64,000 bases of DNA from Desulfoplanes formicivorans (GTDB taxonomy: Bacteria > Desulfobacterota > Desulfovibrionia > Desulfovibrionales > Desulfomicrobiaceae): assembly GCF_001748225.1 (NCBI RefSeq), contig NZ_BDFE01000016.1:1-64000 (forward strand), read 5' to 3'. Under the pieces are notes generated by a model that was given only the letters and a program-made list of their open reading frames with translations, searched no databases and was not told the origin of the DNA. This document shows positions 1 to 64,000 of this stretch, in pieces. Within the stretch, counting starts at the first letter, position 1. Each line of letters starts with the position of its first letter. A program made the translations under genes and the position numbers.

Positions 1-80
1 TTAATTTCGATAATATATACTAAATTTTGTATATTTTGTAAATAGTATAGGTAGTAATTTTTCGTTATTGTAGAGAGTTT

Positions 81-527
81 TTGCAGTCAAATCTGAACAG
101 GTGTGATGTGGGCTGGCAGGATTTTTCTTCCGAGACCATGCAGACCTTTGCCCGGGAACTTCAGATCATGAACCGCGAATGGGGACTGGAACTGACCACC
201 TGCGGGGAATCCATTGATTTGAGCCCCTGGGGAGTGGAACACGGCCGATGCATTGATGATCGGCTCATGGTGCGCCTGTTTTCCGAGGACAGGAAACTGA
301 TGGCGTTCCTGGGAGCCCGTCCTGCCCTGTTCGGCAAAATGGAATGGGAATACATGAAAGACAAGGGACAACGAAAGGAATGCGGGTGCATTGTCAGCAA
401 GGACATCGGCATGTACAATACCTGCCCGCACCTGTGCAGATATTGTTATGCCAACACCTCGGAAAGCGCAGTCATGAAAAATCGTCAGGGACACGCCAGT
501 ACCAACGAAAGCATTGTACCCTTTTGA
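81..527 (+). pseudogene. 5'-truncated DUF1848 family protein
   Basis: The reading frame matches the C-terminal half of DUF1848 proteins: the stretch CGCIVSKDIGMYNTCPH followed by CRYCYANTS is the cysteine-rich hallmark, and the normal C-terminus is present. The usual N-terminal part of roughly 150 residues is missing. Sequence upstream of about position 80 is AT-rich and unrelated, with an in-frame stop near position 50 and no convincing start codon. The fragment has the GC content of the core genome although it is flanked by mobile DNA, so it is probably a chromosomal gene cut by island insertion or deletion. The family function is not established. Confidence 0.7.
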
Positions 528-540
528 GGATGCCGGCAAA

Positions 541-580
541 GACCGTTGTCCCCACATTGTCCCATAAGGGCCATCAGACA
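541..580. repeat. Third att-region remnant (integrase-proximal att arm)
   Basis: This 40-base stretch nearly duplicates the sequence between the integrase start and the tRNA-Arg attachment core at 3851-3889 and 17971-18010, including the GTTGTCCC...TTGTCCCA motif. It stops abruptly at 581, where a group II intron 3' end begins. It is best read as the edge of a further, mostly deleted island at the same tRNA gene. Confidence 0.6.
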
Positions 581-745
581 ATCGAGTAGGGTGAAGCAGA
601 GTGATCAACTCTGCTTCACCCCTCTCACAGAACCGTGCGTACAGGCCTCGTACACGGCTCCTGTTCTATCTTATCCCCGATTTATAGGGGGGAAGCTCAC
701 CCGTACCCCTGTGTCAGGGAAGTTGTCGCCTCTTCTGAAATAATT
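581..745 (-). mobile_element. Group II intron 3'-end remnant (domains V and VI)
   Basis: Read on the minus strand, 660-630 forms a domain V hairpin starting GAGCCGTGTACGAGG with the AGC catalytic triad at its base. Positions 621-589 form a long domain VI hairpin (GGGTGAAGCAGAG against CTCTGCTTCACCC), and the element ends ...CTACTCGAT at 581. This arrangement is diagnostic of bacterial group II introns. The upstream part up to about 745 also looks intron-derived. The reverse transcriptase gene and the 5' domains are absent, so this is a dead remnant. It sits exactly where the att remnant at 541-580 breaks off. Confidence 0.75.
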
Positions 746-822
746 GCTTTTTTAACTAAAGAAATTTTTGTAATTCAGTATTTCAATTGTTTACCACGAC
801 ACATATTGATTTTTATTTAATT

Positions 823-891
823 GCATAACGCCACCATAATTTAACGTTTGAAGCGCAGCGTAATACGTTCAAGTTAATAGCTTTGTTAAGA
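823..891 (-). repeat. attC-like site of integron cassette
   Basis: The site is bounded by GCATAAC (823-829) and GTTAAGA (885-891), with imperfect inverted repeats inside (ACGTTTGAAG and ACGTTCAAG). It lies directly after the stop codon of the cassette gene at 892-1483, the expected position of attC on the minus strand. Similar sites recur through 5.2-10.1 kb. Confidence 0.6.
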
Positions 892-1483
892 TTATTCCAC
901 AAAATCTGCATTTGAATGTCCTAAAAATCCGCTTAAGGGGTGTCGTAGTGGCCCTTCACTACCGAACTTATTAACCAAACCGTCATTCAGCCATTTGATA
1001 AACTCTTTAAGATCGCTAATGCATTTTTTTGCATTCTTTTTTGAAACAATTTTTTCAAAACTACTTGATATAGCTTCAGGGTGTTCGCCCGATTTATGTT
1101 TAACTCTCACTTCGAATGGATCAGGTTTGCCATGAGCTACTGATGCTCGCAGTTTTTAAAGCACTTTAATACTCTGATAAGGTCTCAGCATCGGGAAAGT
1201 TTAATGACGATAATTCTGAGAGCTTTTTGAGTTTTCCTGGAGTTCCGTAATAATCTTTACCCGTGAAGTAGGTCCTCTCGTGTTCGTATATGTCTGGAGC
1301 AACTTTGTGGAGCGCGTGATTAAGATAAGCTTCATAAGCAAAATAAGCCATACTCATAGACGTGAGCCAAAAATATATTTTACCATCCGGTATTTTCTCG
1401 GCCAGTTCAATCTGTCTCTGGCAACAAGACCAGAGAATTTCGTATGTATATCTTTCGCCACTAACGTCATATTCTTTAGTCAT
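892..1483 (-). pseudogene. Broken cassette gene, unknown function
   Basis: Two adjacent minus-strand reading frames (1483-1166 and 1110-892) belong to one ancestral gene. Between them the conceptual sequence continues in another frame (...KLRASVAHGKPDPFEV...) into the second frame, but a stop at 1166 and a TAA a few codons later interrupt it, so at least one frameshift and one nonsense change are present. The intact product would be roughly 195 residues. The N-terminal part contains EAYLNHALHKVAP, typical of small helical cassette proteins. The family was not recognised. It sits between two attC-like sites. Confidence 0.55.
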
Positions 1484-1497
1484 ATCTATTCAGCTGG

Positions 1498-1600
1498 CAT
1501 TAACATTGCGATAATCGAATCTGTTTTTAGTATCCTGTCAATTGGTTTATCGTGATATTATGTTATATTTCGTTAATATTGTAACACCTACTTGTTATGC
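1498..1600 (-). repeat. attC-like site (degenerate)
   Basis: CATTAAC (1498-1504) and GTTATGC (1594-1600) bracket an AT-rich 103-base spacer between two minus-strand cassette genes. The position and core-like ends fit attC. Internal pairing is weak, so the boundaries are tentative. Confidence 0.4.
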
Positions 1601-1623
1601 TCTTGCATTGCAGAAATTCTTTC

Positions 1624-1941
1624 TTAACGATTCCAGTTTCGACAATACATTAAGCCATAGCTTTTTATCATTAAATCATATTTTTCAGGTTCAAATTTTT
1701 TAAGCTTAAGCAAACCATAAACTTTATTGCTCGCCTCAATCATCAATTGTTTCATTTCTTCATTTGAGATCCTGCTTATTGATTTATCTTTCAAAAGGTC
1801 TGAGGCTTCTCCAGCATGAAGGTCTTCTATCATGCCATTTCGAAAACAATATGCAGTTATTGCATTAGCCTCATCTTTTAACGAAAAACCATCAGGAAAG
1901 AAATCCTCAATTAATTCTTTGGGCAATTTATCCAGATCCAT
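1624..1941 (-). CDS. Cassette-encoded hypothetical protein, 105 aa
   Basis: The start at 1941 was chosen because a strong ribosome binding site (AAAAGGAGGAGG) lies six bases upstream. Longer readings lack one and run into the attI-like repeat. The product is small, acidic and probably cytoplasmic, with no signal peptide or membrane segment. The stretch ITAYCFRNGMIEDLHAG recalls a family of short uncharacterised proteins, but no function is known to me. This is the first cassette next to the attI-like repeat at 1965-2082 and the only apparently intact gene of the left array. Confidence 0.6.
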   Translation of the reverse strand: MDLDKLPKELIEDFFPDGFSLKDEANAITAYCFRNGMIEDLHAGEASDLLKDKSISRISNEEMKQLMIEASNKVYGLLKLKKFEPEKYDLMIKSYGLMYCRNWNR

Positions 1942-1964
1942 ACAAAACCTCCTCCTTTTAAGAG

Positions 1965-2082
1965 CACAACAAGCTATCATGTGGTTCCTGATAAATCTAG
2001 GAAACCATGCCATTGGCAATATAAAATCAGATGTAGGTAATTTCTAACATGACAACTCTGAATTTGGCATGCTATCAAGATT
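1965..2082. repeat. attI-like repeat, copy 1
   Basis: About 115 bases (AACAAGCTATCATGTGGTTC ... GGCATGCTATCAAGA) are strongly similar to 10055-10176. That copy lies between the first attC of the right array and the remains of an integron integrase gene, so it is the likely attI site. Here the cassettes also lead away leftward, but no integrase remnant follows on the right. Confidence 0.6.
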
Positions 2083-2179
2083 TGACACTGCTACAGATTT
2101 GATGAGTCGGAGTGAATCCATTATCCTGCAAAGGCAGGAAAGATGGTTGTACTTTTCTATTCGATAACAAGATGAAACA

Positions 2180-2340
2180 TTAATAGTATTTATTTAGTTG
2201 TTTTAAAAATCTTTTAGAAGAATTGAGACTAAGATAAAATCCAAAATATTCATGGCCTTTAGAATAAGTACATTTTCTAATTCTATAAAATACAATCGAG
2301 TAATCTGATTCCTTCTCTATTTTTAGATGATTATTTTTAT
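2180..2340 (-). pseudogene. 3' fragment of an unknown gene cut by an IS remnant
   Basis: An open frame of about 53 codons (…SDYSIVFYRIRKCTYSKGH…, ending QLNKYY) runs on the minus strand from the edge of the IS4-family remnant at 2341 to a stop at 2180-2182. The 5' part is missing, as if replaced by the IS end. The product was not recognised. Confidence 0.35.
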
Positions 2341-2521
2341 ACTCGACTTTCGGGGTTAAGCGTTAGCAATTAAATGCATGTTTTTATTGATAATAAACGT
2401 TTTTTCGCTGGTAAAACTATTCATATTTTCTTGAATCATTTCCAAAATTTTGTTGCGGATATTCGCGGGTACTGCTTTGATTTTATGAAGATTTTCTACG
2501 ATTTCGCAGAGAATTCTGCCG
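2341..2521 (-). mobile_element. IS4-family element, 3'-end remnant
   Basis: These 181 bases closely match the inverted complement of the right end of the complete element at 15255-16792: the terminal repeat (ACTCGACTTTCGG), the transposase stop region and about the last 45 transposase codons. Similarity ends at 2521. It shows that the two islands share an IS history or exchanged DNA. Confidence 0.8.
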
Positions 2522-2599
2522 TTGGTTTTCAGTGCTTAACTACGAAGGTCAAAGTTTTTATCTCCACAAAGGCTCGATTTTATTGTCACAAAATTGTTT

Positions 2600-3106
2600 T
2601 TATGGCAAATGTATCCTTGCGAGAGCTCGACTTACTTCTTGACAAGTATCTGGAGAGTTTCCCATTGCCTGTTCTCGAGCATGAAATGCAGTGCCACTTA
2701 TGTATATAGAAAGGTATGTTTTGTGTTCCGCAGATCCAGGAGGAAATTGCCTGTCAATCCACTTGCCGACCCTATGAGATTCATATTGAGTATCGATTCC
2801 GCATCCCGAAGCTCTTCCTAAAATTACTGCATATGTTGTCAATTTATCAATAACATCTTTTTTTGATAAATCGTTATTATTGCTATACGGATACGAATTA
2901 TCTTCTATGCTTAGTCTTCTGTGTCTAGTGTTCTCTTTTTTTAAACCTTTATTTTCGAATTCTTCATAAAAGAGTCCTGTATCGTTTGGATTTTCTATCT
3001 TTCTACTTTCTATTCCTAAAAAAGATGATACTAAAAATGGAGATAAAAATATACCTAGCAATATAAGTAATTTTTTCAGTTTTTCTTTATCACTTTCGTT
3101 ATCCAT
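2600..3106 (-). CDS. Hypothetical membrane-anchored protein, 168 aa
   Basis: The start at 3106 is preceded by GGTGAG at suitable spacing. An N-terminal hydrophobic segment (about residues 11-30, LKKLLILLGIFLSPFLVSS) suggests a membrane anchor or uncleaved signal, followed by a polar linker. The C-terminal 80 residues form a compact domain (VILGRASGCGID, RVGKWIDRQFPPGSAEHKTY, FHAREQAMGNSPDTC) that resembles small uncharacterised proteins of other proteobacteria. I know no function. It lies between an IS fragment and a conserved hairpin region, in the AT-rich island. Confidence 0.6.
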   Translation of the reverse strand: MDNESDKEKLKKLLILLGIFLSPFLVSSFLGIESRKIENPNDTGLFYEEFENKGLKKENTRHRRLSIEDNSYPYSNNNDLSKKDVIDKLTTYAVILGRASGCGIDTQYESHRVGKWIDRQFPPGSAEHKTYLSIYISGTAFHAREQAMGNSPDTCQEVSRALARIHLP

Positions 3107-3336
3107 AGCGAACTCACCATTTTTATTTTTTTTAAGAACGATATAATTTATTTATATTCATTTTCACTGTGTCTGGAAAAATTGTTTTTGCTGCAGACTT
3201 GATGAAATTTGAGCCGAGATTCTATCACGAAATTAACCTAGAAAAGTGGACGAATAATATTACCATGAGCTTTGATGCTTTTCAAATAATAAGAGAATAT
3301 GCTGTCAACCATCACTTTTTTGTAATTTGACCCTAT

Positions 3337-3640
3337 AGCATCACCCCCTTATATGACACAACCCCCTCTTTGAGATTTTTTTGATGAAAAATCGGCAAAA
3401 AATGTGATTTTGCGAAAATTTCATGAGGATGATTTTTTCGCAGAGGCTATCCTCGATTTACTCTTGCCCGTCATATTTTTGGATTCCAAAATTTTTGGTA
3501 AACCCATCTCCCAGGATACCCCCTTCCCTTCGGCATCGTCGCCGACATTTTTCTAATATTCTTCCGCATCTCACTCGCATATTCTTCCGCATTCAAAAAA
3601 TGCGGAAGAATATGCCCGCTCGTGCATGATATAATGCTTT
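3337..3640. repeat. Island-conserved non-coding block, copy 1
   Basis: This block matches 10888-11185 along most of its length: AGCATCAC, then TATGACACAACCC, GATACCCCC, CGGCATCGT.GCCGACATTT, and the hairpin. Both copies lie at the same relative position in their islands, to the right of integron or IS debris. It has no coding capacity in either copy. Confidence 0.75.
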
Positions 3641-3813
3641 TGGTGAAAATTGTACTCATTTTCGTTGCATATACGATCCATCTCGGACTCGATCTCTCTT
3701 GCCCAAGCTTCAGCATCACCTTTTGTCTCAAATGTTTTTGTTTGCAACGGACAGCCTTTCCGTCGAATTTTGACTTGCCATTGTCCTTTGCCGCGTTTGG
3801 TGAATGTCGCCAT
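3571..3813 (-). pseudogene. Integrase 5'-end remnant
   Basis: From the start at 3813 down to about 3673 the product matches the first 47 residues of the complete integrase at 16877-17935 (MATFTKRGKGQWQVKIRRKG... EIESEMDR), with one visible substitution. It then diverges and runs into the hairpin block. All catalytic residues are lost. The remnant keeps the same position next to the att repeat as the intact gene, so it marks an older, internally deleted island. Confidence 0.85.
3577..3615. promoter_or_regulatory. Perfect 17-bp hairpin with an extra half-site
   Basis: GCATATTCTTCCGCATT (3577-3593) and its exact complement (3599-3615) flank a five-base loop. A further direct half-site, ATTCTTCCGCAT, lies just upstream at 3558-3569. 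The same arrangement recurs at 11144-11182. There is no T-run, so it is not a typical terminator. It could bind a dimeric regulator or act as a recombination or replication site. Confidence 0.6.
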
Positions 3814-3892
3814 GGGTTCCTCCAGTGTAGCTTGGTTGTCCCAGGAGAAGGCCGTTGTCCCCACATTGTCCCAAAAAGGCCATCAGACACAA

Positions 3893-3926
3893 AAAAGGGG
3901 TTAGATTTTCATCTAACCCCTTTTAT
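3893..3926 (-). terminator. Displaced tRNA-Arg terminator
   Basis: GGGGTTAGA and TCTAACCCC form a hairpin next to A/T runs. It duplicates the terminator downstream of the intact tRNA-Arg at 18012-18045. Confidence 0.6.
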
Positions 3927-3929
3927 TTG

Positions 3930-3979
3930 CTGGTGCGCCCGGCAGGATTCGAACCTACGACCCTCTGATTCGTAGTCAG
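3930..3979 (-). repeat. att repeat: 3' part of tRNA-Arg(ACG)
   Basis: Fifty bases identical to 18053-18102 cover the 3' half of the tRNA-Arg gene, from CCA back into the anticodon arm. The 5' half is absent, so this is not a functional tRNA. It is the duplicated attachment core left by integration at the tRNA, and it defines the left boundary of the rightmost island. Confidence 0.9.
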
Positions 3980-4324
3980 CCCCAGGATCAAAACAAAAGG
4001 CCAGTTAAAAAAAATTATCTTTTAAAAACAATAACTAACGTTAATACAATATAACTCGATATAACTGAATTTTAATCTTGAGTGTCCCAAAATTGTCCCA
4101 AAATTGTCCCAAAATTAGGACGATGCTGATTCCTCGTAATTCTTCAAAATGTATAATAAAAAATAAAATCCAAAGCAAGCTTTTTTCAGTATAATATCGA
4201 TGTCAGAGGCTGGCAAATTTTGGGAATCTCCGAACTGTCCAGCGTTATTACCATAGTTTGGTAGTTGTTGTCAGATGGATGGTTCAACTGGATTTCCACT
4301 CAATTTTTACATGATCAATTATTT
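3980..4324. other. Non-coding left end of the rightmost island
   Basis: AT-rich, with no convincing gene. Apart from the TGTCCC repeats it contains the distal end of the last cassette. I could not define an attC site after the gene at 4325. Confidence 0.5.
4083..4115 (+). repeat. Three tandem TGTCCCAAAAT repeats
   Basis: Three perfect, adjacent 11-base repeats lie about 100 bases inside the left end of the island. The same TTGTCCCAAAA motif recurs beside the attachment cores at 17958-17997 and, degenerate, at 3840-3872 and 547-563. Placement near both island ends fits arm-type binding sites of the tyrosine integrase. This is inference. Confidence 0.5.
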
Positions 4325-5251
4325 TTATTTATTTACAACTCCAAACGGTATATAAACTGAAGGCAACACAGAAGATGAAGGTTTTAAATGTAGTTTTTGA
4401 TCATCAAAGAATATATGAGGCTTAAGTATATTTAGAACTTTCGACTTTTCTACACCGCCCATAAAGAATGCTTCATTCACATAAATATCCCACGTTCGCA
4501 TTGTATTAATTACACGTTTATGCGAAGGAGCATTTCGTGCAGTTACAATAGAAATATTCAACATAGGTGAATATGTTGAATCTTCGTTTTTCTTTTTAGA
4601 TTCAAGTTTTTGTATATCAGATATCCGTTGCAAAAATTTTTTTAATGGACCTGGGTTATGCGGCACATCTACTAATTCTAATTCATGTGCATAGAAATCT
4701 TCTATCTGACCTGAATTTTGATAGATACCTTCAGCTTCATCGTCCGCAATCACGCCATCAAAGTCAAAAGCAATCCTTAGTTCCAAATCATTAATGTCGT
4801 CTGTAATGTCTCCCTTAAGGATTTGTCCTGCTGGGTAACCGGCAAGAACAGCTTGACGAACATCTTGGTAGTTTGCGGACAGAAACAGATCAATATCGAA
4901 TGCTGGTATATAAATATAAGGAGATTTTCCTTGAAGAAATACTGCTCTCGTAATTCCTAGTTCGTAATGCTCTATTGAATTCATTACCCGTAAACCTGTA
5001 TCAGGATCATTGCGTGAAAGCAAAATAACTTCCACTAGAGGATCTTTAGGTCGTAACATATTTAACTTCAATATACGTCGTACAAACGGAAAAGCTACCC
5101 CTCTTTGAAGAGGACTATCCTGTTTTGTTCTCTGATAATTCCTATAAACTTCTTCACCTTGTTCCCTGAAAATTTTATCAGAATTTTGCAAATCGAATAA
5201 TGCGCTTGAAGATAATCCAACAACAAGTCTTTTGGTTAAATCATATGGCAC
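4325..5251 (-). CDS. 5'-nucleotidase-like protein (cN-I/PF06189 type), cassette gene
   Basis: The 308-residue product resembles cytosolic 5'-nucleotidases of the NT5C1 family, which dephosphorylate nucleoside monophosphates. Seen motifs: RNDPDTGLRV, then the HAD-like nucleophile motif AFDFDGVIADD around residues 165-175, SIVTARNAPSHKR, and FFDDQK near the end. Length is complete for the family. Translation starts at GTG 5251, with AGGAG upstream. It is the last recognisable gene of the right cassette array and shares orientation with the others. In a phage-defence context nucleotide depletion is conceivable, but nothing here shows it. Confidence 0.75.
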   Translation of the reverse strand: MPYDLTKRLVVGLSSSALFDLQNSDKIFREQGEEVYRNYQRTKQDSPLQRGVAFPFVRRILKLNMLRPKDPLVEVILLSRNDPDTGLRVMNSIEHYELGITRAVFLQGKSPYIYIPAFDIDLFLSANYQDVRQAVLAGYPAGQILKGDITDDINDLELRIAFDFDGVIADDEAEGIYQNSGQIEDFYAHELELVDVPHNPGPLKKFLQRISDIQKLESKKKNEDSTYSPMLNISIVTARNAPSHKRVINTMRTWDIYVNEAFFMGGVEKSKVLNILKPHIFFDDQKLHLKPSSSVLPSVYIPFGVVNK

Positions 5252-5268
5252 TTTTATTATCTCCTACA

Positions 5269-5348
5269 TAATAACGATTTACAGACAACGGTGCCCGCAG
5301 GGAAGAATCGCTCTTTGCGAGACTCTGATTCTACGCTACTCGTTGGTA
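5269..5348 (-). repeat. attC-like site (tentative)
   Basis: An 80-base element with end motifs TAATAAC (5269-5275) and GTTGGTA (5342-5348) and internal inverted repeats (GAATCG...GATTC) lies just upstream of the nucleotidase gene, where a preceding cassette's attC would be. The end motifs are imperfect. Confidence 0.4.
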
Positions 5349-5397
5349 AGGGATGATTTCCTTTATCTGGAAAAACAAAGTAGTTTTGACGTCTCAA

Positions 5398-5559
5398 TCA
5401 ACACCGCGAAATAGATACAATCTCTGTACATACCACCATAATTTCATCGAAATACAAAATCGTACTACAATTATTTGGCCACATTACGACGCTACGTTTA
5501 AACTCATCATCATGGCTCCTGCGAATATTGCTCATCCACTCCTCGTGGTTGCTTGTCAT
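5398..5559 (-). CDS. Possible small cassette ORF, 53 aa
   Basis: ATG 5559 opens a 53-codon frame beginning MTSNHEEWMSNIRRSHDDEF and ending at 5398. It has no recognised homologue and no clear ribosome binding site. It is the only minus-strand frame of any size between the attC sites at 5269-5348 and 5623-5822, so it may be the coding part of a very small cassette. The cassette may equally be gene-less. Confidence 0.3.
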   Translation of the reverse strand: MTSNHEEWMSNIRRSHDDEFKRSVVMWPNNCSTILYFDEIMVVCTEIVSISRC

Positions 5560-5622
5560 TATAGTGGCTTAATTCCGACTCCTCAAGTCTGTAGCAGGAC
5601 CAATGCGGAGTACTTTTCGTAT

Positions 5623-5822
5623 GGCTAACGGCCCGCGGATGAGCGGTGGCCGCAGGGACAAGTTTACTTGGACTTGTGGACATCCGCTCGATCCGCTTGT
5701 TGTGAGGCTCTTTGCGCCGAGCAACAAGCGTCCGGCAACAACGCTGCAAATCACCGGAGGCCAAAAGCAGAGCAAGGGACGAACGGCGCTTTTGGCCTCC
5801 GAGTGCGTTTGCCTTGTTAGGC
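5623..5822 (-). repeat. Long attC-like site, palindrome type A
   Basis: Core GTTAGGC (5816-5822) follows the stop of the gene at 5829 and GGCTAAC (5623-5629) closes the other end. Inside are two palindromic parts: GGAGGCCAAAAGC paired with GCTTTTGGCCTCC, and a part starting GGCCCGCGGATGAGCGGTGG that recurs at 7480-7692 and 9903-10068. At 200 bases it is longer than a usual attC and may be two fused sites. Confidence 0.65.
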
Positions 5823-5828
5823 GATTTT

Positions 5829-6995
5829 TTACCAATCCATATTTCCGGTACAATCATACACTCCTATTAGGTAGTCAACAAAGCTCTCCATATCCGCTGT
5901 CGAGGCCATAGCATCTCGATATGTGGAGTCTGATGCGTACGTGAGAATACTTGGCAGTGTGCTTTTAACATAAATTACTTCCGGAAAATCGTTTGACTCC
6001 CAATAGAACTGCATAAACTCTTCAATAGCGCTTATTGCTTCTTCTTCCTGGAACTCAGTTCCGCCTTGCATTGAGAAGCGAGAACTTCCTTTCTGATGCG
6101 GCATAAGCAATGGAACTGCTCCCGCTCCAGAATGGATTTCAAAAGCTTCACCGTTCTTACCAAATGCCCCATGAGTCATGTAGTTTCTTATTTGCCTTTT
6201 GATCACGACTAATCTGTCATAGTGCGGCTTTACCGAATTGTCCTGAACATCAAGACATGCTTTGAATTTTGATGCCCAATCTTTGTCTGCTAAATTTGCT
6301 ACATCCTCGCCTGTCAACAAATGACCTTTCAAAATTGCAGCATGGATAAAGACATGCTCAGTAAAACTGTAAAACGCATCAATTGCTGAAAGCGCCAACC
6401 ATTCTGATTCCTTCTTCAGTTCATAATATGGCATACGAACACTCCAAGAGCGTTCAGAATGCTGCGTCTTTATTCTTTCGTCCTTCCTAGAAATTGCCTC
6501 TTCTAGCTTTTTCTTATACTCCATTAATAGAAACGTATATCTATCATGCAATCTCATGCTGTGATTCAAAACATTTAATTTTGATTGTTTTGCAGCTTCA
6601 TTCGCATGCCACTCGAAATACGGTTGGGCTGCTTTTGCCGCTTTTTTTATCTTCCTTACAATTTCTTGGCATTCACCTTCTTGGTTTTCCTTATCCGCAG
6701 CAAATAAACCCATCCCCATTTTTCTGTGTTCTAGAAGATAGGCTGTCCCGTTATACTCAATTGGTACTGACCATGCGACTTTCTCAAATTGACCTAGGTT
6801 TTTATAACCGAGTAAATCCACAAATAGAAAATAAACCAGATAATATGGAGGCAAGCTCCTCCCGGCATCTGTTCGGTTAGCTGTAAATAGGAAATCCTTC
6901 ACAGCCTTGGCACATCTATCTGACGCTGATGCAATGGGGTCAAGGATCTTCTGAATTCGCTCTCTCAAGCTATCAATATCATTTGGAAGATTCAT
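5829..6995 (-). CDS. HEPN-like cassette protein, 388 aa
   Basis: No family was recognised with certainty. The product is a mostly helical soluble protein without signal or membrane segments. Near residues 265-275 it contains IKRQIRNYMTHGAFG: R-N-Y-M-T-H fits the R-x4-H signature of HEPN-domain ribonucleases, and a preceding stretch, AIDAFYSFTEHVFIHAAIL, is typical of HEPN helices. HEPN proteins often serve as toxins or abortive-infection effectors. It is a cassette flanked by attC-like sites, with the stop close to the core GTTAGGC. Function as a defence RNase is inference. Confidence 0.6.
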   Translation of the reverse strand: MNLPNDIDSLRERIQKILDPIASASDRCAKAVKDFLFTANRTDAGRSLPPYYLVYFLFVDLLGYKNLGQFEKVAWSVPIEYNGTAYLLEHRKMGMGLFAADKENQEGECQEIVRKIKKAAKAAQPYFEWHANEAAKQSKLNVLNHSMRLHDRYTFLLMEYKKKLEEAISRKDERIKTQHSERSWSVRMPYYELKKESEWLALSAIDAFYSFTEHVFIHAAILKGHLLTGEDVANLADKDWASKFKACLDVQDNSVKPHYDRLVVIKRQIRNYMTHGAFGKNGEAFEIHSGAGAVPLLMPHQKGSSRFSMQGGTEFQEEEAISAIEEFMQFYWESNDFPEVIYVKSTLPSILTYASDSTYRDAMASTADMESFVDYLIGVYDCTGNMDW

Positions 6996-7011
6996 CGCCT
7001 TTTTCCTACAC

Positions 7012-7112
7012 GCCTAACACATCGTTAAGAGACAAATAATATGTTGGCTAAAATTAGCGACGCAGGAGCAAAAGCAAACTGTTATTTGCCTTTATTTAAC
7101 GACTTGTTATAC
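7012..7112 (-). repeat. attC site
   Basis: This is the clearest attC of the array. It has GCCTAAC (7012-7018) and GTTATAC (7106-7112) at the ends and matching inner arms (ATCGTTAAGAGACAAATAA against TTATTTGCC..TTTAACGAC). The stop codon of the gene at 7107 lies inside the terminal core, as in many integron cassettes. Confidence 0.8.
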
Positions 7113-7466
7113 GCTAAAGTTATAGTGTTGCCCAGTTTCATAATCATATATGGAAACAAAACTCCCATTGATATTGCCTGAAAAATGATTACTGCTGTGA
7201 TAGTCGTAACCAGAAAACTTACTGCCTTCCAACTTTAACTGGACATGAGAAGATGTCTCATAATCGTAAAAGTCCAATTTATCATTACTACCACCAGAGA
7301 AGTGACTTGAACTACCATAATCAAAGCCAGAAAGTGTTCCATTTTCCACTTTTGCCGATATGCTCTTATGTGAACCTGTAGAATAGTCGTAGACTGACGA
7401 TACACTCTTTTTCTTATATGCAGCTCCGACGGCGGCTGCGACTTTTGCTCGAGTTGAATCTTTCAT
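7107..7466 (-). CDS. DY..H repeat protein, 119 aa, cassette gene
   Basis: After a short basic N-terminus the protein consists of about five repeats of 18-22 residues, each centred on an aromatic-Asp-Tyr-x4-His unit: VYDYSTGSHKS, FDYGSSSHF, YDYETSSHV, YDYHSSNHF and YDYETGQHY. The pattern suggests a small all-beta fold, possibly a beta-propeller-like or solenoid sheet, with aligned Asp/His that could bind metal. There is no signal peptide. Sequence GGAGC precedes the start. The family function is unknown to me. It is an integron cassette between attC sites 7012-7112 and 7480-7692. Confidence 0.75.
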   Translation of the reverse strand: MKDSTRAKVAAAVGAAYKKKSVSSVYDYSTGSHKSISAKVENGTLSGFDYGSSSHFSGGSNDKLDFYDYETSSHVQLKLEGSKFSGYDYHSSNHFSGNINGSFVSIYDYETGQHYNFSV

Positions 7467-7479
7467 AGGTGCTCCTTGC

Positions 7480-7692
7480 GTATAACGGCCCGCGGATGAG
7501 CGGTGGCCGCGGGGGCAAGTTTACTTGAACCAGTGGACACCCGCTCGATCCGCTTGTTGTGAGGCTCTTCACGCCGAGCAACAAGCGGATGGTATCCGCG
7601 GGCCGATGTTGCCGGCGCGAAGCGTCCGGCAACAACGTTGAATTCACTGGTTTCGCGCTGTTTGCGAAATCCAGTGGAATGACTTGTTCGGC
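7480..7692 (-). repeat. Long attC-like site, palindrome type A
   Basis: GTATAAC (7480-7486) and GTTCGGC (7686-7692) are the end motifs. The centre holds CCCGCTCGATCCGCTTGTTG paired with CAACAAGCGG, and GCCGGCGCGAAGCGTCCGGC. A second inner part pairs ATTCACTGGTTTCGCGC with GCGAAATCCAGTGGAAT. It looks like two or three nested attC modules, sharing one module with 5623-5822 and 9903-10068. Confidence 0.65.
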
Positions 7693-7703
7693 AAAGCCGA
7701 TTA

Positions 7704-8999
7704 TCACGAACCACTTTTCTTTGATAGATTGTCAATGGATTCAAGAGCCATTCGCAATAGGTCAACTATTGACCCGGATGTCTTTGACCCATTAATCACT
7801 GTCGAATTTTCACTCTGCGCAAAAAGCCGTGAAGCCAATTCCTCTTTTATTTTATGACGTGTTTCAACAGGCAACTCTGAAAGATAAGGGTCTATAGCAG
7901 CAAGTTCTAGTTCCATTTTTCTATTTTTTCTTTCAGCTTCTTCATGCTTATCAGCCTGCCGAGCAGCATATGCAGCTAAGATACCAAAAGTAATAGCAAC
8001 GAATACCCTGGCCCCGACCTTTCCCCAGTGCAAAGTTTCTGAGAATGTTGCTTTGAATGCGACTATAGCGAATGCTATTAAACCAAGAAATGAAAGAACT
8101 GCTATGACTTGCCAAATTATTGACGATGTTTTTGCCTTATTTGCAACGGTTTGATAGCCACCAACCATTCCAGAGTTAGTTATTATTGTCACTAACTCTG
8201 AGGCCTTTTCTTTTTGTTTTTCGATTTGCTTAATTATTTCTTCCGCCGAAAGTGTCAGTTCTTTATGGGCCTTGTCTCTGCTTTCTTTGACGGCATCTAG
8301 GAGCGATTGGAACTTCTCCTGTAACTTTTCCAAGTTGGAATTAAATGACTCTTCAATATCTCCAACAAGAGTTTCGTAGTCTTCCTTACGTTTATCTTTT
8401 GCTTGTTCAAATTGCTCTCTTCTTCTGTCTTCTGCCTCTGAAAATTGTTGTTGAAATTGAGTAATAGCTGTATCTAGCCGTCCTTTTTGTGTGTTGATTT
8501 CTGCCGTTATGCCTTCAAATTGCTGAGAAATGGCTTCATATTTAGCTGCTAAATCATTATGTTCTACTTCAAGATTTCTTATAAATTGTCCTGCTGATCT
8601 TCTAAAAGAAGTTACAGATTCCCTAATTCCATCAATGTCACGTGGCAAACTAGGCGAGACTATATTTGACAAGTTTACAAGAACATTGTCTGCATGATTA
8701 TTTGCATTCGTTAGGTGGCCTACGTTTCCATTGCTATTGAAAGCATTAATTTCTGACACAACCTGCCTTATTTGATTGTTGAGATTCTGTAGAGGTGCCG
8801 CCGGGAACAGCAAAGGGTCGATGCTATCAAATTTGGATTTTATTGCATCCAGTATTAACTTTAATCTTTCGTAACTTTCTATGGCATTAGTGTCTTCTAT
8901 TTCATCAACAATCCCTTCCGCTGAAGCGATAAGTTGCTCGAAAGATTGAATCTGACCGTGAACTGGGTGATTATCAAATCTATCTAACCATTGACCCAT
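7704..8999 (-). CDS. Coiled-coil membrane protein, 431 aa, cassette gene
   Basis: Residues 1-140 form a helical N-terminal domain. Residues about 145-270 are a long charged coiled coil (FEQAKDKRKEDYETLVGDIE, LQEKFQSLLDAVKESRDKAH). Two membrane helices follow near 290-340 (IIWQVIAVLSFLGLIAFAIVA and VGARVFVAITFGILAAYAAR), then a short cytoplasmic tail. No catalytic motif is visible. Similar coiled-coil/two-helix proteins occur among membrane-associated defence effectors, but no specific family was recognised. It is an intact cassette flanked by attC sites. Confidence 0.65.
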   Translation of the reverse strand: MGQWLDRFDNHPVHGQIQSFEQLIASAEGIVDEIEDTNAIESYERLKLILDAIKSKFDSIDPLLFPAAPLQNLNNQIRQVVSEINAFNSNGNVGHLTNANNHADNVLVNLSNIVSPSLPRDIDGIRESVTSFRRSAGQFIRNLEVEHNDLAAKYEAISQQFEGITAEINTQKGRLDTAITQFQQQFSEAEDRRREQFEQAKDKRKEDYETLVGDIEESFNSNLEKLQEKFQSLLDAVKESRDKAHKELTLSAEEIIKQIEKQKEKASELVTIITNSGMVGGYQTVANKAKTSSIIWQVIAVLSFLGLIAFAIVAFKATFSETLHWGKVGARVFVAITFGILAAYAARQADKHEEAERKNRKMELELAAIDPYLSELPVETRHKIKEELASRLFAQSENSTVINGSKTSGSIVDLLRMALESIDNLSKKSGS

Positions 9000-9019
9000 T
9001 CAATTTCTCCATTTTTTAT

Positions 9020-9097
9020 GCCGAACGCCCGGCTCACGCGCCGGTTTGGAGCTGCGAAGCAGCGGAAAAGCGGTCGCCGTGCAGCCGATTGTTATGC
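9020..9097 (-). repeat. attC site
   Basis: GCCGAAC (9020-9026) and GTTATGC (9091-9097) bound a classical short attC with internal GGAGCTGCGAAGCAGCGG and CGCCCGGCTCACGCGCCGG hairpins. The stop of the gene at 9092 lies within the terminal core. Confidence 0.8.
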
Positions 9098-9889
9098 ACT
9101 GTACTGTCCGCTAAGTAAACGAACAAGCACCTGAGCCCATTTGATACTATCAAATACAAGCGGTTTGAAAACAGGCTTTGTGCCATGCACATCAGCCATG
9201 TTAGCTCGAAGAGTTTGCATTATGAATGCAGCCTGATTTAGTGCACCTTCGAAATTTTTTCGAAACGGAACTAAACCAGACACTTTCCATTCAATATCAC
9301 GAAGCTCTTGATTTACAGCATCAAACACGCCCACCTTATTTAAGGAAACTTTGCATCGCTCTTGAAATGATGCCTTTGCCGCATCTCCCAACCCATGCTT
9401 TTGATATATTTTAACCGTTAGGCTATCAACCGCCCCACATGCTGCTGACAAAGCCCCACTTAAATCACCGTCTCTATATCTGGTTGCAGCTTTAATTAAG
9501 TCTTGTTTGGAAACCTCATCAAGTTCAATCATGTCGTCACGATCAAGAACTTCAATGGGTAAAACCTTGTTCTCAATAACCTGCCAACCCAGCCTCGTTA
9601 AATATCTTTCAAGCTGCTCTTCAACTCCTGAGCAGCGAGTTAACATTTCTTCTATAACGATATTCAAAAAGTGTCGTTTATCATTATCGCTAAAATTATT
9701 TAACTCTCTTTCGATCTCAGATATTAGTTGACCTTTACTTACTGATGAGCCGGATTTCTGAACAAGGTGTGCAATTTTTCCTGTATCAAAGCCAGCCAAG
9801 CCAACAATTTCTTTAATGTCATAGAAAGAGAACGTGTTTTTCAGGACAGCGCTTGTCGCACTCCAGGCTGAATTAACATTTAGACTCAC
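9092..9889 (-). CDS. Abortive-infection-like protein, 265 aa, cassette gene
   Basis: The C-terminal third resembles the Abi_C-type domain of abortive infection family proteins. A conserved helix, YRDGDLSGALSAACGAVDSL, is followed by LRANMADVHGTKPV, which fits the R-N-x-x-x-D-x-HG signature of these HEPN-related domains. The N-terminal 100 residues (FYDIKEIVGLAGFDTGKIAH) are typical of the accompanying domain. It is soluble with no signal. The start at ATG 9889 has AAGGAG upstream. It is the cassette nearest attI, apart from an apparently empty attC, and is therefore the one most likely transcribed from an integron promoter. A role in phage defence is inferred from the family. Confidence 0.65.
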   Translation of the reverse strand: MSLNVNSAWSATSAVLKNTFSFYDIKEIVGLAGFDTGKIAHLVQKSGSSVSKGQLISEIERELNNFSDNDKRHFLNIVIEEMLTRCSGVEEQLERYLTRLGWQVIENKVLPIEVLDRDDMIELDEVSKQDLIKAATRYRDGDLSGALSAACGAVDSLTVKIYQKHGLGDAAKASFQERCKVSLNKVGVFDAVNQELRDIEWKVSGLVPFRKNFEGALNQAAFIMQTLRANMADVHGTKPVFKPLVFDSIKWAQVLVRLLSGQYSA

Positions 9890-9902
9890 GATTTCTCCTT
9901 AT

Positions 9903-10068
9903 GCATAACGGCCCGCGGATGAGCGGTGGCCGCGGGGGCAAGTTTACTTGAACCAGTGGACACCCGCTCGATCCGCTTGTTGAGAGGCTCTTTGCGCCGA
10001 GCAACAAGCGGATGGTATCCGCGGGTTGTTGTTGCCGGCGCGTAGCGTCCGGCAACAACAAGTTATTA
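9903..10068 (-). repeat. Long attC-like site next to attI
   Basis: GCATAAC (9903-9909) and GTTATTA (10062-10068) bracket the same palindromic module as at 5623-5822 and 7480-7692, here directly against the attI-like repeat with no gene between. It may represent an empty (gene-less) cassette. Confidence 0.65.
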
Positions 10069-10176
10069 TGTGGTTTCCTGATAACTCCAGGAACCCCTGG
10101 CCATTGACAAAAAATTAAGATTGGATGTTAGTAATCCCTAACGTGATAACTCCGAATTTGGCTTGTTATCGAGATC
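10055..10176. repeat. attI-like site, copy 2
   Basis: The segment between the first attC and the start of the integron integrase remnant repeats 1965-2082. By position it should contain the attI recombination site and possibly the cassette promoter. It lies 20 bases upstream of the intI start codon. Confidence 0.65.
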
Positions 10177-10195
10177 TTTTTAGCGATCAAAGGCT

Positions 10196-10620
10196 ATGAT
10201 TAACATTTCAAAAGATATTCGAGATAATTTTGAGAAATGCCTCGCTCATGAGTCCATCTCCGAGAGGGTGAGGCCCTTCTACCGCAAATGGCTGAGGTAT
10301 TATCTTGATTTTTGTCATAAGTATCAGCATGACCTATCAGACCGGACAAGTTTGAATCTCTTTATGGAAAAGCTTGCCGCGAAACATCAACCAGGCAATT
10401 TGATACGGCAGGCATCTCATGCCGTATCGATTTTCTACAAACATTGCCAAGCCGACCAGATAAAAGGAAAAGACCACACCCGCAAGCATCCTTGTCTTCT
10501 TTTCAATCCAAAGGCTCTCAAATATCATCTGTAGTTACTGTTATTACTCCCTCGGCTTCCGTCATTCTTTTGCCAGCCATCTGCTCAAAGTCAAATATGA
10601 CATCCGGACCATCCAGAAAA
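10196..10620 (+). pseudogene. intI: Integron integrase (intI) remnant
   Basis: ATG 10196 opens a frame whose first 85 residues match the N-terminal SAM-like domain of integron integrases of environmental type (RKWLRYYLDFCHKYQH, then KHQPGNLIRQASHAVSIFYK). The core catalytic domain is missing. At 10551-10616, in another frame, the C-terminal motif reappears: LGFRHSFASHLLK followed by YDIRTIQ, containing the His-x-x-Arg-region signature. The gene therefore suffered an internal deletion and frameshift and cannot be active. It is divergent from the cassettes, the classical integron arrangement. Confidence 0.85.
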
Positions 10621-10887
10621 TGGACCATGGTCTATACTCAATGCTATCAAGAGCACGACCAAAAAAACAGAAAGAGACCGCTGGATTTTTGATTCCGAAA
10701 ACGGCCTTCTGTTGCAGGAACGATCAGTGAGTCCGCGGCTTATGGTAATAGCCGTATCCTTCTGTGCGGTTGGTCATGTTTGGGATGACTGTGGAATGTG
10801 TCAGCCTGGAAGATTTCCCGCCTGATTGTCTGATCCTTCCCATAATGTATATCATATCCAGCCAAGCATCACCTTTTGGTGCTTTGT

Positions 10888-11185
10888 TTTTAGCATCACG
10901 TCCATGTATGACACAACCCTCCCCTGTTGAAATTTTTTTTAAAAATCTCCCCCAAAAAAATTTTAGTTTTTTTTGGGGGTAATCACGAGGGGTGATTTTT
11001 TGGCGCGACTATCCTCGGTTGACTTTTGGACCGACATATTTTTTCGGGATTCCCAAAATTTTGGTAAACCCTTCCACTAGGATACCCCCCTCAACTTCGG
11101 CATCGTAGCCGACATTTCTTTGATATTCTTCCGCATCCAACACGCATATTCTTCCGCATTCCAAAAATGCGGAAGAATATGCCCG
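10888..11185. repeat. Island-conserved non-coding block, copy 2
   Basis: This is the homologue of 3337-3640. It additionally contains a hairpin of five C, a run of A, and the complementary run of T with five G (10949-10979). There is no gene. It lies between the intI remnant and the tyrosine recombinase gene at 11437. Confidence 0.75.
11144..11182. promoter_or_regulatory. Perfect 17-bp hairpin, second copy
   Basis: GCATATTCTTCCGCATT (11144-11160), a five-base loop, and the exact complement (11166-11182), with a direct half-site at 11124-11136. The arm sequence is identical to 3577-3615 while the loop differs, which suggests selection on the structure or on the arm as a binding site. Confidence 0.6.
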
Positions 11186-11387
11186 CTCGAGCTACATGAT
11201 GAAAATTTTGGATAAACCTGATCATTTTATCCACACATCAACGTATCATTTCTGAGAGCGGGCACAGGGTATCCCTACAACAGGTTTACCCTGTGGATGG
11301 AAATCCATTTTACAGGCAATCCATATGGAACGAGGAAGACATAAATTTATCAGAAGATCGCCAAGTCCCTTCGTGTCTTGCATTTTG

Positions 11388-11417
11388 AGATCTATATATT
11401 ATACTACTAATAGATCT
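11388..11417 (+). promoter_or_regulatory. Candidate promoter/operator of recombinase gene
   Basis: AGATCTAT (11388-11395) and ATAGATCT (11410-11417) form an inverted repeat enclosing TATATTATACT, a -10-like stretch, 20-50 bases before the recombinase start. A dimeric repressor could act here. This is inference only. Confidence 0.35.
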
Positions 11418-11436
11418 TAAATTTGAGGATATCGAT

Positions 11437-12438
11437 ATGAAATTAAAAGAGGCTGTTTCATATGCAAAAAAAATAGTTCGTGATATTGGTATAAAAGACG
11501 TAGAGGATAAAACAAAAGATGAATACATGAAAATATTCAAACAAATAACAAAAAATAAAGACGGATTTTTATATAAAGGTTCAAAAAGCTACTACTACAA
11601 AAAGAAAGCTGCTTTGCGGTATTGTATACAGCAATATATGATGTTGTATCTCAGAAAAATGAATTCAAATTCTCTGGATGAAAGTAATCTCAAAAAAAAT
11701 AAAAGGATGTTACTCTATCTCATCAAGTTGTACCAGGAACACGGTCGAAATACTGGAAATTGTCCAGTGAAAACAAAAAGCCCTGGAAAATCTAAAAGGA
11801 AAGCGTTGCGGGGAATGGCCACAAACTGGCGTGAAATAATGTGGGACCGGTGCAGTAATGATGATTACAAAGGTGCGCTTGCCATTCTTCACCTCACAGG
11901 GGCCAGGCCGAGCGAAATCGAACGGGGTGTAACCGTGATTGGAGATGAGAACTCGGAATTTTTAGAATTTGTCATCAGGGGTTCAAAGGTAGGCAAGGCA
12001 AAACAGAATGGGCAGCCCGAACGAAAAATTTTTATCAATATGCGTGGCCTTGTCTATGATGGCTCACCCGTAGATTACCTGTTGAGCTGTGTCGCGGATT
12101 CCGGACGTGTTGTCATTAGAGCAAAAGCCAAAAGATTGAATGATTATGTACGCAGACTTTCTCAGAAAATCTGGCCGCGGAGAAAAAATCACATTTCACC
12201 GTACTGCTACAGGCACCAGCTATCAGCAGATTTAAAGGGGGAGAAATGCCTGCCTCATAAAATTTCGATGATTTTGGGGCACAGATCAACACTCTCCAAA
12301 AAAAAATATGGGACCAGCGGACAGGCTCGGGGAAATACGCATATAGAAGATGTCCAATGTAGTCATGCACTCAGGGAACCACCCTCAAGTCCGTTCGGGG
12401 AAGAGGTAGCAAGTTACGATATTGGTTTAAGACCATGA
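11437..12438 (+). CDS. Tyrosine recombinase-like protein, 333 aa
   Basis: The C-terminal half carries a recognisable tyrosine recombinase active site: first Arg in LHLTGARPSEIERG (about residues 150-163), then YCYRHQLSADLK, GHRSTLSKKKYG with His and the putative nucleophile Tyr. The N-terminal half is Lys-rich and helical, consistent with a DNA arm/core-binding domain. Start ATG 11437 has GAGG eight bases upstream. It is unlike the island integrase at 16877 and faces away from the integron. It may control excision, dimer resolution or mobility of the plasmid-like element. Length is complete, although the last 30 residues look non-conserved. Confidence 0.7.
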   Translation: MKLKEAVSYAKKIVRDIGIKDVEDKTKDEYMKIFKQITKNKDGFLYKGSKSYYYKKKAALRYCIQQYMMLYLRKMNSNSLDESNLKKNKRMLLYLIKLYQEHGRNTGNCPVKTKSPGKSKRKALRGMATNWREIMWDRCSNDDYKGALAILHLTGARPSEIERGVTVIGDENSEFLEFVIRGSKVGKAKQNGQPERKIFINMRGLVYDGSPVDYLLSCVADSGRVVIRAKAKRLNDYVRRLSQKIWPRRKNHISPYCYRHQLSADLKGEKCLPHKISMILGHRSTLSKKKYGTSGQARGNTHIEDVQCSHALREPPSSPFGEEVASYDIGLRP

Positions 12439-12724
12439 GTACCATTTGAGTATAACGAGGGCGAGATGAGCTAAAAATAAAAAAAACTTCAATTATACCA
12501 CAAATTTTTCACTGAAAAAAAATAATGTTTTTTTGATCATGAATAAGCGAATTTGAAAAAAATATTTTTTACCCACAGATGATGTAACCATCTAATATAT
12601 AAGCATTTTCGATACATGCAGCAATTATGGTATATACTTATACCCGTTTGCATGACTTTATTATAACAAATATTGTTTACATTTTGTTTATTAAATTTTT
12701 TTTCATATACTTATAAAAACGTGC
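12439..12724. other. AT-rich intergenic stretch
   Basis: No gene or clear signal seen in this roughly 290-base, strongly AT-rich segment. Confidence 0.5.
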
Positions 12725-12940
12725 ATGAGCACACAATCAATTCAGGAAATGTTTATAGAAAATTTTTCAACTGCACTTACAAAAAATGATGTTGCTTAGT
12801 ATTTAAGAGTCGACAAATCAACCGTTTTCTCCTGTTTCAGGGAAGTTTTCGCCTCTTCTAAAATCAATTTAATGATACCACTTCACAATACAACAACTCG
12901 AGTCATAATATTCAACAAAACAAGCATTTTTAATGGTTAG
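12725..12940 (+). pseudogene. Excisionase-like HTH remnant with amber stop
   Basis: The frame from ATG 12725 (MSTQSIQEMFIENFSTALTK) reaches a TAG at 12797-12799 in the middle of NDVA-stop-YLRVDKSTVF, which matches the helix-turn-helix of excisionase/AlpA-like proteins where Gln is usual. The frame stays open for about 45 codons after the stop. It is either a decayed gene or read through. Positions 12832-12862 also share a short sequence with the group II intron remnant near 712-742. Confidence 0.45.
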
Positions 12941-12987
12941 AAAAAATTTCGCTACATAAAGCAAAGAAAACGTTGTCGAGGAAACAT

Positions 12988-13263
12988 ATGAAAAAACTTT
13001 TAACAGTAAAAGATTTGGCAGCCATTTTTAAAACATCAGAAGCAAGCATTCGCATGTCAATGTATCGGAAACGCTGGGATTGCGTTCCGCCGCCCATAGA
13101 AGTTGGTAAACGCCGGTATTGGCGAGAATCACAAATCGAAGAATGGCTAAACAAAAAAATTGAAATGGCAAATAAAAAAGCCTTTGCCAGCCATCCGCGA
13201 AAAAAACGTGGAAGGCCGACAAAGACAGATACAATCATCCAGCAGAATACTCCAGTTATGTAA
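12988..13263 (+). CDS. AlpA/excisionase-like DNA-binding protein, 91 aa
   Basis: The protein starts at ATG 12988 behind GAGGAA; a TTG 15 bases upstream is less likely. Residues 1-55 form a MerR-like winged helix (LTVKDLAAIFKTSEASIRMS, then PPPIEVGKRRYWRESQIEEW), typical of excisionases and phage AlpA regulators. The C-terminus is Lys/Arg-rich (HPRKKRGRPTKTD), an AT-hook-like GRP tail. It is encoded upstream of the Rep gene in the island and probably controls rep expression or excision. Confidence 0.75.
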   Translation: MKKLLTVKDLAAIFKTSEASIRMSMYRKRWDCVPPPIEVGKRRYWRESQIEEWLNKKIEMANKKAFASHPRKKRGRPTKTDTIIQQNTPVM

Positions 13264-13518
13264 AACGGATTGAGCTTAACGCATTGAATTGCTTATGATT
13301 ACTGTTAATGCGGAGTTGTTTCGACTTAAACCGAAACCTTGTGGCCACAATAAAGCAGGTAACTTGGTGTGGCAATTTGTAGTATGATCATATAGTGGCA
13401 ACATTTGACTACATAATTTTATAGAAAGTTCAAAAAAATTAGAATCCAATCTGTAATTTTTTGTTTTTTATTTTTTTTATTTTATAATGAAAGTAAAAAA
13501 CAAAATAAGGTGATCAGA
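13264..13518 (+). promoter_or_regulatory. Upstream region of rep
   Basis: AT-rich leader with a -10-like TATAAT at 13482-13487 and AAGGTG (13507-13512) as a ribosome binding site for TTG 13519. ColE2-type rep genes are controlled by antisense RNA in such leaders, but I could not identify one. Confidence 0.35.
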
Positions 13519-14589
13519 TTGGAATTTTTAAAAAAAATCAAAAAATCAAAAAAATTTATTGGCGACAAAATTACTCAAAAAGACATTGAATCATTTTGCT
13601 TTCCAACAAATAAAGAAAGCACATCATAGAAATTTGCTGGTAAAAATAAAAAACATGAACGATTTAGATACTACGATGCAGAAATGATCAATGATCACAA
13701 ATTTCTTTACTATAATCAATTTCAAACAAAAATATTGGCTATAGATGTTGATGACATTTATATAGACAAATTGCCTTTAAATAATCCAGAGTCAAAATAT
13801 GAGCCTGGTCTTGATAAGAACACATTCTGCGATATTCCGGCACCAAATTTTACTGTTTGTACTGGCAAAGGGCATTTTCAAGCTTTTTGGCGTTTGAAAA
13901 ACCCGATTCCAATGCGAGGAGCTGCACGAACTCATGAGTACTATTCTGATGTGCGAACAAAATTAAACATCGCACTTAATGGAGATTTTGCATTTAACAA
14001 AAGGGGAAGTGCAAGAAATCCATTTTATAGAAATTATTGGGTTAGAAAATGGCATGACGATGAATACGAACTTAGTGATTTAAATTTGAACATCAATTTA
14101 TTCACAAATGTATCAATTTGTGGATTGAACAAAATCTATGAACATGGTAATAGGAATATAGCGACTTTTTATCGTGCTCTTTATTATTATAAAAAAAATA
14201 CAAATATTTCATTCGATGATCTTTTAAAGAAAACTATTTCTTGGCAACAAATGCAGGATGAAGAAAATCTTTCTCAACGAGAAAATATATCCATTATAAA
14301 GTCAGTTTTAAGAAATGGATACAAATATAAAATACGTGCAGATAGAAATTATGGCGCGATGAATTTGCCGAAAATCGATTGGAAAGCAATGACAGCAAGA
14401 AAACGCAAGAATGAGATCCGAAGAAGACAATCACTTGGAGCTCATTATGTTAATAAAAATCAAGTTATTAAAAATTCTAAAATTGTTCGTGATTACTTTA
14501 AAGCCAATCCTCACTCAAGCATCAAAAAAGCAGCTCGTGAGCTTAAAATGAGTCGTAATACTATCAAAAAATACTACCAAAAAAGTTAA
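13519..14589 (+). CDS. ColE2-type replication protein (Rep), with in-frame amber codon
   Basis: The product resembles Rep proteins of the ColE2/replicase family, archaeo-eukaryotic-like primases that prime at the plasmid origin. Seen: LAIDVDD, a metal-binding acidic motif, CTGKGHFQAFWRLKNP, GSARNPFYRNYW, a central PriCT-like helical part, and a C-terminal HTH (SIKKAARELKMSRNTIKKYY). The family's N-terminus (EFLKKIKKSKKFIGDKITQ) starts at TTG 13519 behind AAGGTG, but codon 37 is TAG (13627-13629). An internal ATG at 13684 gives 301 residues and keeps the acidic motif. It is either functional from the internal start, read through, or recently inactivated. A Rep gene in an integrated island suggests a plasmid origin. 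Confidence 0.75.
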
Positions 14590-14629
14590 ATTATGATATG
14601 GGGGGGGTCAAAATGGTTAACAGGTATCT

Positions 14630-14689
14630 ACGGTGGTGTTGTATACATAGGCCATATAACCTATATGATCTCACTCTCAACACCACCGT
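14630..14689. other. Candidate replication origin hairpin
   Basis: Directly downstream of rep, ACGGTGGTGTTG (14630-14641) and CAACACCACCGT (14678-14689) form a perfect 12-bp inverted repeat enclosing a smaller one (ATAGG 14647-14651, CCTAT 14660-14664). ColE2-type origins lie immediately downstream of rep, so this is a plausible ori. There is no T-run, so a simple terminator is less likely. Confidence 0.45.
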
Positions 14690-15254
14690 TTAAAATATGA
14701 ATTTATAATTTCTTGATTTTGTAATTTGTATTTATGATTCTAAATATAAATCGATATCTATCATTTTACATGTAAAATATTTTTAAGAATCAAATTACAA
14801 AATCTTAGTCGTTTTAAGAATTATTATTATGTTTTAATTTTTGGAACAAACAATTCAAACAAATAATAATAAATAAGATTTTAAATATATAATCATTCTT
14901 TTAATAAACTGTATGATATACTGATTTATATTTTTATTTTTAATATATTTTGCAACAAACATCTTATAATCAAATTTCAAATTATAAATAAAATTAAATT
15001 TTATGTTTCAGATGATTAAAAAACAAAATAGAGCATCAAAAATTGATAACTTTTATTTATTAATACAATCTATTTTTAACAATATTGCAATCATTTTTAA
15101 AAAACTATTATCTATAATATTAAGTTAGAATGAATAACTTTTATATATGCATATATTTACAAAACATAAACTATATCTCTAGATCAATTCAATAAATAAA
15201 AATAACATATCAAGACAATTTACTATACAGATTACCAGAAACACATTAATAGAA
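14690..15254. other. Very AT-rich non-coding region with palindromes
   Basis: There is no gene in about 560 bases. It contains the inverted repeat GATTTTGTAATTTG (14715-14728) with CAAATTACAAAATC (14791-14804) and, inside it, the 16-base palindrome ATTTTACATGTAAAAT (14763-14778). It could be part of a replication or partition region, or degenerate DNA. Confidence 0.5.
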
Positions 15255-16792
15255 TCTCGAATTTCGAGGTTTATTTTACTTTGAAAAACAAAACAAACAT
15301 GCTGAAATGACTGTTTTTCACCTGAAGAGATCCTTGTAATTTAGTATTTCTGTTGTTTCCATGCAATAAGAAACAAGAATTTCATATGTAACCTACGATT
15401 AAAGCTATTGATTTGCAATTTGTAAGGAACGAATGCAGCCACCGAAGTGACTCGTTTTTCAAGAGATTTCGCATTGCAAGTTTTTTCTGAAACTCTCAAA
15501 CAAAAAATAAAAATGATATTCATCCGTCTCCATACTCAAAAGCATTTTTATATTTCCGTTTGTAGTAAAAAATATTTATCGAAGTATTGTAATCAATCCA
15601 GAACCTAAAATTACTAAAGATGCAATATATGACTTTCTTCGTTCCAGTCGTTTTAGCTGGAGAAGATTTCTTTTGGCCTGGGGGCTTCAGTCTCATGAAA
15701 TGATTGATGAATTGACGAGTAAGGCACATAATCCAGTACTTATCTTTGATGATTCAACAATATCACGTCCCAGGTCAAAAAATGTTGAGCTTTTGGCCAA
15801 GGTTTTTGATCACACAACAGGGAGGTACCTGAAGGGTTTCAGAATGCTCACCATGGCCTAGTCTGACGGATCGACACTACTACCTCTTGATTTTGCCCTT
15901 CTCTCGTCGACAAAAAAGAAAAATCGATACCAAAAAGCTGCTAAAAATCTGGATAAGCGAACGTGCGGAGCCAGAAGACGACAAGATGCAGTGACCAAGG
16001 CCACAGATCTGATTACCCCTATGATCGAAAGAGCATTACGTGCTGGAATCAATACAAAATATGTCCTTATGGACAGCGGGTTCGGAGTGCCATCTTTGAT
16101 TGCCAAAGCTCGCAAGCATTTAGATGTCATCTGCATGGTCAAACGGACCCCAAAAATTCATTATATCTTCGAGGGACAAGAACTCAACGCGATTCAAATC
16201 TATCGTAAAATCAGAAAACGCCGGGGGAAAGCGAAAGTTCTCGCCAACGCTCAAGTTCAGATGAAAGATGGAGGCACGGCAAAATTGGTTTTTGTCCGCA
16301 ACCGGAGCAAAAAAGATTGGCTTGCATTACTGTGTACAGATAAAAATCTTCCGGATGAAGAAATTGTGCGTATCTACGGTCGGCGCTGGGATATTGAAGT
16401 TTTCTTCCGTACGGCCAAACAGCATCTTGAATTGGAAAAAGGATGCCAGAGTAGTGATTTTGATGCGCTCATCGCTCACACAAGCATTGTAATGGTTAGA
16501 TATATCTTTCTCAGTATAGAAAACGTCGGGCAGACGATCCAAGGACTCCGGGTATCCTATTCCATCACTTCTGCGAGGAAGCTGTGGACTGCCCCCCTGA
16601 TTGAGGCACTCGGCAGAATTCTCGGCGAAATCGTAGAAAATCTTCATAAAATCAAAGCAGTGCCCGCGAATATCCGCAACAAAATTTTGGCAATGATTCA
16701 AGAAAATATGGATAGTTTTGCCAGCGAAAAAAACGTTTATTGCCAATAAAAACATGTGTTTAATTGCTAACGCTTAACACCGAAAGTCGAGT
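15255..16792 (+). mobile_element. IS4-family insertion sequence
   Basis: A roughly 1.54-kb element with imperfect terminal inverted repeats: TCTCGAATTTCGAGG at 15255 on the left and the complement of ACTCGACTTTCGGTG ending at 16792 on the right. The transposase frame is broken. No clear target duplication is seen. Its right end is repeated at 2341-2521. Confidence 0.75.
15514..16749 (+). pseudogene. IS4-family DDE transposase, interrupted by amber codon
   Basis: The frame runs from about 15514 to 16749 and has no obvious start codon. Conserved parts are LIFDDSTISRPRSK (first Asp), VLMDSGFGVPSL (second Asp) and YGRRWDIEVFFRTAK, which fits the IS4 signature Y-x2-R-x3-E-x6-K. At 15859-15861 a TAG replaces the Trp expected in the FRMLTMA-W-SDG region, so the protein is split and probably inactive. 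A single TGG-to-TAG change explains it. Confidence 0.8.
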
Positions 16793-16805
16793 TAAAATGT
16801 ATAAA

Positions 16806-16850
16806 AAAAGGGCCATCAACCCTCTCTCCCTCTGGATCAATGGCCCTTTT
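16806..16850 (-). terminator. Terminator of the integrase gene
   Basis: AAAAGGGCCAT and ATGGCCCTTTT form a stem around a 23-base loop, followed on the minus strand by a T-run. It lies 27 bases downstream of the integrase stop. Confidence 0.65.
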
Positions 16851-16876
16851 CTTCTTTTTCTCACATCTGGAAGTTG

Positions 16877-17935
16877 CTATCTTTCGGCTGGATTAGTTTG
16901 CTGTACACCCCGCTTTTCTCCTTCAAGTCGTTTTGCGAGTCTATCAGCGCGTAAATGGGCGTATCTTGCAAGCATTTGTAAAGTTTTATGCCCTGTTATT
17001 CCTTTTATTTCCATCACGTCCAAGTCAGTGTTCTCGAAAAGTCGACTGGTGGCTTCATGGCGAAGATCGTGGAATCTCAGATTTTTGATATTCGCTTTCA
17101 GGCATGCAGCACGAAAATTTTTGGAAAGTCTCCCTTTGGACAATTGAAACACCCGTCCATGGATAGGGATGGTTTTGTCCGGAATGAGCTCCTTGAGAAT
17201 TTTGATAGCTTTGGGTGACAAGGGGACAGTCCGGGCTTCGCCGTTTTTTGTGTGCGGTAAATAGGCGGTTCGGGTTTCAAAATTCACTCTGTCCCAGGTA
17301 AGCGTTACAATTTCTTCACGCCGCATGGCAGTTTCCAGTGCAAACTTGATAATGGGCTTCAAGCGTTTTGAAGCATGTTGCAAAAGCAGAGTTTCTTCAC
17401 TCATAATTTTTCCATCAACTTCAACTTGCCGCTTCAAACGCCTATCCCTTCCTTGCGGAATTTTTGGCTTGGTCATTCGCTTTACAGGATTAGATAGGGA
17501 GTCCATGCCCCAGTCTTTTCTTGCAACCTCAAAAATCTTGGAAATCAGTGCCAGGTCCAGCCTGATAGTGTGGGCTCCTACCCCCTCTGCTTCCCTGGTT
17601 TTTATGTATTCGATAAGATGTTTCGTCCTGATCGAAGCCATAAACTGTTCGGCCAAGGGATAGTTGAGCAAATGATTGAGCCGACTTTCTTCCTTCTTTG
17701 GATGTGCATATCTCGGTATGTACTCTTCCCTGAATCTCTCGATCACTTCTCTGAATGTTGAGCATTCTGCTTCCTTTCGCGACACAAAAACACCTCGATC
17801 CATCTCGGACTCGATCTCTCTTGCCCAAGCTTCAGCATCACCTTTTGTCTCAAATGTTTTTGTTTGCAACGGCCAGCCTTTCCGTCGAATTTTGACTTGC
17901 CATTGTCCTTTGCCGCGTTTGGTGAATGTCGCCAT
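16877..17935 (-). CDS. int: Tyrosine integrase of the tRNA-Arg island, 352 aa
   Basis: A complete phage-type integrase. Residues 1-50 form the N-terminal arm-binding domain (MATFTKRGKGQWQVKIRRKG), followed by a SAM-like core-binding domain, then the catalytic domain with Arg in AMRREEIVTLTW, HDLRHEATSR, GHKTLQMLARYAH and the nucleophile Tyr. It catalyses site-specific integration and excision at the tRNA-Arg attachment site 120 bases upstream. The start ATG 17935 is identical in context to the remnant at 3813. The gene points away from the tRNA, the normal arrangement. It appears intact, so the island, or one of the nested versions, could still be mobile. Confidence 0.9.
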   Translation of the reverse strand: MATFTKRGKGQWQVKIRRKGWPLQTKTFETKGDAEAWAREIESEMDRGVFVSRKEAECSTFREVIERFREEYIPRYAHPKKEESRLNHLLNYPLAEQFMASIRTKHLIEYIKTREAEGVGAHTIRLDLALISKIFEVARKDWGMDSLSNPVKRMTKPKIPQGRDRRLKRQVEVDGKIMSEETLLLQHASKRLKPIIKFALETAMRREEIVTLTWDRVNFETRTAYLPHTKNGEARTVPLSPKAIKILKELIPDKTIPIHGRVFQLSKGRLSKNFRAACLKANIKNLRFHDLRHEATSRLFENTDLDVMEIKGITGHKTLQMLARYAHLRADRLAKRLEGEKRGVQQTNPAER

Positions 17936-17947
17936 GGGTTCCTCCAG

Positions 17948-18010
17948 TGTAGCTTGGTTGTCCCAGGAGAAGGCCGTTGTCCCAAAATTGTCCCAAAAAG
18001 GCGATCAAGC
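17948..18010. repeat. TTGTCCC repeats in the integrase-att interval
   Basis: Three TTGTCCC motifs, two of them as TTGTCCCAAAA, lie between the integrase start and the attachment core. They match the tandem repeats at 4083-4115 at the other island end, so they are candidate arm-type integrase sites. Confidence 0.5.
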
Positions 18011-18011
18011 A

Positions 18012-18045
18012 CAAAAAAAGAGGTTAGATTTTCATCTAACCCCTT
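18012..18045 (-). terminator. tRNA-Arg(ACG) terminator
   Basis: GGTTAGA/TCTAACC stem with a T-run on the minus strand immediately downstream of the tRNA gene. Confidence 0.7.
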
Positions 18046-18053
18046 GTTTTTAC

Positions 18054-18130
18054 TGGTGCGCCCGGCAGGATTCGAACCTACGACCCTCTGATTCGTAGTC
18101 AGATACTCTATCCAGCTGAGCTACGGGCGC
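18054..18130 (-). tRNA. tRNA-Arg (ACG)
   Basis: The minus strand folds as a complete cloverleaf: acceptor GCGCCCG/CGGGCGC, D-arm GCTC..GAGT, anticodon arm TCTGA-CTACGAA-TCAGA with anticodon ACG, T-arm GTAGGTTCGAATCCTGC, and encoded CCA. It is the integration site of the islands. Its 3' 50 bases are duplicated at 3930-3979, and integration reconstitutes the gene. Confidence 0.95.
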
Positions 18131-18304
18131 GACAGGAGAGGTTTCTAGGGAGTGGGGTCCATTTAGTCAAGAAAAAAATTGAAAAAATATTTTTTTTATA
18201 TGAGGACATCTATTATTTCAGATGATGTCATGCACCGGCGCATGACAGATTCCCGCGCCAGACGGAGCTCAAAGCGCATTCACCGGAGATGGAGAAAGTT
18301 CATC

Positions 18305-19765
18305 ATGAAACTGGGAACAAAACTTTTCTTGGGCATTTTCGGCATCGCTTTTCTGGTTTCAGGAGCAACAGGCTCCTACTTCTATGTCCAGGCACGAGAT
18401 GCCGTGATGCAGACCCTGCAACAGGAACTCAAGAGCACGGCGCGCTCGGCCGCCCGCCTCATCAATGGCCGGGCCCTTGATAGCCTGCAGACCCCGGACC
18501 AGGCCGACTCTCCGGCCTACAAGGATATTCAGCACATTCTTCAGGCCGTGGTGGATTCCAATCCCGATTTTCTCTACGCCTATACCATGCGCCTGGTAAA
18601 GGGCGAAGTCCGTTTTGTTGTTGATTCTCCTCCCTCGGACGACAATGGGGACGGCAAGATATCCGACGACGAGCTTCCCCAGGACATTGGAGCCTTGTAT
18701 GACGATCCAGCCCCCAGCCTGCTCAATGGATTTCTCAAGCCCAGTGCCGATGACCAACCTTATGAGGATGAATGGGGATGGACCCTTTCAGGGTATGCGC
18801 CCATTTTCGATGATGCCGGACGATCCGTGGGCCTTCTGGGTATCGACATGAGTCTTGATCAGGTGGCTGCCAAACTCAAGGCCATTGAGCGAGCCGGAAT
18901 CTTTTCCCTGGGCATCACGGCTGCCCTGGCCTGCATCCTCACCTTTTTCTTCAGCCGCCAGGTGGTCAAACCCATCAGATCCCTTCAGCAGGCCTTTCAG
19001 GACGTGGCCCAGGGAGACTACACCGTACATCTCAAGCCCTCTTCCCGCGATGAAATGGGCGAGCTGGTGCGCCACTTCAACCTCCTTGTGACCGAACTCA
19101 AGGAAAAAGCGCTTATGAAGTCCCATTTCGGCAAAATCGTTCCCCCGAAAATCGTGGAACAAATGCTTGCCTCGGATTTCAAACAGAACAGCGAAGTGGT
19201 CAACGTCACGGTTCTTTTCTGTGATCTCAGGGGATTTACCACCATGAGCGAAAACCTGCCTCCTTCCATGCTCGTGGGACTTTTGAATGAATATTTCACC
19301 GCCATGGTCCAGATCATTGAATCCCACGGAGGCATGGTTGACAAATTCGTGGGAGACAAGGTCATGGCTGTTTTCGGTCATCCCGTTCCCCTGGCCAACG
19401 AACAACAGGCGGCTCTGGATGCCGCCCGGAAAATGCTCGCCACATGCGATGCCTTGAACCAGAAACTCTGCCTGACGGGCAACTTCAAACTGGTCAACAG
19501 CATTGGCATGCATTCGGGCCCGGCCCTGGCCGGGATCATCGGGTCTCCGGATCGCTCCGAGTACACCCTCATCGGTGACAGCGTGAACGTGGCGGCCCGC
19601 CTGGAAACCAAGACCCGTCAGCTTGACACGCGCCTGGTTATTTCGGCTGACGTGGCCAAGGGCCTGGACACCATACCCTCCGACCTGGTTGCCAAAGGGG
19701 CCCATCAGGTGCGCGGTCGTCACGATCCCATTGAAATCCTTGCCCAGAAGGATATTGAGCATTGA
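18305..19765 (+). CDS. Class III adenylate/guanylate cyclase with HAMP and periplasmic sensor
   Basis: A membrane-bound nucleotide cyclase making cAMP (or cGMP). One N-terminal helix (residues 7-27) and a second near 200-220 enclose a periplasmic sensor. A HAMP linker follows (VKPIRSLQQAFQDVAQGDY), then the catalytic domain with metal Asp in FCDLRGFTTMSE and KFVGDKVMAVFG, and the substrate/Arg region IGDSVNVAARLE. The sensor contains a canonical EF-hand loop, DDNGDGKISDDE, at residues 112-123. ATG 18305 was chosen because it immediately precedes the first membrane helix and has GGAG upstream. ATG 18241 is possible. It stands alone beside the tRNA. Confidence 0.85.
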   Translation: MKLGTKLFLGIFGIAFLVSGATGSYFYVQARDAVMQTLQQELKSTARSAARLINGRALDSLQTPDQADSPAYKDIQHILQAVVDSNPDFLYAYTMRLVKGEVRFVVDSPPSDDNGDGKISDDELPQDIGALYDDPAPSLLNGFLKPSADDQPYEDEWGWTLSGYAPIFDDAGRSVGLLGIDMSLDQVAAKLKAIERAGIFSLGITAALACILTFFFSRQVVKPIRSLQQAFQDVAQGDYTVHLKPSSRDEMGELVRHFNLLVTELKEKALMKSHFGKIVPPKIVEQMLASDFKQNSEVVNVTVLFCDLRGFTTMSENLPPSMLVGLLNEYFTAMVQIIESHGGMVDKFVGDKVMAVFGHPVPLANEQQAALDAARKMLATCDALNQKLCLTGNFKLVNSIGMHSGPALAGIIGSPDRSEYTLIGDSVNVAARLETKTRQLDTRLVISADVAKGLDTIPSDLVAKGAHQVRGRHDPIEILAQKDIEH

Positions 19766-19899
19766 CATTTTCTGTTTCGTGATAACACATATCCCCTTGC
19801 ATCTGCACCTGGCCGATGAATTGTTCTTTTCTGCCCGGCACATGCTGCAACAACACGCTCATGAATACCTGATACAGGTTTGATGGAGGATATAATAGA

Positions 19900-20451
19900 G
19901 TGACACAGGAAATGCACGGGACCACCATTCTGGCGGTCAAAGACAAAAACGGTGTTGCCATGGCCGGTGACGGTCAGGTTACCCTGGGCCAGTCCATTGC
20001 CATGAAACATGGAGCCAGAAAGGTTCGCAAGGTGTACAAGGACAAGGTTCTTGTTGGTTTTGCCGGGGCCACGGCCGATGCCTTCACCCTTCTGGAACGC
20101 TTCGAGGCCAAACTGGAAGAATTTGCTGGCAATCTGCTTCGGGCCAGCGTGGAACTGGCCAAGGACTGGCGCATGGACAAATACTTGAGACGGTTGGAAG
20201 CCATGCTTCTGGTTGCCGATGCCGAACATGTGCTCATATTGAGCGGCACAGGGGATGTTATTGAACCCGACGACGGCGTAGTAGCCATTGGTTCGGGAGG
20301 TCCTTATGCCCTGTCCGCTGCCCGGGCCCTGGTGCGCAATACCCAGTTGCCGGCAGAGGAAATCGTGGCCAAGTCCATGGCCATTGCTGCCGAACTTTGC
20401 GTTTTCACCAACGACAACATTATTGTCGAAACCGCACCCCAAAAGAAGTAA
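19900..20451 (+). CDS. hslV: ATP-dependent protease peptidase subunit HslV
   Basis: The 183-residue product is the proteolytic subunit of the HslVU (ClpQY) complex. After GTG start, MTQEMHG is processed and the catalytic Thr8 exposed ([11 protein letters not shown]). Other family marks are GDGQVTLGQ and [17 protein letters not shown]. Length is typical. GGAGG lies 10-15 bases upstream. The gene is followed after 11 bases by hslU, its ATPase partner, so they form one operon. It acts in the cytoplasm on damaged or regulatory proteins. Confidence 0.95.
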
Positions 20452-20462
20452 CGAGGATTTGC

Positions 20463-21836
20463 ATGAGTACCCTTACCCCACGGGAAATCGTTTCCGAACT
20501 GGATAAATTCATCATCGGACAGAAAGAGGCCAAGAAGATGGTCGCCATTGCCCTGCGCAACCGCTGGCGCAGACAGCAATTGTCCGATGCCCTGCGCGAT
20601 GAGGTCGTGCCCAAGAACATTATCATGATCGGGCCCACGGGTGTGGGCAAGACGGAAATCGCCCGCCGCCTGGCCCGCCTGGCCGGTTCGCCTTTCTTCA
20701 AGGTTGAAGCCACCAAATTCACGGAAGTGGGCTATGTGGGCCGGGATGTGGAGTCCATGATTCGTGATCTCATGGAAATCGGCATCAACATGGTTCGCAA
20801 GGAAGAGGCCGAAAAGGTCAAGGTCAAGGCCGAGGCCAACGCCGAAGAACGGTTGCTGGATCTGCTCCTGCCCGCCAAAAAATCCTCTGGCCCCCAGGCC
20901 AGGTACGGAACCAGCACCCCGGCTCCGGGAGAAGCCATTCCCCTGGACAACGGAGAGGACTCCACCCGGGAAAAACTGCGCAAACTCTGGCGCGACGGGA
21001 AGTTGGATGATCGCATGGTTGAAATCAATGTGACCACCTCCGGCGCCAATGTGGAGGTCATGGCCATTCCCGGCATGGAAGGCATGGAAATGCAGATGCA
21101 GGACATGCTCAGTCGGGTCTTTCCCAAAAAACGCAAATCCAAGAAGGTCCGCGTCAAGGACGCCTATGACATCCTGATCCAGGAAGAAAGCGAAAAACTC
21201 GTGGACATGGACAAGGTCACGGAAATCGCCAAGGAACGGGTGGAAGAATCCGGCATCGTGTTCATCGACGAGATCGACAAGATCTGTTCGGGAGGCCAAG
21301 CCTCCACCAAGGCCGATGTCTCCCGCGAAGGCGTGCAGCGCGATCTCCTGCCCATTGTGGAAGGTTGTGTGGTCAATACCAAGTACGGCATGATCCACAC
21401 GGATCACATCCTGTTCATCGGAGCCGGAGCCTTTCACATGTCCAAGCCTTCGGATCTGGTGCCCGAGCTCCAGGGTCGCTTCCCCCTGCGGGTTGAGCTC
21501 CGCGCCCTGACCAAGGAAGACTTCTACCGCATCTTGACGGAGCCCCAAAACGCCCTGACCACCCAGTACATCGGCCTTCTGGCCACGGAAAATGTGGAAA
21601 TCCAATTCACTGACGAGGCCCTGCTGGAACTGGCCGCGTTCGCCCAGGAAATCAACGAGGAAACCGAAAACATCGGTGCCAGACGGTTGTACACCATCAT
21701 GGAAAAGATCCTTTCGGACCTCTCCTTTGATGCCCCTGACAGATCCGGTGAAAAGGTGGTCATTGATTCCGAGTTTGTGCGCGAACAACTCAAGGACGTG
21801 AAGGAAGACAGGGATCTGTCGCGGTACATTCTCTAA
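20463..21836 (+). CDS. hslU: ATP-dependent protease ATPase subunit HslU
   Basis: 457-residue AAA+ unfoldase of the HslVU protease. Walker A GPTGVGKT at residues 57-64 and Walker B VFIDEIDK are intact. The sensor region ([12 protein letters not shown]) and the C-terminal sensor-2 domain ending DLSRYIL, which docks into HslV, are present. The I-domain insertion (about residues 110-240) is of normal length. Start ATG 20463 has GAGG upstream. Confidence 0.95.
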
Positions 21837-21910
21837 CACATCATTGCCCGACACGTGGGGGATTCCCCTGCCCCCACGCCCTCACCATATCAGCCAACAA
21901 GGAGAACAAG

Positions 21911-22792
21911 GTGGAGCAGGATATTTCCAAGGCCAGGGTCTTACTGGAGGCCCTGCCGTACATCCGTGAATTTTATGGTCAGACCGTGGTCATCAAGTAC
22001 GGCGGGCACGCCATGAAGGATGAACACCTCAAAAAGAGTTTTGCCCTCAATGTCATCCTGCTCAAATATATCGGGATCAACCCGGTCATAGTCCACGGGG
22101 GCGGCCCCCAGATCGGCAACATGCTCAATCAGCTGGGCATTGCCTGCCAGTTCAAGGAAGGCTTGCGGGTGACGGATCAGGCCACCATGGACGTGGTTGA
22201 AATGGTGCTGGTGGGCAAGGTGAACAAGGAAATCGTCAACCTCATCAACCTCAACGGCGGCAAGGCCGTGGGCCTTTCGGGCAAGGATGGAGAAACCATC
22301 CGGGCCAGAAAACTGGAAATGGCCGTGCAGCATGATGACGCTCCACCGGAAATCATTGATCTGGGCAAAGTGGGCGAGGTGGTGAACATCAAGACGAGCC
22401 TCATTGGCACCCTGGAACGGGAAGGATTCATCCCCATTATCGCCCCGGTGGGCGTGGATGATGCGGGCGAAACCTACAACATCAATGCCGACTCGGTGGC
22501 CTCCAGCGTGGCCACGGCCCTGCAGGCCAAGAAACTGGTCCTGCTTACGGATGTGCCCGGCATTCTGGATGAAAACAAAAATCGCATCTCAACTTTGGAT
22601 CGCAAGAAAGCGGCCAGGGCCCTTGATTCAGGCATCATCACCGGCGGCATGATCCCCAAGGTCAAATGCTGCATGGAAGCTGTCGAGTCAGGAGTGGAAA
22701 AGGCTCACATTCTGGATGGCCGTCAGGAAAACTGCATCATTCTGGAAATGTTTACCAAGGGCGGCATTGGTACGCAGATCGTGGCCGGATAA
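21911..22792 (+). CDS. argB: Acetylglutamate kinase
   Basis: 293 residues, second step of arginine biosynthesis (N-acetylglutamate to N-acetylglutamyl phosphate). Family signatures: KYGGHAMKD near the start, [22 protein letters not shown] and [11 protein letters not shown]. Starts with GTG 21911 behind CAAGGAGAACAAG. It follows hslU by 74 bases on the same strand and may be co-transcribed. No ARG box was recognised. A tRNA-Arg gene follows. Confidence 0.93.
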
Positions 22793-22839
22793 ACGGGCTG
22801 TAGCGACCAATTCCCATAACAAGGTCCAGGGCAAATGCC

Positions 22840-22866
22840 TTGACAGCACGAGGTCATACGTATAAT
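22840..22866 (+). promoter_or_regulatory. Promoter of tRNA-Arg(CCT)
   Basis: TTGACA (22840-22845) and TATAAT (22861-22866) are both perfect consensus, although the 15-base spacer is short. The tRNA begins 27 bases after the -10. Confidence 0.6.
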
Positions 22867-22893
22867 CGGTTCTCCTCGTTTTTACGAGAACAT

Positions 22894-22971
22894 GCCCCCG
22901 TAGCTCAGGCGGATAGAGCACGGGATTCCTAATCCCGGTTAGCCCAGGTTCGAGTCCTGGCGGGGGCACCA
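22894..22971 (+). tRNA. tRNA-Arg (CCT)
   Basis: Cloverleaf with acceptor GCCCCCG/CGGGGGC, anticodon arm CGGGA-TTCCTAA-TCCCG (anticodon CCT), T-arm with GGTTCGAGTCC and encoded CCA at 22969-22971. No island att repeat is present here. Confidence 0.95.
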
Positions 22972-22980
22972 CAAACCAGC

Positions 22981-23012
22981 AAAGGCCAATGGGTAGCTAC
23001 CCATTGGCCTTT
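22981..23012. terminator. Bidirectional terminator between tRNA-Arg and trpB
   Basis: A 32-base perfect palindrome (AAAGGCCAATGGGTAG and its complement) with A/T ends separates the plus-strand tRNA from the minus-strand trpB. Confidence 0.75.
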
Positions 23013-23065
23013 TGTGTTTCGTTGTCCGGCAGCCTTCACTGCCAAAAGCCTTCACAAACAGATCA

Positions 23066-24277
23066 TCATCCTTCCGGCTGGACAATGGTCCCGTTGGCCA
23101 GCATTTCCTCCATCTGGGCCACGTCCTTGTCGCCACGACCCGAGAGGTTGACCACGATAATCTCTTCCCTGCCCAACGTGGGGGCAAGGTTCATGGCATG
23201 GGCCACGGCATGGGCGGATTCCAGGGCCGGAACAATGCCTTCGGTCCGGGACAGGGCAAAAAAGGCGTTCACCGCATCCTGGTCGCTGGCCGTAAAGTAT
23301 TGGGCCCGACCCATATCCTTGAGAAAGCTGTGCTCCGGGCCCACGCTGGGGTAGTCCAGGCCTGCGGCAATGGAATAGACAGGACCGGGTCCGCCTTCAT
23401 GGTCCTTGATCATGTAGGAATTGAAGCCGTGAAGTATGCCGGGGGTTCCCGTTGTCAGGCTGGCCGCATGATCCCCGAGGTTCATGGACCTGCCCGAGGG
23501 TTCCACCCCGTGGAGCTTGACTTTCTCGTCCTTAATGAATTCCGCAAACATGCCGATGGCGTTGGACCCCCCGCCCACACAGGCCACAAGATAATCGGGC
23601 AATCTTCCTTCCTTTTCCAGAATCTGTTCCCGGGCCTCCTTGCTGATCACCGACTGGAAATATTTGACCATGGTGGGATAGGGATGCGGGCCCACAGCCG
23701 ATCCCAGCAAATAAAAACTGTTGTCAATATCTCCAACCCATGCCGCAATGGCCTCATCCACCGCCTCCTTCAGGGTCTGCTGACCGCTCATGGCCGGTAC
23801 CACCCGGGCTCCGAGCATCTCCATGCGAAAGACATTGTGGCGTTGACGCTTCATGTCTTCGGCACCCATGTAGATGGTACACTCCATGCCCATGAGGGCG
23901 GCCGTGGCCGAGGTGGCGACCCCGTGCTGGCCCGCTCCGGTCTCGGCAATGATCCTTTTTTTGCCCATGCGCTTGGCCAGAAGAATCTGACCAATGGTGT
24001 TGTTGATCTTGTGCGCGCCCAGATGATTGAGATCTTCGCGCTTAAGATAGATTTTTGCCCCGCCCAGCTGGCTGGTCAGATTGCGGCAAAAATACAGGGG
24101 AGTGGGACGACCCGAATAATCCTTGAGATAGGATTCAAATTCCCGGACAAAAGCGGGATCTTGGATGCTGGCTTCAAAAGTGGCGGCCAACTGGTTCAAA
24201 ATGACCTTGATGGGCTGGGGAAGGAATTGTCCACCGTACTCGCCGAAAAATCCATCGGCCCCGGGATTGGATTGCAT
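23066..24277 (-). CDS. trpB: Tryptophan synthase beta chain (orphan)
   Basis: A 403-residue PLP enzyme that makes L-tryptophan from indole and serine. The PLP Lys is Lys90 in HLGAHKINN; ETGAGQHGVATS and the phosphate-binding CVGGGSNAIG are present, as in TrpB1 proteins. ATG 24277 is preceded by AAGGAGG; the longer frame from 24319 is the attenuator region. No trpA or other trp gene lies beside it, and cysE, encoding a Ser/Cys enzyme, follows upstream. It is regulated by a Trp leader peptide and attenuator (24322-24469). Confidence 0.93.
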   Translation of the reverse strand: MQSNPGADGFFGEYGGQFLPQPIKVILNQLAATFEASIQDPAFVREFESYLKDYSGRPTPLYFCRNLTSQLGGAKIYLKREDLNHLGAHKINNTIGQILLAKRMGKKRIIAETGAGQHGVATSATAALMGMECTIYMGAEDMKRQRHNVFRMEMLGARVVPAMSGQQTLKEAVDEAIAAWVGDIDNSFYLLGSAVGPHPYPTMVKYFQSVISKEAREQILEKEGRLPDYLVACVGGGSNAIGMFAEFIKDEKVKLHGVEPSGRSMNLGDHAASLTTGTPGILHGFNSYMIKDHEGGPGPVYSIAAGLDYPSVGPEHSFLKDMGRAQYFTASDQDAVNAFFALSRTEGIVPALESAHAVAHAMNLAPTLGREEIIVVNLSGRGDKDVAQMEEMLANGTIVQPEG

Positions 24278-24321
24278 GTCTGCCTCCTTGGTTGGTCTGG
24301 GCAGTGCAAATGCGGGCAAAC

Positions 24322-24354
24322 AAAAAAACCGCGGTCAGTTTGCACTGCCGCGGT
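24322..24354 (-). terminator. trp attenuator terminator
   Basis: On the minus strand ACCGCGGCAGT pairs with ACTG(A)CCGCGGT and a run of seven T follows. The 5' arm can alternatively pair with CCGCGG at 24401-24406 in the leader, the classic antiterminator/terminator switch. A second exclusive pairing exists (24300-24310 with 24339-24349, 11 bp). Confidence 0.8.
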
Positions 24355-24382
24355 ATTGTTTCAGGGATTTCCTTGTTTCGAT

Positions 24383-24469
24383 CTACGCCATACCGAATTG
24401 CCGCGGCTCTGTGTACCAGAGCCACCACCAGGAACCAATGTGCAGGGTATGGGAAGTCGTCATGTTCAT
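24383..24469 (-). CDS. trpL: trp leader peptide
   Basis: A 28-codon frame (or 26 from the second ATG) contains GSWWWLWYTEP: four Trp codons within five. It ends at TAG 24383-24385, about 30 bases before the terminator hairpin. Ribosome stalling at the Trp codons in tryptophan shortage would allow the antiterminator and permit trpB transcription. The Shine-Dalgarno is weak, as in some leader peptides. Confidence 0.85.
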   Translation of the reverse strand: MNMTTSHTLHIGSWWWLWYTEPRQFGMA

Positions 24470-24531
24470 ATGGGGTTTGTGACCAAGATTCATGGACATG
24501 TCAAGAATATGCAGCCTGTTTGCCGGGTGAA

Positions 24532-25470
24532 TCAGATCCCGGCCCCCTGCTCGTAACTGGCTTCCATGGGGCGTGATTGGCGGATCTGCGCACCAGCCGG
24601 AATATCCCGGGTAATCCAGACGTTGCCGCCAATGGTTGCCCCTTGGCCCAGACGCACCCTTCCCAAAATGGTTGCCCCGGCATAAATGGTCACATCATCC
24701 TCCACAATGGGGTGCCGGGCCAGACCCTTGACCAGGGAGCCGTCCTTGCCCTTGGGAAAACTCTTGGCCCCCAGGGTCACTCCCTGATAGATGCGCACGT
24801 TCTTGCCGATGATACAGGTCTCGCCAATGACGGTCCCGGTTCCATGATCAATGAAAAAATGCTCACCAATGGATGCCCCCGGATGAATGTCGATCCCGGT
24901 TTGGGAATGGGCCATCTCGGAAATGATTCTCGGAATGATGGGCACACCGAACTTGTACAGCTCATGGGCTACCCGGTGATGAATCAGGGCACTGATGGAC
25001 GGATAACAGAAAATGGTCTCCCCCGGAGTTTTGGCTGCCGGATCGCCCACATAGGCAGCGTCAACATCAGTGGTCAGCAGATGACGGATGCGGGGCAAGG
25101 CATGAATGAATTCCCAGGCAATATCATGGGATTTGGTCTCGCAACGAAGACACTCGGGCCCGGGCTGTTTGCGACAGACAAAACATTCTCCGCGCAGAAT
25201 CTGCTCTCCCAAAGAACGTTGCACTCGGTCCAGATAGCCTCCGATGTGGTAACGCATGGACGTGGAAGAAACATCCGAGGGTCCAAAATAGCCCGGGAAA
25301 AGTACGCTTCGCAGGTCATGGACAAGGGAGGCCAGAATATCCACCGAGGGCATGGGGGCTTCCCCGTGCTCACGCAGACAGACTCTGCTTCCTGTATTCT
25401 GTTGGCACAGGGCCTGAACAACAGCATCTATATCGTTTTGGGGCATAGGGGCATTGTTTTCTTGAGTCAT
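24532..25470 (-). CDS. cysE: Serine O-acetyltransferase
   Basis: 312 residues. It forms O-acetylserine from serine and acetyl-CoA, the first step of cysteine synthesis. C-terminal hexapeptide repeats (GIDIHPGASIGEHFFIDHG, GKNVRIYQGVTLGAKSF, ILGRVRLGQGATIGGNVW) are of the left-handed beta-helix type. Active-site His lies in FFIDHGTGTVIGE. The N-terminal extension holds CFVCRKQPGPECLRCETK, a four-Cys cluster that could bind metal or be redox active, common in the EpsC-like branch. It is on the same strand as cysK (165 bases upstream), whose product uses O-acetylserine. Confidence 0.9.
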   Translation of the reverse strand: MTQENNAPMPQNDIDAVVQALCQQNTGSRVCLREHGEAPMPSVDILASLVHDLRSVLFPGYFGPSDVSSTSMRYHIGGYLDRVQRSLGEQILRGECFVCRKQPGPECLRCETKSHDIAWEFIHALPRIRHLLTTDVDAAYVGDPAAKTPGETIFCYPSISALIHHRVAHELYKFGVPIIPRIISEMAHSQTGIDIHPGASIGEHFFIDHGTGTVIGETCIIGKNVRIYQGVTLGAKSFPKGKDGSLVKGLARHPIVEDDVTIYAGATILGRVRLGQGATIGGNVWITRDIPAGAQIRQSRPMEASYEQGAGI

Positions 25471-25635
25471 TATGTTCCAGATGAATGGTATGGGTTAAAC
25501 AGGGAACCGGCCTGACTCCCACAACCCGTTTTCAGAACAAAACCGGTGTCATCATGCGCTGTCTTCCAGGAGAGGCAGGTGCGCATGCCCAAAGGGGGAT
25601 GAACCAGGATCGCAACAAAAGGCAATCTGTTGGCC

Positions 25636-26562
25636 CTACATTTCTCCAAAAAGAGCCGTACTCAGATAGCGTTCACCTGTATCGCAGACAATGAACACGA
25701 TGGTTTTCCCCTGATTTTCCGGCCTCCTGGCCAACTCCATGGCCGCATGGCAATTGGCTCCCGAAGATATCCCGCAGACAATACCCTGCTCACACATGAG
25801 TTTCTTGGCTGCAGCAACCGCATCTTCGTTGCTTACGGGAACAATCTCGTCAAGAAGGTTTTTGTCCACCACCTTGGGCACAAATCCGGCACCAATGCCC
25901 TGGATCATGTGCGGTCCCGGAGCATTGCCCGAAAGCACGGCCGAATCCTCGGGTTCCACGGCAACGATCCGGATCTGGGGATTGCGTTCCTTGAGATACC
26001 TGCCCGTGCCCATGATGGTCCCACCGGTGCCCACGCCTGCCACCAGAATGTCCACACTTCCATCGGTATCTTCCCAGATTTCAGGCCCTGTGGTCTCATA
26101 ATGCATGGCTGGATTGTCCATGTTGTCGAACTGCATGGGCATGAACCCTTGGGCAGAGGCCTCCAGCAGCTCCTGGGCCCGTTCAATGGCCCCCTTCATG
26201 CCCTTGCTGGCCGGAGTCAGTACCAGTTCAGCCCCCAACCCCTTGAGCATTTTCCGACGCTCAATGCTCATGTTTTCGGGCATGGTCAGAATGAGACGCA
26301 ACTTTTTGACCGCACAGACAAAGGCCAGACCAATACCCGTGTTCCCACTGGTGGGCTCGATGATGACGGAATCAGGACCAATGTCCCCGCGGGCCATGGC
26401 CGCTTCAATCATGTGCAGGGCAATTCTGTCCTTGACGGAGCCGCAGGGGTTGAAAAATTCCAGTTTTCCCAAAACCTGTGCCCCGCTTTCCACAGCCGTG
26501 TTCTGAACCCGTACCAGGGGTGTTTTCCCCACCAGGTCCAGCATGGAATCAGCAATATTCAT
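25636..26562 (-). CDS. cysK: Cysteine synthase A
   Basis: A 308-residue PLP-dependent O-acetylserine sulfhydrylase, final step of cysteine synthesis using sulfide. PLP Lys44 lies in NPCGSVKDR; the PTSGNTGIGLA substrate loop and GVGTGGTIMGTGRYL phosphate loop are intact, with SSGAN near the end. ATG 26562 is chosen because GGGAG lies at the right distance. ATG 26568 is an alternative. It pairs with cysE and is expected in an organism producing abundant sulfide. Confidence 0.93.
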   Translation of the reverse strand: MNIADSMLDLVGKTPLVRVQNTAVESGAQVLGKLEFFNPCGSVKDRIALHMIEAAMARGDIGPDSVIIEPTSGNTGIGLAFVCAVKKLRLILTMPENMSIERRKMLKGLGAELVLTPASKGMKGAIERAQELLEASAQGFMPMQFDNMDNPAMHYETTGPEIWEDTDGSVDILVAGVGTGGTIMGTGRYLKERNPQIRIVAVEPEDSAVLSGNAPGPHMIQGIGAGFVPKVVDKNLLDEIVPVSNEDAVAAAKKLMCEQGIVCGISSGANCHAAMELARRPENQGKTIVFIVCDTGERYLSTALFGEM

Positions 26563-26914
26563 TATCATTCTCCCTTGTTGCAACAAGGTGGTCTTGTACC
26601 TGAAACCCCTGGCAACCCTGCCATGATCAGGCAACATGGTGCCTCGTCGCATTGTTTCAACTATACCACCACAGGAATACTTCAACCCGATGGCCGGGGT
26701 TGAATCCACCCGATCCATGCCCCAATGGGCAACGGATGCGGATCAACACACGCCCTCATCCCTGGGCAGGCCCTGAAAATTAACGACAAGTGGCTCCCTG
26801 TCAAATACTCATGGTCCCGGGAACACATCGGCCAAAACTCAATGACATCATCCTCATGCTCTTGAAATGCGTCACAGGGTAACCCGATGAGCATATACAT
26901 GCCACCAGGAAGTT

Positions 26915-27049
26915 ATGTCTTCCCTCAACATCATCACCAAGGGCTCAAGCGACCTCAAAGCCGTGGCCCTGATCTGTTTCATCATGACCTTCAGTGTGGC
27001 CCTGTTCTCAAGGTATCTGGAAAGAGTATTCAACATCGGATCCATCTGA
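26915..27049 (+). CDS. Small single-helix membrane protein, 44 aa
   Basis: A short ORF (MSSLNIITKGSSDL... ending IGSI) with AGGA upstream and one clear membrane helix (LKAVALICFIMTFSVALFS). It is too short for routine ORF calling. It converges with the PAS protein gene. Function unknown. Confidence 0.45.
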   Translation: MSSLNIITKGSSDLKAVALICFIMTFSVALFSRYLERVFNIGSI

Positions 27050-27062
27050 TCACCTCATCCCA

Positions 27063-27398
27063 TCAATGGGGAACGATCTTCTCATACCGTTCGTAGTAGC
27101 CGAGCAGTTCCCCCCTCTCATCACGTACGGCCCGCATGTACGTGTACTTGCCGTCTTTGTTCGATATGCACTCTTCCTCAAGACCTTCCTGCATTCGAGC
27201 CCAAACCATACGAATGGTTCGACACGAGGCCGGATTGTGGTAGTCGAACAAGGAGTTTCCAACAAGTTCGCCTCCACCGTATTTTTGCAACTGCACACAA
27301 GCTGCGGGATTCATATACCGAATAATGTGTTCTGCATCGACGAAAACAATCGGCTCCATCAGGCTATTCAGCAAACATTCACAAACCTGCCCGTCCAT
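27063..27398 (-). CDS. Single PAS-domain protein, 111 aa
   Basis: The entire protein is one PAS fold: NSLMEPIVFVDAEHIIRYMNPA, VGNSLFDYHNPAS, then the beta-sheet KYTYMRAVRDERGELLGYYERYE. It has no output domain, so it could be a soluble signal or redox/ligand sensor acting through a partner. ATG 27398 is preceded by AGGAGG six bases upstream; the longer frame to 27437 lacks this. Confidence 0.7.
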   Translation of the reverse strand: MDGQVCECLLNSLMEPIVFVDAEHIIRYMNPAACVQLQKYGGGELVGNSLFDYHNPASCRTIRMVWARMQEGLEEECISNKDGKYTYMRAVRDERGELLGYYERYEKIVPH

Positions 27399-27583
27399 CA
27401 ATTTCCTCCTCATCACCTCTGCAATCAACAAGAACATGCGCGTTACCTCATCCAGAGGTCACGCGCATGCAAGTCATGCTCACAATGATGAAATATTGCC
27501 AGGATTACCGGCAACATACAAGCATCTCTTTGCCCCTTTTCTCCAAGAAAAAGAGGCATCCTTTTCAGCCAACATAGCACACG

Positions 27584-27631
27584 ATAAACCCGGCGTGTAT
27601 GGACCATCTGCCCATATGCGCCGGGTTTTTT
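27584..27631. terminator. Hairpin terminator
   Basis: ACCCGGCG and CGCCGGGT form a stem followed by a T6 run on the plus strand. It lies downstream of the minus-strand ABC operon, where its T-tract is weak; it could serve leftover plus-strand transcription. Confidence 0.5.
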
Positions 27632-27669
27632 ACATGCCCCTTTCCTTTGGAAATATAATGCGTTGGCCG

Positions 27670-28410
27670 TTACAAGATCTGGCCCAGAAACTCCTGGGTC
27701 CGCTGTTGCTCAGGGTGATTGAAAATGGCCTCTGGAGTCCCGAATTCCAGGATGGATCCCCCGTCCATGAATCCGACCGTGTCGGCCACCTCCCGGGCAA
27801 AACCCATTTCATGAGTGACTACGATCATGGTCATCCCGTCCTCGGCAAGATTGCGCATGACGCTTAAGACTTCACCCACAAGTTCCGGATCAAGGGCTGA
27901 AGTCGGTTCGTCAAAGAGCATGGCTTCAGGCTCCATGGCCAAGGCCCGGGCAATGGCCGCGCGCTGCTTCTGCCCACCGGAAAGGGTTTGAGGATAAGCA
28001 TCCTCCTTATCGGACATCCCCACTTTGGCAAGATAGTGCCGTCCGATCTCAACTGCTTCCTTTTTCTTCATTTTTTTGACCTGGGTGGGACCCTCAATGA
28101 CATTTCCAAGAACGGTCATATGGGGAAACAGATTGAAATTCTGAAACACCATGCCCAGCCGGGCGCGCAGCTTGTTGATGTAGCCCTCGTCCTCTGGCAC
28201 ATCCTCCCCGTGAACCCTGACAACGCCCTTTTCATACGTTTCCAGACGATTCACGCAACGAAGCAGAGTACTCTTTCCTGAACCGCTGGCCCCGATGATA
28301 ACGATGACATCCGAGGAATCAACGGTCATGTCCACGCCCTTTAAGACATGATGTTCGTCAAACCATTTGTGAAGACCACAAATTTCAATGGCTGGTTGCT
28401 GAAGGTTCAT
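27670..28410 (-). CDS. Polar amino acid ABC transporter ATPase
   Basis: A 246-residue GlnQ/HisP-type ATPase. Walker [10 protein letters not shown], signature LSGGQKQR and Walker [13 protein letters not shown] are complete, with the switch His in VVTHEMGF. It energises uptake with the permease and binding protein encoded just upstream (28425 and 29100) in one minus-strand operon with 14-15 base gaps. It is the last gene of the operon. Confidence 0.9.
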
Positions 28411-28424
28411 GTGTTCTCCTTGCT

Positions 28425-29084
28425 TTACCCGGCCTGACTGACATTAAGGCGGGTTTCAATCCGGTTAAACAGCCAGGTGAATATCCCTGTGTACACGAGA
28501 TAGAAAAAGGCTGCGATACTCAACATTTCCATCATCATGAAATTGGATGAAGCCAGTTGCTGGGATTTGAGCAGCAGTTCGTTGATGGTGATGGCACTGG
28601 CCAGAGACGAGTCCTTAAGGGCAATAATAAATTGATTGCCCAAGGCAGGAACAGCCCGCTTAAAGGCCTGGGGCAAAATGATTCTGATCATGGCCCGCAT
28701 ATAGGACATACCGATACTCCGGGCTGCCTCCATCTGTCCGCTGGAAACCGAGACAATGGCCCCACGAAAAATCTCCGCAATATAGGCCCCGTTATGAAGC
28801 CCGAGAGCCAGAACCGCTGAAGGCAGTGCTTCCAGTCCAACAAGCCCGCGCATGCCAAAATAGATGAACAGCAACTGGAGTAAAAGAGGTGTTCCCCTGA
28901 TGAGATAAATATAAGCAAGCGTCGGAAACAGAAATATCCTACGCTGCGAAATCCGCATAAATGCCGTGATAAGGCCAAGAATAAGACCCAATCCGATACC
29001 GAGAACGGTTATCTCAATGGTCATCCATGCAGCAGGTAAAAAATAGGGAAAGTATTCTGCCAGCACTGTAAAGTCATAGTACAT
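28425..29084 (-). CDS. Polar amino acid ABC transporter permease
   Basis: 219 residues of the HisM/GlnP type, about five membrane helices. The EAA loop that contacts the ATPase is seen as [24 protein letters not shown]. It forms the inner-membrane channel with a second copy of itself. The operon encodes only one permease, consistent with a homodimer. Confidence 0.88.
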
Positions 29085-29099
29085 TATAAATTAATCCTT

Positions 29100-29879
29100 T
29101 TACTTAACAGTAATATCAACCCCAAGCCATTTTTGACTCAATTTTGAAAGCACTCCTTCAGCATGCATATCCTCAAGAATGGCGTTGACTTTTTCCCGGA
29201 GGGTGCTGTCGGACTTGCGAAAAGCCACGGCAATATCCTCACTGCGAATAGGATTGCCTACAAGTTTGATCTTAAAGCCACCATTATTCATGGCATTGAC
29301 CCCCACGACCCTGTCGGTGATGACCGCATCAATGACGCCATTATTGAGTTCCATAAGGGTTTGGGTGTCGTCTTTGTACAGACGGACCTCTCCGGCACCC
29401 AATTGTTTAGCATCCTCTTCAAAGGTGGTGCCGGTCACAAGCCCGATGGTTTTGCCCCTGAAGGCCTGGGGTGTGGTTTCAAGTGCGTCTGCGCGAGCCA
29501 TGACCTGGGCACCTGAATAATAATATGGTACGGAAAAATCGACCACTTCCTGCCGTTTGGGGGTTACGGCCATGCTGCCAAGAATCCCATCATAAGTGCC
29601 TGCACGCAGACCTTCGATGATCCCGCTCCACTCGGTGGTCACCGGTTTGAGCTTTACATCCAGTCGCTTGGCTATTTCTCTGGCCACATCCACATCAAAT
29701 CCCACCAATTCGTTCATGTCATTGTAAAAATTGAACGGAGGATACCCTCCGCTCATGGCAAAGCTGATCACCCCGGCTTTCTTCACTCGTTCGAGTCCGT
29801 TTTCTTGTTCATTGGAACATGCACCAATACATAAAGACATAGATACGATAATGGCACAAAGAAACCATGTGTATTTCAT
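29100..29879 (-). CDS. Amino acid ABC transporter substrate-binding lipoprotein
   Basis: 259 residues with a lipoprotein signal (MKYTWFLCAIIVSMSLCIGAC; lipobox IGAC, Cys21). The mature part is a type-2 periplasmic binding protein of the polar amino acid family (FNFYNDMNELVGFDVDVARE, EWSGIIEGLRAGTYDGILGSM). It delivers the amino acid to the permease. The exact substrate (glutamine, histidine or similar) cannot be read from the sequence. It is the first gene of the operon. Confidence 0.9.
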   Translation of the reverse strand: MKYTWFLCAIIVSMSLCIGACSNEQENGLERVKKAGVISFAMSGGYPPFNFYNDMNELVGFDVDVAREIAKRLDVKLKPVTTEWSGIIEGLRAGTYDGILGSMAVTPKRQEVVDFSVPYYYSGAQVMARADALETTPQAFRGKTIGLVTGTTFEEDAKQLGAGEVRLYKDDTQTLMELNNGVIDAVITDRVVGVNAMNNGGFKIKLVGNPIRSEDIAVAFRKSDSTLREKVNAILEDMHAEGVLSKLSQKWLGVDITVK

Positions 29880-30499
29880 GATAACTCCTTGTTTTGAAGA
29901 TATGAACTCACTGCATGAAAAAAATTTTACAACATACTGTTTTCCATACAGGAGATTCCTTTATGGTCTATCTACGGTTTTTCGAGCATGAGAATACAAA
30001 CAGGAACCACTCTTCAGGACAAGGTGATAAATGGGGGAGGAATCGGGTAGAGGGGCCTACCCAATGGGAAGCAAATGATGAGACTAACAATCACTATCCA
30101 GATCGTAAGGATTGTTTTCTCTTGCCTTGAATGTCCCGGAAAAACAGGCTCTTCTCAAGGGCAACCTGCGTATTCACCCCTGATTGAACGACAAGGACAT
30201 GAAAGGGTACACCACACAACATGATGTACCCAGAATCAACATCTTGATTTTTATGGGAGGAGAAACATCAGAGTCACAGAAGACCCCATGGGCCTTTGCA
30301 GGACAGAGGGCAGTGAATGAAAAACAAAGGGCACAGTCAAAACATCATCCCGAACCTGATCCGGGATCTTGGATAAAAAGACGACAGATTCACATCAGAG
30401 AGAATTTTCATGTGGTCCGATACCCAACCTTGGCCCGAGACCACGGAAAAGATCCCACAAATGGTCTGAAGTGCGGGTCAATACAGGTTGTTGTTTCCA
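29880..30499. other. 620-base gap without a convincing gene
   Basis: The upstream region of the ABC operon. A GGGTAC...GTACCC inverted repeat occurs near 30207-30234. I see no conserved ORF or known riboswitch pattern. Confidence 0.5.
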
Positions 30500-31843
30500 T
30501 CAGGATGCACCCAGATACCCCTGGCTGTTCAAAAAGGCATACAGAGAAACACGTTTTCCCCGGATACCCAGTTTCTTACGGATATTTTTGCGATGGGTCT
30601 GGATGGTATCAAAGGATGAGCCCAGCAATTCACCGATTTGCTTGCTGCTCTGGCCAGCAGCTATAAGTTTGGCGATTTCCAGCTCCCGGGGGGTCAGGGT
30701 GAGGACAAGGGCGTCCAGGGGATCAGCAGGATCATGGGTGACAGCAACGAGACGGTCCTTGAGCAGGCCGTAGTAGTCTTCACGTACCTCAGGACACTCC
30801 TCCCGAGCCATTCTGTCCAGGGCAGGCAGGATCTGATCCTTGACCTGTCTGGAAATCTCCTCACGCAAATCCTGTTTTTCCTCTTCAACGGAATTGAGCA
30901 CATTACGCAGCGTCACATTCATGCCTTCGACCTGGGCCTTGCTCTTGTGCAGGCCCTTTTCCAGGGTGTTAAGTTCTGACAGATCCCGCAGAACAAGGTG
31001 ATAAACACGCGAGGCATTGAGATCCACCCTTCTCAGAGTGAGCTCCACGGGAAGCCGTTTGTCCATACCTTCCAGAACATGCATCTCCCTGGTCCAGGAT
31101 TTGCCGGGCCGAAGGGTTCGCATGGCCTCGTGGAGGATGTCGGGGTCTGCCGGGCGGATGATCTCGAGGCAGTTCTTGCCCGGAGAATACGATTCCTTGT
31201 ACAATGCCTTGGCGGCATCATTGGCTGAAAGCACACGCTGCTTGGCATCCACCAGAAAGGTCGGATCCGCAGTGGTCTCGAACAGGGCATGAAAAAGCGC
31301 CATGCTGTCATCCCATGCAGTGATGTTATCGGACAACCGTTGCTCGTAGGCGCCGCACAAATCCATGAGCGGAGAGTTGCTGGTGACCACGACCACGAAT
31401 CCCCCGGAAGCACAAAAATGCTCGGGCAAAGGTACGATACGCAGGCAAAAGCTCTCGCTTTGATGAGCCGAAAAAATCTCCTGAATATCCTCGGGAGGAT
31501 ATTTGGCAAGCAGCTCGGAAATGTCATTTACCTTAAGGCCGAGAACCGACCAGACCGTCCTGCCTATCACATGATCCGTCTTGAAAAAGGTAGATATGGG
31601 CCCCTTGGTGCCCACAATGAATCCGGCAGCATCAACGTATAGAACTACGTCACAAAAATCTTCGACAACCGTGGACAACTCAAGGGAAAAAACATCGTTG
31701 GAAAGAGAGGAAGAGGACATGACGTGGGGGATATTCTTGGGCAGCTCTATGACAGATCGAAACAGAGCACCATTCCGGATTTGATTCGAAACCTTATGAA
31801 CTTGGCGTTGCCTTGACGTTTTGGACACGCCCTTGGCCTTCAC
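30500..31843 (-). CDS. PAS-LuxR transcriptional regulator
   Basis: 447 residues (406 if translation starts at ATG 31720; neither start has a good ribosome binding site). Residues 55-160 form a first PAS-like sensor (VVEDFCDVVLYVDAAGFIVG) and 205-330 a canonical PAS domain (LFHALFETTADPTFLVDAKQ). A coiled-coil linker follows, and residues 375-440 are a LuxR-type HTH (LTPRELEIAKLIAAGQSSKQ, SFDTIQTHRKNIRKKL). It probably responds to a redox or small-molecule cue. Targets unknown. No membrane segment is seen. Confidence 0.8.
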   Translation of the reverse strand: MKAKGVSKTSRQRQVHKVSNQIRNGALFRSVIELPKNIPHVMSSSSLSNDVFSLELSTVVEDFCDVVLYVDAAGFIVGTKGPISTFFKTDHVIGRTVWSVLGLKVNDISELLAKYPPEDIQEIFSAHQSESFCLRIVPLPEHFCASGGFVVVVTSNSPLMDLCGAYEQRLSDNITAWDDSMALFHALFETTADPTFLVDAKQRVLSANDAAKALYKESYSPGKNCLEIIRPADPDILHEAMRTLRPGKSWTREMHVLEGMDKRLPVELTLRRVDLNASRVYHLVLRDLSELNTLEKGLHKSKAQVEGMNVTLRNVLNSVEEEKQDLREEISRQVKDQILPALDRMAREECPEVREDYYGLLKDRLVAVTHDPADPLDALVLTLTPRELEIAKLIAAGQSSKQIGELLGSSFDTIQTHRKNIRKKLGIRGKRVSLYAFLNSQGYLGAS

Positions 31844-31951
31844 GAATGCGGTCTAGGCCGCGAATAGCGACAAAGAACGAATTTGATTTGAAAAAAACAG
31901 TTTTTTTTCACAACATGAAACGGAAAGGCAGTAAAAATGAAAAGACATCTA

Positions 31952-32614
31952 TCAATTACAACACACTGGAATAACATACAGAAGAATCGCAAAAAAATGA
32001 AAGACTGTTCCGGCAAGGACAAACAGGTGCCAGATGGCGTGATTGAATTTCAGGCTCCGCCACACATAAAAAATAACGCCCAGGGTATAGCAAAGCCCCC
32101 CGGCAACAAGCAGCTTGATTCCTCCCGGAGGCACAGAGGCCAACAAAGGTTTGGCCGCTACGACCACAGCCCACCCCATGCCCAGATACAGCCCGATTTG
32201 AAGCGTACGCCATTTTCGAAAGGGGGAAAGCTCGATCGCTATACCGGCAACAGCCAGGCACCAAATGGAGACAAAAAGGGTCCATCCCCACACGCCGTGC
32301 AGACTGACCAGAGTAAACGGGGTATAGGTTCCGGCAATCAGCAGAAAAATGGATGAATGGTCCAGCACCCGCAGGACCATCTTGACCCGGGGAAGGGGAA
32401 TGCCATGATACAATGTTGATGCCGTGTACATGATGATCATGGTCCCGCCGAAAATGCTCACGCTGACAATATGCCACCCATTGCCAAAGGCCGTGGCAAA
32501 TGCGGTCAATACCCCCAGCCCGGCAATGGAAAAAAGAACGCCCAGACCATGAATGACGCTGTTGGCAATCTCCTCGGTCAGGGAATATCGGAGAGTCAGA
32601 GAGGATGTATCCAT
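31952..32614 (-). CDS. Hemolysin III family membrane protein
   Basis: 220 residues with seven membrane helices. Family features are EEIANSVIHGLGVLFS at the start, the metal-binding-type TASTLYHGIP, RVLDHSSIFLLIAGTYTPF in the middle, and NHAIWHLFVLAGTVFHFFA near the end. These His/Asp residues define the adiponectin-receptor-like (PAQR) superfamily. ATG 32614 is preceded by GGGAG; longer frames are non-conserved. Physiological function is unknown. Confidence 0.85.
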   Translation of the reverse strand: MDTSSLTLRYSLTEEIANSVIHGLGVLFSIAGLGVLTAFATAFGNGWHIVSVSIFGGTMIIMYTASTLYHGIPLPRVKMVLRVLDHSSIFLLIAGTYTPFTLVSLHGVWGWTLFVSIWCLAVAGIAIELSPFRKWRTLQIGLYLGMGWAVVVAAKPLLASVPPGGIKLLVAGGLCYTLGVIFYVWRSLKFNHAIWHLFVLAGTVFHFFAILLYVIPVCCN

Positions 32615-32987
32615 AAAGATCTCCCATTGATGCTGTTTCGATCCAAGCAGCCGGTATTGGCGTCCCGGCATGAACCGCGTATACAAAGAGTTTACATCTA
32701 TGCCCAAGTATTCGCACAAAGGCAAGCACTCACCACAAAACAACACCTTTCCCACCACGCGTATTCCCCCATATTTCTTGTGAAGACAGACCATGACCTG
32801 ATCGCCCGAGCCTCGAAATCATGACAACCAGCATCCCTGTTTCATGCACACAACACGGAACACCCATTGGCCCCGACCCGGGATTTGAAGCAAACACTTC
32901 CTATTGCCCGCACTGGCCACAAGGAGTACAGGCTTCCCTTCCGTAAGGCAAAGAAGAATACAAACATATGCCTACCAGGGGAGTATC
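32615..32987. other. Divergent intergenic region
   Basis: It separates the hemolysin III gene (minus) from the IscU/NifU-like gene (plus). No further gene or recognisable regulatory element seen. Confidence 0.5.
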
Positions 32988-33401
32988 ATGAGCGACACCC
33001 GAAAACCCATGCATTTCTGGCAAGATCATTCTGACAATTATATCAAGATGGCCTTCAGTTACGAACGGAGCAAACGCATTGAAAACCCCGACGGGTACGG
33101 CAGGCAGACCGGACAGTGCGGGGATACCATCGAATTGTTCCTGCTCATGGACAACGACCGCATCAGCCAGGTAACCTTTGAGATTGACGGGTGCCTGCAT
33201 ACCCGTGCCACGGCCAATACGGTTGCCATCCTCAGCGAGGGCAGACGCCTGGAAGAGGCGTGGGATATCCACCCGGAAACCGTATGCAACTATCTTGAAA
33301 CCCTGCCCAAAGACCATTTTCACTGCGCCGAGCTGGCTGTGGGTGCCCTCTACCTGGCGCTGGCTGATGTGGAGCACAAGCAGGCCGCACGTCTGAAATA
33401 A
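32988..33401 (+). CDS. IscU/NifU-like iron-sulfur scaffold protein
   Basis: 137 residues. Seen are Cys residues in GQCGDTIELFL, FEIDGCLHTRATANT and HCAELAVGALY, corresponding to the three cluster-ligating Cys of the IscU/NifU N-domain fold. It lacks the NifU ferredoxin-like and C-terminal parts and the LPPVK motif of IscU, so it belongs to the short NifU-like branch of anaerobes. ATG 32988 has GGGGAG upstream. No isc/suf genes are adjacent. Confidence 0.75.
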   Translation: MSDTRKPMHFWQDHSDNYIKMAFSYERSKRIENPDGYGRQTGQCGDTIELFLLMDNDRISQVTFEIDGCLHTRATANTVAILSEGRRLEEAWDIHPETVCNYLETLPKDHFHCAELAVGALYLALADVEHKQAARLK

Positions 33402-33423
33402 GGAAGCATCTCTCTGCTGCTTC

Positions 33424-33468
33424 CACGCACAAGGGGCCAAAACATGGTGTTTTGGCCCCTTGTGCGTG
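33424..33468. terminator. Long perfect hairpin between convergent genes
   Basis: A 21-bp perfect inverted repeat (arms 33424-33444 and 33448-33468, core AAGGGGCCAAAACA) with a three-base loop separates the NifU-like gene (plus) from yajQ (minus). It lacks T-runs and is probably a bidirectional terminator. Confidence 0.6.
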
Positions 33469-33505
33469 TGCTGTTGCGTCCTGTGAGCCCCCAAGGCCCT
33501 GAAAA

Positions 33506-33994
33506 CTATTTCATGTTCACGAACTGAAACGGCTGCTCAAAGCCCCCTTCCCTGACCAGACTGATCACGGCCTGCAAATCATCGATCTTTTTGCCGGTCA
33601 CCCGGACCTGATTGTCCTGAATGGCGGCCTGGACCTTGAGTTTGGCTCCCTTGATCAACTTGACCAGTTTCTTGGCCGTTTCCTTGTCAATACCTTCCTT
33701 CAGGCGGACCTGCTGCTTGAGCTGCCCCTTGGACGTTCCTTCAGGTTCGCTGAAATCCATGATCCGTGGGTCAATCTTGCGCCGCACACAATGGGCACTG
33801 AGCATGTCCCGCAACGCCTTGATCTTCATCTCATCCCCGGTGAGGATGCTGATCCGCTTGTCCTTGCGATTAAAGGTGATTTCCGTGGTCACGCCCCGAA
33901 AATCATACCGGGAATCGATTTCTTTCTTCACGTTGTTGATGGCATTGTCCACTTCCTGCAAATCCACCTGGCTGACAATATCAAAAGACGGCAT
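33506..33994 (-). CDS. yajQ: YajQ family nucleotide-binding protein
   Basis: 162 residues, complete YajQ (two ferredoxin-like folds): [18 protein letters not shown] at the start, [18 protein letters not shown], and the C-terminal [20 protein letters not shown]. Members are reported to bind cyclic di-GMP or other nucleotides. ATG 33994 has AGGGAGG upstream. In a window rich in c-di-GMP components (GGDEF protein, riboswitch) a receptor role is plausible. Confidence 0.9.
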
Positions 33995-34185
33995 GTCTGT
34001 TTCCTCCCTATAGATAGCAATATTCTGCAATTATATCCTTACATCTAACGTCAACCCTGATCAGCACCAGGCCCTGCCTGGCCTGTTGATTGGCTCCCGG
34101 GCTGTGAAACAACCCTGCCAATGCCATCAGGGGGCACACTCGATCAGGCAGCGCGCAGCCTCATAACCGCAACCTGCCGAACACC

Positions 34186-35334
34186 TTACCCTTCATCGCT
34201 GGTACAGACTTCCACGGCTCCCCGGAACAACCGGACAGGACTGATCTCGATGCCCAGTTCTTTTCTGAACCGTTGGACAATCCGGACCTCCTGGGGGGTA
34301 ACCAGGGACAAGGCACAGCCCTGGGCCCCGGCACGGCCGGTTCTGCCCACACGGTGCAGGTAATCCTTGCTGCTCGACGGAATATCCACATTGAAAATGT
34401 GGGTCACATCCCGGATATCCAATCCCCGTGCTGCCACATCCGAGGCCAACAGCAGGCGAACCCTGCCCTTTTGCAAATCCTCAATGCCCTTTTGACGACT
34501 GAGCTTGTCGTGAGCTCCGTGAATGTCGGCCACAGGAAGCTTGTGATAACGCAGCCTGTCGGCAATGATTTCTGCGGTTCTGTTTCTATGCACAAAGGCA
34601 ATGGCCCGATGGGGATGAAGGGCATGCATGAGCTTTCGCAAAACATCACCCTTTTCCCGTTCCTCGCATACAAGATACTGATGGCTGATGGTCGAACTGA
34701 CCTGGTTGGCATGCACATGGATCTCGATCACTTCAGGCGCCAACACCTTCACTTCCCGCAGACTTACCGGCTGCACCGTAGCGGACACGTACACAAGTCG
34801 TCTGGACCGTGATGTGCGGGCTATGAGATCCCGGACCTTTTCGGTTGTGTCGCCACCCAGCAACCTGTCCACCTCATCCACCACAACCGTAGTTATGGTA
34901 TGCCCATTGATCTTTTTCAAATCCATCAGATGGAGTATCCTTCCGGTCGACCCCACAATGAGATGCGGCTTGTGCTTGAGCCCTTCAATCTGGCGTTTGA
35001 CAGCAACCCCGCCAATGAGGGCCAGGGTGCGAACCCCCATGCCGGAAGATTCAGCCAGTTTCTTGGCCTGCCTGAAAATCTGCATGGCCAGTTCGTGGGT
35101 GGGAGCGATAACCATGGCCTGCACGCTCTTTTGCCGGATATCAATGTTCTGAAAGAGTGGCAGCAGGTAGGCCAGGGTCTTGCCCGTACCTGTGGCCGAG
35201 CAGACATAAACGTCCTTTTTCTGCAAAAGAACCGGAATGGATCGTTCCTGGATGGGCGTGGGCGTGGTGATACGCTCGTCCGCAAGCCCCTTGACCAGTT
35301 CTGGGGCAAGTCCCAATTGTTCGAATGTCATCAT
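34186..35334 (-). CDS. DEAD/DEAH-box RNA helicase
   Basis: 382 residues, core helicase only. Q-motif TTPTPIQERSIPVLL, motif I SATGTGKT, motif II VVVDEVDRLL (DEVD instead of DEAD), SATVQP as motif III and HRVGRTGRAG as motif VI. It lacks the long basic C-terminus of RhlE or CsdA. ATG 35334 has AGGAAAC upstream. It probably acts in RNA unwinding during ribosome assembly or mRNA turnover. The DEVD variant is seen in some helicases and does not exclude activity. Confidence 0.88.
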   Translation of the reverse strand: MMTFEQLGLAPELVKGLADERITTPTPIQERSIPVLLQKKDVYVCSATGTGKTLAYLLPLFQNIDIRQKSVQAMVIAPTHELAMQIFRQAKKLAESSGMGVRTLALIGGVAVKRQIEGLKHKPHLIVGSTGRILHLMDLKKINGHTITTVVVDEVDRLLGGDTTEKVRDLIARTSRSRRLVYVSATVQPVSLREVKVLAPEVIEIHVHANQVSSTISHQYLVCEEREKGDVLRKLMHALHPHRAIAFVHRNRTAEIIADRLRYHKLPVADIHGAHDKLSRQKGIEDLQKGRVRLLLASDVAARGLDIRDVTHIFNVDIPSSSKDYLHRVGRTGRAGAQGCALSLVTPQEVRIVQRFRKELGIEISPVRLFRGAVEVCTSDEG

Positions 35335-35355
35335 GTTTCCTTTTTGTGCAACTGA

Positions 35356-36135
35356 TCATTTGTCGGCAAGGCCGCACAGCATGAACCCCAAAATGGGTTG
35401 ACATTTTTCCGTGCATGCCGGGTAGAACCTTCCATGCTTCTTGCTGCCCGAACGGTTTTCAAGTCCCCAATAAAATTCGGCAATACCCAAGGGAATCCAT
35501 TGATTGTGCACGGCATGGTTGAGCAATTTTGGGGCACAACAATCTCCGGTGCCCGTGGGCATGCCTCCAGGCCCCTCAAAAACATCCGCCATCAACCGCG
35601 TTTCTCCGCGAAAATTGGAAACCGTATACAATCCATGAATCTTTTTCATCAGGCCTTTTGAAAGGGCCCGACGCTTGTTCACCAGATCCCTGCGCAAGGG
35701 GTCATCATCCGAAAGCCCGGCAATGGTCCTGCCAAGTTCCTTGATGGTGCGTTCCACCGGTCTGCTGATCCGGTCCATTTCACTGGTATCCACAAGGGGA
35801 CCAACCCAGCCGTCCACATGCCATATGCCATTGTATTGACCGGAAAAAGCCTTGGCACAACCAACCTGTCCCCGATCATCCACATATTCCATGACCCCGA
35901 ACATCTGCCCCCGGGCCGGACCAAACAGATAATCTGTTGTCAGCCTCGGGTCAGCCTGCTTTGGGGGAACATGCCAGTCAATCCGTTTTGTTTGCTCCAG
36001 CTCGAGCATCAATCCCCGGCACAGGTCGCGGGCATGGCCCATGGGAAGAGTGTGTACCTGCTTGCAGCGTCTGCACCATCCATAGCACGACCCCAGACGG
36101 GTTGCATGCTCATTATTCGCTTGTTCCGGGCACAT
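35356..36135 (-). CDS. RluA-associated N-terminal-domain protein
   Basis: 259 residues of a domain otherwise found fused to RluA-type pseudouridine synthases: GTGDCCAPKLLNHAVH, PLGIAEFYWG, RFYPACTEKCQPILGFMLCG. The pseudouridine synthase part itself is not present. N-terminal Cys pairs (CYGWCRRCKQVH) could bind zinc. The start at ATG 36135 lies 23 bases inside the upstream GGDEF gene, so the two are translationally coupled. Function unknown. Confidence 0.65.
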   Translation of the reverse strand: MCPEQANNEHATRLGSCYGWCRRCKQVHTLPMGHARDLCRGLMLELEQTKRIDWHVPPKQADPRLTTDYLFGPARGQMFGVMEYVDDRGQVGCAKAFSGQYNGIWHVDGWVGPLVDTSEMDRISRPVERTIKELGRTIAGLSDDDPLRRDLVNKRRALSKGLMKKIHGLYTVSNFRGETRLMADVFEGPGGMPTGTGDCCAPKLLNHAVHNQWIPLGIAEFYWGLENRSGSKKHGRFYPACTEKCQPILGFMLCGLADK

Positions 36136-37357
36136 AGGCTTCCACTCGATTTCGTCCCTTTTCCTTGGCCATGTAGAGGGCCTGATCGGCCATGCTGACG
36201 AGCTGCTCATCGGAAAGAGCGTGTTTGTCGGGATAGGATGTTGCTACACCAAGACTCATGGTGACCACGCCCCCCTTGAGTTTTTCATGGGGTATTTCCA
36301 GGCCGAGAATGTTGTTCCGGATTTTTTCGGCCACAAAACAGCCTCCCTGAAGCGAGGTATTGGCAAGGATGGCAACAAATTCTTCACCACCATAACGTGC
36401 ACAAAAATCTCCCGGGCGATCAAGACTCTGCTGAAACGCATGGGCAACCTTTTTGAGACACTCGTCACCTTCCCGGTGCCCATAGGAATCATTGTACCAT
36501 TTGAAATGATCCACGTCTCCCATGATCACCGTAAGGGGAGTCTGCTCCCTTTGACTGCGATCGCATTCGTTTTGCAGCCGTTCCATTAAACTGCGGCGGT
36601 TGGATATGCCGGTCAGGCCATCTGTATGAGACTGCTGTTTGATGGATGCATAGGCATGTTCCAGCCGGCCACCCAGTAAAACAATACCGAGCAAACCGAC
36701 CAGCCAGATGCTCACATGCCCTATCTGCAAGGCAACAAGGGAAATCTTCGGGACAAAGGGCAGGGTCACACTGATGCCACCGCGTATATCTCCCTGCGCA
36801 TAGCCCTGCTTGGCATGACAGGACAAACAGGACTTTTCCGTACGCAGCGCCCCCATGTAAAAAAAAGAACGATGGCCGTCTTGCACCATGACCCGACCGA
36901 TCTCCCGGGTTCCGTTATCAAACAGCACAAGGCCCTCCCGCTCCAAAGGGGTCGGCCGATTTTCGGGCCGTAACGGATTCAGGCTGGTAATATGGAAGCG
37001 AACCCATTTTTCCTGCTCGGACAAGGTGGAAATCTCTCTGGTCATGAATGCAGGATTGAGCTTGGTCAACGTCAAGGTCGCATTGAAGTGCAGATCACGA
37101 TGAGGATCTTCAAGATATATGTTGGGGCGGGTAGACTCGGTCACGGGCACATAGACGCCGTTATGCAGAGCGTTCCACCGTCTTGTGATCAGGATCTGAT
37201 CAAAAAAGCTCCGGGCCGTTTGCAACGCCAGCCGGAACTCCACCTTCCTGGCACTGTGATAGCTGAACAGAAACGAAGCTCCAATAAAACAGGACCAGAT
37301 GAGAGCAACGAGGACAATCCGCCTGGACACCATGCATGCTTGAAAATATGTGATCAT
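36113..37357 (-). CDS. Membrane diguanylate cyclase with haem-binding sensor
   Basis: 414 residues. A membrane helix at 13-34 and another near 210-230 enclose a periplasmic domain of the Tll0287/DUF3365 type, with a c-type haem motif CLSCH at 177-181. The C-terminal GGDEF domain (DGLTGISNRRSLMERL, RYGGEEFVAILAN) synthesises c-di-GMP; the active site GGEEF is complete. Redox or gas sensing through the haem is inferred. The 3' end overlaps the next gene by 23 bases. Confidence 0.88.
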   Translation of the reverse strand: MITYFQACMVSRRIVLVALIWSCFIGASFLFSYHSARKVEFRLALQTARSFFDQILITRRWNALHNGVYVPVTESTRPNIYLEDPHRDLHFNATLTLTKLNPAFMTREISTLSEQEKWVRFHITSLNPLRPENRPTPLEREGLVLFDNGTREIGRVMVQDGHRSFFYMGALRTEKSCLSCHAKQGYAQGDIRGGISVTLPFVPKISLVALQIGHVSIWLVGLLGIVLLGGRLEHAYASIKQQSHTDGLTGISNRRSLMERLQNECDRSQREQTPLTVIMGDVDHFKWYNDSYGHREGDECLKKVAHAFQQSLDRPGDFCARYGGEEFVAILANTSLQGGCFVAEKIRNNILGLEIPHEKLKGGVVTMSLGVATSYPDKHALSDEQLVSMADQALYMAKEKGRNRVEAYVPGTSE

Positions 37358-37679
37358 CTTGTCCCGGATTCACGCTTGGTACTTGTCGTTGCCCGATGCA
37401 ACCTGTCTCAAACCCATTTTCTACAAGTATCATCAGGCAAGGTCAATCTGCCCCCTCTGCCCTCTCCGGAACCCTCCACGCAGGAAAAACCATTCTCGGC
37501 CGAGGCTTTCTGCATCGCGTTTTTGCGGAAAGAGGAAGGTCGCCTGAAGGACACCGTTGCCATCACTCTGACATTGCCCATATATCTGCCTGACCTGCAC
37601 CCGAGTTTGACCTTCCTGCACATGCCATGCATAAATACGGCATGAGTCCATTATCCAATATTTTTCCAAGGAGTTCTCC
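37358..37679. other. Intergenic region upstream of glutamate dehydrogenase
   Basis: About 320 bases. A possible promoter with TTGACC near 37609-37614 and TAAATA about 20 bases downstream, and AAGGAG just before ATG 37680. No gene. Confidence 0.4.
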
Positions 37680-40628
37680 ATGCCCGATTCCGTTCATACC
37701 TCAGTAACCCAATCGACTCTGGAAACCCTGAAGCAGACCATGGCTCACGAAGCAGACCAAATAACACCATGGTTCTATGCCAACATGCACCCCTACTACT
37801 TCAAGAGCCATACCCGGGAAGAAGTTCTGACCCATCTGCACGGCATTGTGTCCGGACAGGTGACAACCATGAACAGAACACTGACCTTACGAAGTCCCTG
37901 CAAGACCAGGGTGACCTACATCAACCCGGGAACAGCCACCAAGGATATGGTGGACATCCTTGAGGGATTGAAAGGAACCAACCTGCAGACAGCGCGCATT
38001 TATACCAGTGCCGACAAGGCCATCACCCTGTGCACCTTTCATCAGGCCCCCCAAAAACTGGCCGACCCGGATGATCCAAGCATGCATAAGGCCCTGGCCA
38101 AGCTCAAGGAACTTTCCCTGGTGCCTGCCAGCGAAGAAGATTCATTTTCCTCGTTCCTGACCTGCGCCTCCCTGGACTACATCGAAAAGTTCGACCCCCA
38201 ACGGGCTGCCAGGCATTACGAGATCATCCGCCAGATAAGGGGCACGGAACGGGTTCACGTCACCATGGAACCCCTGCCCAACAACCAGGACCGTATCACT
38301 ATTGCCATGACCGAGCCCATGCAGGACGGCATGCTCCTTGAAGTGATCAAAATCCTCAACCGAGCCGATGTCCGCATTCACCGGGCCTATGCGGATCTTT
38401 TCGATCTCGGCCAGGAAGGCAACGTGGGCATCGTCAGTCTGTATGTGAGCTGTGCCAATGGCGAACCGGCTTCCACGGGACATTGCTCGGCCATACTCAA
38501 ACAGGAGCTTGCATGGATCAAATGGCTGCAGCCGGGCGACCTGGAACGCTTTGCCGACGATCACGGGTGTACCCTGGCACAGGTCGCACTCATTCAGGCG
38601 TCCTGCCTGTTCGTGCATCAGTTTTTGCACCGCAAGGACAAATATGCCTATACGTTGAACCGTATTCGCCAAACCGTTCTCAAGCATCCGGAAGCAACCC
38701 GGGCGCTGGTGGACTATTTTGAAGCCAGATTCGATCCCCAGGAAACCCGCAGAAACGACCGGGTCCAAACCGCCCGGGCATCGGCCACCCAGATCCTTGA
38801 TACCATTCCCCAGGATCTGGAGCAGTCCATCCTCCAATGCATCCTGCAGTTCATGGATCACGTTCTCAAGACCAACTATTACGTGACAAACAGGTTTGGT
38901 CTGGGTTTTCGCCTGGACCCGGCCATGCTCAAGGACCTGTTCGAGGGGGAACTTCCCTACGGCATATTCTTTTTTATCGGCCCCCGCTTTCATGGATTCC
39001 ATGTCAGATACCGGGACATGGCCCGGGGTGGGGTCAGGGTTGTGCGTACCCGAAACAAGGAACATTTCGAACTGGAGAACGCACGCCTGTTCGACGAGGC
39101 AACCGCCCTGGCCAGTTCCCAGCAGCTCAAAAACAAGGACATTCCCGAGGGCGGATCCAAGGCGGTACTGCTCCTGGCCCCCAACGGTTCCGTGGATCTG
39201 GCGGTCAAGAGCATGACCAACACCCTCCTGGACATGATCATTTCTACCAGGGAGCTCACCTCACCTGACAACGTGGTCGACTATCTGGGACACCATGAAA
39301 TCATCTATCTCGGCCCCGACGAGAACATTCTCCCCCGACACATCGACTGGATCGTGGAAAGGGCTGAAAAGCGCGGCTATCCATGGGCCCGGGCGTTCAT
39401 GAGCTCCAAACCGGGTGCCGGGATCAACCACAAAGAATACGGTGTCACCAGTCTCGGAGTAATCGTTTTCATGGAAGAGATTCTGAAAACCCTGGGAATA
39501 GATCCGTCCAAGGATGTTTTCAGAGTCAAGATGACGGGCGGACCTGCCGGGGACGTGGCCGGAAACTGCCTGCGTATCCTCCTTGCTAAGTATCCAGAAA
39601 CAGTACGCATCGTGGCCATGACGGACGGCCACGGGGCCATCTTTGATCCTGAGGGACTTGATCATGAAGAACTCAAGCGGCTGCTTGATCAGGGAGAACG
39701 ATGCAATGCCTTCTCCCCACACAAACTCCACTCTCCCGAAGGCCTGGTTGTGGACGCCTCAACTCCCGAGGGCGCCAAGATCCGCAACAATCTGCACAAT
39801 ACGGCCCAAGCCGAGGTGTTCATTCCGGCAGGCGGCCGACCCGACACCATCAACGCCAAAAACTGGGGACAATTCCTGCTTCCTGACGGTACCCCCTCGG
39901 CCAAGGCCATTGTTGAAGGAGCGAATATTTTCATCTCTCGGGAAGCCCGGGACCACCTCCAGGAAGCCGGAGTCATCTTCCTGCACGGCTCGTCGGCCAA
40001 CAAAACCGGCGTGATCTGTTCGTCGTATGAAGTTCTGGCAGGACTCATTCTTTCGGCCGATGAATTTCTTGCCATCAAAAAGGAGTACATAGCCCAGGTT
40101 TTGACCATCCTTGAACACCGGGCCCGGTCCGAAGCCAGGATGCTGACCAGGGAATTCCGATATTCCGGGGGCAAGACCCCCATGACCGAAATCTCCTTTG
40201 CCGCTTCACGCGAGATCAACGAACTCGGTGACATGATCAGCGATATTCTGGCCGAGCATGTCTCGGATCTTCACGGAGATCCCGACCTGTGTGAACTCAT
40301 CCTGGATTATTGTCCGCCCGTACTGGTTGCAAAATACCGGGATCGAATCATCTCGGACATCCCGGTCCGGCATCAATTCGCCCTGCTCGGAGCCGTGTTC
40401 GCATCGTCCATGGTGTACCGCGAAGGCCTGGGCTGGCTCAAGCGGATCAGCAAACTGAGGAACATTCTGGACGTGATCCATGCGGATTTGCAGGAACGCA
40501 AACATCTTCGACGCATTGAGAAAATCATTGCCTCCTCGAACCTTGACGACCGGGAGACCATTTTAAACATCGTCAGATCCCGGGGGCAAAGGTATCTGAC
40601 AACGACGCGACTGGGACTGGAAAACTAG
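37680..40628 (+). CDS. NAD-dependent glutamate dehydrogenase, large type
   Basis: 982 residues of the roughly 115-kDa class of NAD-glutamate dehydrogenase, linking glutamate to 2-oxoglutarate and ammonia. The catalytic core is seen in the middle: RGGVRVVRTRNKEHFELEN, GGSKAVLLLAPNGSV, and the dinucleotide-binding part KMTGGPAGDVAGNCLRILL. The N-terminal 300 residues are a regulatory/ACT-like region. AAGGAG precedes ATG 37680. It is followed after 18 bases by a VOC protein that may be co-transcribed. Confidence 0.88.
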   Translation: MPDSVHTSVTQSTLETLKQTMAHEADQITPWFYANMHPYYFKSHTREEVLTHLHGIVSGQVTTMNRTLTLRSPCKTRVTYINPGTATKDMVDILEGLKGTNLQTARIYTSADKAITLCTFHQAPQKLADPDDPSMHKALAKLKELSLVPASEEDSFSSFLTCASLDYIEKFDPQRAARHYEIIRQIRGTERVHVTMEPLPNNQDRITIAMTEPMQDGMLLEVIKILNRADVRIHRAYADLFDLGQEGNVGIVSLYVSCANGEPASTGHCSAILKQELAWIKWLQPGDLERFADDHGCTLAQVALIQASCLFVHQFLHRKDKYAYTLNRIRQTVLKHPEATRALVDYFEARFDPQETRRNDRVQTARASATQILDTIPQDLEQSILQCILQFMDHVLKTNYYVTNRFGLGFRLDPAMLKDLFEGELPYGIFFFIGPRFHGFHVRYRDMARGGVRVVRTRNKEHFELENARLFDEATALASSQQLKNKDIPEGGSKAVLLLAPNGSVDLAVKSMTNTLLDMIISTRELTSPDNVVDYLGHHEIIYLGPDENILPRHIDWIVERAEKRGYPWARAFMSSKPGAGINHKEYGVTSLGVIVFMEEILKTLGIDPSKDVFRVKMTGGPAGDVAGNCLRILLAKYPETVRIVAMTDGHGAIFDPEGLDHEELKRLLDQGERCNAFSPHKLHSPEGLVVDASTPEGAKIRNNLHNTAQAEVFIPAGGRPDTINAKNWGQFLLPDGTPSAKAIVEGANIFISREARDHLQEAGVIFLHGSSANKTGVICSSYEVLAGLILSADEFLAIKKEYIAQVLTILEHRARSEARMLTREFRYSGGKTPMTEISFAASREINELGDMISDILAEHVSDLHGDPDLCELILDYCPPVLVAKYRDRIISDIPVRHQFALLGAVFASSMVYREGLGWLKRISKLRNILDVIHADLQERKHLRRIEKIIASSNLDDRETILNIVRSRGQRYLTTTRLGLEN

Positions 40629-40646
40629 CCAACAATGGAGGGCAGC

Positions 40647-41732
40647 ATGAGTCATGAACACATCAATACGGATGAACGCCTTCTGGAACAGGTGGACCAG
40701 GTCAAGCGTCAACGGCGTCAGGCCGGTCTTTCCGGGCTTGTGGGGGGGCTTGAATGCGTCATCATCAACACCGAGGAGAATCGTTTCGAACCAGCAGTCA
40801 AGGAACTGCTTCGTTATACGGGCCTTGATTGCAGCCTTGCCTTCCAGGATACGGCACGCAAGGTGGCCGTGCTCCAAAAACAGGGATCTGCGGATTTTCT
40901 GATCACGTCGGGCAAACCCGGCGTCAATCCGTTTGCCCCTTTCAATCAAGGGCCCAAGTCAGCGCATCTTCCCAACACCAGACTGGAAACCCTGGTCTTC
41001 AGAACCAAGGATCTTGCCGCCTACGTGGACATCCAGAAAAAACGGGGCAAACAGTTCATGACCGAGGAAATCATCAGGGCCCCGCATTTCTCGTTCATCC
41101 AATCCCGACCATCCCCCTACACCGGCAATTCCCTGGGATTCATTGAATGGCACACCCAAGAACGCAATTACATGGGCACCAAGGCCCGTTCCCTAGACAT
41201 CTCCTTTGCCAAACCCGATCTGCCCCACCTGGCGCATATCGGCCGTCTCGACCATTGCGCCACCCGGGTGAGGGCCGAAGAACGCGACAAGGCCATTCTG
41301 GAATTCATGGACATGACCGAATATGATTTCGAATTCGCCATATACGTCGAATCCCTCAATTCCATCACCAACGTGGCCCGACTGCGTCTCGGAGAATTTG
41401 CCATGGTCTTTACCTCGGGCATTGCGCCATTCACGGATGTAGACCATTCCGGACCAACCGAACTGTATATCCACAACTACGGTACCCGGGTTCACCACAT
41501 GGCCTTTGAAACCGATCACATTGAAACAACCTTCCAGGCACTCAAAAAGGACGGCATGGGATTTCTGGTGGATCTGGTCGGGTCACCGGATCAGGGCCTC
41601 AAACAGACCTTTTCGGCCATGTCACCCAACACGTTGCTGGTGAACGAATATATTCACAGATACGGCGATTTCACCGGATTCTTCACCAAGAGCAATGTCA
41701 CCATGCTGACCAAGGCTACGGAAAAGCAATGA
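40647..41732 (+). CDS. VOC superfamily protein, HPPD-like
   Basis: 361 residues with paired vicinal-oxygen-chelate modules. The C-terminal half has the metal-ligand pattern of 4-hydroxyphenylpyruvate dioxygenase-like enzymes: His in LDHCATRV, His in VHHMAFETDH, Glu in LLVNEYIHRYGDF. The ending FFTKSNVTMLT recalls the C-terminal helix of HPPD. Dioxygenase activity would be odd in a strict anaerobe, so an oxygen-independent or regulatory role tied to glutamate dehydrogenase is possible. ATG 40647 has GGAGGGC upstream. Confidence 0.6.
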   Translation: MSHEHINTDERLLEQVDQVKRQRRQAGLSGLVGGLECVIINTEENRFEPAVKELLRYTGLDCSLAFQDTARKVAVLQKQGSADFLITSGKPGVNPFAPFNQGPKSAHLPNTRLETLVFRTKDLAAYVDIQKKRGKQFMTEEIIRAPHFSFIQSRPSPYTGNSLGFIEWHTQERNYMGTKARSLDISFAKPDLPHLAHIGRLDHCATRVRAEERDKAILEFMDMTEYDFEFAIYVESLNSITNVARLRLGEFAMVFTSGIAPFTDVDHSGPTELYIHNYGTRVHHMAFETDHIETTFQALKKDGMGFLVDLVGSPDQGLKQTFSAMSPNTLLVNEYIHRYGDFTGFFTKSNVTMLTKATEKQ

Positions 41733-41864
41733 CAGACTGAACACGTTTTGGATCTTGCCGGCATGGGACCGTGGCGCTCTGGAGGGGATGAGGCATGCAT
41801 GGACGCCTCCAGAAACGACAAAGGCGTATCACCGCCTCCGTCCCTGCCCGGCAAGCACGCAAAC

Positions 41865-41901
41865 ACGCGCGGCTTGGGAAGAGTATTCCCGGGCCGCGCG
41901 T
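41865..41901. terminator. GC-rich hairpin terminator
   Basis: ACGCGCGGC and GCCGCGCGT, with inner GGGAA/TTCCC pairing, lie between the VOC gene (plus) and the sigma-54 regulator (minus). Confidence 0.55.
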
Positions 41902-41919
41902 TCACGTTCAGGCAAACAA

Positions 41920-43374
41920 CTAGGTGAAGGCCCTGCCATGGCGAATATTCAGATCATGCTTCTTGAACAGTTCATAAAGGCGGGCCCTGGAAAGTCCTGA
42001 AATGGAGCAGGCCTTGCTGACATTGCCACAGGAAACCCTGGCAAGGGCACTCAGGTAGGAAACTTCAAGGGTGGAAATCGTTTTGTTGCGGACCTCTTTA
42101 AGGGTAGGCAGGTTTTCCGGTTCCAGCTCCGGAATATAGATCTGGGGATCGGTCACATCCAGCTCCTTCTCCAAGGGGCTGTGGCCGCCGTTACCGGAAA
42201 AGGAAGACTTGGCCACGGCCACCCGAATGTCAAGGGGAAGGTGGTGAGGGTAGATTATCTTTTCATTCAACGCGTTATCAATGCAGGCATACACCGTATT
42301 GACCAGCTCACGCACGTTTCCCGGCCAGGTATAGCGACAGAGAACACGCATCAATTCCCTTGAAACCGATTTCAGGGCAATGCCGTACTCATTGCAGATC
42401 TCTTCCATGTAATGCCGGGTCAATACAGGGATGTCCTCCTTGCGTTCCCGCAAGGGATGCAAATGCAAATTATGGGCGTTCAGACGATAATACAAATCCT
42501 TGCGAAAGACACCATCCTCGACCATTTTCCGCAGGTTCTGATTGGTTGCGGCTATGACCCTGAAACTGCTCGAAACCTCGACATTGGCGCCCACAGGACG
42601 AAATCGCCCTTCCTGCAACACCCGAAGCATGGATTTTTGAAGGGGGGAAGCGAGCTCGGCTACTTCATCGAGAAAAATCGTTCCTCCATCGGCATTCTTG
42701 AACAATCCGATTTTCGATTCATGAGCCCCGGTAAAAGCGCCCTTGACATGACCAAAAAGCAGTGACTCCCGCAGTTCCCTGGGCAAATTCGTGCAGTCAA
42801 CAACAACCATGCGCCCGTCCCTGCGATCGCTGTTGTCGTGAATGGCCCGCGCAAAAAGTTCTTTCCCGGTTCCTGTTTCACCGGTTATGAGCACGTTCCC
42901 CTTGCTGCGTGCCGCTCTGGCAAGCTGTTCCAGCGAAGCAATAAGTTGTCTGCTCGTACCGATTATCTTGTCCCTTCGCACGGTCTTGTGACTGAGAAAT
43001 TCCTTTTTCTTGTTCCTGTATTCCAGAGAACGCTTCAAGATTGTCCGCAACGTTGTCATGGCAATGGGTTTTTCAATATAGTCCCAGGCCCCGTTGCGCA
43101 GTGCCAACTCGGCACCATCCCCATCACCATATTCCGTAATGATGACCACTTCCGGAGAGGAAGGTGCCATCTGGAAATGTCTGATCGCCTCCAATCCGTT
43201 GCCATCAGGCAAAATCACATCCAACAAAACAAGATCATACGGATGGGCAAAGACCTCCTTTATACCTTCGGCAAGAGACCTTGTGCCCACATGACGTTGT
43301 CCCATGTGGGTCAATACGCGACCGAGTGCGTTCAAAAATTCAGGATCATCATCCACAATGAGTAAACGAGGCAT
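41920..43374 (-). CDS. NtrC-type sigma-54 response regulator
   Basis: 484 residues. A receiver domain (IVDDDPEFL, phospho-acceptor Asp52 in LVLLDVILPDGNG), then an AAA+ domain (Walker A GETGTGKELFARA, sigma-54 contact GAFTGAHESK, Walker B GGTIFLDEVAEL), and a Fis-type HTH at the C-terminus (VSKACSISGLSRARLYELF). It activates sigma-54 promoters on phosphorylation. No histidine kinase is adjacent. It faces away from the EPS genes and shares a 460-base upstream region with them. Confidence 0.9.
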   Translation of the reverse strand: MPRLLIVDDDPEFLNALGRVLTHMGQRHVGTRSLAEGIKEVFAHPYDLVLLDVILPDGNGLEAIRHFQMAPSSPEVVIITEYGDGDGAELALRNGAWDYIEKPIAMTTLRTILKRSLEYRNKKKEFLSHKTVRRDKIIGTSRQLIASLEQLARAARSKGNVLITGETGTGKELFARAIHDNSDRRDGRMVVVDCTNLPRELRESLLFGHVKGAFTGAHESKIGLFKNADGGTIFLDEVAELASPLQKSMLRVLQEGRFRPVGANVEVSSSFRVIAATNQNLRKMVEDGVFRKDLYYRLNAHNLHLHPLRERKEDIPVLTRHYMEEICNEYGIALKSVSRELMRVLCRYTWPGNVRELVNTVYACIDNALNEKIIYPHHLPLDIRVAVAKSSFSGNGGHSPLEKELDVTDPQIYIPELEPENLPTLKEVRNKTISTLEVSYLSALARVSCGNVSKACSISGLSRARLYELFKKHDLNIRHGRAFT

Positions 43375-43836
43375 ATAACGACAATGTTGTGTTGAGGGGT
43401 TGGTATGATGGCCCCGTGAAGCCGTGCTTCACGCTACGCCTGCCTGGATGCCTTCACAATGCTCTTTAAAAGCATAAAACATACCACAACCCATCCAAGA
43501 TTATCTGACTTGTCGTTCATTTGAACCTGTTTTGTGCACCATTCTATTCACTTACAGAACATGTGCACCATCTGTGGCAAGGTGTTCCACACGGCGACAC
43601 AACAGGATGTCATGCGGTATGACAACACCCGATCTCATCAATGCGATAAAATCAGGTACGTTCCTTGCTCTCACATACATTATCTACTATAGTTTGCATC
43701 ATCTTTTATGCGCGGTTCGATGCGAATTTTTCCGGACCATTCTTGTACCGTTTGCATGACAATGTTGCTGTCAGGATGTAACAGAGTCCAAAACCATGCA
43801 TGTCCTTTCACCCTCAGAACACAAGGAGTTGTCACC
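43375..43836. other. Intergenic region between regulator and EPS export gene
   Basis: About 460 bases. It contains a small GTGAAGC..GCTTCAC hairpin (43415-43431) and two direct copies of TGTGCACCAT (43533-43542 and 43562-43571), possible regulator sites. No convincing sigma-54 -24/-12 pair was found. Confidence 0.4.
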
Positions 43837-44403
43837 ATGTTCGTCCTTCGCCCGCTTCTCGCCAGTCTCTTCATTTGTCTGTTCTGCCTGCCCGTGCACG
43901 GCATGGCCCAGACCCTGCCAACCTTTGTACTCGGTCCCGAAGATGTTCTGGATATCTCCGTATGGAGGGATGAAACCCTCAGCAGAAAGGTCATGATCAT
44001 GCCCGACGGCAAATTCTCCTTTCCCCTTATCGGCGATATCCAGGCCAGCGGCCACACGGTAAGCGAAGTCCGGGACATGATTCAGGAAAAAATCAAAAAA
44101 TTCGTCCCTGATGCACCCGTGAGCGTGGTCATGGATGAAATCAAAAGTCCCAAGGTGTACATTGTGGGCAAGGTCAACAAGCAGGGCACCTTTGTCATGG
44201 AAGGAACACCCTTGAGCGTTGTGCAGCTCATTGCTCTTTCGGGTGGGCTGACTCCTTTTGCCGAAGGAGACGACATCCACGTGCTGAGGGAAGTCAACGG
44301 CAAACAAACCGCCATTCCCGTGGATTATGAAAAAATCATCCAAGGCAAGGACCTTGAGTCCAATATCGTTCTCAAACCCGGTGATACCGTGGTTGTTCCC
44401 TGA
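43837..44403 (+). CDS. Polysaccharide export protein (Wza-like)
   Basis: 188 residues: Sec signal (MFVLRPLLASLFICLFCLPVHG), then the polysaccharide export domain (LGPEDVLDISVWRDETLSRK, MPDGKFSFPLIGDIQASG) and one SLBB domain (KVYIVGKVNKQGTF, LIALSGGLTPFA). It lacks the Wza C-terminal membrane helix, matching the short exporters of exosortase-type EPS loci. The start is set by AAGGAG ten bases upstream. First gene of a plus-strand cluster of five. Confidence 0.88.
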   Translation: MFVLRPLLASLFICLFCLPVHGMAQTLPTFVLGPEDVLDISVWRDETLSRKVMIMPDGKFSFPLIGDIQASGHTVSEVRDMIQEKIKKFVPDAPVSVVMDEIKSPKVYIVGKVNKQGTFVMEGTPLSVVQLIALSGGLTPFAEGDDIHVLREVNGKQTAIPVDYEKIIQGKDLESNIVLKPGDTVVVP

Positions 44404-44423
44404 TGCACCAGGAAGAGGCCCAG

Positions 44424-44468
44424 ACCGTGTTGCATGGACAAACAACACCTTTGTCCATGCAACACGGT
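44424..44468. repeat. 19-bp inverted repeat in the EPS cluster
   Basis: ACCGTGTTGCATGGACAAA and its complement flank a seven-base loop, starting 20 bases after the export gene. There is no T-run. It could be an attenuator, an mRNA-stabilising hairpin or a dispersed repeat. Confidence 0.6.
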
Positions 44469-44640
44469 AAATAACAGGACAACAACCAATAATTCAATTA
44501 CCGCATCACAAAAAGCATGTCTGATTGATGTGCTGTACATACAACAAGAATATTTCAAACCTTAAAATCTATACTTTTTTACAGGCAGTTATTCGACCAA
44601 TGCAATTCATTTGCAAATATCGTTAAAAAAAGGTTTTGCC

Positions 44641-45900
44641 ATGAAAAATAAAATTGCACTCTACCTATTTGTTATTGCAGGCATTCAGCTTCTTTCCAAT
44701 CCTTCATTTGCTCTTAAATATAAACTTGTGCCCTCTATAGGAGTAAAAGAAACGTATGACACAAAAGTTGGATACACGGATGAAGACGATTTCATCCATT
44801 CAATCATTTCAGGACTTGTCTATGATGCTGAAACAATGACTTCAAAAGTTCATTTCAGCGGCATTCTCGATTATTCATGGTATAACAAAGAAAGTGAATA
44901 TGATGGTTTTGACCAGACATACGATCTCAACCTTTTTCATGATTTTTCTGAACGTTTTTCATTCGGAATGAGAAACAATTTTATTTATGATGCCAATTCA
45001 AAACGTTCTTTTGAAGAAACAGGTGAAGATCTTCATAGTGTGGACCGCATCATGTATGGTGTATCCCCCTATTTCACCTTTGATATTGATGAGCGCACCA
45101 GGTCACGCATAAGCTACAAAGTGAAAGGGTCCGACTACCAGGGATACAGCCATGATGACACCTATAGTGACAGCATGGTCCACAGCTTTGGGGCCAGTGT
45201 TGAACGTGATCTGACGGAATTGTTTACCATGGGCATTGCTGCCAGTGCGGACCTCCGCTCCTATGAAAAGGAGGAAGGGGAAAATCATTACGACCATTAC
45301 AAGCTTTCCCTTTTGAGCAAATACCGCTTTTCGGAACGAACCAAACTCAGGTTCAGTGTCTCCACAGATCAGTTTTATGAAAACGAGGTCAATGACGACA
45401 GTGATACGACCCGATCCGTCAATGTGTCTGCCGGAGCGAACTACGCGGTCAACGAGCATTGCGGCCTTGATGTGTTCATTGGCACGGGCGACCAGACCAC
45501 TTTTGATGAAAGCGGCACCCTGGGATTTGATCTGACCTGGAAGGAAGAAACCTGGAATGTTGCCGGAGGATACAAAAAGGATGTCACGTCCGGGGCACGC
45601 GGGTATGACCTGAATCGTGACCGGGTCCACCTTACAGCCGAATATCTTGCAAGTGAACGTTTGCTGTATGGCGTTCAAGGCGTCTATGTCTACTCTGATC
45701 AGACAGACACGGATGACAATGACGATGAAAGGTACACCTATTATGGCATGGAACCATATTTGCAGTATGAAATAATCAAAAATTCCTTCATAAAAGCAGG
45801 ATACAGTTATGGTGTCTATACGGACAGGGATGCTGATCGCGACATAACCAGAAACAAGGTCTACGTCATGTACACAATGACCTTTCCGTATGAGAAATAA
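44641..45900 (+). CDS. Outer-membrane beta-barrel protein of EPS locus
   Basis: 419 residues with a signal peptide (about residues 1-24, ending NPSFA) and alternating amphipathic strands rich in Tyr and Asp through the C-terminus, ending in an aromatic-rich strand (KVYVMYTMTFPYEK). The overall pattern matches the outer-membrane protein of exosortase-associated EPS loci (TIGR03016-like). Codon usage at its 5' end is more AT-rich than its neighbours. It probably forms the outer-membrane pore or anchor for the exported polysaccharide. Confidence 0.75.
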   Translation: MKNKIALYLFVIAGIQLLSNPSFALKYKLVPSIGVKETYDTKVGYTDEDDFIHSIISGLVYDAETMTSKVHFSGILDYSWYNKESEYDGFDQTYDLNLFHDFSERFSFGMRNNFIYDANSKRSFEETGEDLHSVDRIMYGVSPYFTFDIDERTRSRISYKVKGSDYQGYSHDDTYSDSMVHSFGASVERDLTELFTMGIAASADLRSYEKEEGENHYDHYKLSLLSKYRFSERTKLRFSVSTDQFYENEVNDDSDTTRSVNVSAGANYAVNEHCGLDVFIGTGDQTTFDESGTLGFDLTWKEETWNVAGGYKKDVTSGARGYDLNRDRVHLTAEYLASERLLYGVQGVYVYSDQTDTDDNDDERYTYYGMEPYLQYEIIKNSFIKAGYSYGVYTDRDADRDITRNKVYVMYTMTFPYEK

Positions 45901-45939
45901 ATCACGTCAACTGAATTTCAATACAAAAATGGTGATGCC

Positions 45940-47652
45940 ATGCAGGATAACATGCACAGTTTCAAAAAAGTTTTTAAAAGAAGAAAGTGGTACTTTATCA
46001 TTCCCCTATGCAGCATCATCATTATTTCCATCTTCATAGCCTTTGTCATTCCACCCAAATACACATCAAAGGCAACCATTCTTATTGAAACGCAAGTGGT
46101 TCCTGAAGATCTTGTCCGGTCCACCATCACGGGGCTCATTGAAGCACGACTGCACAGTCTGTCCCAACGTGTTCTCAGTGTTCCCAATCTGTCCAAAATC
46201 ATTGACCAATATGGATTGTACGAAAACATTCGTGCGAACCATACCAATCAGGAACTGGTGGAAAAACTTCGTCAAAGCATCGAGTTGACCCCCATTACCA
46301 CCCAGTGGGGCAAGAGAAGTGACCAGCTTGCCACCACGGCCTTTGAAATCGGATTCACTGGGCGTGATCCCCAAACGGTTGCCAAGGTCACCAGCAAGCT
46401 GACCTCGATATTTCTCGAAGCCAACGTGCATGACAGGGAGGCCAAGGCCCAGACAACAGTGGACTTTCTAACCAAGCAACAGCAATCCCTGCGCATGGAA
46501 ATAGCGGAAAAGGAACAAGCCATTGCCGCTTTCAAAAACAAGCATCCATCTGAACTGCCCGAAATGATTCAAAGTAATCGCAACACCATGGAAAGACTGG
46601 CGCAGCAGATCGAACTCAAGGAGAGTGAACTGCGACGGATCACGGACCACAAGGCTCTTCTTGAGGGGCAGTTGGCAACCATTGATCCCTACATCTTTGA
46701 CAATGCATCAGACACGGATGTTGCAACGCTCAAGCGTCGTTATACAGCGCTCAAGGCGACCCTTTCAGAGAACCATCCCGATATGCTCATCCTCAAAAAC
46801 AAGATTGCCGCCCTGGAGCATGACTCAACAGGGTACGACAACCGGCCCGACCTCCAGGCAGAATTGCAGGAATTGCAGGCTCAAAAGGTCATCCTGGAAA
46901 AACAGTATTCCAGCCTGCACCCCGATCTGATCGCCCTGAACAAAAAGATCAAGACACTCAAGGAGCAACTGGCCCTTCCTCAGGAATCCGTTACCCCGTC
47001 ACAAGCACCCAAACTCCGGCCCAACAACCCGGTGTATCTGAACACGGCCCACCAAATTCAGAAAATCGCCATTGATATCAGGGAAACCAAAAAAGATCTC
47101 CGGGACCTGAAAAAAAATTATGCGCTGTACGCCAAACGAGTGGAAAACACCCCCAGGATCGAACAGGAATACAAAGCGCTCATGCGGGGTTATGCCAACG
47201 CGCAACAACAATTCGAGACCATTTCGGCACGACTCATGGTCGCCCAACAGGCTCTCATGCTTGAAGAGGACCGGATGGCCGAAAAAATGACCATCATTTC
47301 TCCTCCTTTTGTTCCGGAAAAGCCTTCAAGCCCCAACAGGCTGGCGATTCTGTTCCTGGGATGCGCCCTGGCCTTTGCAGGGGGACTGGCCATGGTGGCC
47401 GTGGCGGAAAACCTTGATCACAGCGTGCATGATGCCCACGAGCTTGCGGAACTGGCTGGTCAGCCTGTCATGGCCGTCATTCCCGTAATAGCCACCTCAC
47501 GGGAAAAGATGTTCAGGAAAATGAAGATGTTTGCGATCCCATCGGGAATCATCCTGACTGTTGTTGCCGGCCTGCTTGTCGTCCACCTGTTCTATCGGCC
47601 CCTCAATGTGCTCTGGATCCAGTTGAGTCACAAGTTCAATATCATGTTCTAG
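45940..47652 (+). CDS. Polysaccharide chain-length regulator (Wzz/GNVR type)
   Basis: 570 residues. A Wzz N-terminus with membrane helix (WYFIIPLCSIIIISIFIAFV), a long periplasmic coiled coil (residues 160-440), then a C-terminal GNVR-like part (FVPEKPSSPNRLAILFLGCA) with further membrane helices near 455-475 and 520-545. It controls chain length together with the tyrosine kinase encoded downstream, as in XrtA-type EPS loci. Confidence 0.85.
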   Translation: MQDNMHSFKKVFKRRKWYFIIPLCSIIIISIFIAFVIPPKYTSKATILIETQVVPEDLVRSTITGLIEARLHSLSQRVLSVPNLSKIIDQYGLYENIRANHTNQELVEKLRQSIELTPITTQWGKRSDQLATTAFEIGFTGRDPQTVAKVTSKLTSIFLEANVHDREAKAQTTVDFLTKQQQSLRMEIAEKEQAIAAFKNKHPSELPEMIQSNRNTMERLAQQIELKESELRRITDHKALLEGQLATIDPYIFDNASDTDVATLKRRYTALKATLSENHPDMLILKNKIAALEHDSTGYDNRPDLQAELQELQAQKVILEKQYSSLHPDLIALNKKIKTLKEQLALPQESVTPSQAPKLRPNNPVYLNTAHQIQKIAIDIRETKKDLRDLKKNYALYAKRVENTPRIEQEYKALMRGYANAQQQFETISARLMVAQQALMLEEDRMAEKMTIISPPFVPEKPSSPNRLAILFLGCALAFAGGLAMVAVAENLDHSVHDAHELAELAGQPVMAVIPVIATSREKMFRKMKMFAIPSGIILTVVAGLLVVHLFYRPLNVLWIQLSHKFNIMF

Positions 47653-47864
47653 AAGGCGATGGTATGAGGTTCGTATCGCCGTTTCCACCATGCCGGTACA
47701 CATTGCGCCCGCCTGCAACGCCTGCGCGCCGCATTGCAAAGAAGACAGGAAGCGATTGGCACCCGTAGCACCTCGTAACCCGAAGCCTCAAACCGTCGCA
47801 CAAACAGGCTGCGCAGGCCCAGCATTTGAGAACAAGATCCGTACCTTCAACCCCCGAGATACCC

Positions 47865-48653
47865 ATGAGCAAAATCGCAAAGGCCCTTGAAAAAGCCCAC
47901 CAGAATCAGACATCATCCGAATTTCTCAACGCTTCGGCGTACCAGGACAAGGCCCCTTCCATTCAACAAAAACCCATTGTCTATACGAAGACCCGAATCC
48001 ATTCCCTGTCATCACGTGATCTGGAAAAATTCAGGATCATGACCGCCATTGAGGACCCGGACATCACGGATTATTATAGTCTGCTTCGTACGCAGGTCAT
48101 GTCGCGAACCCGGGGACGCAATCAGAATGCGCTCATGGTCACCAGTTCCATACCTCGCGAAGGCAAAACCACAACGGCCATCAACCTGGCATTGAGCATT
48201 GCCCGCCATGCCGTGCAGACCTCCCTGCTCGTGGATATGGATCTTCGCAATCCGGACATCAGCACCTATCTGGGGCTTGATCAACGCCATGGACTTACCG
48301 ACTACCTGATCAACGACATCTCACTGGACACCCTTCTGGTTCACCCCGAGGGCATGGAAAACATCGTTGTCCTGCCGGCAGGAAAACGCAGCAGGGAATC
48401 CACGGAACTGCTCAGCGCGCCGAAAATGAACTCATTGGTGCATGAGCTCAAGACAAGATATACCGACCGGTACGTCATTTTCGATTGTCCTTCACTGGTG
48501 AACAACCCCGATGCCCTCCTCTTTTCATCGTACGTAGACGCGATCATTCTTGTGGTGGAAGAGGGAAACGCCTCCAAGGACAAAATCAAAAAGGCCCTGG
48601 AAATGCTCAATGGGAAGGACGTTGTCGGCCTGGTCATGAACAAGGCTTCCTAG
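47865..48653 (+). CDS. Exopolysaccharide tyrosine autokinase (CpsD/CapB)
   Basis: 262-residue BY-kinase: Walker A SSIPREGKTTTAINLAL, Walker A' LLVDMDLRNPD and Walker B region YVIFDCPSL. The C-terminal Tyr cluster used for autophosphorylation is not evident. It partners the chain-length protein encoded 212 bases upstream. ATG 47865 is supported only by a weak GAG, so a slightly different start is possible. Confidence 0.85.
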   Translation: MSKIAKALEKAHQNQTSSEFLNASAYQDKAPSIQQKPIVYTKTRIHSLSSRDLEKFRIMTAIEDPDITDYYSLLRTQVMSRTRGRNQNALMVTSSIPREGKTTTAINLALSIARHAVQTSLLVDMDLRNPDISTYLGLDQRHGLTDYLINDISLDTLLVHPEGMENIVVLPAGKRSRESTELLSAPKMNSLVHELKTRYTDRYVIFDCPSLVNNPDALLFSSYVDAIILVVEEGNASKDKIKKALEMLNGKDVVGLVMNKAS

Positions 48654-48668
48654 CCTTGGGGACTGCAC

Positions 48669-49982
48669 ATGTATAAGGATTTCTACGGGCTCACCGCCAA
48701 ACCTTTCAGTATCGTTCCCAATCCGGACTGTCTGTACATGACGTCAAAACATCAGTTGGCGCTCACGTATCTCCAGTATGGCATTTCGGAAAATCTGGGA
48801 TTCATCCTGCTTACCGGTGAGATTGGAACGGGCAAGACCACCCTTATCCGGCACATCCTCCGTCAAATCGACATGAACATGGAAGTGGCGGTCATTTTCA
48901 ACACCCAGATATCGGGCAATCAGCTCATCGAAATGATTCTGTCGGAATTCGAGCTGCCCCATGAAGCGAATGACAAATCCAAAAATCTTGATATACTGAA
49001 TGATTTTCTCATCGAGAAATACGCACAAAACCGCAAGGTTGTCATTGTCATTGATGAGGCCCAAAATCTTTCCATGGAAGTCCTTGAAGAGGTTCGCATG
49101 CTCTCCAACCTGCAAAGCGAATCCAACATGCTCTTGCAGATCATGCTTGTGGGCCAACCCGAGCTCAAGGCAAAAATCAAGCGTCCCGAACTAGCCCAAC
49201 TGACCCAGCGCATTGCCGTCAACTATCATCTTGGTCCCCTTTCTCGCGAGGAAGTGGGCAACTACATTGCCTTCAGGCTTGACAAGGCCGGCGGCAACCC
49301 CAACCTGTTCACCCCTCAAGCCGTTGATCTGATTCACGAATTTTCCGGGGGCATTCCCCGCGCCATCAATCTTCTTTGTGACGCAGCCCTGGTCTACGGA
49401 TTTGCCGATGAACTGACTTCCATTGAACCCGCGATCATTGAACAGGTAGCTGCGGACAAGCAGGGAATAGGGATCAATTCTGTTGCCACCCCTGGCGAAC
49501 CAGCCCCCCCGAATTCTCTTGCCAAAGACCAGGATGCCAGCGCATTGCTGCAGCGCATAGCCACTCTAGAACGAACAGTGGAAAAACTTTCCCTGCAGGT
49601 GCAATGGCAAATGCAGGAGCTGGAGAACAGGGCAACCTCTTTTCAGGACAAACTGATAACCACCCTCAAGGAACAATTGAAGCTGGAACGGGAAAAGGCT
49701 GATGCGTCTCAAATCCAGTACACCAGAATCAAGGAAACCTATCTGGCCCTGAAACGCACGATCCAGGCATCCCGAAAACAGGATACCCAACCGACCCCTG
49801 TGATACAGGCATCACTGGACAAGCCCAGCCCTGTGAGCCTGCCCCACCATGACCCGGCACCTCCCGACGACCCTGAAGACGACAACCGACCTCACAAACC
49901 CGCTGTCTGGAAACTGAGCATGAGCTGTGCCAGCCTTTTTGTCATCATCCTTGCCGGTATTGTTCTGTATCGAACCTGCTGA
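48669..49982 (+). CDS. EPS-locus AAA ATPase (ExeA/XrtA-associated type)
   Basis: 437 residues. An AAA/ExeA-like ATPase occupies 1-270 (Walker A GEIGTGKT at 50-57, Walker B VVIVIDEAQN, FSGGIPRAINLLCDAAL). A coiled coil and Pro-rich linker lead to a C-terminal membrane helix (SCASLFVIILAGIVLYRT). This layout matches the ATPases of exosortase-linked EPS loci (TIGR03015-like). It probably drives secretion or regulates sugar polymerisation. It starts 15 bases after the kinase gene. Confidence 0.85.
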   Translation: MYKDFYGLTAKPFSIVPNPDCLYMTSKHQLALTYLQYGISENLGFILLTGEIGTGKTTLIRHILRQIDMNMEVAVIFNTQISGNQLIEMILSEFELPHEANDKSKNLDILNDFLIEKYAQNRKVVIVIDEAQNLSMEVLEEVRMLSNLQSESNMLLQIMLVGQPELKAKIKRPELAQLTQRIAVNYHLGPLSREEVGNYIAFRLDKAGGNPNLFTPQAVDLIHEFSGGIPRAINLLCDAALVYGFADELTSIEPAIIEQVAADKQGIGINSVATPGEPAPPNSLAKDQDASALLQRIATLERTVEKLSLQVQWQMQELENRATSFQDKLITTLKEQLKLEREKADASQIQYTRIKETYLALKRTIQASRKQDTQPTPVIQASLDKPSPVSLPHHDPAPPDDPEDDNRPHKPAVWKLSMSCASLFVIILAGIVLYRTC

Positions 49983-49996
49983 CACCTTCCTTTTGA

Positions 49997-51388
49997 TCAC
50001 CGATGTCTCGGCCATGATCGGTGCGTGATCCCGAACTTCTTGATCTTGTAATTGAGGGCCCGCGGACTCACCCCCAGCCGCTCGGCTGCCTTTTTCTGAA
50101 CCCACCCGTTTTGCTCAAGGGCATCAAGAATAACCTCCCGCTCCAAATCCTTGAGCGTGGGGACAGATTCCTGCTGTTTAACGTCGGCACTGGAGTGCTG
50201 CATCCTCGTGACCCCAAGGGCATTTTTTTCCGAAAGTACGATATTTTGCATACGAATATGATCCGTATCCTCCAAAATGGCCGCGCGTTCGATCACATTC
50301 TTCAACTGGCGCAGATTCCCGGGCCAGGGATAGGCAAGAAAGGCATCCAGAACATCAGGAGCAAATCCAACAATCTTTTTTTTCAAGTCGCGCACTATCT
50401 TGTCCAGCATGTATTGGGCAAGAGGAACAATACAATCCTTTCTCTCCCGCAGGGGCGGCAGATGGATGCGCAAAACATTCAACCTGTAATACAAGTCCTG
50501 GCGAAAGGAACCATGGTGTATCAAATCTTCCAACTCACGGTTGGTTGCTGCTATGATCCTGACATCCGAAACAATGGTTCGGTTCCCCCCGAGACGTTCA
50601 AAACTTTTCTCCTCAAGCACACGAAGCAGCTTGGCTTGCAACGAGGGAACCATTTCCCCAATTTCGTCCAGAAAAACTGTACCCCCGTTTCCCTGCTCCA
50701 GCCGCCCAACGCGCACCTTGTCAGCTCCGGTAAATGCTCCGCGTTCATGACCGAACAATTCGCTTTCCAGCAACGTTTCCGGGATGTTGGCACAATTGAT
50801 GGTAATGAATGACTTGGTCCGGCGCCCGCTGTTGAAATGCACCAAACCAGACAAAAAACTTTTGCCGGTTCCGGTTTCCCCGGTCATGAGAATGGTTGCG
50901 TCTGTTGCGGCAAATTTTTTAAGGGTGGCCATCACCTCGCGCATGACCGCGCTTTCAGCAATTATCTTATTGAAATCGTATACAAATCCCTGGTCATGCC
51001 TTAAATAGTCAATCTCGTCTCGAAGCTGACGGTGCTCAATGGCCCTGGAAAACACCAATCTGATTTTTTCACCCGAGGTGGGCAGGACAATGCAATCAAA
51101 GACACCTTTCTTCACGGCATTGACAATGGTTTCTGCCTCCAGGTGAGTACCAAAAATGATCACAGGGGTATGGACCAACTGGGATTGAACCTCCTGCAGG
51201 ATCTTCTGGTCCTCAGCATGCTGCTCGTCAAAACAAATGAGAACAATATCATAGCCTCGGTTTTTCAAGGCCTTGAAGCAGGCATCAACCGATTCCGGAT
51301 AATCCAGTTCATGATCCTTGCCTGCATGCTGACGCAAAAAGGATTCATGACGCTGTAATGGATCTATGACTAGAATTCTTCCCATCAC
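49997..51388 (-). CDS. PrsR-like sigma-54 activator with degenerate receiver
   Basis: 463 residues. The N-terminal receiver-like domain has Cys52 where the phospho-acceptor Asp should be (DIVLICFDEQ) and only one of the usual acidic residues (VIDP), so phosphorylation is unlikely. The AAA+ part is complete (GETGTGKSFLSGL, GAFTGADKVRVG, GGTVFLDEIGEM) with a Fis-type HTH (KKAAERLGVSPRALNYKIK). It converges with the EPS ATPase gene, the position PrsR holds in exosortase loci. It probably activates EPS genes with sigma-54. Confidence 0.85.
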   Translation of the reverse strand: MMGRILVIDPLQRHESFLRQHAGKDHELDYPESVDACFKALKNRGYDIVLICFDEQHAEDQKILQEVQSQLVHTPVIIFGTHLEAETIVNAVKKGVFDCIVLPTSGEKIRLVFSRAIEHRQLRDEIDYLRHDQGFVYDFNKIIAESAVMREVMATLKKFAATDATILMTGETGTGKSFLSGLVHFNSGRRTKSFITINCANIPETLLESELFGHERGAFTGADKVRVGRLEQGNGGTVFLDEIGEMVPSLQAKLLRVLEEKSFERLGGNRTIVSDVRIIAATNRELEDLIHHGSFRQDLYYRLNVLRIHLPPLRERKDCIVPLAQYMLDKIVRDLKKKIVGFAPDVLDAFLAYPWPGNLRQLKNVIERAAILEDTDHIRMQNIVLSEKNALGVTRMQHSSADVKQQESVPTLKDLEREVILDALEQNGWVQKKAAERLGVSPRALNYKIKKFGITHRSWPRHR

Positions 51389-52116
51389 TCCTCACTCGTT
51401 ATGTGTCCTGTTTCACCCCCCACTCACCCATCTTCTGCCCTTTCCAGATATGATGACTGTGAACAAAAACTAGGCAGACCATGGCATGGTCATCCGGGTG
51501 TTCGGTGCACAACAGGTTGTTAACGACCATGATTGCTGACAAATGCTATCATGCTCTTGCAGACTGGTACATCAAGCAAAACATAAAAAAACCATGAAAC
51601 AGCGTATTTTTCAAACTCATTGAAAACGTCATCTTTCCCTCTTGTAATCCATGCAATTATCGGGCGCATGCGTCTTTTTTTCCTGTTCGCTCAGCATGCC
51701 ACAAATCACTGGATGCAGCTCATGACCGAGGGACAACAGAGGATACGGCCAGCTTATTCCCGAATTTCCCATAACACGCTCGCGGGGAACATCCAGTCCA
51801 TGCTGCGGCACTATCTGAGCACGTCTGAAACATACTTCGGATACAGGCATACAGACAAGAATTTCATCAAAAACAAAATCATTTCAATATGTTCTTCACA
51901 ATGATTGCCGAACATGGCTGCTGCAACCAAGGATTTACCGATTGTCTTACATATTAGTAAGCGATTATGGTAATAGTTCCCCCGACTTTTCCATGATGTC
52001 TTATTGGGACGATGCGGGACGCATGAAAAAACCCTTCATGGTTACAGTCAATTATCCTACAAAAAGCCGACAAAAAAAGTCTAACCGGTCCGGTTGGACC
52101 ACGGCTTGCTTATGCC
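51389..52116. other. Gap upstream of the riboswitch
   Basis: About 730 bases. A 94-codon frame at 51620-51904 has no family resemblance or ribosome binding site and is not credited. The region presumably contains the promoter of the lectin gene. Confidence 0.45.
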
Positions 52117-52212
52117 TCCCCCAGACAAAGGCAAACCATTTGAAAAAATGGGACGCAAAGCTACCGCCTACGTTCATCATGAACAAGGCAGTGGGGCTGC
52201 CGGGGATGGTCA
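52117..52212 (+). promoter_or_regulatory. c-di-GMP-I riboswitch (GEMM)
   Basis: The conserved core is clear: GGCAAACC, P1b hairpin CCATTTGAAAAAATGG, GGGACGCAAAGCTACCGCC and the tetraloop-receptor side GGCAGTGGGGCTGCCGGGG. This order and spacing is that of class I c-di-GMP riboswitches. The gene it precedes (52269) starts 57 bases further on, so c-di-GMP should control its translation or transcription. Confidence 0.85.
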
Positions 52213-52268
52213 GACAAACGATGACACGCTGCATCTCCCGGTGCAACCATCATGAGGAGGAGGCAGCC

Positions 52269-54287
52269 ATGCCATTACAACGAACACCCAGCCTGATCTT
52301 GATTTGTTTTCTAGCCGTTTTTGTTGTTCATGCAATGCCCGCACGAGCAACCGCGGTAACCATTAGCTGGAACGCCAATAGCGATAAGAACCTGAATGGT
52401 TATCGCGTTCATTACGGAACCAAAAGCCGTGACTATCAATACATCGAAGATGTTGGCAACATCACCAGATACGTTACGGACGACCTTCAGGAAGGAGAAA
52501 CCTATTTTTTTGCGGCCACGGCCTATGACCTCTATGGAAATGAAAGTGATTATTCCCAAGAGGTCAGCTATACGGTGCCCACGACAGATACCCCGACACC
52601 TGATCCGGAGCCGGTCTCCCAGGGCCGGTTACGCATGGAAACCGGTGAGGTGGACGTGGATCACAACTGGACCACCGTGGAACTGAGCCAGACCTTTTCC
52701 GATCCCATAGTCATTGCCAACCTCATGGGCTTTGTGGGAAGCGATCCTTCGGTCATCCGCATACGCAATGTCAGCCCCTCGGGATTTCAGATTCGCGTTC
52801 AGGAATGGGATTACCTCGACGGTATCCACAAAACGGAAACCATCGGGTTTGTAGTGGTGGAACGTGGTCTCCATACCCTTGATGACGGAACCATGATTCG
52901 GGCCGACAGTTTCAGAACCAACCGGACAACTTCCTTTGAAAACGTCCAATTCGGCACTGAATTTTCCACGGTTCCCGTGGTGGTCACCAGCATTGCCACG
53001 GTTGAAGATGAGGCAGGTGTAGCCGGAAGAATGAAAAACATTTCCACCAAGGGATTCCAGTACAAGATGCAGGAAGAAGAAAATGCTGACCAGGTGCATG
53101 CTGCGGAAACCGTCATGTACATTGCCTGGGAAGAATCCCAGGGGCAATGCGGTGATATTGCCTTTGAGGTCAAAAATTCACATCAATTGTTTGGCAATGG
53201 GTTTCAGACCCAATATCTGGACACCCAATTCACATCATCTCCCGTGTTTGTAGCCGAGATGCAGACCTGTTCTGGAAGCAACCCTTCTACATTGAGATAT
53301 ACCGACAAAACCATCAACAGAATCGATATCCAAGTCGTTGAAGAACAATCCAAAGACAGCGAAATGGATCATTACAACGAATGTATCGGCTATCTGGCCT
53401 TTACCGCTGGTTCTGCCACCATTCAGGACTCTGACAATGGCGGCCAGGAACCCTCTGATCCCCCGACCGATCCGGATGACTCCCAGCAGGAGCCCGGCAC
53501 TGCCATGAATATTGAATTGGGTGAGGTCTCCGTGGATCATGAATGGACAACCATCACATTTGACAAGACCTACACTGATCCCGTTGTTATTGCCTCTGGC
53601 ATATCCTATGCTGGCTATCACCCTTCGGTCATCAGAATCCGAAACCTCACAACACGTGGTTGCGAAATCATGGTTCAGGAATGGGATTATCTGGATGGCA
53701 CTCACACGACCGAAACCATTGGATATATCGTCGCAGAAAAGGGAACCCACGTGCTTGCCGATGGAACCATGATCAGTGCGGGAAGCACCCAGGTTCGGGT
53801 CACCAACGCATTTGTCCCCGTTACCTTTGACAAAGCCCTGACAACCGCACCCGTTGTGCTTACGTGTATTACATCAACGAACGACAATGCGGCTGTTATC
53901 ACACGGATGCAGAACATTACGGCAACAGGATTTGAAACAAGCATCCAGGAACAGGAAAAGAGCGATCAAAACCATGGCACGGAAACCGTTTCCTACATCG
54001 CGTGGGAGCCTTCCGCTGGCGTTATTGACCAGCAGGCATTCCAGGTAGGAACGACAGGATCTGCCATTGACAGCGCCTTTTCCACCGTTACCTTTGATGC
54101 CCCCTTTGACCGCACTCCGGCCCTTATGGCTGCCATGCAGACCATGCATGGCGACAATCCGTCCGGTGTGCGTTACGACAAGCTCACAACCAAAACCGTG
54201 AAAATGATGATTGAGGAAGAACAGTCAGCAGATACGGAAATGGATCACCTTGATGAAAATGTCGGGTATATCGTCTTTGAAAAATAG
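52269..54287 (+). CDS. Secreted FN3 and H-type-lectin-like repeat protein
   Basis: 672 residues, signal peptide ending at about residue 34 (FLAVFVVHAMPARATA). FN3 domain at about 35-110 (ITISWNANSDKNLNGYRVHY type). Then two tandem units of about 260 residues, each with a lectin-like sheet (GEVDVDHNWTTVELSQTF, VQEWDYLDGIHKTETIGF and the near-identical GEVSVDHEWTTITFDKTY, VQEWDYLDGTHTTETIGY) and a second related sheet. H-type lectins bind GalNAc-like sugars; binding the locally exported polysaccharide is a reasonable guess. Strong GGAGGAGG precedes ATG 52269. Under control of the c-di-GMP-I riboswitch. Confidence 0.8.
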   Translation: MPLQRTPSLILICFLAVFVVHAMPARATAVTISWNANSDKNLNGYRVHYGTKSRDYQYIEDVGNITRYVTDDLQEGETYFFAATAYDLYGNESDYSQEVSYTVPTTDTPTPDPEPVSQGRLRMETGEVDVDHNWTTVELSQTFSDPIVIANLMGFVGSDPSVIRIRNVSPSGFQIRVQEWDYLDGIHKTETIGFVVVERGLHTLDDGTMIRADSFRTNRTTSFENVQFGTEFSTVPVVVTSIATVEDEAGVAGRMKNISTKGFQYKMQEEENADQVHAAETVMYIAWEESQGQCGDIAFEVKNSHQLFGNGFQTQYLDTQFTSSPVFVAEMQTCSGSNPSTLRYTDKTINRIDIQVVEEQSKDSEMDHYNECIGYLAFTAGSATIQDSDNGGQEPSDPPTDPDDSQQEPGTAMNIELGEVSVDHEWTTITFDKTYTDPVVIASGISYAGYHPSVIRIRNLTTRGCEIMVQEWDYLDGTHTTETIGYIVAEKGTHVLADGTMISAGSTQVRVTNAFVPVTFDKALTTAPVVLTCITSTNDNAAVITRMQNITATGFETSIQEQEKSDQNHGTETVSYIAWEPSAGVIDQQAFQVGTTGSAIDSAFSTVTFDAPFDRTPALMAAMQTMHGDNPSGVRYDKLTTKTVKMMIEEEQSADTEMDHLDENVGYIVFEK

Positions 54288-54312
54288 ACATTGATCCCTG
54301 CTTGTTATGATC

Positions 54313-54354
54313 AACGGGTCCTTTGGGTATGTTTCCCAGGGGACCCGTTTTTTT
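54313..54354 (+). terminator. Terminator of the lectin-like gene
   Basis: ACGGGTCC..TTTGGG pairs with CCCAGGGGACCCGT and a T7 run follows, 25 bases after the stop. Confidence 0.8.
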
Positions 54355-54488
54355 ATACGGCTTTTCAAGCCATGAGATGCAAAAAAGTTGCTCAAAGCCC
54401 CTTCATACTCTACCCTTAGCAAAAGCCTGGAACGTGGGGATGGTTGCTGTTACAATCTTCCACCCGTGACCATTGAAGGAGGCGCCCT

Positions 54489-55502
54489 ATGCAGGAAGCC
54501 GTGCTCTATGAACAGTACAACGCCGACACGATCCGTTGTGGTCTCTGTGCCCACCGATGCGTTATCCGAAACAGGCATCGGGGGTTGTGCGGAGTCCGGG
54601 AAAACCGGGACGGCAAACTCGTTTCCCTGGTTTACGGAACAATCATTGCCGAACATGTTGATCCTGTTGAAAAAAAACCTCTTTTCCACTACCTTCCCGG
54701 CTCCACGACCTTTTCCATTGGAACCGTGGGATGCAATTTCCACTGTACCCATTGTCAAAATGCGGATATTTCCCAATTTCCCCAGGAACATGGCGGGTCC
54801 ATCGTGGGACAGAAGCGCACCCCCCAGGAGATCGTAGACCAGGCTCGGGCCCATGGATGTGCATCCATAGCCTACACCTACAACGAACCAACCGTGTTCA
54901 TGGAATTTGCCCACGACACGGCCAAACAGGCTGCCCAACACGGCATCGGCAATATTTTTGTGAGCAATGGGTACATGACCCGCGAGGCAGCCGAATATAT
55001 TGCCCCGTATCTTGATGCCATCAACATCGACATCAAGGGATTTTCGCAATCTTTTTACAAAGACGTGTGCAAAGCCAGCCTTGAACCGGTTCTGGATACG
55101 GTCAGAACCATGCATGAAGCTGGTGTCTGGGTGGAAGTGACCACGTTAATCATTCCCGGGCATAACGACAGCGACCAGGAACTGGAACGCATTGCGGATT
55201 TCATTGTTTCCGTGGACCCTCATATTCCCTGGCATGTGACCCGGTTTCATCCGACCTATCTGATGACCGATGTTCCTCCAACACCCATCACGACCCTTCG
55301 CAAAGCACGGCAAATCGGCCTTTCCAGGGGGCTTGCCCATGTTTATGAAGGCAATATTCCAGGTACCGGGGATGAAAACACGTACTGCCCGGATTGCGGG
55401 GCCTTGTGTGTGGAACGTTACGGTTTCGGGATCAGGACCAATGAGCTTGTCCATGGCAGATGTCCCCAATGCCATGCCAGACTGCACGGTATTTTCGTCT
55501 GA
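54489..55502 (+). CDS. amrS: AmmeMemoRadiSam system radical SAM enzyme
   Basis: 337 residues. The radical SAM cluster motif is Cys82-x3-Cys86-x2-Cys89 (GCNFHCTHCQNADI); the family marks are the N-terminal CGLCAHRCVIRNRHRGLC and the C-terminal CPDCG..CPQCH pairs. The AMMECR1 and Memo partners are not in the window. ATG 54489 has GGAGG upstream. The substrate is unknown. Confidence 0.9.
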   Translation: MQEAVLYEQYNADTIRCGLCAHRCVIRNRHRGLCGVRENRDGKLVSLVYGTIIAEHVDPVEKKPLFHYLPGSTTFSIGTVGCNFHCTHCQNADISQFPQEHGGSIVGQKRTPQEIVDQARAHGCASIAYTYNEPTVFMEFAHDTAKQAAQHGIGNIFVSNGYMTREAAEYIAPYLDAINIDIKGFSQSFYKDVCKASLEPVLDTVRTMHEAGVWVEVTTLIIPGHNDSDQELERIADFIVSVDPHIPWHVTRFHPTYLMTDVPPTPITTLRKARQIGLSRGLAHVYEGNIPGTGDENTYCPDCGALCVERYGFGIRTNELVHGRCPQCHARLHGIFV

Positions 55503-55622
55503 TCAGGCAAACAGTCGGGATGCATGGGCCAGGGATGGCCTTTGGGGATAAAAAAGGCTTGTTTACCAGCCAAAAAATAACTATCCGTGCCATGTTCATC
55601 AATTTTATCCACGGAGCCTGTC

Positions 55623-55976
55623 ATGCATGAACTGTCCATAGCCGAAGGGTTGCTCGACATCATCAAGGAAGAGATGGCCAAGAACAACGTGACCAAGCTG
55701 TTGTCCATCAAGATCGTTCACGGTCAGATGGCTTCCGTGGTCCCCGAGGCCCTGGACATGGCATTCAAGGCCTTGACCGTGGATACCCCCATGGAGGGGG
55801 TCCGGCTGGAAATGGAAGAGATTCCCACCAGGGTCAGATGCTGCCAATGCAAATTGGAATTCTCCCCTGTTGAGGATGATATCTACCTGATGACCTGTCC
55901 CCAATGCGGGGCGGAATTGGGCCATGAAATCCTCAGCGGAAAAGAATTGTATATTGAAAGTATTGAGGCCGAATAA
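55623..55976 (+). CDS. hypA: Hydrogenase nickel incorporation protein HypA
   Basis: 117 residues. His2 (MHELSIAEGLL) is the expected nickel ligand, and a zinc site is formed by Cys73, Cys76, Cys92 and Cys95 (CCQCKLEF, CPQCG). HypA delivers nickel to the large subunit of [NiFe(Se)] hydrogenase together with HypB, encoded 107 bases downstream on the same strand. Confidence 0.93.
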   Translation: MHELSIAEGLLDIIKEEMAKNNVTKLLSIKIVHGQMASVVPEALDMAFKALTVDTPMEGVRLEMEEIPTRVRCCQCKLEFSPVEDDIYLMTCPQCGAELGHEILSGKELYIESIEAE

Positions 55977-56083
55977 ACCGGATCAGGCGCACCCAGCCCG
56001 GGAAATTCATTCCGGTTCATTGAAACCGGTCCGGCCTGATCATCCCACGTTGTCCGCACAAGACCAGCAAGGAGAGAAGCTAC

Positions 56084-56740
56084 ATGGAAATACCCGTTAT
56101 CAGAAACATCCTCGAAGCCAATGACCGCATCTCCGAACAATTGAGAAACATGTTTCGGCAGATGCACATCCTCACCCTCAATCTCATGAGCTCCCCGGGA
56201 TCGGGCAAGACCACTCTTCTTGAAAGAACCCTCACCGACCTCAAGGAAGAATTCACCATGGCGGTCATCGAAGGTGACGTCATGACTTCCAACGACGCCA
56301 AACGGGTTGCGGCAACAGGAGCCCAGGCCCTGCAGATCAATACCGATGGCGGGTGTCATCTGGACAGTTCCATGGTGCTGCAGGCCTGCAATCAGATGCA
56401 ACTTGACGATACGGACATCTTGTTCGTGGAAAATGTGGGCAATCTGGTCTGTCCGGCGGAATTCGAAGTGGGAGAGGATTACAAGGTAACCATCCTGAGC
56501 GTCACCGAAGGGGATGATAAGCCTGAAAAATATCCCCTCATGTTTGCCGAATCCAAGGTCATGATCCTGAACAAGATTGATCTGCTCCCCTATGTGGATT
56601 TCAGCCTGGAGCGGGCCACCCGCTTTGCCAGCCAGCTGAACAAGGATATCAAGGTATTTCCGGTTTCCGCACGCACCGGCGAAGGCATGGATGCCTGGTA
56701 TGAGTGGCTTCGTCAGGAAGTGGCGACCAAAAAAGCCTAA
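56084..56740 (+). CDS. hypB: Hydrogenase nickel incorporation GTPase HypB
   Basis: 218 residues. Walker A SSPGSGKTTL (39-44 core), IEGDVMTSNDAKR, ENVGNLVCPAEF, NKIDLLP. It lacks the His-rich N-terminus and the CxxCGC nickel-storage motif of some HypB proteins, so it is the compact type. GGAGAG precedes ATG 56084. It partners HypA in GTP-dependent nickel insertion. Confidence 0.93.
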   Translation: MEIPVIRNILEANDRISEQLRNMFRQMHILTLNLMSSPGSGKTTLLERTLTDLKEEFTMAVIEGDVMTSNDAKRVAATGAQALQINTDGGCHLDSSMVLQACNQMQLDDTDILFVENVGNLVCPAEFEVGEDYKVTILSVTEGDDKPEKYPLMFAESKVMILNKIDLLPYVDFSLERATRFASQLNKDIKVFPVSARTGEGMDAWYEWLRQEVATKKA

Positions 56741-56766
56741 CATCTACCCGGAAACGGGCTCCAATT

Positions 56767-58146
56767 ATGCATTTTCCCAAGGAACTGCCGTGTGAGGCCA
56801 TTTTGGACAGTATTGGTGACGGGGTATTCACCGTGGATCTGGAATGGAACATCACCTACTTCAACACGGCAGCTTCCCGGATCACCAAGATCGCGCCAGA
56901 GGATGCCAGGGGCAGAAAATGCTGGGAAGTTTTCAGATCAAGCATTTGTGACGGAGCATGCGCCCTTGGACGAAGCATGGAACAACAGCAGCCCATTGCC
57001 AACAAGTCCATCTTCATCATCCGCCCTGACGGCAAAAAGATTCCCGTGAGCATCAGCGCAGCCCCCCTGCACGACAGGCAGGGACGAATCATTGGCGGAG
57101 TCGAAACTTTCAGGGATTTGAGTGCCATTGCCCAGATGCGCCGCAGCCTCAGGGGCAAGTACACCTTTGAGGATATTGTCGGTAAAAGCCCGGCCATTTC
57201 CAAAATTTTCGCCATCTTGCCGCAAATTGCCAAAAATCCGGCCACGGTACTGCTTACCGGAGAATCAGGAACCGGCAAGGAACTCTTTGCCAGGGCCATT
57301 CACAACCTGAGCCCCCGAAAATCCGGCCCCCTCGTATGCGTCAATTGCGGCGCCCTTCCGGAAAATCTGCTGGAATCGGAACTCTTCGGCTACAAGGCCG
57401 GTGCCTTTACTGACGCCAAAAAGGACAAACCCGGCCGCTTCAAGCTCGCCCATGGGGGCACCCTCTTTCTGGATGAAATCGGGGACATGCCCCTTTCCAT
57501 CCAGGTGAAGCTTCTCAGGGTGCTTCAGGAAAAAACCTATGAACCCCTTGGTGCCACCCGCAGCGAAAAAACGGACGTCCGGATCATTGCGGCATCCAAC
57601 AAGAACCTCATGGACCTGGTCCAGCAGGAACGCTTCCGTCTGGATCTCTACTACCGTCTCAATGTGGTCCAGCTGGAACTGCCGCCTTTGAGAAAACGGC
57701 GGGAAGATCTTCCCCTGCTCATTGATCACTTCATCCAGCGGCTCAATCTTCTCCAGGGAAAGGACATTCTGGGTGTCTCGGAAGACGTGCTCGCCCTGCT
57801 CATGCGTTGCGACTTCCCGGGAAACATCAGGGAACTGGAAAATATCCTCGAGTATGCGTTCATCCTGTGTTCCTCGGGATTCATCCAGGTGGAACATCTT
57901 CCGGAATATCTGCAGCCCAATCAGCCCGCCCCGCCGTCTGCCCATGATGCAGCATCATCCCCCAGGACACTGGAGGATATCAAATGCAAGGCGGTTATGG
58001 ACGCTCTTGCCCGCAACAAGGGCAAAAAGATGCAAACCTGCCGAGAACTGGGCATTTCCAAGGATACCCTGCGCCGCATGCTCGCACGTTGCTCCCAGGC
58101 ATCAGCTCCTCACAACCAGAACCGCAATCAGGGACACAAATCATGA
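56767..58146 (+). CDS. PAS-containing sigma-54 activator (GAFTDA variant)
   Basis: 459 residues: PAS domain at 1-120 (ILDSIGDGVFTVDLEWNITY), AAA+ at 140-380 (GESGTGKELFARA, GGTLFLDEIGDM), HTH at the C-terminus (MQTCRELGISKDTLRRML). The sigma-54 contact loop is GAFTDA rather than the usual GAFTGA. The PAS part (about residue 45-75: CWEVFRSSICDGACALGRSM) has two Cys that may sense redox or ligate metal. It follows hypB by 26 bases and probably regulates hydrogenase maturation or hydrogenase genes. Confidence 0.85.
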   Translation: MHFPKELPCEAILDSIGDGVFTVDLEWNITYFNTAASRITKIAPEDARGRKCWEVFRSSICDGACALGRSMEQQQPIANKSIFIIRPDGKKIPVSISAAPLHDRQGRIIGGVETFRDLSAIAQMRRSLRGKYTFEDIVGKSPAISKIFAILPQIAKNPATVLLTGESGTGKELFARAIHNLSPRKSGPLVCVNCGALPENLLESELFGYKAGAFTDAKKDKPGRFKLAHGGTLFLDEIGDMPLSIQVKLLRVLQEKTYEPLGATRSEKTDVRIIAASNKNLMDLVQQERFRLDLYYRLNVVQLELPPLRKRREDLPLLIDHFIQRLNLLQGKDILGVSEDVLALLMRCDFPGNIRELENILEYAFILCSSGFIQVEHLPEYLQPNQPAPPSAHDAASSPRTLEDIKCKAVMDALARNKGKKMQTCRELGISKDTLRRMLARCSQASAPHNQNRNQGHKS

Positions 58147-58814
58147 AACGTGACCATCAGGATATGTTCACCTCCATGCCCCTTTGTCCCCTGGGCATCC
58201 CCCATCTTCTTCTGGGCATCTATATCCTGATTTTTCTTCTTCTGGGATATGCCCCCTACGACCGGGGAGTCTGGGTGGCCGAAAATCTGCCCATAGTGCT
58301 CATTGTTCTCGGCCTGGTTCTGACCTTCAGGAAACACCGGTTCTCGGACACAGCCTACGGCCTCATGGCGGTTTTGATCTTTTTGCATACCATCGGGGCC
58401 CATTACACCTTTTCCCGGGTTCCTTTTGACCTGATCACGGATACCTTCGGGTTCACACGCAACCATTTTGACCGCATCGCCCATTTCAGCGTGGGCTTTT
58501 ACGCCTTTGCCGCTGCCGAGCTTCTCCTGCACCGCCGATGGGTCGTCTCCAGAACCATCCTCATGCTGTTTCCCCTTTTCTTCATCTTTTTCGTGGCTGC
58601 CGGGTATGAAATCCTGGAATGGATCTTTGTGATGATCATGGACCCTGATGCCGGAATGGCCTTCCTCGGTGTTCAGGGAGATCCCTGGGATGCGCAAAAG
58701 GATATGCTCGCCGACGGTTTGGGCGCCATCACCGCCCTGATCCTCTTTGGGGCCATGCATTACCGGGAAATCAGGGATCTGCCATCAGCATTTGCCTCCA
58801 CCAGACCCCACTAA
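58143..58814 (+). CDS. DUF2238 (YjdF-like) membrane protein
   Basis: 223 residues, about six membrane helices. Marks of DUF2238 are VPFDLITDTFGFTRNHFDRI, HFSVGFYAFAAAELL and DPWDAQKDMLADGLGAI. The start overlaps the stop of the preceding regulator by four bases (ATGA), implying translational coupling. Function unknown. Confidence 0.8.
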   Translation: MKRDHQDMFTSMPLCPLGIPHLLLGIYILIFLLLGYAPYDRGVWVAENLPIVLIVLGLVLTFRKHRFSDTAYGLMAVLIFLHTIGAHYTFSRVPFDLITDTFGFTRNHFDRIAHFSVGFYAFAAAELLLHRRWVVSRTILMLFPLFFIFFVAAGYEILEWIFVMIMDPDAGMAFLGVQGDPWDAQKDMLADGLGAITALILFGAMHYREIRDLPSAFASTRPH

Positions 58815-58822
58815 CCCCGCTT

Positions 58823-59719
58823 CTATTCCATGCGCCGCCGGTACAGGCTTCGCATCAGCCGTCGGAGACCAAAGGCTTGGGGCTGCAGATTTTGGGGCAC
58901 CTCAAATCCGTCCAGGACAAAATCCCGTGGAGTCATCCAGGGATACACCACGTTTTCGGGAAATGCCCCGGCAATATCCTGACGCACACATTCCCTCCAG
59001 ATGGGCACATCCCTGGGCTGCAACCCCAACATTTCATAAACAGCCGTATCCAATGCAACGGTATCCATACTGGCACCCACCATGGAGCAGTCAAAAGGTT
59101 CCCCATGGGTCGGCCCGGTTTTGTGCATGGCAATGATGCCGTCCACAAGAGAAAGGGTGGGGGGAAGCGCGCGCATGAGATGGACAAAAAAGGCAGGAAA
59201 CTGCCCCTTGCGGTCGCCGTGCCTGCAGTGGATAAGGGGTTTCCTGAATCCGCAAACCGTACCGAAAAGATTTTTCACGCCTGCGGATATACGCATCTGA
59301 CAATGAGCCTTGAGCTTGGGAAGATTGACCACCAAAGCGGCTTCCAGGGCCTTGCGGGAAATTCCGGAAGTAAAATGACCGAAATGTTTGGTAACCGGAA
59401 CGTCCAGGGTCACCAGTTCCACATCCAGATCCTGAAGAGCTTCCAGCAGACCGCAGGCTTTGGCAACCTTGCGGGCCGAACCAAAGGCCGGTGAATCACC
59501 AATGACCCCGCGACATCCCTTGGAAAGAAAATACCTGGCCACCGCCCGCACCACGGCCGGATGGGTGCAGGCAAGGGTTGCCTTGCGCGAGGAAATCAGA
59601 TTGGGCTTGATGAGCACATAGCCGGTGGAAGGGACAACAACCGGCAGAGCCTCCAGAAGCCGAAATACCACCGGCTCCACATGTTCATAGGAATCAACCT
59701 GCTGTAAAAAGACTTTCAT
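58823..59719 (-). CDS. DUF362 family protein
   Basis: 298 residues: IKPNLISSRKATLACTHPAV, GDSPAFGSARKVAK, VNLPKLKAHCQMRISAGVKN, HGEPFDCSMVGASMDTVALD match the DUF362 domain, which occurs alone or fused to ferredoxin domains in anaerobes. No ferredoxin Cys clusters remain in this copy. Start at 59719 or ATG 59722 behind a G-rich sequence. Function unknown. Confidence 0.8.
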   Translation of the reverse strand: MKVFLQQVDSYEHVEPVVFRLLEALPVVVPSTGYVLIKPNLISSRKATLACTHPAVVRAVARYFLSKGCRGVIGDSPAFGSARKVAKACGLLEALQDLDVELVTLDVPVTKHFGHFTSGISRKALEAALVVNLPKLKAHCQMRISAGVKNLFGTVCGFRKPLIHCRHGDRKGQFPAFFVHLMRALPPTLSLVDGIIAMHKTGPTHGEPFDCSMVGASMDTVALDTAVYEMLGLQPRDVPIWRECVRQDIAGAFPENVVYPWMTPRDFVLDGFEVPQNLQPQAFGLRRLMRSLYRRRME

Positions 59720-59761
59720 CATCACCCCCCCCAAGACGTCCCTGGTTGCGCCATAAAAAAA

Positions 59762-59788
59762 ATCCCGGAAGAAATCTTCCGGGATTGC
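59762..59788 (-). terminator. Terminator of the coiled-coil gene
   Basis: AATCCCGGAAG/CTTCCGGGATT hairpin with a T8 run on the minus strand, about 20 bases downstream of the gene at 59808. Confidence 0.8.
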
Positions 59789-59807
59789 AAGCGCCATGCA
59801 TGAAAAG

Positions 59808-60239
59808 TTATTGGGCAGCCGCAGCAAATTCCTTCTGGATATCATCAAGAAGCTGCCGGGCCTGAAGAATCTTGGCGGCCTGTTCCTTGGATGCGGCCTG
59901 AGTGCCCAGATAGGCGGCCTTGTTGGCCATTTCCTGGGTCATGGTGCCCATGAGCATGTATTTGGTTTTTTGAGGCAGGGTCTTGAGGGCGGCAACATCC
60001 TGTTCAAGGGTCACCACACGTGATTGCAGACCGTTTAAGGCCTCCACCTTGTGCCTGAGTTCGGTAAAATTCTGCCTGAACCCGAAATAAAAAACCACCA
60101 GCAATATGATGGACATGATGGAGATGGCAATGGCCACCTTGCCCGAATCCTTGCGGGTGTCGATCAAGTCCTTTTGCACGTCTTCGGCGTAGTTCACACT
60201 CTGATTTTCCGTCTGCATATCCTGTTCACGGGCTTCCAT
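59808..60239 (-). CDS. Membrane-anchored coiled-coil protein, 143 aa
   Basis: A polar N-terminus is followed by one membrane helix (VAIAISIMSIILLVVFYFGF, about 35-54), then a coiled coil (LRHKVEALNGLQSRVVTLEQ) and an Ala/Gln-rich helical C-terminus. ATG 60239 has GGGAGAG upstream. No family or function recognised. Confidence 0.65.
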   Translation of the reverse strand: MEAREQDMQTENQSVNYAEDVQKDLIDTRKDSGKVAIAISIMSIILLVVFYFGFRQNFTELRHKVEALNGLQSRVVTLEQDVAALKTLPQKTKYMLMGTMTQEMANKAAYLGTQAASKEQAAKILQARQLLDDIQKEFAAAAQ

Positions 60240-60427
60240 TCTTCTCTCCCTTTACTCGGCACATATCAGGTACATCTGGCTGCGGCCAACCGGCCATGAA
60301 TCATTGTCGTGTATCCAAAATTCCTTCCAAAGGCAAGACAGTCCATCCTTCAGGACCAAGGGATCAATCCAGGAATGACAACGTTTTTGCCGGGTTCCCC
60401 TGTCGCCTGACGTCCGTCAACTGCTTG

Positions 60428-61807
60428 TTAATTGATCATGCTCTGCAAGGGCGCGGGAATGAGTCCGCCCCGACGCACAAAGACCTTTGAAGCACCTGGA
60501 GAACGAACCGGCATGATCTCGGCCTCGCCGAGCAATCCGCCGAATCGGGCCATTTCCCCGGCCTTTTTGCCGGGCACGGGAATAATGCGTGTGGCCGTGG
60601 TCTTCTTGTTGATCATGCCAATGGCCATTTCATCGGCAATAATGGCCGAAAGGGTTTCAGCCGGGGTATCCCCGGGCAGGGCAACCATGTCCAGACCAAC
60701 CGAACAGACCGCGGTCATGGCCTCAAGTTTTTCCAGGCAAAGATCGCCACAACTGGCTGCCCCTGCAATATTCAGATCTTCGGTCACGGGAATAAAGGCT
60801 CCACTGAGTCCGCCCACCCGGGAACTGGCAAAGGCTCCGCCCTTTTTCACCGCATCATTGAGCATGGCCAGAATGGCCGTGGAACCGGGCACACCAATAT
60901 TGCGCAGACCAATGGCCTGAAAAATTTCCCCCACACTGTCCCCCACATTGGGAGTCGGGGCCAGGGAAAGATCCACGATCCCGAATTGTACGCCCAGCCT
61001 GTCGGCCACATTCTTGCCGATGAGCTGCCCGGCCCGGGTAACCTTGTAGGCGGTCTGCTTGATGACCTCGGAAATCTCGCCCAGGGAGGCATCAGGGTTG
61101 CTCGCCAGGACACGATCAATGGCCTTTTTCACAACGCCAGGTCCGCTGACTCCCACATTGATCACCGAAGAGGGTTCCCCTACGCCCAGGTACGCCCCGG
61201 CCATGAAGGGCACATCTTCGGGAATGTTGGCAAATACGCACAGTTTGGCACAGGCCAGGCCATCCCTGTCGGCGGTCATGTCTGCAGCACGCTTGATGAT
61301 GTGGCCCATTTTGGCCACTGCATCCATATTGATCCCGGCCCGGGTGGTGGCCACGTTCACGGAAGCGCAGATGCGCTCGGTCACGGTAAGGGCCTCGGGA
61401 ATGGACTCGATCAGGGCCATATCCCCCGACGCCATCCCCTTTTGCACGAGACATCCGAATCCGCCAATGAAGTCAATATTCACTTCCTTGGCGGCCTGGT
61501 CCAGGGTCCTGGCTATGGAAACCATCTGGGGAGCCGCAAACGGGGCGCCCACCACACCAATGGGACTGATGGCAATGCGTTTGTTGACGATGGGAATGCC
61601 GTATATATCCCCGAATTCATCGCAGACCTTGACCAGATCAGCGGCCAGACCGGTTATCCGCTCATAGATGGCATCCTGAAAACGGTGCACATCATCCGAG
61701 GCACAATCAAACAAATTGATGCCCAGGGTAACAGTACGCACATCCAGGTGTTCGTTTTTGACCATCTCTATGGTTGACAGGACTTCACGTTCAGTAAGCA
61801 TCTTCAT
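60428..61807 (-). CDS. UPF0210 (DUF711) family protein
   Basis: 459 residues. Signature segments include TLGINLFDCASDDV, GIPIVNKRIAISPIGVVGAP, NINVGVSGPGVVKKAI-type stretches and FIPVTEDLNIAGAASCGDL. DUF711 proteins are found beside ACT-domain proteins, as here (182-residue ACT protein upstream). Start may be ATG 61807 or, with better GAGGA spacing, 61801. A link to amino-acid metabolism is inferred from the neighbour; function unknown. Confidence 0.85.
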   Translation of the reverse strand: MKMLTEREVLSTIEMVKNEHLDVRTVTLGINLFDCASDDVHRFQDAIYERITGLAADLVKVCDEFGDIYGIPIVNKRIAISPIGVVGAPFAAPQMVSIARTLDQAAKEVNIDFIGGFGCLVQKGMASGDMALIESIPEALTVTERICASVNVATTRAGINMDAVAKMGHIIKRAADMTADRDGLACAKLCVFANIPEDVPFMAGAYLGVGEPSSVINVGVSGPGVVKKAIDRVLASNPDASLGEISEVIKQTAYKVTRAGQLIGKNVADRLGVQFGIVDLSLAPTPNVGDSVGEIFQAIGLRNIGVPGSTAILAMLNDAVKKGGAFASSRVGGLSGAFIPVTEDLNIAGAASCGDLCLEKLEAMTAVCSVGLDMVALPGDTPAETLSAIIADEMAIGMINKKTTATRIIPVPGKKAGEMARFGGLLGEAEIMPVRSPGASKVFVRRGGLIPAPLQSMIN

Positions 61808-61861
61808 TCCTCATTTCAAACAATGGCAGCCTAATATAGGGCAGATTGTGTCTGATTCAGC

Positions 61862-62410
61862 TCAGATCCGGTTGATGCATTCGAAAATTTCCCGATGCTG
61901 CACGGAATAATCAAGTCCGAGCTCGCGACATGTTGCCTCAAGATCACGCCGAAGCATGGCATGATCCAGGGACGCAGGGAAATCAATCTCGAAAATCATG
62001 ATAAAACGGGGATCATCCGTTTCCATGTGGCTGACGGCCTTGAGTTCGCTGATATTGCCACCTGCCCGCTTGATAACCTCGGACACCCTGGCTACCTGTC
62101 CCTGGCAATCGGGCCCGCTGGTGGTCACGACAAGGGGCTTGGTCGGCTGTGCTCCCCGCTTTGGGGGGGAGGCAGCCGTGCGAACGATGACGCTTAACTC
62201 CAAAGGCTCCAGTGCCTGCTTGAGGTCAGCCTTGAGATTATCCAGACAGGACGAGGGACAATCAACCAACAGGATGGCCGCAAACTCGGCCTGTAAAATG
62301 GTCTGGGAAATATCCTCGATATTGCACCCATGGGCATAAAGAATGTTCGAGACAGTAGCCACAATCCCCGGACGATCCTGCCCCAAGACGGATACCACAA
62401 TTTTTTTCAC
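61862..62410 (-). CDS. ACT-domain protein (UPF0237-like), 182 aa
   Basis: Two ACT-type modules: KKIVVSVLGQDRPGIVATVS and LVVTTSGPDCQGQVARVSEV, an amino-acid-binding regulatory fold. GTG 62410 has AAGGAGC upstream; the longer reading has no conserved residues. It sits in the usual pairing with UPF0210. It probably binds a small molecule to regulate that protein. Confidence 0.8.
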   Translation of the reverse strand: MKKIVVSVLGQDRPGIVATVSNILYAHGCNIEDISQTILQAEFAAILLVDCPSSCLDNLKADLKQALEPLELSVIVRTAASPPKRGAQPTKPLVVTTSGPDCQGQVARVSEVIKRAGGNISELKAVSHMETDDPRFIMIFEIDFPASLDHAMLRRDLEATCRELGLDYSVQHREIFECINRI

Positions 62411-62430
62411 TGTTTGTGCTCCTTGAACGA

Positions 62431-62901
62431 TCACAGGTTGAGCAAAGCCCGGATTTCCCGACGGACAATATCCATGTACCGGGGAAAGGCCTTTTGCAAC
62501 ACAGGGGTCATTTCCATTTTCCACGTATTCAGTTCCTTGGGCTCGATTCCCAGCACCGTGAGTTCCGGTTTGTTGCCCAGCAGTTCAGCCATCTTCAGGG
62601 AGTCCAGCAGATCAATGTCGTGAAGCGAAAGGGCCTGGTTCTTGTTTTCCCGCAGATCCTTTTCTTCATGCCGATAGATGGTTCCTGGCTCTCGACCACC
62701 CCGTACCGCATCGAGAACCAGAAGTTTTTCATATTCCTGAAACAGATAAAAAATATCCTGGGTAAAGGTTCCCCCATCAATAAAATCCACCCGGTCCAAC
62801 GGCCAGTCTGCTTCCTTTTGCAGTTCCTGAACCGCATAGACCCCCACGCCTTCGTCCATGAGCAGAAGATTTCCCACCCCGAGAACAAGCAATTCTTTCA
62901 T
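62431..62901 (-). CDS. Hydrogenase maturation protease
   Basis: 156 residues, HyaD/HybD type: LVLGVGNLLLMDEGVGVYAV with the nickel-binding Glu17, Asp in LVLDAVRGG, and His in ALSLHDIDLL. It cleaves the C-terminal extension of the hydrogenase large subunit after nickel insertion. It follows the hysA gene on the same strand behind a terminator-like hairpin, so it is likely the dedicated HysA protease. Confidence 0.88.
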   Translation of the reverse strand: MKELLVLGVGNLLLMDEGVGVYAVQELQKEADWPLDRVDFIDGGTFTQDIFYLFQEYEKLLVLDAVRGGREPGTIYRHEEKDLRENKNQALSLHDIDLLDSLKMAELLGNKPELTVLGIEPKELNTWKMEMTPVLQKAFPRYMDIVRREIRALLNL

Positions 62902-62945
62902 CGCACAATCTCCACAATTACAAATGCCTTGCTGACGGATACGAA

Positions 62946-62972
62946 AAAAGGCCGGACAAGATCCGGCCTTTT
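62946..62972 (-). terminator. Terminator downstream of hysA
   Basis: GGCCGGAT and GTCCGGCC form a stem, with a T-run on the minus strand, between hysA and the protease gene. Confidence 0.7.
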
Positions 62973-63006
62973 AGGTTCTTTGGGCGCTGGTTGTCCAGCA
63001 CGAGGT

Positions 63007-64000
63007 TTAGATGCAGTCGTAGGTAACGACGTTCTCTTCACCGGTTTCAGCGTGCAGCACGTGCACGGCACAGCCCAGTCACGGATCAAAGGCACGGATC
63101 AACCGGCCCACGTTGACGGGGTTCTTGGGATCGGGAACAGGAATACCCACCAGACATTCCTCAATGGGTCCGCGCTGACCCATGTCATCCATGGGGTTGG
63201 CGTTCCAGATGGTAGCGGAAATGATCTGGTAGTTGCTGATCTTCTGATCCTTGACATCAACATAGTGGAGCAGGGCGCCACGAGGAGCCTCGGTCATGCC
63301 AAGCCCTTCGCCGGACTCGGGCACTTCATATTCCATGTAGGTGGATTCACCGGGAACGATCTGCTTGAGCCAGCCGGCTATGGCATTGGCAACATACAGG
63401 GTTTCCTCGGCACGGGCCACGTGACGGCCCATGATGGAGAAGGCCTTGTCGCCCAGGTCGCGGACCTTTTTGGCATTGATGCCGTATTTTTCCTTGAGCA
63501 TCTTCTGACCGACTTCACTGAGCTCGGGGTTGGTGACCCACATGCGGGCCAGAGGACCTGCTTCACAGGCCTTGTCGGCATAGCGGGGAGATTTGATGAA
63601 GCTGTAGGCACCGGCCTTGTCAACATTGGGCACGGTTTCACCCTCGGCAAAGTTGAGACCGGACTTGCTCTGGTTGAACCAGGAGTGACCGACATATTCC
63701 TTGATCTTGGCGGGATCGACTTCAACATCCTTGCCGTCGATGTAGGCACCGCGCTTGAGCAGAAGATCCAGAGGATCCGTATCACTCAAGGGAAAGACTC
63801 CCCAGGAAACACAGTTCTTGTACCCGGCTCCGGTTTCAAAAAGATCAGGATACACGGTTCCAAGGGTGTAGATGAGAGGCAGATATTCGTCCTTCACAAA
63901 AGCGATGACTTCCTTGAACCGAGCGTAGTACTTGGCGATCTTTTCCTTGGACGGAGCTTCGGTAGTACCACCGGCAACCATACCCTGGACATGGGGCATC
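63007..64000 (-). CDS. hysA: [NiFeSe] hydrogenase large subunit, C-terminal part (selenocysteine UGA)
   Basis: The minus-strand frame entering from the window edge reads through the C-terminal half of a hydrogenase large subunit (AGPLARMW, RHVARAEETLYVANAI, EAPRGALLHYV, IWNANPMDD). At 63079-63081 it meets TGA inside GRLIRAFDP-U-LGCAVHVLH, where [NiFe] enzymes have Cys. The frame continues to TAA 63007-63009, giving DP-U-x-x-C-x-x-H and the cleavable tail. The UGA therefore encodes selenocysteine, a ligand of the [NiFeSe] active site. A gene caller would end it at the UGA. The N-terminus is outside the window. Confidence 0.93.
63052..63071 (-). promoter_or_regulatory. Candidate bacterial SECIS hairpin
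   Basis: The coding sequence immediately after the selenocysteine UGA can fold: GTGC (63071-63068) with GCAC, extended by further GC pairs around a small loop. Bacterial SECIS elements lie exactly here. Fold inferred by eye. Confidence 0.4.

Follow-up and report, generated by a model that had tools for sequence, protein, structure and literature searches.

The window analysed here, a stretch of 64,000 nucleotides, carries a c-di-GMP-I (GEMM-I) riboswitch ahead of a gene for a secreted protein built of H-type-lectin-like units, and the two probably belong to a conserved cassette: a sigma-54 activator and promoter, the GEMM-I aptamer, a leader gating the Shine-Dalgarno (SD) sequence as an OFF switch, and a secreted triple-H-lectin. 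The riboswitch class and the lectin fold are already known; it is their conserved combination that looks undescribed. The open-access literature searched yielded neither a report connecting GEMM-I with H-type lectins nor any description of the recurrent sigma-54/GEMM-I/SD-lock/triple-lectin unit. A large family of secreted lectin-like proteins, so far uncharacterised, is linked here to c-di-GMP and sigma-54 by sequences from many genomes, which opens its regulation and its likely role, in attachment or matrix, to direct testing.

The original prediction had placed a GEMM-I core upstream of a lectin-like gene and proposed a covariance search as the check. The Rfam model RF01051 does match positions 52120-52204 (+) over its full length (1-87), at 72.4 bits against a gathering threshold of 35 (E 2.9e-12), the top-scoring of three GEMM-I matches in this 3.0-Mb genome (G000). 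The ligand-contact nucleotides can be read off as G20 (52130), A47 (52157) and C92 (52200), and there is a GAAA tetraloop at 52142-52145. That the aptamer is a functionless relic or a chance match is hardly credible: its core is intact, it is kept in a congener (G001), and it recurs in many genomes at constrained spacing. With other RF01051 riboswitches it has in common the aptamer score, P2 and P3, the core nucleotides, a surface or adhesion target and a leader acting on the SD; a target combining signal peptide, FN3 and triple H-lectin, a sigma-54 promoter close to the aptamer edge and a conserved anti-aptamer/SD-lock leader were not found described for the class in the same open-access literature.

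The G20 of the window aptamer indicates c-di-GMP as the ligand; in Gmet_0970, an A20-to-G change switches preference from cGAMP to c-di-GMP (PMC6456294). That a single base can flip the preference, together with the A20 found in the lectin switches of G001 (L031 4651-4743) and of G186 (L150 5942-6034), could be taken to mean that the window RNA senses 3',3'-cGAMP instead, a very unlikely reading given its own G20 and the lack of any Hypr-type GGDEF (cGAMP-type, Ser replacing Asp) among those read in G000, G001 and G186; on these two grounds cGAMP was rejected as the window ligand. Asp is present in every GGDEF motif readable in the three genomes, several degenerate copies being unreadable. The Geobacter GEMM-Ib cGAMP riboswitches, with pilus, cytochrome and polysaccharide targets (PMC6456294), have a related aptamer of the A20 type, from which the window differs in its G20 and in a genome where no Hypr GGDEF was found. 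Among the switches first read, 30 of 31 have G20, and the excess of A20 among lectin switches falls short of significance (p 0.08); the G001 genome is incomplete, and its A20 could be an assembly error. If real, an A20/G20 pair within a single genus would offer a natural experiment on the evolution of ligand choice in GEMM-I.

The gene downstream encodes a protein of 672 aa (52269..54287, +), starting at ATG 52269 behind the SD sequence GGAGGAGG (52256..52263, +). A start at 51942, that of the longest, mechanically called ORF, was dismissed because the reading frame from there would run through the aptamer. A Sec-type signal peptide is predicted by eye at about aa 1-27 (52269..52349, +), and Pfam places an FN3 domain at aa 20-99 (52326..52565, +; fn3, 3.3e-6). 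On the whole protein, Pfam H_lectin (PF09458) scores 7.4e-19 (68.1 against 24 bits), with only two stretches reported. An FN3 domain and two H-type-lectin-like units had been predicted; the domain types stand, while the count does not, since unit comparison finds six, in the order a, b, c, a, b, c, as two copies of an a-b-c triplet. The first module (52623..53414, +) comprises units 1a (52623-52868), 1b (52869-53144) and 1c (53145-53414), and the second (53505..54284, +) units 2a (53505-53744), 2b (53745-54020) and 2c (54021-54284). Units of the same type are 56% (a), 48% (b) and 36% (c) identical, against 16-32% between types.

An AlphaFold2 model of the second, 263-aa module reaches pLDDT 84 and pTM 0.86; the full-length model is poor (pLDDT 70, pTM 0.44) and was excluded from use. 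In Foldseek, single units of the predicted model match 2ce6, 2ccv, 4q56 and 4mtm at probabilities of 0.98-0.99 (E 0.2-0.4), and the single-unit matches are to Helix pomatia agglutinin, the AP22 tail fibre and R-pyocin tail fibre tips (probability 0.97-0.99, with E-values of only 0.2-0.5); the whole module resembles a viral protein (TM 0.81, again for the predicted model). The alignment to a PDB sequence is weak (E 0.23). By Pfam, profile and Foldseek, the protein as modelled has an H-type lectin fold, and the signal peptide and this fold together suggest that it is exported and glycan-binding. The H-type lectins and the tail fibre tips of the R-pyocin foot and AP22 gp53 have the same single-unit fold; the tips are trimers of such domains contributed by separate chains (PMC6363177), whereas in the window family a single chain carries three fused units, which make up a recurring module of 260 aa. 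The genome also contains, at about 130.8-137.6 kb of contig C16 (L030 4792-11649), a 2,285-codon ORF in which a GDSL/SGNH hydrolase is followed by six triple-H-lectin modules with TSP3-like spacers; this ORF is without a riboswitch and has a counterpart in G001 (L032).

Is the pairing of riboswitch and lectin an accident of one genome? It is not, because the congener keeps it and its recurrence across the phylum far exceeds chance, and the regulatory link originally proposed holds up in this respect. The G001 ortholog is 56% identical, lies in a matching gene order and has its own GEMM-I. A profile of the triplet module matches 22 of 395 genomes of the phylum, and in 7 of 20 module-bearing regions a GEMM-I in the same orientation lies directly 5' of the lectin gene; a rough chance expectation for this first region set is 0.014, ignoring kinship, with three of the seven coming from one family. 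In a held-out set, 16 of 32 further regions carry the riboswitch ahead of the lectin gene. Altogether, there are 24 loci in which a same-strand GEMM-I immediately precedes an ORF combining signal peptide, FN3 and lectin module. The module is present in 24 of 25 ORFs downstream of GEMM-I (the 25th, in G574, is apparently frame-broken), and nearly all 25 begin as exported FN3-type proteins; in G788 the start codon chosen probably lies too far downstream. No GEMM-I other than the lectin switch was found in G137, G204 or G326, and the riboswitch is missing from about half of the lectin loci.

The leader between aptamer and gene is short, the gap to the start codon being 58-68 nt in 20 of the 25 loci, and folding predicts two structures that share one of its strands. 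One is a hairpin sequestering the SD, in which GCUGC-AU-CUCC (52228-52238) pairs with GGAG..GCAGC (52256-52267; whole feature 52228..52267, +); the congener has ACUGC/GCAGU, a compensatory end pair. The other is an anti-aptamer helix (52199-52208 with 52232-52242; 52199..52242, +), which competes for the 5' strand of the SD hairpin and is incompatible with the ligand-bound aptamer: it sequesters C92 and C93, predicted to pair with 52240-52241. Equivalents of this helix are predicted in G001 and in the eight-sequence consensus of a distant family, where the consensus fold likewise joins C92 and C93 to the leader. The SD sequestor beats shuffled sequences (p<0.05) in 19 of 24 loci, with a combined p of about 1e-16; with dinucleotide shuffles the combined p, for the first eight loci, is about 1e-6. 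An alignment of 23 leaders was too divergent for covariation, and a single-family subset of eight sequences was used instead, in which four pairs of the SD-locking helix and three of a competing hairpin show compensatory changes.

The switch would most plausibly be a translational OFF switch, a direction favoured because, across 23 loci, blocking the C92 strand in silico never increased SD access; predicted access fell in eight and stayed unchanged in 15. In the window alone, modelled SD access hardly changes (0.40-0.43 in the free state against 0.38-0.40 in the bound state), so the direction is put forward only as a prediction. The activation by c-di-GMP implied in the original prediction becomes doubtful on the same leader folding. 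c-di-GMP usually promotes attachment, as with adhesins in many biofilm bacteria, which counts toward the opposite, rather unlikely reading that the same cassette is an ON switch in which c-di-GMP opens the SD and lectin output rises. GEMM-I ON switches do exist, for example that of pilM with cGAMP (PMC9262584), and should transcription begin upstream of 52114, a CCUCC at 52115-52119 would also pair with the SD, sequestering it when no ligand is bound. This strand, however, lies upstream of the predicted transcription start and is not exactly conserved in the congener, and withholding the C92 strand never opened the SD in the 23 leaders. If the OFF direction is correct, a glycan-binding protein would be withdrawn as c-di-GMP rises, the opposite of the usual rule.

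Transcription may itself be a regulated step. A sigma-54 promoter-like element, TGGACCACGGCTTGCT (52095..52110, +; GG-N10-GC, with TTGC at -12), scores 19.5 of 22.5 (shuffle p 0.01 or less); the GG-N10-GC pattern by itself is not rare within the window (5 matches, 1.88 expected). The element ends 10 bases 5' of the aptamer, and the predicted transcription start is therefore at about 52121, among the first aptamer bases. G001 has a like element at equal distance from its aptamer, and one is found within 150 nt upstream (shuffle p<0.05) in 21 of the 24 linked loci having upstream sequence; several riboswitch-free lectin genes carry one as well. A divergent gene for a sigma-54 activator (49997..51388, -; receiver-like, AAA and Fis HTH domains by Pfam) is the candidate regulator of this promoter: its G001 ortholog adjoins the lectin gene, as does such an activator gene in six genomes overall (G000, G001, G137, G204, G326 and G421), and we infer that the lectin promoter is its target.

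Assuming an OFF switch, the parts could work together as follows: the local activator would drive the sigma-54 promoter, giving a transcript that begins at the edge of the GEMM-I aptamer, and the aptamer would control SD access through the short leader of about 65 nt. Without c-di-GMP, the 3' strand of the aptamer (C92C93GGGG) would pair with the leader and remove the anti-SD strand, so that the ribosome site could stay open; once c-di-GMP binds, C92 and P1 would be engaged, the anti-SD strand would close on the SD, and translation would drop. The lectin modules of the exported protein would bind glycan, and the cell would present a glycan-binding protein on its surface or in its matrix according to both the c-di-GMP level and a sigma-54 signal, next to type IV pili that have sister riboswitches of their own. 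What computation shows is the aptamer, its linkage to the lectin gene, the recurrence of the pairing, the sigma-54 motif, the SD sequestor and the fold; the ligand, the OFF direction, the activator's target, glycan binding and the place of the protein are inferred. A bolder and more doubtful extension is a phylum-wide dual-input family, with sigma-54 starts at or near GEMM-I and a bound state that locks the SD and turns off a secreted, single-chain triple-H-lectin, whose A20 members (G001, G186) have shifted toward cGAMP or dual sensing; if true, orthologous riboswitches of different ligand would exist within one genus.

The sister riboswitches, which like the sigma-54 promoter and its neighboring activator were absent from the original prediction, are the two further GEMM-I matches in this genome, the first ahead of a type IV pilin gene (L005 8385-8465, C15:472384) and the second ahead of an operon of minor pilins (L004 12823-12897, C16:76823) encoding a GspH/FimT-type protein, more N-methyl pseudopilins, PilX and a large protein resembling PilY1. 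Both score best on RF03167 (c-di-GMP-I-GGC), in distinction to the RF01051 lectin switch; they differ by having a C21-G46 pair, and they were not set apart as a distinct ligand class because A47 is retained. The same promoter comparison found no sigma-54 element at the pilA and fimT switches, and the pilA leader carries an apparent intrinsic terminator. Among other genomes, G028 has four tandem GEMM-I aptamers ahead of a single secreted protein gene (L046, C105:30424-30775), and G457 has a second GEMM-I controlling a gene whose exported product is FN3/cadherin-like and contains a glucuronyl-epimerase-type sandwich and no H-lectin unit (L221 1609-3418).

The neighborhood originally described is also real: a diguanylate cyclase joining a Tll0287-like domain (CxxCH, the presumed haem link) to a GGDEF domain with GGEEF and RxxD (36113..37357, -), YajQ (DUF520; 33506..34030, -), and a set of exopolysaccharide (EPS) export genes of XrtA/PEP-CTERM type (Wza-like, outer membrane protein, Wzz-like, tyrosine kinase and ATPase; 43708..49982, +). 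The export gene set resembles that of XrtA/PEP-CTERM EPS loci; of the models for that system the ATPase alone exceeds its cut-off (325.5 against 324.5), the others falling below theirs, and no PEP-CTERM signal was seen at the lectin C-terminus. Binding of the cell's own EPS by an adhesin, as originally proposed, is possible, and the congener keeps the XrtA-type ATPase gene in synteny; synteny of EPS genes and lectin is confined to the two congeners. A target among foreign or partner glycans, in attachment, co-aggregation or as a phage decoy and unrelated to the cell's own EPS, is a substantial possibility, if short of probable, and would fit either switch direction: at the other loci with neighbors examined, no EPS export genes were seen next to the lectin gene (G108 has polysaccharide-type genes), and among solved structures the nearest folds are those of snail agglutinins and of phage or pyocin tail fibre tips, the pyocin members of which bind foreign LPS (PMC6363177). 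Relatives combine the module with TSP3, cadherin-like/Big or MopE-like repeats or with malectin domains, contexts that would suit a glycan-binding surface or matrix protein. In one family a beta-helix protein gene lies directly 3' of the lectin gene and is probably cotranscribed with it (L157 3375-4826, L158 346-1776). Near the start of the window, at 581-662 (-), there is also a match to a group II intron domain (RF00029, 44.4 bits).
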